Positions 1 through 40,387 of a DNA stretch of 40,387 nucleotides are shown here, piece after piece. A program made the position numbers and the translations under genes. The stretch spans positions 1-40,387 of the IMG/VR virus record IMGVR_UViG_3300042514_002936, one strand, 5' to 3'. How positions within the stretch are numbered: position 1 is the first letter of the stretch; each line of letters starts with the position of its first letter. Under the pieces are notes generated by a model, which saw only the letters and a list, made by a program, of their open reading frames with translations, was not told the DNA's origin and ran no database searches. The stretch is from a virus.

Positions 1-849
1 CTCAGCGCGATCTACATCGACGACCTTGACCGACTTACCGGCCTTGGCCTCGTCGCCGTAGATCATCTTGATAGCTTTGCTGCCCAGGTTGCGGCGCAGG
101 ATGGCCGGGCGACCGGCTTCCAGCGTCTGCTTGTGCACATAGAATTCGTCAGGGTTAACCGCGCCCTGCACCACGGTTTCGCCAAGGCCATACGCGCCAG
201 TGATAAACACCACATCACGGAAGCCTGATTCGGTATCCAGGGTAAACATCACCCCAGCGGTTCCCGTTTCCGAGCGCACCATGCGCTGCACACCGGCAGA
301 CAGGGCGACCAGTTTGTGGTCAAAGCCCTGATGCACGCGATAGGCGATGGCGCGGTCATTGAACAAGGAGGCAAACACTTCTTTGGCGGCGCGAATGACG
401 TTTTCCACACCACGAATGTTCAGGAAAGTTTCCTGCTGGCCGGCAAACGAGGCATCCGGAAGGTCTTCGGCAGTGGCCGAGGAGCGCACAGCAACAGCCA
501 TGTTTTCGTTGCCATTGGCCATGACTGCGAAAGCAGTGCGAATTTGCGTGTTCAGCTCTTCAGGGAAAGAAGCATCCATCACCCACTGACGGATCTGCGC
601 GCCGGTCTTGGCAAGGGCGTTAACGTCATCGACATCCAGCGCGTCAAGCGCCGCATGAATCTGATCGTTCAGGCCGCTCAGTTCGAGAAAGTCGCGATAG
701 GCCTGGGCCGTAGTGGCGAAACCGCCAGGCACCGAAACTCCGGCACCGGCAAGGTTGCTGATCATCTCGCCGAGGGATGCGTTCTTGCCCCCTACGTGCT
801 CAACATCGTGATTGCCGAGCTTATCGAGGGAAACTACGTACTCTACCAA
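1..849 (-). CDS. ppsA: Phosphoenolpyruvate synthase, N-terminal part (host gene, cut by window edge)
   Basis: This is host PpsA, which converts pyruvate and ATP to PEP, AMP and phosphate for gluconeogenesis in the cytoplasm. The visible 283 codons cover most of the N-terminal pyruvate/ATP-binding domain. They include the [10 protein letters not shown] motif near residue 20 and the [21 protein letters not shown]-grasp segment. The start is TTG at 849-847, giving [20 protein letters not shown], typical of Pseudomonas PpsA. A GGAGGG ribosome site lies a few bases upstream. The remaining two thirds of the gene is left of base 1. The gene looks intact, but phage DNA now begins within about 150 bp of its start, so its native upstream promoter and any divergent neighbour have been displaced. 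Confidence 0.97.
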
Positions 850-995
850 GGTGAACCCTCCGAAAATGACCTCTTCACACGCCTAACCCTTTGTTTACTT
901 GAGGTTTTAACCGTATGAAGCCAGTGCGTGAGCGCCCTGAATTAGGCCAGCATGTTAGAATAGTGTTAGAAACCTGTCACCAGTTGGCCTGCCCT
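850..995. other. Host-phage junction, presumed to contain attL
   Basis: This stretch joins the ppsA ribosome site to the integrase start. In integrase-type prophages the attachment site normally lies beside int, upstream or downstream, so attL is inferred to be here. The core cannot be defined without attR, which is outside the window. An ATG at 915 is in frame with int, but the 27 codons it adds look non-coding (see the integrase entry). Confidence 0.6.
953..971 (+). repeat. Tandem TGTTAGAA pair beside int
   Basis: Two exact copies of TGTTAGAA start at 953 and 964, 11 bp apart, about one helical turn. They lie just upstream of int in the presumed attL. Closely spaced direct repeats of this kind are typical of arm-type integrase sites, but a chance or host origin cannot be excluded. 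Confidence 0.4.
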
Positions 996-2402
996 ATGGC
1001 TGCACCTTGGGTGTATCGCCGGTCTGGTGTCTATTACCTGCGTCTTCGCCCATCGGGCACCTCTAAGAAGTCCATAACGCTCTCCCTCCGTACCCGCCTC
1101 AGAGATACCGCCATGCGCCATACCCGTCGAATCCAGGCCACCCTGAAGGTTTTCCATCTGGACCGCCCTGAGGACTCCTGGGAGGAGCTGGTGGGTCCAC
1201 TGAAGGAACTGGCTGAAAACACGCTATGGGAGCTGATCTCCTTGGGGGACCGTGAAGCGAAGGCTATGGATTACTCCGAGCTGCTTGAGGACCTTCAGCA
1301 CATCGCTGCGACCCAGCCGGTTACTTCCAGTCAGGTCAAAGCTATCAAAGTGGGCGCGAGGATACTCCAGGCGGCACAGGCGCGGCTACTTAATGGCGAC
1401 CCTGAGCCACTTGGGGACCTAATTGAGGAACTGAAGGCAGAGACTACTAAGGTTGCCCCAGTGGAGCCTGAAGTGCCACCGAGCGAGTCTAAAGGCCCTG
1501 AGGTCACGTTCAGTTACCTCGCTGGGTTATACCTAACTGAGCAGGCTGATCAATTGAAGCCAGCATCACTAAGGGATATGAAGAGCGCCTGCAAGACACT
1601 GACGGCTGCACTCACTGACCCTGAGGGCAAGGAGCTGGACCTAAGGACCCACACTCGGGAGCACATGACCAACCTGAAGGCTTCCCTTATGGAAGGCCGT
1701 AAGCCGCTCACAGTGAACAAGCTACTCACCCGTATATCGACCATCTTCACCTGGGCGGTGAACAGCGGGTATCTCGAAAAGACCTACAACAAGGGCCTAA
1801 AGATCAGCAAAGGCGCTGAGAGTGGCCGTAAGGCGTTCTCCCCTGAGCAGGTTAAGAAGGTGATGGATGCTATGGGCCAACTCCCAGAAGACTCGTGGAA
1901 GCGCTGGGCGATGTCCCTGGGGATCATCACTGGGGCTCGCATCGGTGAGGTCTACCAGTTGACCAAGGAGGATGTCCGTAAGGTGGGTGACACGGTTGTC
2001 ATCGACCTGAACGAGACTGGGAACAAGTCCCTGAAGAACAAACACTCGAAGCGCCTTGTGCCTCTCGTGGATGGGGCCTACGGGTTCGACCTGAAGGCTT
2101 TCCTTGAGTACGTTGAGTCATGCCCTGATAAGTTGTTTGATCGTACAAGCCACAACTTCACTCGGGTTCTCAATGAGACCCTGAGGGACATCCTTGATCT
2201 GGAGTCTGGTGAAGGCTTGACGTTCCACTCCCTGCGGCACTCCTTGGCGTCCCTGATGAAGCACCACGGGGTCCAAGTAAGCATCGCTCAGGACATCCTG
2301 GGGCACAGCTCGCAGACGATCACCTTCGATCTCTACGGGGGCGATATGCGTCTTGCTATCGGGAAACTCGAAGGGGCTCTGAAGGCTTCCTTCGAGGTCT
2401 AA
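996..2402 (+). CDS. int: Tyrosine recombinase (phage integrase)
   Basis: This site-specific recombinase should integrate and, with any accessory factor, excise the prophage. The N-terminus (AAPWVYRRSGVYYLRLRPSG) resembles the small domain that opens many phage integrases. A core-binding helical domain follows, then the catalytic domain. Catalytic residues visible, numbered from base 996, are Arg315 in TGARIGEV, a Lys in the NKSLKNKHSKRL hairpin, His411 and Arg414 in HSLRH, His in LGHSSQTIT and the nucleophile Tyr447 in DLYGGD. The reading frame is open from ATG 915. ATG 996 is preferred because the protein-like sequence begins there and the upstream part carries the repeat pair. It is on the opposite strand from nearly all phage genes and convergent with gp19.5. 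Its presence makes this T7-type phage temperate. Confidence 0.95.
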   Translation: MAAPWVYRRSGVYYLRLRPSGTSKKSITLSLRTRLRDTAMRHTRRIQATLKVFHLDRPEDSWEELVGPLKELAENTLWELISLGDREAKAMDYSELLEDLQHIAATQPVTSSQVKAIKVGARILQAAQARLLNGDPEPLGDLIEELKAETTKVAPVEPEVPPSESKGPEVTFSYLAGLYLTEQADQLKPASLRDMKSACKTLTAALTDPEGKELDLRTHTREHMTNLKASLMEGRKPLTVNKLLTRISTIFTWAVNSGYLEKTYNKGLKISKGAESGRKAFSPEQVKKVMDAMGQLPEDSWKRWAMSLGIITGARIGEVYQLTKEDVRKVGDTVVIDLNETGNKSLKNKHSKRLVPLVDGAYGFDLKAFLEYVESCPDKLFDRTSHNFTRVLNETLRDILDLESGEGLTFHSLRHSLASLMKHHGVQVSIAQDILGHSSQTITFDLYGGDMRLAIGKLEGALKASFEV

Positions 2403-2410
2403 ATGTGGAT

Positions 2411-2441
2411 GGTGGTCTCCTCTCTAATGAAGATCACCACC
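2411..2441. terminator. Hairpin between convergent int and gp19.5
   Basis: GGTGGT and ACCACC form a stem, with possible inner pairing, in the gap between the two convergent stop codons. There is no good T-run on either side, so it would be a weak bidirectional terminator at best. Confidence 0.35.
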
Positions 2442-2442
2442 T

Positions 2443-2619
2443 CTATGACATCACTGGCCACAGCCACCCAGAAGAAAAACAAGCGGCAGTCTCCAAGCCA
2501 GAACCGATGGCTGCTCCTTGAGCAAGGCCCAAAGCAGTAAGGAGTGCAGCGAGAAATCGGTAGGTGACACGGTTGGTCGCTATGGCCTTGATGACGCTTA
2601 TAGCCTTGGCCATACGCAT
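2443..2619 (-). CDS. T7 Gp19.5-like protein
   Basis: A 58-codon gene. ATG at 2619 follows TAGGAG by 9 bases, and the stop is TAG at 2443. The central segment NRVTYRFLAALLTALGLA matches the remembered T7 Gp19.5 segment HRVTYRFLVVLCAALGYA. A following LETAAC resembles the LESVVC of T7. The middle is hydrophobic and could be one membrane segment. T7 gp19.5 is the last gene at the right end of the genome and is not known to be essential. Its position after terL is the same here. Function is unknown. Confidence 0.85.
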   Translation of the reverse strand: MRMAKAISVIKAIATNRVTYRFLAALLTALGLAQGAAIGSGLETAACFSSGWLWPVMS

Positions 2620-2630
2620 ACCAGCACGCT

Positions 2631-2655
2631 CCTATCTGTAGTGAGGGGATTAAAA
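2631..2655 (-). promoter_or_regulatory. Degenerate phage promoter-like site
   Basis: Read leftward, TTAATCCCCTCACTACAG keeps the CCCTCACT core and the upstream A/T tract of the phage promoters. It has ACAG instead of NATAG after the core. It lies immediately before gp19.5. It may be a weak or decayed duplicate of the promoter at 2702-2725. Confidence 0.35.
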
Positions 2656-2658
2656 GGC

Positions 2659-2699
2659 GGGACCTAAAGCTACATCACAGAGATATAACTTTAAGTCCC
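2659..2699 (-). terminator. Long 18-bp hairpin followed by T-run
   Basis: Read leftward, GGGACTTAAAG and TTATATC pair with GATGTAG and CTTTAGGTCCC around a TCTGT loop. All 18 positions pair if G-T wobbles are allowed. GCCTTTT follows. It can serve as the terminator for late transcripts leaving terL. The long uninterrupted stem would also suit RNase III. It lies a few bases downstream of a phage promoter. Confidence 0.7.
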
Positions 2700-2701
2700 C
2701 C

Positions 2702-2725
2702 TTACCTATGAGTGAGGGTTTTTGG
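2702..2725 (-). promoter_or_regulatory. Phage RNAP promoter after terL (phiOR position)
   Basis: The leftward sequence AAAAACCCTCACTCATAGG fits the phage consensus, with +1 predicted at A 2707. The place, just after the large terminase gene, is that of T7 phiOR. Transcription would run into the hairpin at 2659-2699, then gp19.5, then antisense to int and on toward ppsA. Confidence 0.85.
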
Positions 2726-2746
2726 AGGCCACGGGGCACTAAGGCT

Positions 2747-4492
2747 TCAGCCGAGGTAGTTTGAGCCACCTCCTCCGTCATCCTCCCATTGGATCGTCAC
2801 ATCGCCACCCATGAGCTGCATCAGGCGGGTATCCTCAGCGCCATACAGCTCACTTTCCATGTGACTCTCGATGAACTCCGCAAGAAGCTCACTTGAGCCT
2901 TCCTCGCTGTTCTTCTCCATGCTCTCCACGAAGAACTGCACCCCGATTGCCAGGGCATCCAGCCGGTCGTCGTGCGCCAGAGCGCCACGGTCACGGGTCA
3001 AGCGGGTGAGCTGATAGAAGCCGCAGTAGCGGATGTCGAAGGTGCCATCGTGGTTACACGCAGACCTGTACTCATCCTCAATCACCGACTCCTGTACAAC
3101 CAGCTTGTGACTGCCCAGCACGGGCTCCAGAACGTCCGCTATGCGCAGTTCCTTCTGACCCTTGGACTTCACCTCGGTTACCGTACAGCGATGCACCTTG
3201 GTCATCACAGGCGTGAACAGCTTCAGGTACATACCGTCACCGAAGTTACCTTCGATAACCACTTCGTTGACCTTCCACTTCTTACCGACCTTCGCCAGGG
3301 CCTCCAGGGTCTTATCGTCGTAGCCGCCACGGAAACCGCCCCACTCCATCAGGTAGATGTACCCGTTGAGCTGGAACAGCACTGCGTAGCCCGTTTCGTC
3401 CTTACCACGACCACTGGGGTCGATCACAAGGATGCGCGACTCGTAGGCCATGAAGCTCGAATTGGCTTCCTGATAGCGGTGATAACGGTCACCCTTCAGC
3501 CCCACGTTGGGGAGGTCTTCCAGGGCGTTCCCGTTGTTTGGGAGCCACTGGTAGGACAGAGGGGCCTTCTCGCCATCAAGCGCCGCTACGATCAAATCAC
3601 GCAGCTTCAGAGGGTATCGCTCAGCGTCCGATAGGTTCGGGTTGAGCATGAACTGGAGGGCAAAGCCGCCCTTGCCGTAGGACAACTCACGTTCCCGAAG
3701 GTCCGTGTCGTCAAAGCGCACAGGGTCCGTTGGTTGCCAGAAGGTTCCCTCAGGGTCTGCCTGTAGCTCACGGGCAAGCATTGGGGCAAGGCGAATCCCG
3801 TAGTTCTCAAGGTCCTTCCAGTCTTTCGGGTAGCGAGCAGGCCAGATGGTGGTCGTGTAACCACGGTTCTCCAGCTCTCGGTACAGGGTCATCTCAGTTT
3901 GAGGTGTGCCCAGGTAGATGATCGTACCGCCCGGTTTCAGGATCGCATCGAACTCTCGCACCAACTCACCGAGCCGTTCCCGCGCTGCCTGGGTTGCCGA
4001 GTTGTTGGGGACCTCCACGTCATCCGCGATGAGGATGTCAGCACGGCTACCTGTGAGCTGGCCTGTGATACCAACCGACTTCACCGAGGGTGAGTGGTCA
4101 GGACTGGCTGGCCCAACGTCGAAGCTGATGGTTGAGTCCCGCTGCCCTGCCCGAGGCTTTAGCTCGTGGAGGAACGGCAGTAGGTCGATGATCCGCTTGA
4201 TAAACACGGAGTTCGCATCGGCCCGTTCCTTGGACGCAGACACGATCATAAATTTGAGCTGCGGGTTGTTCCACAACTTCCACACCACGAAGGCACAGGT
4301 GATGAAGGACTTCCCGATCCCTCGGAACGCCTGGAGGATGAACCTTCGGTTATCCCCGGCGCTCAGCTTGCGGGCCATATCTATCTGGCACTTGGTTGGC
4401 TTAGGGAGACCCAGGGCCATCCAGAGAACGAATAGGAAGGCCACAAAATCGGCCTTCATCTGGTCAAGGTGCTGCTGGTCCTTATTGGCCAT
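2747..4492 (-). CDS. Large terminase subunit (T7 Gp19-like)
   Basis: This is the ATPase-nuclease that cuts concatemeric phage DNA and drives it through the portal into the prohead. The 581 residues are close to the length of T7 Gp19. A Walker A-like AFRGIGKS is at about residues 55-62. A Walker B-like [12 protein letters not shown] is near residue 155. The C-terminal RNase H-like nuclease has [16 protein letters not shown] near residue 355. The start overlaps the end of the Rz gene, and it is the last large gene of the late block. Partners are the small terminase at 4961-5206 and the portal. Confidence 0.97.
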
Positions 4493-4949
4493 CAGGTGCC
4501 TCCTTCTGGAGGGTCCGAATGACCTCTTGCAGCGCCTCTACTTGGTCGTCAGCTCGTTTGGCCTGTCCGACAAGAAATTCAGAAGCTCTTCCTGATAGCT
4601 CGGCTTTTCCATCAGGCCCTGGTCCACAACTACCTGTGACTGCACACACTGTTGCATCGGCAAGTTCGACCCGCAGGCGGATACCATCAGCGCGCAAACC
4701 AGCGACAGTGCCAGCAGCTTCAGTCTTGGTGTTGCGGACCTTTTGCCGCCAGTCCGTTGATATTGCATTGAGTTCTCCTTGGGACGCCTTACGCGCCTCC
4801 TCCAGTTGCTTCTGGTGTTCAATAAGAGCTGTGTGGGCTTCCCGCTCTGCCTTGTTGTCACGCACGTTGTATCCAAGTGCGAAGGTCAATCCGATGACCA
4901 AGGCCACAACGAAAAAAGCCCCCACAGCTTTCGCTATGAGGGCTCTCAT
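4482..4949 (-). CDS. Rz: Rz-like inner-membrane spanin (T7 Gp18.5 position)
   Basis: This is the i-spanin that, with Rz1, joins inner and outer membranes in the last step of lysis. The 155 residues begin with one membrane segment ([17 protein letters not shown]). A long charged helix, probably a periplasmic coiled coil, follows. It overlaps terL by 11 bases and contains the Rz1 gene in another frame, the usual nested arrangement. Confidence 0.9.
4538..4768 (-). CDS. Rz1: Rz1-like outer-membrane lipoprotein, nested in Rz
   Basis: The o-spanin partner of Rz, 76 codons in an alternative frame. ATG 4768 is preceded by AAGGAG at good spacing. The frame is open further upstream, but only this start gives a signal peptide at the N-terminus. 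That peptide reads [17 protein letters not shown] and ends in a lipobox with Cys near residue 30. The mature chain is short. Confidence 0.88.
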   Translation of the reverse strand: MQYQRTGGKRSATPRLKLLALSLVCALMVSACGSNLPMQQCVQSQVVVDQGLMEKPSYQEELLNFLSDRPNELTTK

Positions 4950-4960
4950 TAGGGTTCCTT

Positions 4961-5206
4961 TTAGTGTTTGGTTTGTTCTTCGTCGGTCAGGGTTGGCACT
5001 TCAGCCAGGGCCGATGCCAGCTCACCGAGGATGCCTTCAACCGGGGTCAACTTGCTGATGGTGAACTTGTGGCGTTCCAGCAGTTTCTCGATGGCGTTGT
5101 AGAGCTGAGGGGTCCGCTTCTCTGGGTTGCGGAGGTCTGCGAGCATGTACTGGGCTTTCTCGGTGTCGATTGCCTCCAGTAGCTGCTCCAGAAGGGACTG
5201 GGACAT
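4961..5206 (-). CDS. Small terminase subunit (T7 Gp18-like)
   Basis: This DNA-packaging recognition subunit works with the large terminase. Its 81 residues are close to the 89 of T7 Gp18. The sequence is mostly helical and acidic at the C-terminus. The assignment rests on length and on its position between holin and Rz, exactly the T7 order. It starts a few bases after the holin stop. Confidence 0.85.
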   Translation of the reverse strand: MSQSLLEQLLEAIDTEKAQYMLADLRNPEKRTPQLYNAIEKLLERHKFTISKLTPVEGILGELASALAEVPTLTDEEQTKH

Positions 5207-5210
5207 AGCG

Positions 5211-5408
5211 TCACTCCTTTGGTTTGTTCTCCTTTATTGCCTTGTAGACGGCCAGTCCGGTCATCACGAAGGTGTACAAAATGGCGCTCACATAGAACCA
5301 CTCGTTGAGGGTCATGCCGAGCACGAGGCGACTTACTGCATCAGTAGCAGCCGCCCCAGCAACGGGAGTCGCTTGGACAATCCCGTTGTTGAAGTCAATT
5401 GAGATCAT
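5211..5408 (-). CDS. Holin (T7 Gp17.5-like, class II)
   Basis: This membrane protein sets lysis timing and releases or triggers the lytic enzymes. The 65 residues start MISIDFNNGIVQATPVAG and contain LNEWFYVSAILYTFV, closely similar to the remembered LSLDFNN and LNEWFYVAAIAYT of T7 Gp17.5. There is one clear hydrophobic segment near residues 38-55 and a charged C-terminal tail. It lies directly after the tail fibre gene. Confidence 0.95.
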   Translation of the reverse strand: MISIDFNNGIVQATPVAGAAATDAVSRLVLGMTLNEWFYVSAILYTFVMTGLAVYKAIKENKPKE

Positions 5409-5416
5409 TGGGTCTC

Positions 5417-6916
5417 CTAAGGGATTCGGTGGTAGCCATACAAGTTGGTGAAGCCGCTATTAGCGCCAAACGCCACGATGCGGAGGAGCCGCCTGGATGT
5501 GCCTGTATCCTCGAACTTGCAGAGAATGTAATAGTTAGGAGCCGCATTAACGTACATCTGTGTCTGCGCAGGCAGGGCGCACAATTCCCGTAACCCAAGT
5601 AAGTGGGTGTGATGTGCCCCCCCTGCGTACAGGCCCGAGAAGCCTTCGTACTTCCAAGCGTCATCGTTTAGGGTTAGGAGGGTCCCTGTGCCCGCTACTC
5701 CTGACCATAGGAGCTTTGTGGAAAACCTTGGTGTTGTACTGTTGATTGAGCCTATAGCGGACTCAATAGGCGCGAGCCGAGCCTCAAGATTACCCGTGTG
5801 GTACATCTCCACCCAGGCCGACCAGAGCCCACCTGTTAAGTTCCTCCCCCAGACCCTATAGGGTCCAGTGTTAAGAGAGAAAGCCATCTGAGTGCTATAA
5901 CCAGCACCGCCATGCTCTTGGTGAAGAACATAAGCCCACAATTGGCCACTATTGGGCCTGTTCAGCATCGCCGGCCCCATGTAGAGCCCGGACTCCCTTA
6001 GGTCGTTTAGATCGTATCCGCTTGGGAGTGTTTTATTTAAACCACCCAGGCCGAAGGCGTAGTGGGACCTGCGGTAAACAAGGCCGGTTGCCGACCCGTT
6101 TTGCATGAGCACTTGGTTAGCCTTGCCTGAAGCGGAAGGGAGGCCAACTGAAGCGGCCCAAGACGCAGCGTTAGTCTCCGAGGTCTTAGCCGCAACTGCA
6201 CTGGCCTTAGAGTTAGTCTCAGAGGTCTTAGCCGCAACTTCACTGGCCTTAGAGTTAGTCTCAGAGGTCTTAGCCACAACTTCACTGGCCTTAGAGTTAG
6301 TCTCAGAGGTCTTAGCCGCATTCTTTGAAACAAGCGCCGCACTCTCTGAGGTCTTCGAGTTGATCTCAGAGGTCTTCGCGGCATTCTGGGACGCCAGCGC
6401 AGCGGCTGCACGGTTGGTCGCAAGGGTTGACTGGTTTAGCGTACTCTCAGCCCACGCCTGCTCCTGCCTAAGGGTGACTGCATGGTCCGGGCTAATAGCG
6501 TCCGCAAGGTTCACTAAGCGTCTACCCCGTGCGTCAAGGTCGCCATCTTGGTTGGTGGAGATCGTATCGGCAACCATGTTCCGCGCCTCTGCGGCAACGT
6601 GCATGGTCTGCACCTGTGCGGTGTTCATCTCGGATGCACGCAGTATCGAACCATCGGCGAAGTCAATAAGGCGATCAGCCGCGCTGGTGTTCCTGCGAAT
6701 CTCAATCCGCTCATAGCCGTTAGCGGGCCCCCACGGAACAGTCGTTTGCACGGTGGTCTTAGAGGTGAACCTATAGTCGGTCGTCAAGATCAACTCCCTG
6801 CGGTCTGTCCCGATGAGGGTCAGCACAACGAAGCGTCTTGCAAGGTACTCGAAGGGGATCGTGAAGTCCCGTTGGGTCCCATTGAGCAGGTAGGTGTAAA
6901 TGGTCGTAATAGCCAT
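5417..6916 (-). CDS. Tail fibre protein (T7 Gp17-like N-terminus, pyocin-knob-like centre)
   Basis: This is the receptor-binding fibre, attached to the tail by its N-terminus. Residues 1-150 match the T7 Gp17 anchor (RDFTIPFEYLARRFVV, LIDFADGSILRASEMN, LDARGRRLVNLADAI). Next is a helical stalk with four or more near-exact 14-residue repeats of AAKTSETNSKASEV type. A segment around residues 300-380 (SGYDLNDLRESGLYMGP to SAWVEMYHTGN) resembles the pyocin knob domain. A distinct C-terminal tip near residues 400-499 (LLWSGVAGTGTLLTL onward) presumably contacts the receptor. At 499 residues it is shorter than the 553 of T7. A dedicated promoter lies at 6957-6980. Confidence 0.95.
   Translation of the reverse strand: MAITTIYTYLLNGTQRDFTIPFEYLARRFVVLTLIGTDRRELILTTDYRFTSKTTVQTTVPWGPANGYERIEIRRNTSAADRLIDFADGSILRASEMNTAQVQTMHVAAEARNMVADTISTNQDGDLDARGRRLVNLADAISPDHAVTLRQEQAWAESTLNQSTLATNRAAAALASQNAAKTSEINSKTSESAALVSKNAAKTSETNSKASEVVAKTSETNSKASEVAAKTSETNSKASAVAAKTSETNAASWAASVGLPSASGKANQVLMQNGSATGLVYRRSHYAFGLGGLNKTLPSGYDLNDLRESGLYMGPAMLNRPNSGQLWAYVLHQEHGGAGYSTQMAFSLNTGPYRVWGRNLTGGLWSAWVEMYHTGNLEARLAPIESAIGSINSTTPRFSTKLLWSGVAGTGTLLTLNDDAWKYEGFSGLYAGGAHHTHLLGLRELCALPAQTQMYVNAAPNYYILCKFEDTGTSRRLLRIVAFGANSGFTNLYGYHRIP
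6188..6330 (-). repeat. Tandem 42-bp repeats in the tail fibre gene
   Basis: Three to four near-identical 42-bp units (start and end approximate) encode 14-residue repeats of the fibre stalk. Only single-base changes separate units. Such tandem coding repeats can expand or contract by slippage and alter stalk length. Confidence 0.85.
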
Positions 6917-6934
6917 TGGTTTCTCCTATCCGTG

Positions 6935-6961
6935 GAAAAAGAAAGAGGACCCGAAGGTCCC
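6935..6961 (-). terminator. Intrinsic terminator after gp16
   Basis: GGGACC-TTCG-GGTCC followed by TCTTTCTTTTT, read leftward. It ends transcripts coming from gp16. It also forms the first bases of RNA made from the promoter at 6957-6980, so for that promoter it acts as a 5' hairpin. Confidence 0.8.
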
Positions 6962-6980
6962 TATAAGTGAGGGCTTTTAT
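6957..6980 (-). promoter_or_regulatory. Phage RNAP promoter for the tail fibre and lysis block
   Basis: The leftward sequence ATAAAAGCCCTCACTTATAG has the full core with G for A at one upstream base. Predicted +1 is A at 6962. It overlaps the last codons of gp16 and serves gp17, holin and the packaging genes, as phi17 does in T7. Confidence 0.88.
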
Positions 6981-9900
6981 CGCGCCCGGTCGATCCCCTG
7001 ATCTTCAGCAAGACGCTGCATCAGGTTCTGAGTTGCGGGGTCATTGGGGACGAACTGTTTGAGTGCATTCCACAGCCCCGTCCGGTGTGCCTGGGCTTCC
7101 GTCCCACGGCCACCATTAACAAGATGATACCCGTTGTATCCCACACCAACTGCAAGGTTCGCAGCGACCCCAGCGGCTGGTATCTGCTCACCGACCCTGC
7201 CGAGGAACCCGCCGACAACCCCAGACTGCAATGGGCTGTACTTGACGGCCCGGTCGGGGTCTTGGTTGGCTTCCCGTGGGAGGATCGAGGTACGGGCCAT
7301 CGCGGCCTGATCGAACCCGAATGGTGCAGTGAGGAAGTTGGCTGTGCCCAGGGGAGCACCCACATGGGAGCTGCGGGAGATCGCGGCGTAGGCCACCATG
7401 CTCGGGCTCAGTGCCTTGTCCAGATAGTCCTTGCGGGCTCGTTCCGGCATACCCAATGCTTTCAATTGGGCAGATGCAGCGTAGAAACCAGCAGCCAAAC
7501 CAACTGAGATGAGCACTTGCATGGTCTGGTCCAGAGCCTGCCCATTGCGGGTTGACTCCATCCAGCCGCGCATCATGCGGCCATTGAGGCTCCTCAGGAC
7601 GAACATCTTGAACTGAAGGGCCATCGCCCAGCCTGCCCCGTATTGCTTAGACGGCGCAATGGACATCTTATGGGGCCTCAGCATAGTTTCATCTGCCACA
7701 CGATCCCCGAGCCGGTAGAGGTCCATAGAACGGACATCCGAGGCCAGCCCTTCGGGGTTCTCAATGCGCCACTTGCCTGACTTGCGGTCTTGCTTGAAGT
7801 GGGCCTTGATGAGGTCCTGAATCCCCTTGAATTGCTCAGGGGACACCGAGGCAGAGCGTAGACGCTCAGGACTGAAGAGGTCAGTCACCTTGCCATTCAA
7901 CGTGTGGTCAATGAGGTCCACGAGGGCACCCTGGCGGCCTGCATCCATGAGGTAGTTACCGGACTCCCTGAGCAACCAAGTGAACGGCGAGCGAGCTGCC
8001 AGTTCCTGGGTGCCGTATTTGAAGGTGCCAGCGGCCTGTGATCCCACCCCGCTGCCTGAGACACGAAGACTGTCCACAATGTCCTGACGGGTGGGCCGGA
8101 TCAGGTCATCCAGCTCCTTGCCGAACATAAGCCCGTGGAGCTGGATGATGTCGTCAGGCTCAAGTCGAGTACCTGCCGTGGTCCACTTCTTGAGCAGAGG
8201 GACGCCCTTGGCGAGCATCTTTACGTGACCCTTTACGATCAGGGATGCCGCCTCGGTGATGTTCTGCACACCCATGTAGGCGTTCTTAGCGAAGAACCCG
8301 AGGTCGGTGAAGCCACGAGCGGTTGCCGCCCAGGCATCATCAGGGTCCCTACGGGCACGCCCAGTGAGCATCTTAATGGCATCCATGAGCGCGTCCGCCT
8401 CCTGGGAGTCAGCGCCCTGCATAGCCTTCTGGTGCATCCCGTTGACGAGGTTCTTCAGCTCCTTAGTGGTCTTCCCGGTGCCCCCCATAATGGCGATGTC
8501 ACCGTTCACCCTGCGGTCGTACTGCGGGACCACCCGGAGGAGGTTGAAGTCCCTCAGGTCGTTCACAGAGAAGGTCCCACCGTCCGGCGCTTGGATGGTC
8601 ATATCGGAGTCGAAGAGGTTCCGAGCTTCGAGGTAGTCATTGTTCTCCAGACCAGCACCATCCTTCAGGTGCTCCTCTACAAGCGAGTTGGCCGTGAACT
8701 GGTTGGTGTGGCTGATGCCGTATGCCTTGTCACTGGCGTACTTCTCAACGGCCTCCCGAAGTTGCTCAGGGGTCATCGGCTTGGCGTCAGGTTTACCCTT
8801 GTTGGCCTTCTCGAAACCTTCCTGAATCATCTTGTCCACCCGTTGGCGAACATGGGGGCGGGACATATAGGAAGCCATCCACGAATGGACGATTGCCTGC
8901 TGCAAGCCCTCCTCACCACCGAACCGCTGGATGGCCGTAAGTTTTGCCGCTGAGTTGTAGCGTTGCGGGAAGTACGTGGAGAAGTGCCGAGTGTCCTCAA
9001 GTAGAGCCTTGGCGCGCAGGTCACCGAACTGAGCTGGGTTGCTGATGTAGTCCCACTTTTGGTCCATGTGAGCCCGAATGTCCTCCAGTAGCTTCAGCTC
9101 AGGAGGGGTCAGTGCGGAGGTCTTCTGGGACTCCAGGGCTTCCACCACTCGACGACTGATCGCCTCCCGCTTGGCACCCTCGGTTACCCTCTGGCCTTTC
9201 CAGTAGGGGTCCTTTAGGGCCGCATCGAACCCACTTGCCAGCCTGTTGTGAACCACGTTGTCCTGACTACGCAGGCGCTCAGCGATGTCCGAGGCAGTGG
9301 CCCCGAACTTACCATTAGAGCCATCCTGATAGCCGGTGGATGACCTGAAGAGATCAGACGCCAGCTTGCGGGTTTCCTCGTTTAGCGAACGGCCCAGCTT
9401 CAGGCCGATCTCCGTGATGTCCCCGAGGCGGACACCGATGGACGCCCGTGGGGCCTCTGCATTGAGTTCAGCGAAGGTCTCCACGGTCTTAGGGTTGATC
9501 GGGCTACCACCGCTGTGAATGGAGCCATCCAGGGTGCGAGCTGCGTCCGCATCGAAGGGAACATCCAAGTAGTCACCGGCTGGCCCCTGCTTGACCTCCT
9601 CGCCTGGGCGGAAAGGCATTGCTGTGGGGTCCTCATCGAGGCCATCCAGGCGGGCCTGTTCGCGCGCCTGTAGGCGTCCAATGGTTCCCTGAAGTGGTGC
9701 ATCGGGGTTCGGCAGTTGGAGTAAGCCGAACTCACCGTCAATAGGTGACTGCTCTAAGCGAAGCTGGTTGTTGTCTATTCCGTTGGGATTAAAAGGACCA
9801 CCCTCAGGACCCAGCAACTCGCCTTCCATGCCTTGGGGTCCTTCAACTGGGTCATCCCACGAGTTACGGCCATTAGGCCGAGCCCCGAGGAGGCCATTGA

Positions 9901-11104
9901 GCGTACCACCTAAGGCAGCGCCCCCAGCGATAGCCATTCCCAGGTGTTCCTCACGGCCTGACACCTTGGCTGTGTTGTGTTCTGAGAGGCCACCGATGGC
10001 ACCACCGGCAACCGCACCACCCAACAGGCGAGCCCCGAGGTTCCCCGCTGCACCCTTAGCGGGATTCACGAGGGAATAGGGGTCACCGAGCATCCCGGCA
10101 CCGCCACCTACGAGAGAGGCCCCAAGGCGATCACCCTGGGTTGTCTCTGCCATCCGCTGGTTCTCCATAGCGAGAGCCAGGTTCTGATCGAAGTTGCGGC
10201 GATAGCCCCGGAGGACCACATCGTAATACTGAGGGTCCAGGCCCGAGGAACGCAGCTTGTCGTAGTCCTCATCCTGCCAGTCACTCAGGCGGCCCAGGTC
10301 GAACGGATCGTTGAACAGGTCCTGAACGACCGTGTAGGTCTGCATAAAGTCAGCTTCAGGCGGGGCCTCGTTCACAGCGCGAATCATCATGCCGAGCACT
10401 GAGGTCCTGAGTTCTACGGAGGCGTTGTTACCCGCCCCCTCGAAGAACCCACGGTCACCGTCATCGGTCTTCCCGGTGGACTCATACAGCTCCTGGGCAA
10501 ACGGTGTTGCCTTGGGTGCGATGTTCTTCCCGGTCATCTCGAAGGAGGCGAAGGTGTCAGGGACGTTCCCTGGGACAGCCTTGGGTTGTTCCTCAATACC
10601 AGCGGGAGCCTCAAACCCGCCGCTTGGCTTTACGAAGGAGTCCAGCTCAGCCTTCTTGCCGGTGTTGGTGACATCCATGAGAGCCTGCATGTAGCCCAGG
10701 CCCTCCTCAGAGACCCCGGAGAAATCACCACGGTCGTATGCTTCAAGCTGCTTGCGGCCCACTCGGCCCCCGCCCTGGTTGTACAGAAGGAGGGCTTTGA
10801 GTTCGTCACCACCAGCGATCTTGATGTTGTCACGCATGTGCCGAGCGGCTGCGTCGATGGACTTCGCAGGGTCCATGAAGTCCTCATCCCGTTCAAGACC
10901 GTAGGCAAGACCTGTGGCCTTAGTGAACTGCCCGAGGCCGCGAGGACCCGTTGGGCTCTTGGCGTTGGGGTTGAACGAAGATTCCTTGAAGAGCTGCTTG
11001 TGCAGGAGGTCGTAGGAGACCCCGTGGTTTGCTGCTGCGGTCTGAATCAGGGAGTCATAAGGACCCCCTTCAGCTTTGATCTTGGCGTATCCATTGTCTT
11101 TCAT
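6977..11104 (-). CDS. Internal virion protein D with lytic transglycosylase (T7 Gp16-like)
   Basis: This is the largest ejection protein. In T7 Gp16 forms part of the periplasm-spanning DNA-entry channel and digests peptidoglycan. The 1375 residues are close to the 1318 of T7. Residues 15-110 form an SLT-type transglycosylase, with catalytic Glu41 in FKESSFNP followed by GPRGLGQFT. A glycine- and alanine-rich stretch near residues 335-400 could be membrane-active. The rest is long and mostly helical. It follows gp15 closely and ends in the tail fibre promoter. Confidence 0.95.
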   Translation of the reverse strand: MKDNGYAKIKAEGGPYDSLIQTAAANHGVSYDLLHKQLFKESSFNPNAKSPTGPRGLGQFTKATGLAYGLERDEDFMDPAKSIDAAARHMRDNIKIAGGDELKALLLYNQGGGRVGRKQLEAYDRGDFSGVSEEGLGYMQALMDVTNTGKKAELDSFVKPSGGFEAPAGIEEQPKAVPGNVPDTFASFEMTGKNIAPKATPFAQELYESTGKTDDGDRGFFEGAGNNASVELRTSVLGMMIRAVNEAPPEADFMQTYTVVQDLFNDPFDLGRLSDWQDEDYDKLRSSGLDPQYYDVVLRGYRRNFDQNLALAMENQRMAETTQGDRLGASLVGGGAGMLGDPYSLVNPAKGAAGNLGARLLGGAVAGGAIGGLSEHNTAKVSGREEHLGMAIAGGAALGGTLNGLLGARPNGRNSWDDPVEGPQGMEGELLGPEGGPFNPNGIDNNQLRLEQSPIDGEFGLLQLPNPDAPLQGTIGRLQAREQARLDGLDEDPTAMPFRPGEEVKQGPAGDYLDVPFDADAARTLDGSIHSGGSPINPKTVETFAELNAEAPRASIGVRLGDITEIGLKLGRSLNEETRKLASDLFRSSTGYQDGSNGKFGATASDIAERLRSQDNVVHNRLASGFDAALKDPYWKGQRVTEGAKREAISRRVVEALESQKTSALTPPELKLLEDIRAHMDQKWDYISNPAQFGDLRAKALLEDTRHFSTYFPQRYNSAAKLTAIQRFGGEEGLQQAIVHSWMASYMSRPHVRQRVDKMIQEGFEKANKGKPDAKPMTPEQLREAVEKYASDKAYGISHTNQFTANSLVEEHLKDGAGLENNDYLEARNLFDSDMTIQAPDGGTFSVNDLRDFNLLRVVPQYDRRVNGDIAIMGGTGKTTKELKNLVNGMHQKAMQGADSQEADALMDAIKMLTGRARRDPDDAWAATARGFTDLGFFAKNAYMGVQNITEAASLIVKGHVKMLAKGVPLLKKWTTAGTRLEPDDIIQLHGLMFGKELDDLIRPTRQDIVDSLRVSGSGVGSQAAGTFKYGTQELAARSPFTWLLRESGNYLMDAGRQGALVDLIDHTLNGKVTDLFSPERLRSASVSPEQFKGIQDLIKAHFKQDRKSGKWRIENPEGLASDVRSMDLYRLGDRVADETMLRPHKMSIAPSKQYGAGWAMALQFKMFVLRSLNGRMMRGWMESTRNGQALDQTMQVLISVGLAAGFYAASAQLKALGMPERARKDYLDKALSPSMVAYAAISRSSHVGAPLGTANFLTAPFGFDQAAMARTSILPREANQDPDRAVKYSPLQSGVVGGFLGRVGEQIPAAGVAANLAVGVGYNGYHLVNGGRGTEAQAHRTGLWNALKQFVPNDPATQNLMQRLAEDQGIDRAR

Positions 11105-11121
11105 CTGGTACTCCTTGTGGG

Positions 11122-13383
11122 TTAGCGGTCCCTGAACCCCGCTGCTCCCTCAAGGGTTCCAGTGGTTGGTTCAAGTCCAGCGAATGGCGAATCGGCTCGG
11201 CGTTCCTGCTCTGCCTTGTACTTGTCGATCTTCTGGTCAGCCTCCATGCGCTTAGCCTCTTCGGCCTTGCGGCGCTGCTCTGCCTGACGGAACTGGTGTT
11301 CCTGACGGAGGTAGCTGGGAGTGATCGGCGGGAGGTTCAGCGATGACATCGAGTCGTTCAGCACGATCCCTTGAGGGGTCTCGGTGATTGTGATGTCCCC
11401 TTCGTTGAGCCAAGGGCGACTCTCGGTGATCTTGCGGACAGTCTCATTGATGAGGTCCTGGCCTTGACGCCAACTGGTTGCATCCTGCGGATCAACCATT
11501 AGGGTGCGCTTTTGGATGCGCCCTACCCGCTTGTCTGCCGTGGAGGTAAAGCCTACGGTGGTCTTTTCGAGCCACTGCTTGACTGAATCCAGGGCACCCC
11601 GCTCATCGCCTGTACGGTAAAGCTCAGAGTCATACAGGGTGCGAGCTGCATTGCGCAGGTTCGACGGAATGAAAGCCGCCTCGCTGCTCGTGGAGGTCAG
11701 AATCTCTCCCCACTTGCGTTCCTGAATGATCTGCTCTTCCCGAGGGATTCCCTTCTTGCGCCGGTCAGCGTCCACGATGGTCTCCAGGCCGATCCCGTGG
11801 CGCTCCATGAGAGCCAAGCGTTCAGCCATTGCGGCCTGCTCGGGATACAGCGCTGCGATTGTCGCTGGGTCTGACTGGTAGATACGCTGGAAGTCACGGA
11901 TTCGACCTGTGGTTTCCTCAGTGACCTCAGCAGACTCCGCAGCCACGAGCCCGTTGAACTGACCCACAGCATCAGCCGTGAGGGTCTGGAAGTGCTTACG
12001 GAAAGGACCGTCCGCAAAGTCAGCCCGTAGGTAGTTCAACTTCTGCCTATCGCGCTCCTCAGGTGTGAGCGACATCCGATCCAGTTCGTCCAGCTTCTTG
12101 ATAGCGAAGTTGGCTGCGTCTTCATCCTTGAAGTCCCCGGTGTCCTGATTGGTCTCGTAGGTGCGCCAGTCGGTGGACACGTTGTCCCCGGCAATACGCT
12201 GGGCGTACTTGGTTTCAAACAGAAGGGCCTTGTTGTCCGACTTGATCTGCTTGTCCATCGCCTCAGTGCGCTGCTGAGAGTCGGCTCGGATGCGCCCCAG
12301 AAGGAGACCACGGGCGGCATCAAGCTCCTGGGTCTGCGCTGTAACCACGTTGCTGTCCTGAATCTTGTACAAAGTGCCCTGCATCTTAGACAGCATCGCA
12401 AGGCCCTGGTGTGGATCAGTCTGCTTGGTCGCATCCTGAATACCGAAGGTGAACCCCTGCATCAGCTCACGGTTGCGACTGAAAGCTGCCTCACCGGACT
12501 TGACCTGATAGTTCTCAAGGACCTCAGGGCCTACGATGTCGCGGATTTTCATCGGGCGACCATAGAGGGTGACCTCTTGATCCCCAATGTTCTTGAAGAA
12601 CACATCGGCCCCAGGCTGGGAAGCGTTCTGCGCCAGGGATTCCTGAAGAACACTTACGGCCATCCCTTCAGTTGGAATGGAGCCCTTAGCGAGACTCGCT
12701 GAGAAGTAGCTGGCGAAGTCCCCTGCGGCTGTAGGTGAACGCAGGAAGCCTTCATCCGAGAACATCGACCCCAGGTCAGACACGGTTTCCATCTGGGCAA
12801 TCGCTTGGGTTTGCTCACTGAGCTTCCGAGCGTGCTCGTCATAGATGGCTGCTTCCCGCTGAACGATGTCCGCATTGAAGCCGCGCTGGTAATGCTGATC
12901 TGCTGAGTCGATCCCAACGGACTCCGCATAGACTTTCGACTTGTCCTCCATGCGAGTCTTACGGTATTCCATCAGCTCCTGCTGGGACTTGAAGGTGCCC
13001 TCAGCGATCTTCTGCTTGATCTCGGTTTCCACCTCAAAGGCAGCATTGCGTCCCGACTTGAAGCGCAGGGCCTCCATTGCATCCGGGTCGTCCTGATACA
13101 AAAGGGAACCACTGGCTACTGCTTGGCGGCGCTGCTCTGGGGTCAGCTTGCGGATGATCTCGTTGGAGCGCTCGTCAGCTTGGGACTTCTGGGCATTCTT
13201 GTAGGTCCCGTACAGACGACCTGCGTTCTCACCAAAGTTGAGGAGAGCATCTGAGAGACCGTCACTGCCCCTTGGTGCCTGTACAGTTGAGGCTTGATAC
13301 CCCAACCGTCCTGTGTCCCGCAAACGCTCTACACCTGACCGCTCACGCCCATCAACTGCTTGACTGATTAAACTTCGGCTCAT
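11122..13383 (-). CDS. Internal virion protein C (T7 Gp15-like)
   Basis: An inner-core and ejection-channel protein of 753 residues (T7 Gp15 is 747). It is mainly charged helix with no enzymatic motif seen. It overlaps the gp14 stop by a few bases and is followed by gp16. Identification rests on length and on its fixed place between gp14 and gp16. Confidence 0.9.
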   Translation of the reverse strand: MSRSLISQAVDGRERSGVERLRDTGRLGYQASTVQAPRGSDGLSDALLNFGENAGRLYGTYKNAQKSQADERSNEIIRKLTPEQRRQAVASGSLLYQDDPDAMEALRFKSGRNAAFEVETEIKQKIAEGTFKSQQELMEYRKTRMEDKSKVYAESVGIDSADQHYQRGFNADIVQREAAIYDEHARKLSEQTQAIAQMETVSDLGSMFSDEGFLRSPTAAGDFASYFSASLAKGSIPTEGMAVSVLQESLAQNASQPGADVFFKNIGDQEVTLYGRPMKIRDIVGPEVLENYQVKSGEAAFSRNRELMQGFTFGIQDATKQTDPHQGLAMLSKMQGTLYKIQDSNVVTAQTQELDAARGLLLGRIRADSQQRTEAMDKQIKSDNKALLFETKYAQRIAGDNVSTDWRTYETNQDTGDFKDEDAANFAIKKLDELDRMSLTPEERDRQKLNYLRADFADGPFRKHFQTLTADAVGQFNGLVAAESAEVTEETTGRIRDFQRIYQSDPATIAALYPEQAAMAERLALMERHGIGLETIVDADRRKKGIPREEQIIQERKWGEILTSTSSEAAFIPSNLRNAARTLYDSELYRTGDERGALDSVKQWLEKTTVGFTSTADKRVGRIQKRTLMVDPQDATSWRQGQDLINETVRKITESRPWLNEGDITITETPQGIVLNDSMSSLNLPPITPSYLRQEHQFRQAEQRRKAEEAKRMEADQKIDKYKAEQERRADSPFAGLEPTTGTLEGAAGFRDR

Positions 13384-13919
13384 GTGGCTTCTCCCTTCCC
13401 GAATTTACCCCCAGAGCCCACATAGGCACCTGCGCCCGCAGAAACCACGTTCAGGGCACTTGCCAGCTTGGACGTGCGGAATACTGGAGCTGATGAGTTC
13501 ATCTGGGACTTTGTGTTCTCCACGTTACCTACCTGATTCGCAAAGATTGTCTGGTAGTCACGTTGATAGTTGTCCATGACGCCAACCTTCTCGCGAGAAG
13601 CCTCAGCGTCCGTTACCCGCTTAATGCGATCCATTGAGTTACCAGCTAAGCCGGACTCCCCGATTGCTGCAGCCACCATCCCTCTGTTACGCAGGGACTT
13701 CAGGTTTATCTCCGTGAGTTGCTGATTGGCTTGCTCTGCTTTATCCCTGGCTTCAAGCCCGAGGTCAGCATTCGCAATGTTCATCTGTTTGATCATCTCA
13801 ATCTGAGACTTTCGGCGCGCGTCTTCGGCTTGGCCCTCGGCCTTGGCCTTGTCCTTAGCCCCCATAGCAGCACCTGCAACGGCCATCACAGCCATCGTGA
13901 TAGATACTGGTTCACACAT
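13380..13919 (-). CDS. Internal virion protein B (T7 Gp14-like)
   Basis: This ejected core protein inserts in the outer membrane in T7. Its 179 residues compare with 196 in T7. The N-terminus is hydrophobic and alanine-rich (VSITMAVMAVAGAAMGAK). A charged helical middle and a glycine-rich C-terminus (GAGAYVGSGGKFG) follow. It overlaps the gp15 start. Confidence 0.9.
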   Translation of the reverse strand: MCEPVSITMAVMAVAGAAMGAKDKAKAEGQAEDARRKSQIEMIKQMNIANADLGLEARDKAEQANQQLTEINLKSLRNRGMVAAAIGESGLAGNSMDRIKRVTDAEASREKVGVMDNYQRDYQTIFANQVGNVENTKSQMNSSAPVFRTSKLASALNVVSAGAGAYVGSGGKFGKGEAT

Positions 13920-13928
13920 GGTGACCTC

Positions 13929-14390
13929 CTAAAAGTAGAACTGCTTGAACTCGTGGCCGTTCTGGTAGATAGGTCGCTTGCTCCAGTACGCGCCCAAGTA
14001 GGTGAGCAGTTTGATGTGCGGTAGGTTCTCCACCGACACGATGTTGGTGTAATGGAACTCATCCATCGGGCGCTTCAACTTGGCCTCCCGTTTGATGGTT
14101 ATGAGGTGACCAACAAGAAGGCGCAGCATTTTCAGCTTCCGTTTAGGACTCAGCGCTTCTGCGTGTGTCGTGTGGACAAACCAGATGATGCCTTTTGAGT
14201 GACCACCGACAGCCAGCACATTCCCCGAGTCATCCGAGATGTGCTTAACAGTTGGGTCACCCGAAGAGGCCGTCAGGACATTGATCGGATCACGGCCAGC
14301 TTCCAGCCGATCCATCTCCTCACGGTCGCTTTGAGCCAGATAAAGGCCAGCCATGAAGAGGTGCAGATAATTTGCTTTGTAGATTCGCAT
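13929..14390 (-). CDS. Internal virion protein A (T7 Gp13-like)
   Basis: 153 residues in the position of T7 gene 13, a protein needed for virion assembly. The pattern of strands with a central ILWFVHTTHAEAL-like segment (here IIWFVHTTHAEAL) recalls an acetyltransferase-like fold. I see no convincing catalytic signature. Identification is mainly by place and size, right after the gp12 terminator. Confidence 0.82.
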   Translation of the reverse strand: MRIYKANYLHLFMAGLYLAQSDREEMDRLEAGRDPINVLTASSGDPTVKHISDDSGNVLAVGGHSKGIIWFVHTTHAEALSPKRKLKMLRLLVGHLITIKREAKLKRPMDEFHYTNIVSVENLPHIKLLTYLGAYWSKRPIYQNGHEFKQFYF

Positions 14391-14411
14391 CGAACCTCCC
14401 TGTGTCGAAAA

Positions 14412-14438
14412 TGAAAGAAGGCCCCGAAGGGCCTCCTT
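14412..14438 (-). terminator. Intrinsic terminator after gp12
   Basis: Read leftward, AAGGAGGCCC-TTCG-GGGCCTTCTT forms a 10-bp stem with one G-T pair, followed by a T-rich tail. It lies between the gp12 stop and the gp13 start. No phage promoter is seen between here and gp17, so gp13-gp16 must depend on read-through. Confidence 0.85.
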
Positions 14439-14441
14439 GAG

Positions 14442-16808
14442 TTACACGCCTGTTGACCGCCGAAGGTAGTTGCCCTCCCAGCCGCACCCAATGATGTTCA
14501 CTGGGACAGGAGCTTTGGAGAACAGGTAGACATCCTGCCTACGGGCGTCCCCTGTGATGGGGAACTTGAACTGACCTGTGCCTGTGTTCTGGTAGCCAAG
14601 CATCACGCTTGACCCGAGGCGACCACCTGACATCTGGTAGGAATACTGAGTAGACCCGTTGTCTACAACCACCTCGAAAGCACCTGAGTCTTCGTAGTTC
14701 ACCCAGGCCCTACGGAGCTGAAGTCGCCCGATGTCCTCGGTGCTCGTGGAGCCATCATCAGCGGTCTGCTTAATGAGGAACCGTGAGAACCCGTAGGCAA
14801 ACTCGTAGCAGCGCCCGATGGTGTAGAACTTGGAGGTCACATCCCCATCCAGTCGAAGGATAGGGTCAGTCACCCACCCGCCCTCTGGCATAGGATGGAG
14901 CCGGAACACACCGTCTTCCGAGAGTGTCCAGAAGTCCCCATCCTTAGGTGTGAAACCGTAAAGGGAGGTGAGGCTGATCTTGGTCAGATACTCGTTGTCA
15001 TCGAAGTGGGTGGGCTTGACCTGAACCTTCATATCCATATTGGATCGCCAAGGTTCATGGCTGTAGTCCACGGTGTCCTTAGTGAACTCCACACGCTCCA
15101 TAGTGATGCCACCTGGGCGACGAAGGATCATCCACATGAATGACCCAATGCAGCAGGCAGAAAGCACCTCAACCCCTGTGCCCATCTCCCAGTGGCTCCA
15201 CGACTGCTGGGCCACCTCCTCATTCAGGTAGAGGAACTTGTAGATAAACACGCAGCTCTTGTCGTCATCCGAGAGGATCGTGAGGAAGTTTTCAGTGCCT
15301 GAGCCATGCAGCGCGAACACTGTGTTTGGCACGTAGTTAGGCACATGGGCCGAGATGTCCTCAGCCGACTTAACATCACTCACGTCCTGCACTGCGTAAT
15401 AACGCTTGATGGAGCTGTAGGACGCCCGAGGGCTCACGAAGTAGACCCCACGACCAATCCCGAAGGGGCGCGCGAAGTCGCTCACGTCGAACTCGGTGGT
15501 AAGGTCCAATTGGATGTTCTTGTTGGACATCACGCCAGAACTGGTCAGGACGAACTGGGCCTGATCGCTCCACAGTAGAAGCTGCTCCGAGAACGGGACT
15601 GCGTACTTCAGGACAGACACCCGGTTGTGGCTGATGGCCACGTCAATCGGATCGTCATCACTCAGCTCAGCCACAGAGGCTGGGAAGAAATCGAAGTATT
15701 TCGCTGTGCGGCTCATCACCACGTTCTCCCCGGAGAGGAACCCGAGGCGGTTCCTGAAGAAGAAGACATCATTGATGGTGCCATCCACATAGCTCGGCAT
15801 TGGGTTGGTCACATCGTCCCCTGCCCCACGGTCGCTCCAGTCGATAGACACGAAGTCAAACTGCCCATCAGCAGCTCGGATAAGTGCGTGGGGCATGGTG
15901 GTTTTATCGACCCCGGTAATGATCCCCGGCTTAACTGTTTCCTTCCAAACGAGCCCGTCAGCGTCAAATCGGACCCAGTAGTTATCCCCTGAACGGGCGG
16001 ACTCACCTGTGATCTCAACGAGGTAGCCGTTCTTACACTGCAAGGGCAGCTTGGAGAAACTTTGAACCTTGTTGGTGAACCCATTGATCAATTGGTTGGC
16101 GTAGCCGTCCTCCGTTTTGATCCCCTTGATTTTCTCAGAGGTCTTTGCGGATATGACGATCCACCCTTGGCCTGCCTCAGCGGACCACTTGGCAGTTGCG
16201 TTGATCTGGGTGGACAGTTGGGTTGCAATCCACTGGGCGTCAGTCTGGGTCACATGGGAGGCCACGGAGCCATCTGGCATCACCAAGGAGGCGACTTGTA
16301 CATCATTGACGAATACCTTCAGGGTCCGCCCGTACTGCCCACCCCTTACGTTGACCACGGCCCGACTGTCCAACCCAGGGTAACCAGCATGGGTCAGTGT
16401 GTTGGTCATCAGGATTTTCTTGTTGCGGTTCACGATGAATGTGTAGTCCGCCACCGTGACCATCCGAAGGTCTTCCCGAGGCTTCGCACAGTTGGCGTAA
16501 CCGTTGTAGCCACGGACTGTGTAGGTGTTACCCAGGAGGTCAACCACCTCAATCCCTGACCCGGTGAAGACCACAAAGTATTGCTCGGAGCGGTCCCGGT
16601 TGATCAGGTGAACGGCTGGTTTCCCAGGCCACGAGGTCTCTGGGCGAAGGTACTTAACGAAGGTGGTAGGTGGACGCTTCTGGAGCCCTTCGGACTCAGA
16701 GGACCACCCGTTGATCTGGAGCTTGCCCTGATTGGAAAACCGGAGGATGTCCGGCTGCTGGCTGATGCCCCCTTTCAGGTTCTTGACTGATTGCGATACG
16801 AGACCCAT
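14442..16808 (-). CDS. Tail tubular protein B / nozzle (T7 Gp12-like)
   Basis: This nozzle protein forms the distal tail tube below the Gp11 ring and carries the fibres. The 788 residues compare with 794 in T7. The start MGLVSQSVKNLKGGISQQPDI and the following LRFSNQG are typical of the family. It is directly downstream of gp11 and ends at a terminator. Confidence 0.95.
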   Translation of the reverse strand: MGLVSQSVKNLKGGISQQPDILRFSNQGKLQINGWSSESEGLQKRPPTTFVKYLRPETSWPGKPAVHLINRDRSEQYFVVFTGSGIEVVDLLGNTYTVRGYNGYANCAKPREDLRMVTVADYTFIVNRNKKILMTNTLTHAGYPGLDSRAVVNVRGGQYGRTLKVFVNDVQVASLVMPDGSVASHVTQTDAQWIATQLSTQINATAKWSAEAGQGWIVISAKTSEKIKGIKTEDGYANQLINGFTNKVQSFSKLPLQCKNGYLVEITGESARSGDNYWVRFDADGLVWKETVKPGIITGVDKTTMPHALIRAADGQFDFVSIDWSDRGAGDDVTNPMPSYVDGTINDVFFFRNRLGFLSGENVVMSRTAKYFDFFPASVAELSDDDPIDVAISHNRVSVLKYAVPFSEQLLLWSDQAQFVLTSSGVMSNKNIQLDLTTEFDVSDFARPFGIGRGVYFVSPRASYSSIKRYYAVQDVSDVKSAEDISAHVPNYVPNTVFALHGSGTENFLTILSDDDKSCVFIYKFLYLNEEVAQQSWSHWEMGTGVEVLSACCIGSFMWMILRRPGGITMERVEFTKDTVDYSHEPWRSNMDMKVQVKPTHFDDNEYLTKISLTSLYGFTPKDGDFWTLSEDGVFRLHPMPEGGWVTDPILRLDGDVTSKFYTIGRCYEFAYGFSRFLIKQTADDGSTSTEDIGRLQLRRAWVNYEDSGAFEVVVDNGSTQYSYQMSGGRLGSSVMLGYQNTGTGQFKFPITGDARRQDVYLFSKAPVPVNIIGCGWEGNYLRRSTGV

Positions 16809-16816
16809 GAGACCTC

Positions 16817-17410
16817 CTATCGAGTCATACGGCCAGCGACCCAGGCGTCACCGTCCATCATGTTGAAGTTGCCGTAGTCCAGCTCGAACTCCTGTACGGC
16901 CTGCCATGCGTCCGGCTCTTCAAGCTGAAGGGACGCTTCGATCTCTGCGGCCCCGAAGAACCGGATGTTGAATCGACGTGCAGCCTTGGCCACGATGTAG
17001 GTCCTGAACTGGACAGGCATCTCCTCGAAGCCACGCATACGGATGAGGCTTACGGTGATCGGCTGAGTGAACTCATCGGTCTTGGCTGTGCGGTCATACA
17101 CATAGCCGCCACGATTGGTGTACACGGTGGCCCCACTTGGGGACTTCACAGAGAGGAAGTCTGGGAGCCAGTTAATGAGCTTCGAGAACACATCAGGGGT
17201 CAGGGTGGCGTCTTCTTCAATGTTGAAGGTCCATCCCTTGGATTGAACCTCGATGTTCACCCCGTTGAGGATTCGGCGGCAGTTCGCCACGTCAGCGTTA
17301 GCATCCCCCTCAAGGGTGTTCACCGGGCTTTCCCCGATGGCCGACAGCATATCGTTCACTGCTGCCAGCTCGTCCGAAGTCTCAAGGTTCGACTCATAGC
17401 TGCGAGCCAT
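16817..17410 (-). CDS. Tail tubular protein A / adaptor (T7 Gp11-like)
   Basis: This gatekeeper ring joins portal and nozzle. The start is ATG 17410 (MARSYESNLETSDELAAVND), 5 bases after GGAGG; a GTG two codons upstream is less likely. The 197 residues match the T7 length (196). LAAVNDMLSAIGESPVNTLEG and the RRFNIRFFGA segment are family features. It is the first gene after the capsid terminator. Confidence 0.95.
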   Translation of the reverse strand: MARSYESNLETSDELAAVNDMLSAIGESPVNTLEGDANADVANCRRILNGVNIEVQSKGWTFNIEEDATLTPDVFSKLINWLPDFLSVKSPSGATVYTNRGGYVYDRTAKTDEFTQPITVSLIRMRGFEEMPVQFRTYIVAKAARRFNIRFFGAAEIEASLQLEEPDAWQAVQEFELDYGNFNMMDGDAWVAGRMTR

Positions 17411-17436
17411 AAGCACCTCCTTGTGGTTTGGCTGAA

Positions 17437-17479
17437 TAAAAAAAACCCCTAAGAGCCATTGCGGACTCAGAGGGGTTCG
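17437..17479 (-). terminator. Late terminator after the capsid gene (T-phi position)
   Basis: Read leftward, AACCCCT and AGGGGTT pair, with extra inner pairing, and are followed by eight T. It sits between gp10 and gp11, exactly where T7 has T-phi. This lets capsid mRNA accumulate over downstream mRNA. Confidence 0.95.
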
Positions 17480-17492
17480 GGAGGTGTAGCGA

Positions 17493-18533
17493 TTAGGCTA
17501 CGTTGAAGACCAGCGCACCGGCTGCTTCAGGACGGAGACCACCGTGGCCCATCGCGTACTTGCCGATGATCTGGTCAGCTTGGTACTCAGCACGGCGCGC
17601 GCGCTCCAAGGCCATATCTTTCAGCTTCACAGTACCGACACAGGAACGGTGGTTGAACAGACCCACGATGGAGTCCAGGGCGACCTTAGCAGTCGGGGTA
17701 GCAGTTGCCGGGAAGGCGTGCTTCTGGTTGGTCATACCACCAGCCACATCAGGGCGGGTATCACCAGCACCACCAGCGGTCAGGTGCGGAACCTCGATTA
17801 CCTCGAAGCCCATCACGTTGCGGATGCTGCCAGTTTCCGGGGCGATCAGTGCCGAGTAGTTAGCCGAGTTCGGCATCAGGGCAGCGAGGATCGCGGAGTA
17901 GTTGTCTGGAGTGGTGTAGAACTTACGGTCCGAGGACGGCACGAAGTTGGTGGTCAGACGGGCACGGGCAGTGGTCAGACCCTTGAGGATCGCTTTACCC
18001 ATAGCCTCAGCATCAGCGCTCAGAGCAGCCTTATCGCCAATCTGAAGGACTGTCGCCTTGCCCAGACCAGCAATGTTCTCATCGTTGGCTGCTGGCAGGT
18101 TGCACAGCAAGGCCATCTCAGCCAGAACAGCACCGTCAGCGGCAATGGCCAGGGCCTCACCAAGCTGCGCGGAGTATTCCGAGCGGACATCGTAGTGGTT
18201 CATTGCGTCTTCGATGTCGAAGATCAGCACGTCAGAGGTCAGCAGGCCGTCGATGGTGATTACCTTCTCGGAGTGCTTGATCTCACCACGCTTGTCATCC
18301 AGGCTCTCACCCGGCTTCAGGTAGGCAGCAGCGGTACGACCCATCACTGGGAAGGAGGCCGACTTGCCGTTCTGAATGGTGCGGACCATGTGTTTATCCA
18401 TAGTCACCGAACGGCGAGCAAAGGCCGTCAGGACCTCACCACCGAAGATTTTCAGAAAGGTAGCCAGTTTGTCCTGATCGGTATTGCCCTTGCCTTGGTT
18501 CTGGCCAATTGCTTGACCTTTAATTGCTGCCAT
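17493..18533 (-). CDS. Major capsid protein (T7 Gp10A-like)
   Basis: HK97-fold shell protein, 346 residues (Gp10A has 345). Long identities with the remembered T7 protein are visible: GGEVLTAFARRSVT, GKSASFPVMGRT, EKVITIDGLLT, DIEDAMNHYDVRSEYSAQLG and QADQIIGKYAMGHGGLRPEA. The start is ATG 18533, 7 bases after GGAG; an in-frame GTG two codons earlier is less likely. It has its own promoter, a structured leader and a terminator. I saw no TTTC-type slippery site near the end like that producing T7 Gp10B. Confidence 0.98.
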   Translation of the reverse strand: MAAIKGQAIGQNQGKGNTDQDKLATFLKIFGGEVLTAFARRSVTMDKHMVRTIQNGKSASFPVMGRTAAAYLKPGESLDDKRGEIKHSEKVITIDGLLTSDVLIFDIEDAMNHYDVRSEYSAQLGEALAIAADGAVLAEMALLCNLPAANDENIAGLGKATVLQIGDKAALSADAEAMGKAILKGLTTARARLTTNFVPSSDRKFYTTPDNYSAILAALMPNSANYSALIAPETGSIRNVMGFEVIEVPHLTAGGAGDTRPDVAGGMTNQKHAFPATATPTAKVALDSIVGLFNHRSCVGTVKLKDMALERARRAEYQADQIIGKYAMGHGGLRPEAAGALVFNVA

Positions 18534-18567
18534 TTGCACACTCCTTGTGTTGTGGTTTTCGAGCGGG

Positions 18568-18605
18568 CACAGGGAGTCCTCGGGATATACCCGAAGACAT
18601 CTGTG
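18568..18605 (-). promoter_or_regulatory. Structured 5' leader hairpin of the capsid mRNA
   Basis: Immediately after the promoter the leader folds as CACAG, a two-base internal bulge, GTCTTCGGG-TATAT-CCCGAGGAC, then CTGTG. The inner stem is 9 bp. A 5' hairpin like this should protect the abundant capsid mRNA and could be an RNase III substrate. Confidence 0.7.
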
Positions 18606-18628
18606 TTCCTATAAGTGAGGGTTTTTAA
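18605..18628 (-). promoter_or_regulatory. Phage RNAP promoter for the capsid gene (phi10 position)
   Basis: The leftward sequence TTAAAAACCCTCACTTATAG is a perfect consensus. Predicted +1 is A at 18610. It lies between scaffold and capsid genes. Confidence 0.95.
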
Positions 18629-18635
18629 CTGCCCG

Positions 18636-19496
18636 TCAGAACGAGCTTGCTGCTACCTTGGCTTCGACCTTGGCGCGGAACGCTGGGTCAAGTCGGTATT
18701 CGCTTTTGCTCATATCGCTGATCATGTCCTGCTTGGAGGCATAACCTTGAACGGCTTGAGCTGTGCGCTTGGCAGGAGCTGATGGTGCGGCCTTAGTCAG
18801 GTTGCGCGTTGGTGCCTTGCCGAATTTCTTCGTGTGGCTCTGCATACCCAAGTTGATGATCGTGCGGATCGACTTCAGGTCCTGGCGTTCCATAGCCTCA
18901 TAAAGAGACTCAACGGATTCAGGGCTGGAAGCCTGCATGTGCTTCACGATTGTGTCGAAGCGCTCTTTGCCGCCTGCGTAGTCCACCACCTTAGTGACGA
19001 ACTGAGTGGCAATTGACTCTTGGCCTTGGATGTAGCTGTCAATGAAGTGGCGCGAATAACCGGCCTTTTCGAGAGCTGCGTAGGACTCATCCGACAGTTT
19101 ATTGTCAGACTCGTACTCGGCTTCAATGCGAGCCGCTGCGGCCTCAGGGAGACCCGCTTTGATCGCTTGGTCACGCAGTGCGGTGAAACCATCGGCGTAC
19201 TGGGAGATGGCATCACTTGCGGCCTTCAGGTCATCGGGGGCCTCTGGCAGAAGCTCGAACTCACCCTCAAGGGCATCGTCCTCACCTTCGCTTTCTTCAC
19301 CTTCTTCCTGCTCACTGGGCTCTTCCTGTTCTTCTTCCTGTTCGCCCTCAGGGGCCTCTTCAGCTTGTTCCAGGGTGATAGCATCATCGCCATCACGAGC
19401 ATCCACGTTGAGCGCCAGCATGTTCTGTTCATGCTCCGAGATGTCCGAGGAAGACATAACCGCATTGTTCACGCCAAACTCAGCATAAATATCCAT
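18636..19496 (-). CDS. Capsid assembly scaffold (T7 Gp9-like)
   Basis: This internal scaffold shapes the prohead and leaves on maturation. ATG 19496 follows AAGGAG, giving DIYAEFGVNNAVMSSSDISE, very like T7 Gp9. The frame stays open upstream but that part is leader. Of 286 residues, an acidic Glu-rich stretch lies near 50-80. The C-terminal helices (LSDESYAALEKAGYSRHFID, YRLDPAFRAKVEAKV) match T7. It has its own promoter and leader hairpin. Confidence 0.96.
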   Translation of the reverse strand: MDIYAEFGVNNAVMSSSDISEHEQNMLALNVDARDGDDAITLEQAEEAPEGEQEEEQEEPSEQEEGEESEGEDDALEGEFELLPEAPDDLKAASDAISQYADGFTALRDQAIKAGLPEAAAARIEAEYESDNKLSDESYAALEKAGYSRHFIDSYIQGQESIATQFVTKVVDYAGGKERFDTIVKHMQASSPESVESLYEAMERQDLKSIRTIINLGMQSHTKKFGKAPTRNLTKAAPSAPAKRTAQAVQGYASKQDMISDMSKSEYRLDPAFRAKVEAKVAASSF

Positions 19497-19521
19497 TGGT
19501 TCTCCTTTGGTTGAGATAGGG

Positions 19522-19566
19522 CACGGACCTGTGGTTGGCACCTTTCGGTCAACTCTCGGGTCCGTG
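19522..19566 (-). promoter_or_regulatory. Structured 5' leader hairpin of the scaffold mRNA
   Basis: CACGGACC pairs with GGTCCGTG over 8 bp. Inside, GTTG-ACC closes a GAAA tetraloop with GGT and CAAC, leaving a small bulge. It begins a few bases after the +1 of the gp9 promoter. It is likely a stability element or processing site. Confidence 0.7.
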
Positions 19567-19567
19567 T

Positions 19568-19591
19568 GTCGCTATCAGTGAGGGTTTTTAA
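19568..19591 (-). promoter_or_regulatory. Phage RNAP promoter for the scaffold gene (phi9 position)
   Basis: The leftward sequence TTAAAAACCCTCACTGATAG, then CGACACAC, is a perfect consensus. Predicted +1 is A at 19573. It overlaps the stop of the portal gene. Confidence 0.95.
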
Positions 19592-21195
19592 TTACCCAGA
19601 GGTGCGGGCTCTACGCCTGCTGTTGCCATTGCCTGTTGCATGGCCTCGGGGCTTGCAGTCGCCTGTGCGCCTACCCCAGCGCCTAAGCCTTGAGCTGCCG
19701 CTGAGCCGCCTTCAGCGATCATTTGCTTGGCCTGAGCCATCGCACGATCCTGATCGGTCAAGAGGAGACCCGCTGTGTCCAGACCCAGGGCGTTCGCAAT
19801 GCGAATCTTGAGGTTCCCTGTGTTCAGGTCTGGGTCCTGCATCTGGCCAATCGGCTGAATGGCAGCAATGAATCGAGTCAGCTTGTCGAGGTCCTGGCCA
19901 CGGCCTAATGCTTCCATGCCTGTACTCACGGTTGGCTCAATGGCTTCTCGTGGGAGGTCAGGGATCATAGAGGTCGCCTGTAGCTGGACCAGCAGCACCC
20001 GCACAATGGGGAGCTGAAGTTCCTGTGAGAGGATCGAATAGACGCCACCGAGGGTGTCCTCCAGCTCACCAGCCACGTAACGAATCTCTTCGGCTGTGAC
20101 ACGTTCACCTGTACGCTGAACCGCTGAGTTCAACATGAAGCAGAACGACAGGCGGGCCTCAATGGCATCCGCTACGTTCTTAGCCACTGAGAAATCCGCA
20201 GACTTCTCAAGTTGAAGGAACTCAATGTCCTGCTTGCGGCCTGGAACGAAGTCGCCCGTCTGGGCTTTCACCAAGCGCCGGACCTGAGTGATCCCATTGG
20301 GGTTCACCATGCCGATGACCTTCGAGGAGATCATGGCGAACTTCACGATGCTTTCTGTAAGGTTCTCCAGGGACCTAAGGTCACCCAGGTACTCCTCACA
20401 GTGGGAGCGGCCATAGTGCTCACCGTCCATCTTGACGTAGCGAACAGGAATCCAAGGGCAACCAGTGGCCGGGTATTGGCCTTCAGTACCTTCGACTTCC
20501 TTACCGTCGATCTCCTGATAACTCAGGAAGTCACCGGACTCATCGTCCAGATAGATGTGGGTGTACACCTCGACTTCTTCATCTGGCTCACGGTCCCCAT
20601 CAAGTGTCCCTCGGACATCCTCAGGAAGCGCTGCGAAAGCCACTCGGTCCACAGTGACGATCTGAAGTACGTTCCCGAAGGGGTCACGCTGGCAGACGTA
20701 CTGGGACAACTTGTAGAGCTTCGGCGGGTTGAACTTCCCGTCTTCAGGCTCAGTGATGTAGAGCAGGCTATTACCTGCCACGATGAGCTGCTTCAGGGCC
20801 TCGAAGAAAGTCGGTCGGTAACTGTTCGACTCCATGAAGGCCATGAGGATTCGTTCGACCATAGACAAGCCCTCATCCACCTTGGCGAGGCCCTGGGGAT
20901 CGTTGAGGAGCTGCTTGGCTTGGAACTCAGAGATGGTGAGGCGCATCCAGGGCGCTAAGGGGAACAAGGCCAGCATCAACTTGGATGCGAGGTTGTTCAG
21001 GCCACGGGCCCCTACGGCTTGCCACGGGGTTGTATAGTTGGTGGAGGCGTTATCGGACGCTTTGGGGAACAAGGCGGGGATTGTGTATTGAGCACAGTTC
21101 TCCGCTCGTGTCTCATACGGAGCACGGTCTGCGACCAGTTTTTCGTATGTTGCTTTCGCACCATTAGCGCCGAAGCCTTTGCGAGCTTCAGCCAC
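19588..21195 (-). CDS. Portal / head-tail connector protein (T7 Gp8-like)
   Basis: This dodecameric portal is the DNA gate of the prohead and the docking site for terminase and tail. The 535 residues match T7 Gp8 (536). Family segments include NCAQYTIPALFP near residue 35, FEALKQLIVAGNSLLY near 135 and FCFMLNSAVQRTGERVTAEEIRYVAGELE near 350. The alanine- and glutamine-rich C-terminal tail is typical. Confidence 0.97.
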   Translation of the reverse strand: MAEARKGFGANGAKATYEKLVADRAPYETRAENCAQYTIPALFPKASDNASTNYTTPWQAVGARGLNNLASKLMLALFPLAPWMRLTISEFQAKQLLNDPQGLAKVDEGLSMVERILMAFMESNSYRPTFFEALKQLIVAGNSLLYITEPEDGKFNPPKLYKLSQYVCQRDPFGNVLQIVTVDRVAFAALPEDVRGTLDGDREPDEEVEVYTHIYLDDESGDFLSYQEIDGKEVEGTEGQYPATGCPWIPVRYVKMDGEHYGRSHCEEYLGDLRSLENLTESIVKFAMISSKVIGMVNPNGITQVRRLVKAQTGDFVPGRKQDIEFLQLEKSADFSVAKNVADAIEARLSFCFMLNSAVQRTGERVTAEEIRYVAGELEDTLGGVYSILSQELQLPIVRVLLVQLQATSMIPDLPREAIEPTVSTGMEALGRGQDLDKLTRFIAAIQPIGQMQDPDLNTGNLKIRIANALGLDTAGLLLTDQDRAMAQAKQMIAEGGSAAAQGLGAGVGAQATASPEAMQQAMATAGVEPAPLGN

Positions 21196-21206
21196 AGTGC
21201 GCCTCC

Positions 21207-21455
21207 TTAGATATTGAGGCCGCTACCCGAGGACCGGGCTACAGACAAACCACGCTTACCTCGGGCACGGGCAGCTTTCTTTGCGCTCTCGGTGGACTCA
21301 TCGACTTCCGTTGAGTCTTCCTTTGGAGCTTCCACTACCTGTGCGGCTGGTGCGGGTGCTGCCACTTCCTGAACCTTTGGGGCTTTCTCCTTAGAACCAC
21401 CCAGTAGGCCCCCACCAATGGTCTTACTAACCGCCTTCTTGATCTTCTTACCCAT
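21207..21455 (-). CDS. Tail assembly protein (T7 Gp7.3-like)
   Basis: A small tail/virion protein of 82 residues; in T7 Gp7.3 is needed for infectious particles. It starts MGKKIKKAVSK and ends KRGLSVARSSGSGLNI, close to the T7 ends GKKVKKAV and KSLSVARSSGGGINI. The middle is Ala/Pro/Glu-rich. It overlaps the end of the gp7-position gene. Confidence 0.93.
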   Translation of the reverse strand: MGKKIKKAVSKTIGGGLLGGSKEKAPKVQEVAAPAPAAQVVEAPKEDSTEVDESTESAKKAARARGKRGLSVARSSGSGLNI

Positions 21456-21882
21456 TTTGTCTCCCTGGCCGCAGCCTTTTGTAAATCAGTTCGTACCGGC
21501 CCTCTCCGAGTCGGTGTGTGTATGCGAGGACCTTGTAGCCAAGTTGCGCCGCTAAGGCATAGACCTCTTTCCGCAAGCGGAACCCAGCGGTTCCCCTGTG
21601 TCCTTCCGATACGAAAAGCCACTGGACACCCAGAACAGGACCAACGTGGTCGTCAGAGTCCCTCGACACCGACGAGAAGCCGACGAGTGAGCCTGAGGCG
21701 TCCCATGCGGTAATCTCGAAGCGATCAAGACACTCAATTCCATCCACGATCCGCTGGGTAGCTTCAATAGGGGTTGATTGCCACAGCATCTCTGGGATCA
21801 CCTTTAGTACATCAGGGATGATCAAGTTGGCGGATGTCGGCTGGCCCTCCTTTAGGAACTCAGTTCGGATCGTGTAGGTCAT
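21448..21882 (-). CDS. GNAT-like acetyltransferase in the gp7 position
   Basis: 144 residues with a GNAT-like core. The strand LGVQWLFVSEGHRGTAGFRLRKEVYALAAQLGY has the R-G-x-A/G acetyl-CoA loop (SEGHRGTAG) and following helix. Substrate is unknown. In this place T7 has gene 7, which affects host range and adsorption. Other T7-type phages also carry acyltransferase-like proteins here, which may be virion components. It overlaps gp6.7 by four bases. Confidence 0.75.
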   Translation of the reverse strand: MTYTIRTEFLKEGQPTSANLIIPDVLKVIPEMLWQSTPIEATQRIVDGIECLDRFEITAWDASGSLVGFSSVSRDSDDHVGPVLGVQWLFVSEGHRGTAGFRLRKEVYALAAQLGYKVLAYTHRLGEGRYELIYKRLRPGRQNG

Positions 21883-22136
21883 GTGCGAGTAACGCTCTTA
21901 CGGACAGCCGTGGCACTCATAGTTGACTTCTTGCGCTTGGGGCTGGATGCGGTGCTGAAGGCACTTGGGACATCAGACGACTCTCCCTCCCGTTCGATCT
22001 GGGTGAGCTTGTCGGTGCCCACCTCTTTATCCGACTCAGCGCCAAACTCCACACCTTTAGGGTCTTCGAGTAGAACGGGCTCAGGTGCCCCCGGTTGTTG
22101 TGGCTTAGGTGTTTTCACCTTGCTCTTGAAGCACAT
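21879..22136 (-). CDS. Virion protein (T7 Gp6.7-like)
   Basis: 85 residues beginning MCFKSKVKTPKPQQ, with VEFGAESDKEVGTDK in the middle and a basic Ser-rich C-terminus (KSTMSATAVRKSV). This is the same plan as T7 Gp6.7 (MCFSPKIKTPK, VEFGGSSDE, SSIRKS). In T7 it is an ejected minor virion protein. Confidence 0.9.
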   Translation of the reverse strand: MCFKSKVKTPKPQQPGAPEPVLLEDPKGVEFGAESDKEVGTDKLTQIEREGESSDVPSAFSTASSPKRKKSTMSATAVRKSVTRT

Positions 22137-22149
22137 AGGGCCTCCTTAG

Positions 22150-22404
22150 TTAAACTTGTTGGTCTTCCAGGCGTTGCTCCTGGGCGGTTTCCATCAGTTC
22201 AATGACTTCGACCGCTGCTGTTACCCCTTCGAGGAACCCGAGGATTGCCTGTTCGGAGAAGCCAGCCCGCCGAAGGTCATCCAGAACCCCTATACGCATC
22301 AGGTAGGCCGGATTAAGTCGGGCCTGTAGAAACTGCGAGGAAGCTGGTGGAATCGACGGGATGTCATCAGGGTTATCGAGGTGATGCTGTAGTGCTGAGA
22401 GCAT
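22150..22404 (-). CDS. T7 Gp6.5-like protein
   Basis: 84 residues. NPDDIPSIPPASSQFLQARLNPAYL and the GFSEQAILGFLEGV helix match the T7 Gp6.5 pattern ([34 protein letters not shown]). Function is unknown. It is the first gene after the promoter at 22449 and begins the virion block. Confidence 0.9.
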   Translation of the reverse strand: MLSALQHHLDNPDDIPSIPPASSQFLQARLNPAYLMRIGVLDDLRRAGFSEQAILGFLEGVTAAVEVIELMETAQEQRLEDQQV

Positions 22405-22448
22405 TGAGCCTCCTTGAGTGATCTTTAAGGTTTAATCACACAGGACCC

Positions 22449-22472
22449 TCCCCTATTAGTGAGGGCTTTTGT
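22449..22472 (-). promoter_or_regulatory. Phage RNAP promoter before gp6.5
   Basis: The leftward sequence ACAAAAGCCCTCACTAATAG fits the consensus core. Predicted +1 is A at 22454. An 8-bp inverted repeat (ACAGGACC / GGTCCTGT) flanks the promoter, which I do not see at the others. Confidence 0.88.
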
Positions 22473-22498
22473 GAAGGTCCTGTAGGATTTGCCTTGAG

Positions 22499-23446
22499 TT
22501 AGGCGGGTAGAACTTGGCGTTGACGGCCCTTAGGCAGCCACGGGATGGGGCGCATGGTTTCCCAGCAGAAGTCCTCTTTGCGGAGGATGCGGGCGACCTG
22601 TGCTTGAACGATTAGCTCGTCCTCAGTCATGCCCTGCTTGTTGGCCAGTGAGACCACGCAATCCCACTTGCTGGGAGCTTGGTGGAGGTCCCACTCTTCA
22701 TCGCCCACCTTGCAGGATGTCCAGTACAGAACCTCTTCGCCCTTCCGTGGGCCGGACTTCATGGTCTTAGTGGCCTGATAGAAGTACGTTGGGTTGTCCA
22801 GCCATTCCAGCAGTGGGACGCCATCGACTTGCTCACCGACCCCAGGGATGCCCCCGTAGCCGTCCGTGGTGTCACCCTTGATGGCTTGGTACATATGCCA
22901 GCGGTTGGCCTCAGCCAGGGTGTTCGTCACGATCTTGTTCTGGGTCAACCAATAGAAGCGCCCTGGGATCGTGTTGAAGTCCTTGTCGCAGGACACCGGG
23001 ATCGCCTCGTCCACATCCAGATACTCAGGGTGGGTCGCAAGGATGCCGATCACATCGTCACCCTCCAGGCCCTGCCACTGGAAAGTCCGGTAGTAGGTTT
23101 CGAGGTCGTTCAGCATCTCTTCGAGAAGCACCGGGTAGCCCACGGGTTTCCGCTTGCCCTTCCGGTTTGCCTTGTAGGTGTCGAGAACCTGCTTGCGCCA
23201 GTTGTCCGCACCATTGGCAGTCGAGAAGACCATCACCAGTTGAGCCCCTTGGAACTCCTTCAGGCGCTCAGTGATGACACGGATGGTTCCCCGCAGGATC
23301 GCTCGGGCCTTGTTGTGGTCGCACTGGAGGGACCAGATGTCATCACCCCAGTCCACCTCCTCTTCGGCGGCAGACATAGCGGAGAACAGTAGGTAGTCGC
23401 CATCCAGCAGAAGCGCTATACGCTTACTCTTTGGCTTCGTCGCCAT
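22499..23446 (-). CDS. 5'-3' exonuclease / flap nuclease (T7 Gp6-like)
   Basis: This nuclease degrades host DNA, removes RNA primers and is needed for phage recombination in T7. The 315 residues carry acidic metal sites of the FEN family: LLDGDYLL near residue 14, WQGLEGDDVIG near 129 and SCDKDFNTIPG near 155. The helix-hairpin region GDTTDGYGGIPGVG is near 195. It overlaps the preceding small gene by 23 bases. Confidence 0.95.
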   Translation of the reverse strand: MATKPKSKRIALLLDGDYLLFSAMSAAEEEVDWGDDIWSLQCDHNKARAILRGTIRVITERLKEFQGAQLVMVFSTANGADNWRKQVLDTYKANRKGKRKPVGYPVLLEEMLNDLETYYRTFQWQGLEGDDVIGILATHPEYLDVDEAIPVSCDKDFNTIPGRFYWLTQNKIVTNTLAEANRWHMYQAIKGDTTDGYGGIPGVGEQVDGVPLLEWLDNPTYFYQATKTMKSGPRKGEEVLYWTSCKVGDEEWDLHQAPSKWDCVVSLANKQGMTEDELIVQAQVARILRKEDFCWETMRPIPWLPKGRQRQVLPA

Positions 23447-23726
23447 CCTTGGCCTCCTCAGTTACCGGAGGTTTAGCTCGTGGCCTGCGCTGCTTGGGAG
23501 CTTCCTGCTCCACCTTAACGACCTCAACCGTAACCTCGCCGTCAATCAGAACCAGCGTTTCGTAAAGACGGCCATCCAGGCCACAGCGGCCATTGCGACC
23601 ACGAGCTTTCGCGCAGTGATCCACAGAGTGGCGCGTCTCGCCGTCAATCAAGCTGATAGCTGTTGCGTTACACAGAGTTGCGCTGCCATCCAAGGCGAAA
23701 TGTTTGCAATCCTTGCAGAGATTCAT
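23424..23726 (-). CDS. Small Cys-rich protein, possible zinc binder
   Basis: 100 residues, not matched to a T7 protein. The N-terminus has CKDCKHFALD and then further Cys at about residues 19, 38 and 48, a spacing that could bind zinc. The C-terminal third is Lys/Pro/Glu-rich and probably disordered. ATG 23726 overlaps the gp5.7 stop (ATGA), so it is translationally coupled between gp5.7 and the exonuclease. Function unknown. Confidence 0.75.
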   Translation of the reverse strand: MNLCKDCKHFALDGSATLCNATAISLIDGETRHSVDHCAKARGRNGRCGLDGRLYETLVLIDGEVTVEVVKVEQEAPKQRRPRAKPPVTEEAKDGDEAKE

Positions 23727-23932
23727 ACGATCCTCCCATTCTGTTTCAGGACACGGACACCACGGGCGGTCACAGTCCAGACCCCAGCGTTAATGCCTGC
23801 CCCATTGAGGCACGTCAGGTGGCCCCGAGAGGCCGCTTCCGCGATCTCCGAGGCATGGTCCCTGGCGTAGTTTGATTTGAAGGTTTTGGGTTCCATCTTC
23901 ATCGTGTAGAGGACCCGTAGGTACTCATCCAC
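23723..23932 (-). CDS. T7 Gp5.7-like protein (inhibitor of sigma-S RNA polymerase in T7)
   Basis: 69 residues, the same length as T7 Gp5.7. The framework is the same: DEYLRVLYTMKMEPKTFKSN, ASEIAEAASRGHLTCL and WTVTARGVRVLK, against DYLKVL, PKTFQSNYVRN, AEAASRGHISCL and WEITASGTRFLK in T7. In T7 it stops host polymerase carrying stationary-phase sigma-S. It overlaps the end of the gp5.5-like gene. Confidence 0.92.
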   Translation of the reverse strand: MDEYLRVLYTMKMEPKTFKSNYARDHASEIAEAASRGHLTCLNGAGINAGVWTVTARGVRVLKQNGRIV

Positions 23933-24251
23933 GAGGTGTGATCTCCACCTTCAAGGGCGAGAAGTGAGAGGCCGTCATGGCCCGGTCTCGACCCAGGATT
24001 TTGTTCACGTCCTCACGGAACTGGGTGCGCATGGCATACCGCAGGAACCACGGGAGGAACTCATCGTCTTCCTTGAGGAGCTGCTCCTTGAGGGTTCGGA
24101 CGAAGGCGCGCTCCTTGCTCGGCATCTTCTCTGGAGCCGCCTCACCTTCCGAGACGATCTGAGAGAGCTGGCCACGGACCAACTTGATGACCTCTTCACT
24201 GATGGTCATCTTGAAGCTCTGCTGGAAACTCACGTTGAACGATTTGGACAT
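23925..24251 (-). CDS. T7 Gp5.5-like protein (H-NS-binding in T7)
   Basis: 108 residues from ATG 24251, which has a strong AAGGAGG site; the frame continues upstream inside the polymerase gene but without a start signal. SFNVSFQQSFKMTISEE and FLRYAMRTQFREDVNKIL resemble the T7 Gp5.5 segments KFKVSFDVTAKMSSD and FVVRTSFREAIKDM. T7 Gp5.5 counters H-NS. Pseudomonas uses MvaT-type proteins, so the partner here may differ. It follows the DNA polymerase by 14 bases. Confidence 0.85.
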   Translation of the reverse strand: MSKSFNVSFQQSFKMTISEEVIKLVRGQLSQIVSEGEAAPEKMPSKERAFVRTLKEQLLKEDDEFLPWFLRYAMRTQFREDVNKILGRDRAMTASHFSPLKVEITPRG

Positions 24252-24265
24252 AGGGTCCTCCTTGA

Positions 24266-26341
24266 TTAGTGGCAGTCCTTCCAAGTCCCGCCGATCTTGT
24301 AGTCGGTATCGAGCTGGCAGCGGAAAGCGAAGAGTTCTTGAACATTGCGCATGGCCTGTTGGCCTGCATTGCGGACGATCTCTGCAATCTCGGGGTTCCG
24401 AGCAGCGATCTGTACTTCGTCGTGGACCCAAGCCATGAAGCAGAAGTCGCCATCCCATCCGTGGGACAGGCCGTGCTCTTCCATAAGCAGGCGCTCCAGC
24501 TCAACTACCCAGGCTTTACAGACAAGGGCACCGGCTGATTGCAGGAGGGTATTGAGGGCGCTATGAGGGGACCGAACGTGGACCTTTCGGCCATCGAGGC
24601 CCTTGATGTAGCGGCGCTTCCACTTGATGTCGAACTTCTTGAGAACAGCGTTCCACTTCTGCTCAGAGATCAGCGACTCTTCCAGGGCCTCACGGAGACC
24701 AGAGATAGCCGGGGTGTTCTCAAGGAAAGCCTTCTTCAGCTCCTTGCCTTGGGCTTTACCACCACCTACGAAGCCACCGACCTTGGCATCCCCTGCCCCA
24801 TACAAAAAGGCGTAGATGAACGTCTTGGCGATTGCCCTGCGGGCCTCGTGGTACTCGCTATGCTTGTCTCGGGGCTCATTGGGGCAGATGCCCGCAGCGA
24901 TCCCGTTGACCCAGTGGATGTCACCGTTGAGCACAGTCTCTGCATACTGGCCACCGTCGAAAGGCACACCGAAGTGGCCCAGGCAGCGCAGCTCAAGGCC
25001 CGATGCGTCGATGCCTACCTGAATAGCGTCCTGCCATCCCGGTAAGTGCCGCGCATAGATAGCCCCGAAGAGGTCCCGACACTCAGGCCCATAAGGAGCC
25101 GTAGCGCTGGGCACTTGGCCCATGTTGGGGTAGCTGTGGGTTGCGCGTCCTGTGACTGCCCCATTGGGGTTCACTGAGCCGTGCATGAAGCCATCCTTAC
25201 CTACCAGTCGCATCCATGCGTTATCGCCTTCAGCCAACTGGCCGATGCGCTTCTGGATCATCAGGTACTCACGGACCAGCTCGATTGCAGCTTGGGCCGT
25301 TGGGTCGTCTACCTTGACGAACTCAAGGACCTCATCGTCCACCACGGGAGCACCGTTATCCGTGAAGTCCACCGGCTCCCAGCCACGGTCCATAAGGACC
25401 TTGATCAGGTGTGGGCGGCTTGCCGGGTTGAACGTGACGTGCTCTACAGGTGTGTACGGAGCGCCCTCGAAGGTTTCGCGCTTATCCTTGCGCTTCTTCT
25501 TGCCCTCACCGACCCATATCTGGCCGACCTTTGGGTACTTGACCCGTGGGTACTTCTCCAGGGGCTTCCCAGTTTTCGGGTGCTTGAAGAACTCCGTGCC
25601 TCCCTTCGGCTGATACCACGACCCGAAGGTGCGGATCAGTTTCATCAGGAGGTCTGAGCGGCGTCCTGCCAGCTCAATGAACAGCTTCTCAGCGGCCTTC
25701 TCGTTGAAGGGAAAACCGTTGCGTTCCATCTGTGCCAGTGTCCAGGCGCATTGATGCTCCAGGCGCACAGCCAGCATGGCATCCCACTGCCCCCCATCCG
25801 TGGGGAAGTAATGGGTGTCACTGATGATCTTCTCCATCAGCAGAGTGGTGACCTGAACGTCCTGAACGCAGTAGTCCAGCATCTCCTCGGTGAAGAACTC
25901 CCAGGCATTTTCCTGCTCGCCATAGGAGCCCTTCAGGACACCCAAGCGGTAACCCCAAGCCTTCAGCGAGTGGGAACCGAACAGCTTCCCTGGGAGTTTC
26001 CCAGAGCGCAGCAGGGCACCATCACGGTCGCGGATGTTGGCGTAAACAAGGCGGGAAGCTACGAGGGTGTCGAATATCTTGTTGCGGGGAATGTTGAGGC
26101 GTTTGCCGGTCAAGGCTCGCTTGAGTTTGTCGATTGCTGCGTGGTCGTACTTGATGCCGTTGTGGAAGACGATCAGCCCATCAGGCTTAGCAGCCTCGGC
26201 CTCAAGGGCCTTGATGTATGCGATGAAGTCATCCGGTCTGTACTTGGCGACCTCCTTGGTGTGGAAGTCGATGATTACTCCGCAGTGGAACTTTTTGACA
26301 TCCTCAAGGAGCCCATCTGTCTCAATGTCCGAGACAATCAT
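24266..26341 (-). CDS. DNA polymerase (T7 Gp5-like, family A)
   Basis: Replicative polymerase, 691 residues (T7 704). The 3'-5' exonuclease starts MIVSDIETDG with metal ligands Asp5 and Glu7, and continues with FHNGIKYD and QDVQVT. Polymerase motif A is GIDASGLELRCLGHF, motif B RRAIAKTFIYAFLYGAGD and motif C AWVHDEVQ. In T7 host thioredoxin binds a thumb loop; a Lys-rich insertion (VGEGKKKRKDKRETF) lies in about that region here. It works with the primase-helicase and SSB encoded upstream. Confidence 0.98.
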   Translation of the reverse strand: MIVSDIETDGLLEDVKKFHCGVIIDFHTKEVAKYRPDDFIAYIKALEAEAAKPDGLIVFHNGIKYDHAAIDKLKRALTGKRLNIPRNKIFDTLVASRLVYANIRDRDGALLRSGKLPGKLFGSHSLKAWGYRLGVLKGSYGEQENAWEFFTEEMLDYCVQDVQVTTLLMEKIISDTHYFPTDGGQWDAMLAVRLEHQCAWTLAQMERNGFPFNEKAAEKLFIELAGRRSDLLMKLIRTFGSWYQPKGGTEFFKHPKTGKPLEKYPRVKYPKVGQIWVGEGKKKRKDKRETFEGAPYTPVEHVTFNPASRPHLIKVLMDRGWEPVDFTDNGAPVVDDEVLEFVKVDDPTAQAAIELVREYLMIQKRIGQLAEGDNAWMRLVGKDGFMHGSVNPNGAVTGRATHSYPNMGQVPSATAPYGPECRDLFGAIYARHLPGWQDAIQVGIDASGLELRCLGHFGVPFDGGQYAETVLNGDIHWVNGIAAGICPNEPRDKHSEYHEARRAIAKTFIYAFLYGAGDAKVGGFVGGGKAQGKELKKAFLENTPAISGLREALEESLISEQKWNAVLKKFDIKWKRRYIKGLDGRKVHVRSPHSALNTLLQSAGALVCKAWVVELERLLMEEHGLSHGWDGDFCFMAWVHDEVQIAARNPEIAEIVRNAGQQAMRNVQELFAFRCQLDTDYKIGGTWKDCH

Positions 26342-26400
26342 GGTGACTCCTTGTCGTGGTGAATCTCAGGGAAGCCCTCTTCCTGAAGGCTTCCGAGGCA

Positions 26401-26598
26401 TTAACCCAGCAGTGGCTTGATGCGTGCCGCCTCGGCTTCCAGATTGGCAGCTTCAGCTTGCAGGGCGATCTGCTTGGCCTTCAGGGCACTGGCAGCTTTC
26501 GCAGCGGCCTGAGCTTGGGTGTCCTTCAGTTCCGCAGCTCGCAGGATTGCGGTATGCAGGCGGCGAATGGTCCAGCGGTAGGCTTTGATGATGAACAT
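26401..26598 (-). CDS. Small Ala-rich coiled-coil protein (gp4.3 position)
   Basis: 65 residues with an aromatic, basic N-terminus (MFIIKAYRWTIRRLHTAI) that may lie on the membrane. A long Ala/Glu/Lys helix with heptad character follows. It sits between primase-helicase and DNA polymerase, where T7 has the small genes 4.1-4.7, and looks like T7 Gp4.3. AAGGAG precedes the ATG. Function unknown. Confidence 0.75.
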   Translation of the reverse strand: MFIIKAYRWTIRRLHTAILRAAELKDTQAQAAAKAASALKAKQIALQAEAANLEAEAARIKPLLG

Positions 26599-26621
26599 AG
26601 GGTTCTCCTTGAGTTATTGGG

Positions 26622-28842
<2,221 letters not shown>

Positions 28843-28863
28843 AATGACGCTCCCTTGTCAAGG

Positions 28864-28894
28864 AACCAAAGGCACAGAGCTGCCTCCCTTGGTT
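28864..28894 (-). other. Imperfect hairpin between amidase and nucleotidyltransferase genes
   Basis: AACCAA/TTGGTT and GGCA/TGCC stack with an internal loop around GCTCTG. T7 has an RNase III site (R3.8) in about this place, so a processing role is possible. Confidence 0.4.
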
Positions 28895-28923
28895 GGGTGA
28901 CAGGTGCGCCTTCAGTAGAGGAT

Positions 28924-29367
28924 TTAGATGTCCTTGGGACGGGCCTTTAGCCACGTTGGGACATCGAACGAAGGGCAAGCCTTCTTAGGGTCAAGCATCC
29001 GGTGGCCTACGATTGAGGCACCGGGGTATTGCTCGCTGAGCTTCCAGATGAGCGCATCAAGTGCTACCCACTGCTCAGGCGTGAAGTTGTCCTGGGGCTT
29101 ACCCGATTGGTCGATACCACCGACCATACAGACACCCACTGAAGTCGCGTTGTGGCCCTCAACATGAGCACCGATCACACCGACCTCGCGGCCAACTTCT
29201 ACAGCACCATTGCGCCGGACAATGAAGTGGTAACCCACATCCAGAAAGCCGCGCTCTCGGTGCCACTGGCGAATTTCACGCAGGCCAATATCCATAGTCG
29301 GCTTAGTGGCTGCGCAGTGAATGACGATCTTGTCCGTGGTTGCACGGGGTTTGAACTTGACGGCCAT
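28924..29367 (-). CDS. N-acetylmuramoyl-L-alanine amidase (T7 lysozyme, Gp3.5-like)
   Basis: This zinc amidase cleaves peptidoglycan. In T7 it also binds and slows phage RNAP, shifting to late transcription. The 147 residues (T7 151) have zinc ligands His17 (VIHCAA), His122 (VGHRM) and Cys131 (KACPSF). Catalytic Tyr46 (GYHF) and Lys129 are also present. No signal peptide is present, as in T7. It overlaps the endonuclease stop. Whether it inhibits this phage's RNAP is inferred from the family. Confidence 0.97.
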   Translation of the reverse strand: MAVKFKPRATTDKIVIHCAATKPTMDIGLREIRQWHRERGFLDVGYHFIVRRNGAVEVGREVGVIGAHVEGHNATSVGVCMVGGIDQSGKPQDNFTPEQWVALDALIWKLSEQYPGASIVGHRMLDPKKACPSFDVPTWLKARPKDI

Positions 29368-29828
29368 CAGTCACCTCCCTTCGCAATCAAGATGCCCTCG
29401 GGGATGGCCTTAGCGCGTTCACGCAGCCATGCAACAGGGATCAACTTGTCAGCGAATAGGAGGCCGTTCTTCTCACACCACTCCGCATAGGTGGTCTTCG
29501 AGCCCTTGTAGAGCTTCGACCGGGAGGACGAAAAGACGAACCGGATGTCCAGCTCAGGGTACTGCTCTCGGATCAGGAGGTGCTTCTTGCGATCCTCGAC
29601 ATCAAAGATGCCCTTGGATTCCACGATGATCCCATTGCGCAACACGAAGTCGGGCGTATAGGTAGCCTCACGGGCTGGGACCATGTACTTCAGCTTGAAC
29701 TGCTCGAAGGCTACTGGGATTCCAGCGGCCTCCAGTTGAGCTGCGATCTTTTCCTCAAGACCTGAGCGGTAGGCAGTTACTGTGCCTGCGCCCTTTAGGG
29801 CATACGCTCGGCTTCGGACGGTGGCCAC
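29367..29828 (-). CDS. Endonuclease I, Holliday-junction resolvase (T7 Gp3-like)
   Basis: This enzyme resolves branched DNA and breaks host DNA. In 153 residues the T7 catalytic set (Glu20, Asp55, Glu65, Lys67) is present as Glu25 (RSGLEEK), Asp60 (YTPDF), Glu70 and Lys72 (VESKG). DRKKHLLIREQYPELDIRFVFSSSRSKLYKGS is nearly identical to T7. It abuts SSB upstream and overlaps the amidase downstream. Confidence 0.97.
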   Translation of the reverse strand: MATVRSRAYALKGAGTVTAYRSGLEEKIAAQLEAAGIPVAFEQFKLKYMVPAREATYTPDFVLRNGIIVESKGIFDVEDRKKHLLIREQYPELDIRFVFSSSRSKLYKGSKTTYAEWCEKNGLLFADKLIPVAWLRERAKAIPEGILIAKGGD

Positions 29829-30515
29829 TTAGAAGTCGCCGCCATCATCACCATCAGAGCTTTCAGGCTCTTCTTGCTCGTCCCAGTCGGACTTCGGGGA
29901 ACCTTTGTCGGAGTCGTCGGCCACATAGCCGTCTTCTTCCTGGCCACCCCAGTCGTCACCACCGGCTGCGAACTCAACCAGCTTGGTCAGCATGAAGCTG
30001 TCCAGTTGGAGCTTCACAGAGGCACCGGCCACATTGGACCAGCCATAGGCGAACATGGAGAAACGCACTTTGCCTTCAGAGCCACCAGAGATGTTCGGGA
30101 CCTTCTCGATGCGCTTGCCCTTGGCGTCAACCACCTTGAGAGGCAGCATGATCACTTCGCCGTCTTTCTCATAGCGGTCATAGGCCATGAACTTGAAGGT
30201 CACGGTGCCGTCATCGTTCTCGAAGAACGGGAGGTCGCCTTGGTACGGAGCCAGTGGTGGCTTCCTGCCTTTGACCACAGCAGGCGGGTTCTTTTTGTGC
30301 TCAGCGAGGCGCTTGGCATAGTCGCTCTCATAGAGCTTGACGATGCGGTCAACCAGAGGTTGGGCCTTGTCGCTTGGGACGGTCAGGTTGATTTTGAACT
30401 TGCCGCGCTCGGAGGCGAAGCTACCAGTGCCGAAGTCAGCCTTGGCGATGTAGCAGTAGGGCTCAACAGTGCCCAGAGGTGTGAAGAAATATTCCTTCTT
30501 GGGTGCAGCACTCAT
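29829..30515 (-). CDS. Single-stranded DNA-binding protein (T7 Gp2.5-like)
   Basis: This protein coats ssDNA and recruits polymerase and primase-helicase through an acidic tail. The 228 residues match T7 (232). The start has FFTPLGTVEPYCYIAKADFG. The OB-fold core has PPAVVKGRKPPLAPYQGDLPFF and ASVKLQLDSFML. The tail ends in an acidic run and DGGDF with the terminal Phe essential in T7. It has a dedicated promoter at 30555. Confidence 0.97.
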   Translation of the reverse strand: MSAAPKKEYFFTPLGTVEPYCYIAKADFGTGSFASERGKFKINLTVPSDKAQPLVDRIVKLYESDYAKRLAEHKKNPPAVVKGRKPPLAPYQGDLPFFENDDGTVTFKFMAYDRYEKDGEVIMLPLKVVDAKGKRIEKVPNISGGSEGKVRFSMFAYGWSNVAGASVKLQLDSFMLTKLVEFAAGGDDWGGQEEDGYVADDSDKGSPKSDWDEQEEPESSDGDDGGDF

Positions 30516-30554
30516 CGGATTCTCCTTATCTGTGAGTTTGGTTCAGCGGTCAGT

Positions 30555-30578
30555 TCCGCTATCAGTGAGGGTTTTTAA
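30555..30578 (-). promoter_or_regulatory. Phage RNAP promoter for the SSB operon (phi2.5 position)
   Basis: The leftward sequence TTAAAAACCCTCACTGATAG is a perfect consensus. Predicted +1 is A at 30560. The RNA start AGCGG can pair with CCGCT ten bases later, a small 5' hairpin. Confidence 0.95.
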
Positions 30579-30664
30579 GGGCAACCCGGTGGCGGCTGTG
30601 TGTGGTCCATCCAGACCAGAACGATCAGCCCCACAACCACGATCCCGAAGATCAAGGCACTCAC
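30575..30664 (-). CDS. Possible 29-residue membrane microprotein
   Basis: GTG 30664 overlaps the stop of the preceding gene (GTGA). The product is one hydrophobic segment (ALIFGIVVVGLIVLVW) followed by a Pro-rich tail. The stop TAA lies inside the phage promoter. The initiation signal is weak (AAGG 10 bases upstream), so it is only a candidate. Confidence 0.4.
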   Translation of the reverse strand: MSALIFGIVVVGLIVLVWMDHTQPPPGCP

Positions 30665-31056
30665 GGCCAGCGGACCTTCGCGGATTCCGTTTGCAGGTAC
30701 TCGCGGTTGATCTCGATAGCCATCAGCTCGCTTGCATTGCGGCGGAACAGCTTGAAGGTGCCGTAGACCACTGACTTGAAATTGCTCAGCAGGAACTCCT
30801 TACGGAAACGCCAAACCTCGTGCTTGAAGTGGGCGTACATCTCGGTAGCCACAGCGCACTTACCTTCGTGGGTCTCGCTTTTTGCCTGCTTCTCGGCCAG
30901 TTCGATCAGAGCAGCCTCAACGATTCCCTGTTGGCGCTTGGTCATCACATAGTTGAACAAGGCACCCGCAAGGCCGCTGCCTTTGGTTGCCGCGAAGTTC
31001 CACAGGTGGAGGTAGCCATCGGGTTTTGCTCGGGTGTTACCTTGTGCCATGCGCAT
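30661..31056 (-). CDS. Hypothetical protein upstream of SSB
   Basis: 131 residues from ATG 31056, with GGAG eight bases upstream and overlap with the previous stop (TAATG). The same frame is open further right, but that part overlaps gp2 and the membrane protein gene and is not coding. The protein is basic and helical (YVMTKRQQGIVEAALIELAEKQAKSE, FRKEFLLSNFKSVVYGTFKLFRR). I do not recognise it. Its place in the gp2-gp2.5 interval suggests a takeover or replication accessory role. Confidence 0.75.
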   Translation of the reverse strand: MRMAQGNTRAKPDGYLHLWNFAATKGSGLAGALFNYVMTKRQQGIVEAALIELAEKQAKSETHEGKCAVATEMYAHFKHEVWRFRKEFLLSNFKSVVYGTFKLFRRNASELMAIEINREYLQTESAKVRWP

Positions 31057-31289
31057 TAGCGGTACTCCTTTTGAGGCACGTTGCCGCCCTTCCCGCAGAC
31101 CCAGATGGTCACGCAGGGGATCAGATTCATGCACAGACGTTTGTTGAAGGACGAGTAGTGGAAGCCGACCCAAAGGCCACGCCAGTTGATAATCAGACCG
31201 GCTTTCAGGTGGAAGCCCCCACAGAGAGTGAAAACCAGAGCCAGAAACAATGAGGCGTACACCAGCACTATCACATCCAGCGGACTCAT
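31056..31289 (-). CDS. Small membrane protein, unknown
   Basis: 77 residues. One N-terminal membrane segment (VIVLVYASLFLALVFTLCGGF) is followed by an aromatic, cysteine-containing domain (WRGLWVGFHYSSFNKRLCMNLIPCVTIWVCG). Its ATG overlaps the gp2 stop (ATGA) and its stop overlaps the next ATG, so it is tightly coupled. Not recognised. Confidence 0.7.
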   Translation of the reverse strand: MSPLDVIVLVYASLFLALVFTLCGGFHLKAGLIINWRGLWVGFHYSSFNKRLCMNLIPCVTIWVCGKGGNVPQKEYR

Positions 31290-31444
31290 TCGGCCACCAC
31301 TGGGCGGACCCGTTGAACCTCACCGTATTCGGCTTCGGCTTGCTCCAGGGCCTTGTCGAGGTCTTCAGCCCACACTGGGACTTCCTCGGGGCGACCATTG
31401 ACGGTCACGTTGGCCTTGAACAGGCTCAGCACTTCCTTGCTCAT
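31286..31444 (-). CDS. T7 Gp2-like inhibitor of host RNA polymerase
   Basis: 52 codons from ATG 31444, overlapping the kinase stop (ATGA). The core VPVWAEDLDKALEQAEAEYGEVQRVRPVVA follows the T7 Gp2 pattern VPIYAETLDEALELAEWQY...VTRVRPCVA. Arg45 and Arg47 correspond to T7 Arg56 and Arg58, needed for binding the beta-prime jaw. T7 Gp2 blocks sigma70 holoenzyme after the early phase. The N-terminus is shorter than in T7 (64 aa). Confidence 0.88.
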   Translation of the reverse strand: MSKEVLSLFKANVTVNGRPEEVPVWAEDLDKALEQAEAEYGEVQRVRPVVAE

Positions 31445-32112
31445 AGAAACTCCTCGATCTTGTCGAGCATGTCCTCAGGCTTGCCCCACTCGTTCACCAC
31501 AAGGGCGTCGAACGGATGCGCCATAAGGGCGATGTCGGATTGGTGATAGGGCACGGTGTCCACTTCAGGGATGTGCCAGTTGCGGACGATGCGTAGACGG
31601 TGGGCACCAATTGCGGACAGCTCGTCGTACTCGTTGGGCAGTCGCATATCAGTGACAACCACGAGGTCTACCGAGGGATCGGAGAGCCCGTTGAGGACAT
31701 CGAGAATCCCTTGGTCCAGCCAATAGTCGGGCTTTCCAAGGTGCTCACGGATGTACTCAGTGCCGTACTGCTGGAGGTGCCAGCGGAGGGAGCGCGGAAT
31801 GTTCCACTCGTGCTGCTCCACTTGATTCAGGAGCCACGCCTTGTACTCACTCCGGGGGATGTTGGTGATACTCAGGCTGTACTGTTGAGCGTCCTTTGCA
31901 GAGGTGTGCATGTCGCGCTCCAGAAGCACAGGCTCGCGGTGGCGCGCTGGGTCAGACGACAGGGCCAGTGAGCACTCACGCTTCAGGTTGTCCGCAAAGG
32001 CCACACGGTGAACCTTCAGGCCAGATGCCTCGATATGCTCAATAAGGGTGTCCTTGCCGGACTTCCCACGGATGCTGTTGAAGGCGAGGATTGGCTTAGA
32101 CACGGACGACAT
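31441..32112 (-). CDS. Deoxynucleoside monophosphate kinase-like protein
   Basis: 223 residues with a P-loop GKSGKDT at residues 16-22, of the phage dNMP-kinase type. An adenylate/thymidylate-kinase-like body and a VVVTDMRLPNEYDEL motif near residues 150-165 follow. It would convert host-derived dNMPs to dNDPs for phage DNA synthesis. It takes the place of T7 gene 1.7, which is a structurally different nucleotide kinase. It overlaps gp2 downstream and a small gene upstream. Confidence 0.85.
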   Translation of the reverse strand: MSSVSKPILAFNSIRGKSGKDTLIEHIEASGLKVHRVAFADNLKRECSLALSSDPARHREPVLLERDMHTSAKDAQQYSLSITNIPRSEYKAWLLNQVEQHEWNIPRSLRWHLQQYGTEYIREHLGKPDYWLDQGILDVLNGLSDPSVDLVVVTDMRLPNEYDELSAIGAHRLRIVRNWHIPEVDTVPYHQSDIALMAHPFDALVVNEWGKPEDMLDKIEEFL

Positions 32113-32302
32113 CCTCTGGAGCCCGGAAGACGCTATCGGGCCTGCGGTTGTGCTGAGTCGGGTAGCTAATCTCTACGGTCTTCGGGAGAACCCGAGTGAC
32201 CACACCTACGGTCATGTTCTTTGAGCTGCCAGCACGGCAGAAGACAACCGGGTCGTTTACTCGAAGCGGGAGCCCCATGATGTCCTTGTGATCAGCGGCC
32301 AT
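32096..32302 (-). CDS. Hypothetical small protein
   Basis: 68 residues. LRVNDPVVFCRAGSSKNMTVGVVTRVLPKTVEISYP looks like a small beta barrel (SH3/KOW-like). It overlaps genes on both sides (gp1.6-1.7 interval). Function not recognised. Confidence 0.7.
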   Translation of the reverse strand: MAADHKDIMGLPLRVNDPVVFCRAGSSKNMTVGVVTRVLPKTVEISYPTQHNRRPDSVFRAPEDVVRV

Positions 32303-32570
32303 GACGGATCACCTCCTTAAAGCGGGTCCAAAGGAGGGTCAGAACAGGCCACTTGCCGGTGTACGGGGTCAGCTTCAGGCGGCCCAGGCGGACGGCCTCA
32401 GCGCACAGACCTTTGGTGACAATGAAGGTGGAACCGCAGGGCTTGGAGATCACCACGCTATTGAAGGGTGACTTCTCGACCATACGGATGCGGCGATCCT
32501 GGCGAATGCTGAAGGCCAGCTTCGGGACACCACGGTTGTGGTGCATATAGAAAGGGGACGGTTTGTCCAT
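32292..32570 (-). CDS. Hypothetical basic protein, first gene after a phage promoter
   Basis: 92 residues, basic, with a C-terminal WPVLTLLWTRFKEVIRHGR segment. ATG 32570 has an AAGGAG site. It is the leader gene of the dNMP kinase-gp2 block and lies 40 bases from the +1 at 32610. Not recognised. Confidence 0.75.
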   Translation of the reverse strand: MDKPSPFYMHHNRGVPKLAFSIRQDRRIRMVEKSPFNSVVISKPCGSTFIVTKGLCAEAVRLGRLKLTPYTGKWPVLTLLWTRFKEVIRHGR

Positions 32571-32604
32571 GTGATTCTCCTTGGTTGTTGGTTGATGGCG
32601 GTGT

Positions 32605-32628
32605 GTCGCTATCAGTGAGGGTTTTTAA
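32605..32628 (-). promoter_or_regulatory. Phage RNAP promoter for the nucleotide-metabolism block
   Basis: The leftward sequence TTAAAAACCCTCACTGATAG is a perfect consensus. Predicted +1 is A at 32610. Bases from the core to +8 are identical to the gp9 promoter. Confidence 0.95.
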
Positions 32629-32673
32629 CCCTGAGAACCAAGGAGACTATTTATTAGGGAGCTATCTTTTAGG

Positions 32674-32712
32674 GCAAACAAAAGGGCCGACTCAGTTAAG
32701 AGCCGACCCTTG
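32674..32712 (-). terminator. Early-region terminator after the ligase block (TE position)
   Basis: AAGGGTCGGCTC and GAGTCGGCCCTT form a near-perfect 12-bp stem around a six-base loop, followed by TTGTTT. It lies after the ligase and gp1.4-like genes, where T7 has its early terminator TE for host RNAP. Confidence 0.93.
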
Positions 32713-32732
32713 GGTGGAGCGCAGATAGTGAC

Positions 32733-32936
32733 TTAGCGGTTGAGGAGCTTTTTGATCTCCTCCTGGCGCTTCTGGAACTTAGCGGCTTCCTTGTTGCGGA
32801 ACTCCTCGCTTCGCTTCAGCTTCTCTGGGTAGGTCTCAAAGAGGCGGCGCTTCCAGTCAGTATCAAGGAGCAAAACAACGACCAGAATGGATACGCCAAT
32901 CATCCACAGGAAATTCGAGGGGTCGTTGTTGTACAT
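32733..32936 (-). CDS. Single-span membrane protein with charged helix (gp1.4 position)
   Basis: 67 residues from ATG 32936, preceded by AAGGAG; upstream codons in the frame overlap ligase and are not used. It has one membrane segment (FLWMIGVSILVVVLLL) followed by a highly charged helix that may form a coiled coil. It is the last gene before the early terminator. Function unknown. Confidence 0.75.
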   Translation of the reverse strand: MYNNDPSNFLWMIGVSILVVVLLLDTDWKRRLFETYPEKLKRSEEFRNKEAAKFQKRQEEIKKLLNR

Positions 32937-32940
32937 GGTG

Positions 32941-33996
32941 TTACTCCTTGATTGTCGGATCGCTGATGCCACGCCAGCGGCTGAAGCTCGGATGCCGTAG
33001 GCTACCATCCTTGAAGCGTTCCATGAAGGCCACCTCTACGGCCCAGCCTCCGAATGGGTTCACGATGGTTTCTACCAGGGACACAAGGCCCGCCGTGTGG
33101 ACCAGTTTGTGGCCCCCGCGCCAGCCTTTGTTCTCTTCCGTGTAAGACGCCTGGGCCACAGTCAGGGTGAACTCATCTTTCTGTTCCTGGGTGAGGCCAC
33201 AGGCGTTCACCACATGGCCATCCTCCAGAAGAACCTCGAAGCCGATCACCTTGCCTTCATTGGCGAGACCCGGAGTGCCCCACACGAGACCTTGAACAGT
33301 CCCGTCGATGGTGTCCTCAGGCTTCATCTTCCACTGGCCCACCTTCTTGCCGCGCTTCCAGATGGCCAGTGGGTCCTTGAGAACCAAGCCCTCCTCCCCG
33401 GCCTCCCGGCGAGCCTCATAGGTCCGCTGGAGTTCTTCCAGGGTGAACACATCCAGGCTCTCGGTGACGATCCACTTGATCTGTGGGACGTGCTTCTTGA
33501 GCAGCGCTGTGATGGCCTCGACGTGGTACTTCATAACCCCGTGGGTCACATCGTGATCCTCACCGGACTCAATGACATCCAGGGGAACCACGCCGAAGAC
33601 GTGAATCTCGATGGTGGACAGGTCCAGGGGCTTCGACTTGCGGCGCAGGTTGCCCGCTGTGATCTCGGCAGGTTGGCCCGGAGTTACGATCTCAGCCTGG
33701 AGCATGAAGCCATCAGGGTAGATACAGCAGTCGTCGGACAGAAGGGTGAGCATCTGCATCTCTACCTGGGTAACCCGGTCACCGTCTGAGAGGTGCGTGA
33801 GTGCAGGGAATGCCTTACCAGCACGACTGAGGAAAAGAGCTGGGTCTACTGGGTCTACCAGCAGGTTCAACTGGACGCCATCCTTCTTGGTGTCCGCAAT
33901 CAGGTAGGACTCTTTGAGCGCCTTCAGGACAGCCTTCTCGCTGTACGGAACCGGAAGCGCTGGGTTGGTCTCAAGGATCACTTCTTGAACGGCCAT
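32941..33996 (-). CDS. ATP-dependent DNA ligase (T7 Gp1.3-like)
   Basis: This enzyme seals Okazaki fragments and repair nicks. Of 351 residues (T7 359), the adenylation motif is TKKDG with Lys37 as the expected AMP-linked residue. Motif IV EEGLVLKDP is near 222 and motif V WKMKPEDTIDG near 240. The C-terminal OB-fold has GWRGGHKLVHTAGL. It has the same place as in T7, after the RNAP gene. Confidence 0.95.
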   Translation of the reverse strand: MAVQEVILETNPALPVPYSEKAVLKALKESYLIADTKKDGVQLNLLVDPVDPALFLSRAGKAFPALTHLSDGDRVTQVEMQMLTLLSDDCCIYPDGFMLQAEIVTPGQPAEITAGNLRRKSKPLDLSTIEIHVFGVVPLDVIESGEDHDVTHGVMKYHVEAITALLKKHVPQIKWIVTESLDVFTLEELQRTYEARREAGEEGLVLKDPLAIWKRGKKVGQWKMKPEDTIDGTVQGLVWGTPGLANEGKVIGFEVLLEDGHVVNACGLTQEQKDEFTLTVAQASYTEENKGWRGGHKLVHTAGLVSLVETIVNPFGGWAVEVAFMERFKDGSLRHPSFSRWRGISDPTIKE

Positions 33997-34268
33997 TAGT
34001 TGGTCTCCTGGGCGGTAACGTGGCGGGCTTGGGTGAGTGCGGCTAAGCGGAGGCGCAGGGCCTCATGTACTGCGTTTGCCTTTTGGTCTGCGAGCTGCTT
34101 GCAGCGGGACTCCACAGGACCACTCAGGGCTTTCATTCGCTTGAGGAGTCGGCGGTCTACCAGCTCGTGGCTAACCTGCTCGGTCTCCCCAAGGATCAAT
34201 TTGGTGGTGAATTTGATGGTTACTTTGTCGAACCGGGACCATTCAACCCGGACACTCATATTGCTCAT
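33996..34268 (-). CDS. Hypothetical protein between gp1.1 and ligase
   Basis: 90 residues from ATG 34268, which is 8 bases after GGAG and overlaps the gp1.1-like stop. A GTG three codons earlier also fits. It has a strand-rich start (VRVEWSRFDKVTIKFTTKLIL) and a basic helical C-terminus. It holds the place of T7 gene 1.2 (dGTPase inhibitor) but I see no similarity to it. Its stop overlaps the ligase start. Confidence 0.75.
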   Translation of the reverse strand: MSNMSVRVEWSRFDKVTIKFTTKLILGETEQVSHELVDRRLLKRMKALSGPVESRCKQLADQKANAVHEALRLRLAALTQARHVTAQETN

Positions 34269-34396
34269 GCTACCCACTCCGCACGTTGACCACGCTGAGC
34301 CTTATGGAACTTCCCTTTGCGCGCTTTAAGGGACTTGTGTTCTTCAAAGGAACGGCGTTCGGTGGTCCTTCTGGTCATTTTCACTACTGCGTTCAT
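34265..34396 (-). CDS. Small basic protein (T7 Gp1.1-like)
   Basis: 43 codons, ATG 34396 after AAGGAA. Very basic (MTRRTTERRSFEEHKSLKARKGKFHKAQRGQ). T7 gene 1.1, in the same place after the RNAP gene, encodes a similarly short basic protein. Its function there is unclear. Confidence 0.75.
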   Translation of the reverse strand: MNAVVKMTRRTTERRSFEEHKSLKARKGKFHKAQRGQRAEWVA

Positions 34397-34405
34397 TGGG
34401 TTTCC

Positions 34406-37078
34406 TTATGCGAATGCGAAGTCAGATTGGAGGATCAGTTGGAGGTCCAGCGTTCCGGCTTTAGGCAGGGCTGGCATCTTCTCCAGTTGGGTCTCGTGGA
34501 GCTGGTCCATAAACTCGTTGCGGAACTCAGCAAGGACATCGTTGTTTTCGTAGGTCTCAACCATCGTTTCCCTGACGGCCCTGAACATCTTCCCGGCGTG
34601 TGCTGGGATGGTTCCGAAGGAGTCATGGATGAGGGCGAAGAACTCAATCCCGTAGGACCTATTGGCTTTCACCACGGTCTTCCTGAGGTGGCTACCGTCT
34701 TGGGAGTGAACAAAGTTTGGTGAAACTCCGGCCTCTTGCTTCCTGGCGTCCAACTCTTTCGAGTCCCTGACGACCACGGTGGCCTCCATCCGGTGGGTCC
34801 CGAGGAACATCAGGTCGATGCGCCTCTTTTCCGGCTTGAAGTATTCCTGCCACACAGGGAAACCATCAGGAGTCGTCCAGCTCACCGGGAGGCAAGGCTT
34901 GATGATCTCTTTGGTCTTCTTGTCCTTCACGGTGGTGGCCATCAGCTTCGCCGCCGACTGGAGCCAGTTCATGGCCTCAACGGCTGCAACCACTACGGTG
35001 CTCACTGAGTCCCAGATGTGCTTTGCAAGGTATCGGGCGTATTGGCCAGGGTCGGTAAACATCGTGCCTTCACCGTTATCCACGGCTGGCCTGATGATGT
35101 CCTCCAGAAGCTGGTCACTGAACCCGTACTCCTTGGAGCCATACGGCAGGGTCATCACGGAGCGCTTAGTGACCGAACGGGTCACCTCGTACTCCATCCA
35201 GCCCTTGGCCATCGTTTGGGTTCCCAGGGTCAAGACATCCCGAATCTCTCCGGTCTTCTCGTTGACCTTGGTTCCTGCCTCGTTGAGGGTCCCATTGGTA
35301 ATGTCTGCCAGGAGGCGTTTGTTCACCTCATCAGCCACCAGCCGGTAGATGTCCTGAACCTTTTCCGAAGGGACCAGATTCACAGCCCGACCGCCGCGCT
35401 CATCCCGAAGCATGGCGCTGAAGTGCTGGATACCGGAGCAGGAACCATCGAAAGCGATAGGCAGTGCGGACACATGGAGGTCGCCGTGTTTCTCGACCCC
35501 AGCCCACTCGAAGCAGAACGCCAGGAAGCAGAACGGTGAATCCTTATCCATCCACCATGTGCAACCCAGTGGGTCCTTGGCGACCTCAAGGATCATCGCC
35601 TTGTTGTCCTCGACCCACTTCAGGCGGTCCTCAAAGGACACCTTGTCCACACCGGCAGTGTTTGCCCCGTGGATCGCTAACCACTTGCGGCCATCAGGAC
35701 CAATCGCCTCCCCTTTTGCAGCCTGGAGGAGACCCTTGGTCACATCGTTGCCTTGAGGGTTGAACGCTGGGATCGCGTAGACCCGGCCTCGCCAGTCCAT
35801 GTTGTACGGGAACCAGATGGCCTCGTACTCCTTGAACTTTTCGGCCTGCTCTACGATGAACTCGAAGCGCAGCCTTCTGGATGTCCTGGCGCGCTCTCGG
35901 CGGTAGACCTTGGAGGCGTCTTTCTTCCACTGCTTGAGGATCGTTTCATCCTCGTCCATGCCTTCCTGGCGCTGGGGAAGCTCTTCGCCGCCCAGTGGTG
36001 GGAAATCCTTGATTGGTACGTTCTGCCACTCGGCCAACTCCTTGACCACAGCGAGAACCTTGGTGTTGATCGCCCAGGCGGTCCCTTGTGCGAGGTTTAC
36101 CGCATCGTAGACCTCAGGCATGAAGACATCGCGGTAGCGCTCCAGGGCCTTCTTGTTGCGGACCCGGATGAAGTTCAGGGGCTTGCGGCCTCGTGCCCAG
36201 TAGCCACCACCCTTAACGCCCGTCCACTTCTTCGGTGGGACGACGCAAGGCTGATACACAGGGGCAATCCCCGCGAGACTAAAGGCCCGTTCGCCCATCT
36301 TCTTGACCCACTCAGGGTGCAGGCAGACGGTCTCTTGGTCTTTCTTCACGTTCCCTGCGTGCTCACGAACCACCACGATCAACTCGGTGGATTCGATAAG
36401 GATTTCCATCAGCTTGATGCCAACTTGGAAGCGCCTGTCGTTCTCCGGGTGGGCTTCGTCGCGGTCCCAGGTGACCCATGCGGTGGACAGGTCGCCCGCC
36501 TCAAGCATCTTCTGCTCGACGGCCTTCAGGTACTCCTTCTTGTAGAGCTGGCCGTTGCGCTTATCCAGGGCAGGCTTGACGAAACGCTTGTAGTGCTCCA
36601 CCTCCTCCTCTCGGATTCGCCCGTAGCGCATCTCGTCTTCGATGGTCTGACCTAAGCCAATGGCGACCCGTTGAACCGGACTGCCCTCACCGGACACTGC
36701 CAGGAGGCTCAGGACCCGCTTGATGGTCGCCACTGCGGCGATCTCAGGCTTGAGCTTGCGGAACTCCTCAATGGCCACATGCTTTCGGCGGACCTTGGTG
36801 TTCTGGTGTTCAAGCCATTCGTTGTAGCGGTTTATGAAACGTGGGACCAAGGCCGCCAGCAAGGGCTGGGCAGGCTGGCTATCTGCGAAGTCACCGGACT
36901 CGATGGCTCGCTCCAAGTTCTTCACGAAGCGCTGTTCACCCAGCTCGTAAGCCTCGTGTTCCAGGGCCAGTTGTTGCACTGCAAGGTCCTCACCGAAGAG
37001 CCTTGCGAGTGTCGTGAATGCAGCGGGAGACTCCTTGATGTCGCTGAAGTCGTGTTTTACGGGCAGCAGTGCTCGCAT
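34406..37078 (-). CDS. Phage single-subunit RNA polymerase (T7 Gp1-like)
   Basis: This polymerase transcribes middle and late phage genes from the promoters listed here. It has 890 residues (T7 883). The palm has AFDGSCSGIQHFSAM with the first catalytic Asp near residue 546. MTLPYGSKEYGF supplies the finger Lys/Tyr near 645. IHDSFGT has the second Asp near 820, and the chain ends in the required aromatic foot DFAFA. In the specificity loop, RRIDLMFLGTHRMEATV aligns with T7 TRLNLMFLGQFRLQPTI. Thus Arg746, Asn748 and Gln758 of T7 correspond to Arg753, Asp755 and Glu765. Asp at 748 is the T3-type residue, matching the CC at -11/-10 in the promoters. A phage promoter directly upstream suggests self-amplification. 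Confidence 0.98.
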   Translation of the reverse strand: MRALLPVKHDFSDIKESPAAFTTLARLFGEDLAVQQLALEHEAYELGEQRFVKNLERAIESGDFADSQPAQPLLAALVPRFINRYNEWLEHQNTKVRRKHVAIEEFRKLKPEIAAVATIKRVLSLLAVSGEGSPVQRVAIGLGQTIEDEMRYGRIREEEVEHYKRFVKPALDKRNGQLYKKEYLKAVEQKMLEAGDLSTAWVTWDRDEAHPENDRRFQVGIKLMEILIESTELIVVVREHAGNVKKDQETVCLHPEWVKKMGERAFSLAGIAPVYQPCVVPPKKWTGVKGGGYWARGRKPLNFIRVRNKKALERYRDVFMPEVYDAVNLAQGTAWAINTKVLAVVKELAEWQNVPIKDFPPLGGEELPQRQEGMDEDETILKQWKKDASKVYRRERARTSRRLRFEFIVEQAEKFKEYEAIWFPYNMDWRGRVYAIPAFNPQGNDVTKGLLQAAKGEAIGPDGRKWLAIHGANTAGVDKVSFEDRLKWVEDNKAMILEVAKDPLGCTWWMDKDSPFCFLAFCFEWAGVEKHGDLHVSALPIAFDGSCSGIQHFSAMLRDERGGRAVNLVPSEKVQDIYRLVADEVNKRLLADITNGTLNEAGTKVNEKTGEIRDVLTLGTQTMAKGWMEYEVTRSVTKRSVMTLPYGSKEYGFSDQLLEDIIRPAVDNGEGTMFTDPGQYARYLAKHIWDSVSTVVVAAVEAMNWLQSAAKLMATTVKDKKTKEIIKPCLPVSWTTPDGFPVWQEYFKPEKRRIDLMFLGTHRMEATVVVRDSKELDARKQEAGVSPNFVHSQDGSHLRKTVVKANRSYGIEFFALIHDSFGTIPAHAGKMFRAVRETMVETYENNDVLAEFRNEFMDQLHETQLEKMPALPKAGTLDLQLILQSDFAFA

Positions 37079-37082
37079 CAGA

Positions 37083-37158
37083 AGATAATCCTAATGTCTA
37101 TAAGAACTTAAAGAGGAACTACAGGAAGAACCTTGAGTGTCTTAGGGAAGAACCCTTG
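37083..37158 (-). promoter_or_regulatory. RNAP mRNA leader with repeated GGTTCTTCC
   Basis: The untranslated leader has GGGTTCTTCCC, then GGTTCTTCC, then two weaker copies (AGTTCCTC, AGTTCTTA) at about 20-base steps. The first copy can pair with AAACC at the RNA start. A role in translation or stability of RNAP mRNA is possible but unproven. Confidence 0.4.
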
Positions 37159-37182
37159 GTTTCTTTAAGTGAGGGTTTTTAA
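37159..37182 (-). promoter_or_regulatory. Phage RNAP promoter directly upstream of the RNAP gene
   Basis: The leftward sequence TTAAAAACCCTCACTTAAAG keeps the whole core, with TAA rather than NAT before +1. Predicted +1 is A at 37164. It is the most upstream phage promoter in the window. Confidence 0.9.
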
Positions 37183-37185
37183 CTG

Positions 37186-37434
37186 CTACACGCTGATTTC
37201 AATGCGCCCAACGATGTCTGAGAGCTTGTAGACGTAGACCGTTCCACCTATGGAGCCCAGGGTCACCGTGAGTGTTCCTGTAGGCCCTGTGTCGATCCCA
37301 TAGAACAGGTCTTCGTCCCCAGTCGGGCTGTGGAAGGTGGACTTCGCGGAGTGTCCGGTGATCTGGCCGTTGGTGATCTGCGGGACCATGCAGTAGAACT
37401 TGATGGACTTCGCTGCTGTTGCTTTAGTGGTCAT
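37186..37434 (-). CDS. Hypothetical early protein upstream of RNAP
   Basis: 82 residues, strand-rich (GTLTVTLGSIGGTVYVYKL), resembling a small beta domain. ATG 37434 has GAGG eight bases upstream. It lies in the gene 0.7 position of T7 but is unrelated to the T7 kinase. It faces the + strand gene at 37486 across a 51-bp gap with an AACGCAA repeat. Function unknown. Confidence 0.75.
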   Translation of the reverse strand: MTTKATAAKSIKFYCMVPQITNGQITGHSAKSTFHSPTGDEDLFYGIDTGPTGTLTVTLGSIGGTVYVYKLSDIVGRIEISV

Positions 37435-37446
37435 GTTATGATCCTC

Positions 37447-37464
37447 TTACGTTGCGTTACATTA
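37447..37464 (-). repeat. Early-region repeat, copy between divergent genes
   Basis: TAATGTAACGCAACGTAA, read leftward, belongs to the AACGCAATG/AACGTAA family found only in the early region. This copy is between two divergent start codons, a place typical of an operator. Confidence 0.6.
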
Positions 37465-37485
37465 GTTGAATTGATAGAGGCGCTT

Positions 37486-37647
37486 ATGCACCGTCCAGAG
37501 GTAGACCCGCAGGAAACCTCCAGCTTGTCCCGCTTTGCGATCCCTGCGGGCACCCAAGCCCCAGCCCTTAGCCAGTCTTTGGTGGACGCTTTCAATGCGG
37601 CTGTTGCTCACGAGCGCTTCGATTACGAAGAGCCTGAGGAAGACTAA
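37486..37647 (+). CDS. Small acidic protein on the + strand, divergent from early genes
   Basis: 53 codons from ATG 37486, five bases after GAGG. The frame also extends upstream into the opposite gene, but this ATG has the only good signal. The product is LSQSLVDAFNAAVAHERF followed by an acidic end (DYEEPEED), with no helix-turn-helix visible. No competing gene exists on the other strand over this interval. Apart from int it is the only phage gene read rightward. This suggests expression in the lysogen. Function unknown. Confidence 0.6.
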   Translation: MHRPEVDPQETSSLSRFAIPAGTQAPALSQSLVDAFNAAVAHERFDYEEPEED

Positions 37648-37699
37648 AGCCCTCCCCTTCCCGCTTTAAACTGCCTTGCGTGGTCCTCCTTCTGGTTTA

Positions 37700-38197
37700 T
37701 CAGGAGGAGAGAACCGCTAAGGCTTCCTCCTGTTTCTTGAGTTCTGTGCGAGCCTCTTCGATTGCCTTGTGGCACTCTCGGATGACCTCTTGATTGCACT
37801 CAATGCGGTCCTTGAGTAGGGCGCACTTGATGCGTATAGCTTCGATGGGATCAACTACAGGCTTAGCCGTGCAGTGGCTCGCCTTCTGTTCTTGTGGCGC
37901 ACTCTTGGCCCGTGGTCGGCCTGCCCGTGGGAGGGTCAGCTTGAACTTGCTTCGGAAGTTCTCTGCGTCCTTAGGCTTCAGCCCTACAGACTCCAGTTCC
38001 TGGCGAGACCAGCCCGCAAAGTGCAGCCGTGTGGCCAGCTTGGAAGCCTCAGTGGCTTGAGGCCCCCACGGGTTCCCTTCATGCTCCTCCATGATCTTCT
38101 TGAAGGCGTCAGAGAACGGGACGGTATCGTCAACAGGGATTCCGTCCATGCTCTCCAGTAGAGGCGCGATGTCCTCTGTGAAGGGTACTGTGGCCAC
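37700..38197 (-). CDS. Early protein with possible DNA-binding segment and coiled coil
   Basis: 165 residues from GTG 38197, with AAAAGGAG eight bases upstream. ATG 38218 is in frame but has poor spacing. The N-terminus carries two copies of a TVPF(T/S)-x-x motif. A central LATRLHFAGWSRQELESVGLKPKDAENF could be a helix-turn-helix. It is followed by basic AGRPRAKS, an AT-hook-like GRPR. The C-terminal 55 residues are a charged heptad-like helix. It is preceded by a terminator and lies two genes before RNAP. A regulator is possible; I do not recognise the family. Confidence 0.75.
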   Translation of the reverse strand: MATVPFTEDIAPLLESMDGIPVDDTVPFSDAFKKIMEEHEGNPWGPQATEASKLATRLHFAGWSRQELESVGLKPKDAENFRSKFKLTLPRAGRPRAKSAPQEQKASHCTAKPVVDPIEAIRIKCALLKDRIECNQEVIRECHKAIEEARTELKKQEEALAVLSS

Positions 38198-38242
38198 GAT
38201 ATGTGCTCCTTTTTGCATACGATTCGGGTCTTTCCTTGAGCC

Positions 38243-38268
38243 AACAAAAAGCCCCAGGTGATAGGGCT
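38243..38268 (-). terminator. Intrinsic terminator inside the early region
   Basis: Read leftward, AGCCC and GGGGCT pair across TATCACCT and are followed by TTTTTG. It stands between the ArdA gene and the GTG 38197 gene, so early transcripts must pass it to reach RNAP. Nearby GAGCC and GGCTC copies could form a competing structure. Confidence 0.75.
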
Positions 38269-38343
38269 CGCTTGAGGCTCGTTAGGTGTGACTTTGGGAG
38301 GCGCGAGAAGTCGGCCTCCTCAGGATGCTTGTCTTTGTCATTG

Positions 38344-38391
38344 CCTTACGTTCCATTGGCCAGTTGCCTGGCATTGCGTTGCTTTAAGTGT
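38344..38391 (-). repeat. Early-region AACGCAATG repeats, copy set 2
   Basis: AAAGCAACGCAATGCC and AATGGAACGTAAGG, read leftward, directly follow the hairpin at 38386-38440. The order hairpin then repeat is the same as at 39147 and 39787. Confidence 0.6.
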
Positions 38392-38440
38392 GACCAGATG
38401 AGGCCCCGTGGTTCGCTCAGGGCCTCGCCTTGTTACACTC
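38386..38440 (-). other. Imperfect long hairpin, likely RNase III site (copy 1)
   Basis: GAGGCCC and GGGCCTC form the inner stem. Outer pairing continues through AACAAGG...TCTGGT to GTGT...ACAC, with a C-A and an A-G mismatch at fixed places. It lies in the gap after the ArdA gene. The same architecture with different sequence recurs at 39147 and 39787. T7 early mRNAs are cut by RNase III at such hairpins. Confidence 0.75.
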
Positions 38441-38441
38441 T

Positions 38442-38457
38442 AAGTATGAACTATACT
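38442..38457 (-). other. Small perfect hairpin after the ArdA stop
   Basis: AGTAT and ATACT pair around AGTTC, immediately after the ArdA stop codon. There is no T-run, so it is more likely an mRNA 3' element or part of the neighbouring processing site than a terminator. Confidence 0.4.
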
Positions 38458-39090
38458 TCAAGATGAGAACACGAAGGTGGTCCCGTTGTATGTCTCGAAG
38501 TGGTAGCCTCCATTGCACTCCATATCCTTTGCGTACTGCTCAAAATCAATGTAGTAGCGTAGTTCTTCTGGGACCTCGTTTAGGACACCTGACTCCTCAA
38601 GTCTCTCCTCGAAGTAATCCCGTACTGACTCACATTGACCCAGTGAGGAGTCAAGAAAATCCCCCTCGGTCGCATTGCTTGCACCTTGCCATTCCACGTA
38701 GGCCAGCCATGCGTCACCGTACTCGGAGACCAACCGGACGTGCTCCAGTAGTTTCGCAAGGTTCGGGTACTCGCCAAAGCTGGACAGACCTTCCCCATCA
38801 TAGTCGTGAGCGGCCCACTCTTCGGCGCTTGGGTGATTCCCGTAGCCGTCACAATGCGAGCACGCATAGAACCCCTTAAAGTTCCGACCCTCAGCCACGC
38901 CCATGCCACGGCGGCCTGTCTCACAGTGCGGACACTCTACGGTCACGTTAGGAAACCGACTGGTCATCAAAACCTTGTGCTTAATGGCCTCCTGAAGGTC
39001 TGAAACATCGTCAAACTCCTCAAGGTCGAACCACTCCCCATGCAGGACACCATTGTTATAGCTGGCGAGACAAGCGGCATACATTCTCAT
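38458..39090 (-). CDS. ardA: ArdA-type antirestriction protein with zinc-ribbon insertion
   Basis: This protein is expected to mimic DNA and block type I restriction enzymes as DNA enters. The 210 residues open RMYAACLASYNNGVLHGEWFDL. They continue with SAEEWAAHDYDGEGL and end RYYIDFEQYAKDMECNGGYHFE, the ArdA framework. The chain is strongly acidic. Between the first and second ArdA segments is an insert with Cys53, Cys56, Cys77 and Cys80 (CPHCETG...CSHCDGYG), a DnaJ-like zinc ribbon. It holds the role and early place of T7 gene 0.3 (Ocr), an unrelated protein. Hairpins flank it on both sides. Confidence 0.88.
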   Translation of the reverse strand: MRMYAACLASYNNGVLHGEWFDLEEFDDVSDLQEAIKHKVLMTSRFPNVTVECPHCETGRRGMGVAEGRNFKGFYACSHCDGYGNHPSAEEWAAHDYDGEGLSSFGEYPNLAKLLEHVRLVSEYGDAWLAYVEWQGASNATEGDFLDSSLGQCESVRDYFEERLEESGVLNEVPEELRYYIDFEQYAKDMECNGGYHFETYNGTTFVFSS

Positions 39091-39146
39091 TACGTTATAT
39101 CCTTACGTTACATTGCGTTATATTGGCTTTACATTGCGTTGCATTA
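39090..39146 (-). repeat. Early-region AACGCAATG repeats, copy set 3 (ArdA leader)
   Basis: Read leftward it holds CAACGCAATGTAA, then TATAACGCAATGTAACGTAAGG, then ATATAACGTAATG at the ArdA start. This is at least four units in 57 bp, the densest cluster. It follows the hairpin at 39147-39196. Confidence 0.7.
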
Positions 39147-39196
39147 GTGCTTCCAGCGGAGACCCCGAGGCTCTTCAGGGTCTCGACTTGAACAAC
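39147..39196 (-). other. Imperfect long hairpin, likely RNase III site (copy 2)
   Basis: GAGACCC and GGGTCTC form the inner stem. Outward, GTTCAAGTC faces CGCTGGAA with the same C-C and A-G mismatches as copy 3. Inner base pairs differ from copy 3 by compensating changes, which supports an RNA structure. Confidence 0.8.
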
Positions 39197-39313
39197 TCAG
39201 TGGACGGATTTGATGCGTTTAAGCGGGAGACCGCAGGAGTTCGCAAAGGTCTTCGCCTCGCTGTAACTCAGGAAATACTTGGTGAGCAGCGGGCCTAATC
39301 GAATCTTGTACAT
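39197..39313 (-). CDS. 38-residue early protein
   Basis: ATG 39313 overlaps the previous stop (TAATG) and follows AAGGAGG, a strong site. The product is basic (MYKIRLGPLLTKYFLSYSEAK, ending GLPLKRIKSVH). It ends just before the hairpin at 39147. Function unknown. Confidence 0.65.
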   Translation of the reverse strand: MYKIRLGPLLTKYFLSYSEAKTFANSCGLPLKRIKSVH

Positions 39314-39585
39314 TACGCCACCCTCCTTAGTTCAGGGTTGTTCGGCCATGTTGGGTTGCTTTGGCAGTGGACTACGCGCCGACTACATGCGCCCTTCTTG
39401 GTCACCTCAAAGTGGGTGTTTGCAAGCCAATCCGCGTCGTCTGCGAACTGGACAGGGTATGGTTTCCCCATGAGTGTTGTGTGATTGGCCCAGTACGGCT
39501 TATGGTCCCCAGTGAAGCGGTGGACATATAGACGCTTCGCCTGTTGTTGCAGTGCGTAAGGTAGATCAGTGCCAAGGATTAACAT
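39313..39585 (-). CDS. Hypothetical early protein
   Basis: 90 residues from ATG 39585, overlapping the previous stop (TGATG). The frame extends further but this start fits coupling and an AGGAGG site. It has AKRLYVHRFTGDHKPYWANHTTLMGKPYPVQFADDADWLANTHFEV, a small folded domain with many aromatics. I believe similar proteins occur in T7-type phage early regions but cannot name one. Function unknown. Confidence 0.75.
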   Translation of the reverse strand: MLILGTDLPYALQQQAKRLYVHRFTGDHKPYWANHTTLMGKPYPVQFADDADWLANTHFEVTKKGACSRRVVHCQSNPTWPNNPELRRVA

Positions 39586-39755
39586 CACGCACTCCTCCTT
39601 CTGTCCCACACGGTTTCCGCCCGGTCCCGCCTTCTGTCCCACACTGCGAACTTCACCCGCTGGTTAAACGTCTGACCAAGCTCAGCTTGACGCTCATTGG
39701 TCAATTCGAGGGCGTGTTGCCTCCTCAAGGCCATAGAGATTCCTTGTGTGCTCAT
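39585..39755 (-). CDS. Small basic early protein with repeated WDRRR end
   Basis: 56 residues from ATG 39755, AGGAG seven bases upstream. It has a helical basic sequence (ALRRQHALELTNERQAELGQ). The C-terminus repeats VWDRRR twice, because the DNA has an exact duplicated CTTCTGTCCCACAC 32 bp apart. Function unknown; it follows a hairpin and repeat module. Confidence 0.65.
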   Translation of the reverse strand: MSTQGISMALRRQHALELTNERQAELGQTFNQRVKFAVWDRRRDRAETVWDRRRSA

Positions 39756-39767
39756 GGTGTTGCTCCT

Positions 39768-39792
39768 CATTGCATTGCTTTACGTTGTGAAT
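39768..39792 (-). repeat. Early-region AACG/CAATG repeats, copy set 4
   Basis: ACAACGTAAAGCAATGCAATG, read leftward (last base omitted from the count of the unit), overlaps the end of hairpin copy 3 and leads into the 56-residue gene's ribosome site. Confidence 0.5.
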
Positions 39793-39839
39793 CCAGCGGA
39801 GCACCCTCGGTACGTCTGAAGGTGCTCGACTTGAACCAC
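39787..39839 (-). other. Imperfect long hairpin, likely RNase III site (copy 3)
   Basis: GAGCACC and GGTGCTC form the inner stem. GTGGTTCAAGTC then faces CGCTGGATTCAC with C-C, A-G and T-T mismatches spaced along about 19 pairs. It begins right at the stop of the preceding gene. The structure is shared with copy 2, with covarying inner pairs. Confidence 0.8.
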
Positions 39840-40001
39840 TTATAGCCCTGCGAACTGACGTGCCTCCTCTACTGTCCCAAAGTCCGCCACCCACATGTGC
39901 AGTCCATCAGCGTCCGCCTCGTACACACCAAAGAACTCAGCCTGATCCTCTGAGACTTCCTCAATGTCATCCTCTACCTCACGACATCCTCTAACCCACA
40001 T
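39840..40001 (-). CDS. Small acidic early protein
   Basis: 53 residues from ATG 40001, with GAGG eight bases upstream; a TTG twelve codons earlier is less likely. The sequence MWVRGCREVEDDIEEVSEDQAEFFGVYEAD...MWVADFGTVEEARQFAG is acidic and compact. Small acidic early proteins are often host-factor inhibitors or DNA mimics, but nothing specific can be assigned. Confidence 0.7.
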   Translation of the reverse strand: MWVRGCREVEDDIEEVSEDQAEFFGVYEADADGLHMWVADFGTVEEARQFAGL

Positions 40002-40011
40002 TGCTCTCACC

Positions 40012-40092
40012 TCACAGGCCCAGAAGGTTGCAGACAAAGCGACCCATAGGGACCGCAGGGATTGCGCACATTGCTACGATTGCCAGTTCCAT
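40012..40092 (-). CDS. Possible 26-residue hydrophobic early peptide
   Basis: ATG 40092 follows GAGG by nine bases and fills the gap between two better-supported genes. The peptide MELAIVAMCAIPAVPMGRFV is largely hydrophobic and could be a membrane microprotein. Support is only the start signal and the fit in the gap. Confidence 0.35.
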   Translation of the reverse strand: MELAIVAMCAIPAVPMGRFVCNLLGL

Positions 40093-40098
40093 TGCGTG
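40059..40098 (-). repeat. Early-region repeats, degenerate copy set 5
   Basis: ACGCAATGG and GTAGCAATGTGCGCAAT occur within 40 bp, overlapping the possible 26-residue peptide. No flanking hairpin like the other copies was seen. Confidence 0.35.
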
Positions 40099-40102
40099 AC
40101 CC

Positions 40103-40387
40103 TCAGCAGAACGCATGACCGACAACCACTTGGTCATCACCGCGATACTTGAAGACTACTGCGGAGAAATAGGTCTCCCCGTAGTACCCCTGCCAGCCTT
40201 TGCACAGGGAATTGCCCTCCTCGACTCGCATTGCATCGCCCAGGTGATACACGTTGCCCTTGTAGCGAAAGAAGGTGGCCATATCGAGGTCATCACCCTC
40301 AAGGTAATCAAACTCGGAGCGCTCCCTTTCGGCCAGCTCAAAGCCGTGGATGATGTCCCTCGGTGCATTGTTAGTAGTCACATTCAC
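40103..40387 (-). CDS. Early phage protein, 5' end at window edge
   Basis: 94 or more codons remain open to the window edge. In-frame GTG codons at 40387 and 40381 could be starts, or the gene may begin outside. The sequence is acidic N-terminally (ELAERERSEFDYLEGDDLDM). A folded end follows: FFRYKGNVYHLGDAM, CKGWQGYYGETYFSAVVFKY, DDQVVVGHAFC. Not recognised; it belongs to the leftward early operon. Confidence 0.7.
   Translation of the reverse strand: MNVTTNNAPRDIIHGFELAERERSEFDYLEGDDLDMATFFRYKGNVYHLGDAMRVEEGNSLCKGWQGYYGETYFSAVVFKYRGDDQVVVGHAFC

Follow-up and report, generated by a model that had tools for sequence, protein, structure and literature searches.

In IMGVR_UViG_3300042514_002936, a 40.4-kb viral contig from a T7-type phage that is referred to here over its whole length as the window, a 53-aa ORF (pep53, the microgene) lies one gene from the phage RNA polymerase gene, on the strand opposite to the early operon (Table 1). 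It is divergent from the 82-aa early gene, which is the sole gene between it and the polymerase gene in the window, and convergent with the gene on its other side, either the 172-aa gene or a dioxygenase gene. The first-pass annotation had described this ORF as possessing a good ribosome-binding site, as facing the leftward 82-aa gene over a 51-bp gap holding TAATGTAACGCAACGTAA and as the only rightward phage gene besides int. On all these points our analysis concurs: the coordinates give a divergent pair separated by exactly 51 bp (37435–37485), the repeat is found there without mismatch on the – strand, and the orientation fits that of Warsawvirus 3MF5, in which all annotated genes but the integrase run in one direction. 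Downstream of the microgene there is a stable hairpin (–23 kcal/mol, z –2.4) without a T run.

Table 1. Features of the microgene region and of the phage genome ends, with positions in the window
Feature	Position	Strand	Remarks
attL core AAGGTGAACCCTCC, at start of host ppsA	848–861		Matches 3MF5 and SID14000 sites
Tyrosine integrase gene	915–2402	+	Other rightward gene, late end of phage; phrog_1, E=4.8e-45
T7-type RNA polymerase gene	34406–37078	–	phrog_414, 1013 bits
Phage RNA polymerase promoter core TTAAAAACCCTCACT	37168–37182	–	Ahead of RNA polymerase gene
82-aa early gene	37186–37434	–	Weak C-terminal similarity to T3 gene 1.05 protein, short of the Pfam cut-off
Ribosome-binding site AGAGGA of 82-aa gene	37442–37447	–	
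(AAYGY) pentamer repeat TAATGTAACGCAACGTAA	37447–37464	–	Leader of 82-aa gene; exact match
Ribosome-binding site AGAGG of microgene	37476–37480	+	5 nt before ATG
53-aa antisense microgene (pep53)	37486–37647	+	ATG start; frame kept in six relatives
172-aa gene	37700–38218	–	Convergent with microgene; predicted three-helix HTH-like core, long C-terminal helix
(AAYGY) repeat	38371–38380	–	Upstream of 172-aa gene
Two (AAYGY) repeats (39105, 39131)	39105–39145	–	Leader of ArdA-like gene

Both a T7-type RNA polymerase and matching promoters are present in the window, where the promoter core TTAAAAACCCTCACT has nine matches (0.62 expected), all nine on the – strand. Also encoded are a gp2-type RNA polymerase inhibitor, T7-like 6.5, 6.7 and virion assembly proteins and, among the early genes, an ArdA-like protein. 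The left end, as read from its translation without a database search, is presumably the start of host ppsA, and this start is fused to phage DNA just before the integrase gene. The att core AAGGTGAACCCTCC matches the phage site of 3MF5, AAGGTGGACCCTCC, as well as the right end of the prophage of Pseudomonas sp. SID14000, AAGGTGATCTCTCC, and the TGTTAGAA repeats near it look like integrase arm-type sites. As ppsA is joined to phage DNA and an integrase, an att core and arm-like repeats are all present, the phage is, to judge by its anatomy, an integrated temperate T7-like Pseudomonas prophage related to the genus Warsawvirus. The integration site is the start of ppsA, within the ppsA–ppsR intergenic region; the att core is short, and the arm-type repeats extend into the integrase gene (window 848–970; L078:4950–5950; L090:40900–41608).

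The nearest named phages are Warsawvirus vB_PsyP_3MF5 (L003), phTUNSm (L004) and phTUNSv (L005), which have the same early-region layout as the window and, like it, a reversed integrase gene at the late end; the window integrase is 72–74 % identical to those of 3MF5 and phTUNS. Unlike these phages, the window has no dioxygenase gene separating the microgene from the 172-aa gene. The complete SID14000 prophage (L078) has an integrase of the same family (68 %) and is located between ppsA and a flanking gene that we take to be ppsR.

Homologues of the microgene were found by tblastn and profile searches in 3MF5, phTUNSv and four metagenomic contigs (L006, L007, L008 and L023), with HMM E-values of 1e-24 to 1e-34, and in six of six it lies opposite the early operon and adjoins the 82-aa gene. 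The reading frame, whose loss in relatives was to have counted against the original proposal, is kept in all of them and shows a clear third-position bias, L007 and L003 differing over 49 codons at 2 first, 3 second and 19 third positions. The pN/pS ratio is 0.05–0.19 among the four closest relatives and 0.24–0.59 among more distant pairs, a GAGG-type ribosome site is kept in L003, L005, L006, L007 and L023, and the reverse frames across the microgene are broken in most relatives. The notion that the ORF is spurious, or matters only as an antisense RNA, can appeal to the fact that it is annotated in neither 3MF5 nor phTUNSv, but the codon bias, the low pN/pS of the frame, the interrupted reverse frames and the retained ribosome site all tell against it; the codon evidence rules it out, and we give it practically no weight. 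The 53-aa ORF is almost certainly a genuine small protein gene, one that is conserved and was previously unannotated. The window protein is 47 % identical to the 3MF5 and phTUNSv versions, and the family has a conserved core of approximately LSRFAIPxGSxxPALSxxLVxDxEAAVAREHFDYD and an acidic end. Searches found no Pfam or PHROGs family and no PDB sequence relative, and the predicted model gave no fold match; this model consists of two short helices (pLDDT 74, pTM 0.35), so that fold matches for it carry little weight. Neither family searches nor the predicted fold gave an HTH or other DNA-binding feature.

No HTH family was found for either of the two divergent genes, the fold being examined for the microgene only. 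A crude scan for sigma-70 sites over the 3.5-kb region returned a single one, elsewhere than in the gap. The best window site in a weight-matrix scan, TTGATG-17-TTTAGT (37400–37428), falls inside the 82-aa gene and scores among the best 1 % when compared with random genome windows; against composition-matched shuffles the signal is gone (p=0.16), and it was rejected as a rightward sigma-70 promoter. Nor did any rightward promoter exceed such shuffles in the relatives (p=0.15–0.91), a comparison in which weak promoters would be missed. A rightward phage promoter was likewise rejected, every match to the promoter core in the window being on the – strand.

The repeat in the gap belongs to a wider family. 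With up to three mismatches, TAATGTAACGCAACGTAA has three copies in the window against 0.00 expected, 3/3 of them on the – strand. Tandem AAYGY pentamers of two or more units number four in the window, eight in L006, six in L008 and four in L046, where chance would give 0.05–0.55 per sequence, and every clade member has them solely on the strand that is sense for the early genes. Within the window the repeats precede leftward genes, and three of the sites also have a 9–10-bp G+C-rich hairpin; the leader carrying the AAYGY repeat is itself unstructured. At 38341–38440, 39091–39198 and 39765–39840 of the – strand the order is hairpin, AAYGY, ribosome site and start codon, a module that resembles the early-mRNA processing sites of T7 in its placement. 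We infer that the AAYGY repeats are part of an early-gene mRNA leader module acting in processing or translation. The genomes of 3MF5, phTUNSv, L007 and L023 have one AAYGY run, six units long, before the first early gene; all four carry the microgene, yet have no AAYGY repeat in the microgene gap. As the repeat belongs to a sense-strand leader family shared with other early genes, and as the gap copy is not conserved among carriers, it is very probably not a switch operator, and the earlier suggestion that an iterated site of a genetic switch lies in the gap finds no support, the repeat being a leader repeat of early genes that is not special to this position.

The first-pass annotation had seen no repressor of a known family in the window, and we too recognized none among the early and middle proteins scanned; a search of the window with PF01047 (MarR) gave no match at E≤1. 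It had also allowed for a repressor beyond the right edge, where about 1 kb of the prophage is missing from the window. In the complete SID14000 prophage the first early gene lies about 0.9 kb from the chromosomal junction; this stretch contains no recognizable repressor gene, and the part of 3MF5 that matches it holds short ORFs only. In phTUNSv an anti-repressor gene (L005:3386–4240, – strand; PHROGs E 5e-18), not present in the window, lies between the RNA polymerase gene and the 82-aa gene, a hint that the system does include a repressor. Of the proteins encoded nearby, the 172-aa product looks the most like a DNA-binding one and is a candidate DNA-binding regulator on the strength of its predicted model, in which helices 57–67, 72–77 and 82–91 are of high confidence and are joined by a helix at 124–171. 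Its invariant residues lie around LATRL..AGW...VGLK.K..ENFR. Among phage records the gene is found in 3MF5 and phTUNSm only, and it is missing in phTUNSv, L060 and L078 (SID14000). A known regulator fold was rejected in the absence of a significant PDB match; the best viral fold match is an uncharacterised protein of Pseudomonas phage 67PfluR64PP. Because phTUNSv and SID14000 lack the gene, its product cannot be the general repressor.

The four microgene carriers with records that reach the integrase position (the window, 3MF5, phTUNSv and L006) all have an integrase. A search of about 60 further T7-like loci found no microgene (best E 0.45), and 3MF5 and phTUNSv were its only matches in 50,697 phage records. 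Its profile had no match in 398 Pseudomonadaceae genomes, a set without a positive control, so that this null is uninformative. phTUNSm, which was isolated as a phage, differs from the window in having no microgene and has kept its integrase; a deletion of roughly 1 kb, both flanks of which match phTUNSv exactly, has removed the 82-aa gene together with the microgene. phTUNSv is in turn without the 172-aa and ArdA genes, so that the two phages form a natural deletion pair. L060 and L078 have also kept the integrase with no detectable microgene homologue, and they and L046 have a different acidic antisense ORF in its place. This second family (L078:8799–8978 and L046:2117–2287, both – strand; 44 % identity between them) lies upstream of the RNA polymerase gene, and homology to the microgene was not detected (hhalign probability 0.1). 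The presence of a separate ORF in these three loci suggests that the antisense position itself is favoured. Neither family occurs in the stretches read of the G109, G196 and G275 prophages, in which, as in LUZ100, the integrase gene lies in the early region. In two of these T7-like Pseudomonas prophages, G109 and G275 (L091 and L093), the integrase gene is co-directional with the RNA polymerase gene and stands beside conserved lipoprotein-like and 107–111-aa genes, a second temperate layout; in another Pseudomonas genome, G227 (L088), the T7-like RNA polymerase gene has one internal TAA and the locus is a probable decayed prophage. The microgene is confined to a clade of integrase-bearing T7-like phages and its link to the integrase is not strict; this restriction may be due to the common descent of a single small clade and not to function.

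T7-like phages have long been taken as strictly lytic. LUZ100, a T7-like Pseudomonas phage with an integrase, has a phage promoter immediately in front of the RNA polymerase gene and, upstream of that gene, an integrase and a MarR gene in one operon; stable lysogens were not obtained (PMC10134795). The window resembles LUZ100 in its integrase and in the phage promoter before the polymerase gene, and differs from it in the lack of MarR, in the presence of the antisense microgene and in the position of the integrase gene, which is at the opposite end of the genome and reversed relative to the polymerase gene (PMC10134795). The Fildesvirus vB_PaeM-G11, a temperate member of the Autographiviridae induced from a Pseudomonas lysogen, is reported with every gene on one strand (PMC10142737); its integrase is related to that of the window (42 %), whereas it has no microgene homologue. 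As in the divergent repressor switches of the lambda and P2 types, two divergent genes face each other over a short gap in the window, but an HTH protein, a gap-specific operator-like repeat and paired promoters were not found there.

Our preferred reading, to which we assign a probability of roughly 40 %, is that the microgene encodes an accessory protein for the temperate state and that its transcription works against the early operon. It would be a clade-specific accessory gene, probably expressed while the lytic early operon is silent. Host RNA polymerase would transcribe it rightward, mainly while the leftward early operon is quiet, that is, in the prophage or just after entry, and the acidic peptide, with its two short predicted helices and no HTH, may bind a protein partner. 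The two directions of transcription would be mutually opposing through this stretch, and we propose that the early operon, once active, would silence the microgene, and that rightward transcription would in turn impede the operon. The microgene would then be an accessory part of temperate life, neither a repressor nor an operator-based switch, and the gap repeat would serve the 82-aa gene as an element of its mRNA leader. We favour this reading over the somewhat unlikely alternative of a moron-type gene, expressed from the prophage, whose product would target the host or newly arriving phages (candidate roles being superinfection exclusion, counter-defence and anti-host activity) and would have no part in the lysis–lysogeny decision. 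The orientation against the operon, the accessory presence, the loss in phTUNSm, the replacement by an unrelated ORF in L060, L078 and L046 and the company of ArdA and dioxygenase genes would all suit a moron, but no terminator or consensus promoter of its own was recognized, and the gene occupies one position in seven genomes, whereas a moron should turn up at varying positions.

A bolder version, in which convergent transcription and a small protein inhibitor together silence the polymerase gene in the prophage as a repressor-free lysogeny switch, the slot being filled repeatedly by unrelated microgenes of the pep53 and L078 types, strikes us as quite unlikely. We hold it to be very unlikely that the actual regulator is the 172-aa protein, which would repress early promoters through its predicted HTH-like core and coiled-coil tail while the microgene modulates it, as a protein antagonist or by convergent transcription into its gene; the confidently predicted helices, the invariant residues and the phage-record matches confined to 3MF5 and phTUNSm favour this, but the gene is missing in three related genomes, has only an uncharacterised viral protein as its best fold match and no significant one in the PDB, and is located within the lytic early operon. 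An equally slim chance attaches to a lytic early protein, made early by host polymerase like its neighbours and reversed by historical accident: the microgene does lie among early genes and is kept in the plaque-forming isolates 3MF5 and phTUNSv, but its transcription would have to run counter to that of the early operon, and its orientation is constant across the clade. Slightly less likely again is a switch in which opposed promoters flank an iterated operator in the gap and the microgene product acts as regulator. The divergent genes, the 51-bp spacing, the repeat and the failure to find another known repressor invite such a model; against it stand the repeat's confinement to the sense strand, its presence in other early leaders and absence from the gap of four carriers, a product without an HTH and the lack of conserved promoters in the gap.

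Of the candidate lysis–lysogeny control point put forward in the first-pass annotation there remain a real divergent gene and its occurrence in a temperate clade only, while the operator, promoter and DNA-binding features of a switch were not found. For the accessory gene of the temperate state that we favour, a role in lysogeny control is possible and is put no higher because the repeat is not an operator, promoter and DNA-binding features were not detected, and phTUNSm, L060 and L078 are exceptions. The mechanism proposed for quieting a T7-like prophage, the MarR gene next to the integrase gene of LUZ100, is missing in the window phage, and a conserved antisense protein gene, one gene from the polymerase gene in an integrase-bearing clade, is a small and testable candidate for such quieting. 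Even if it is merely accessory, the microgene shows that the annotation of Warsawvirus misses conserved antisense genes.
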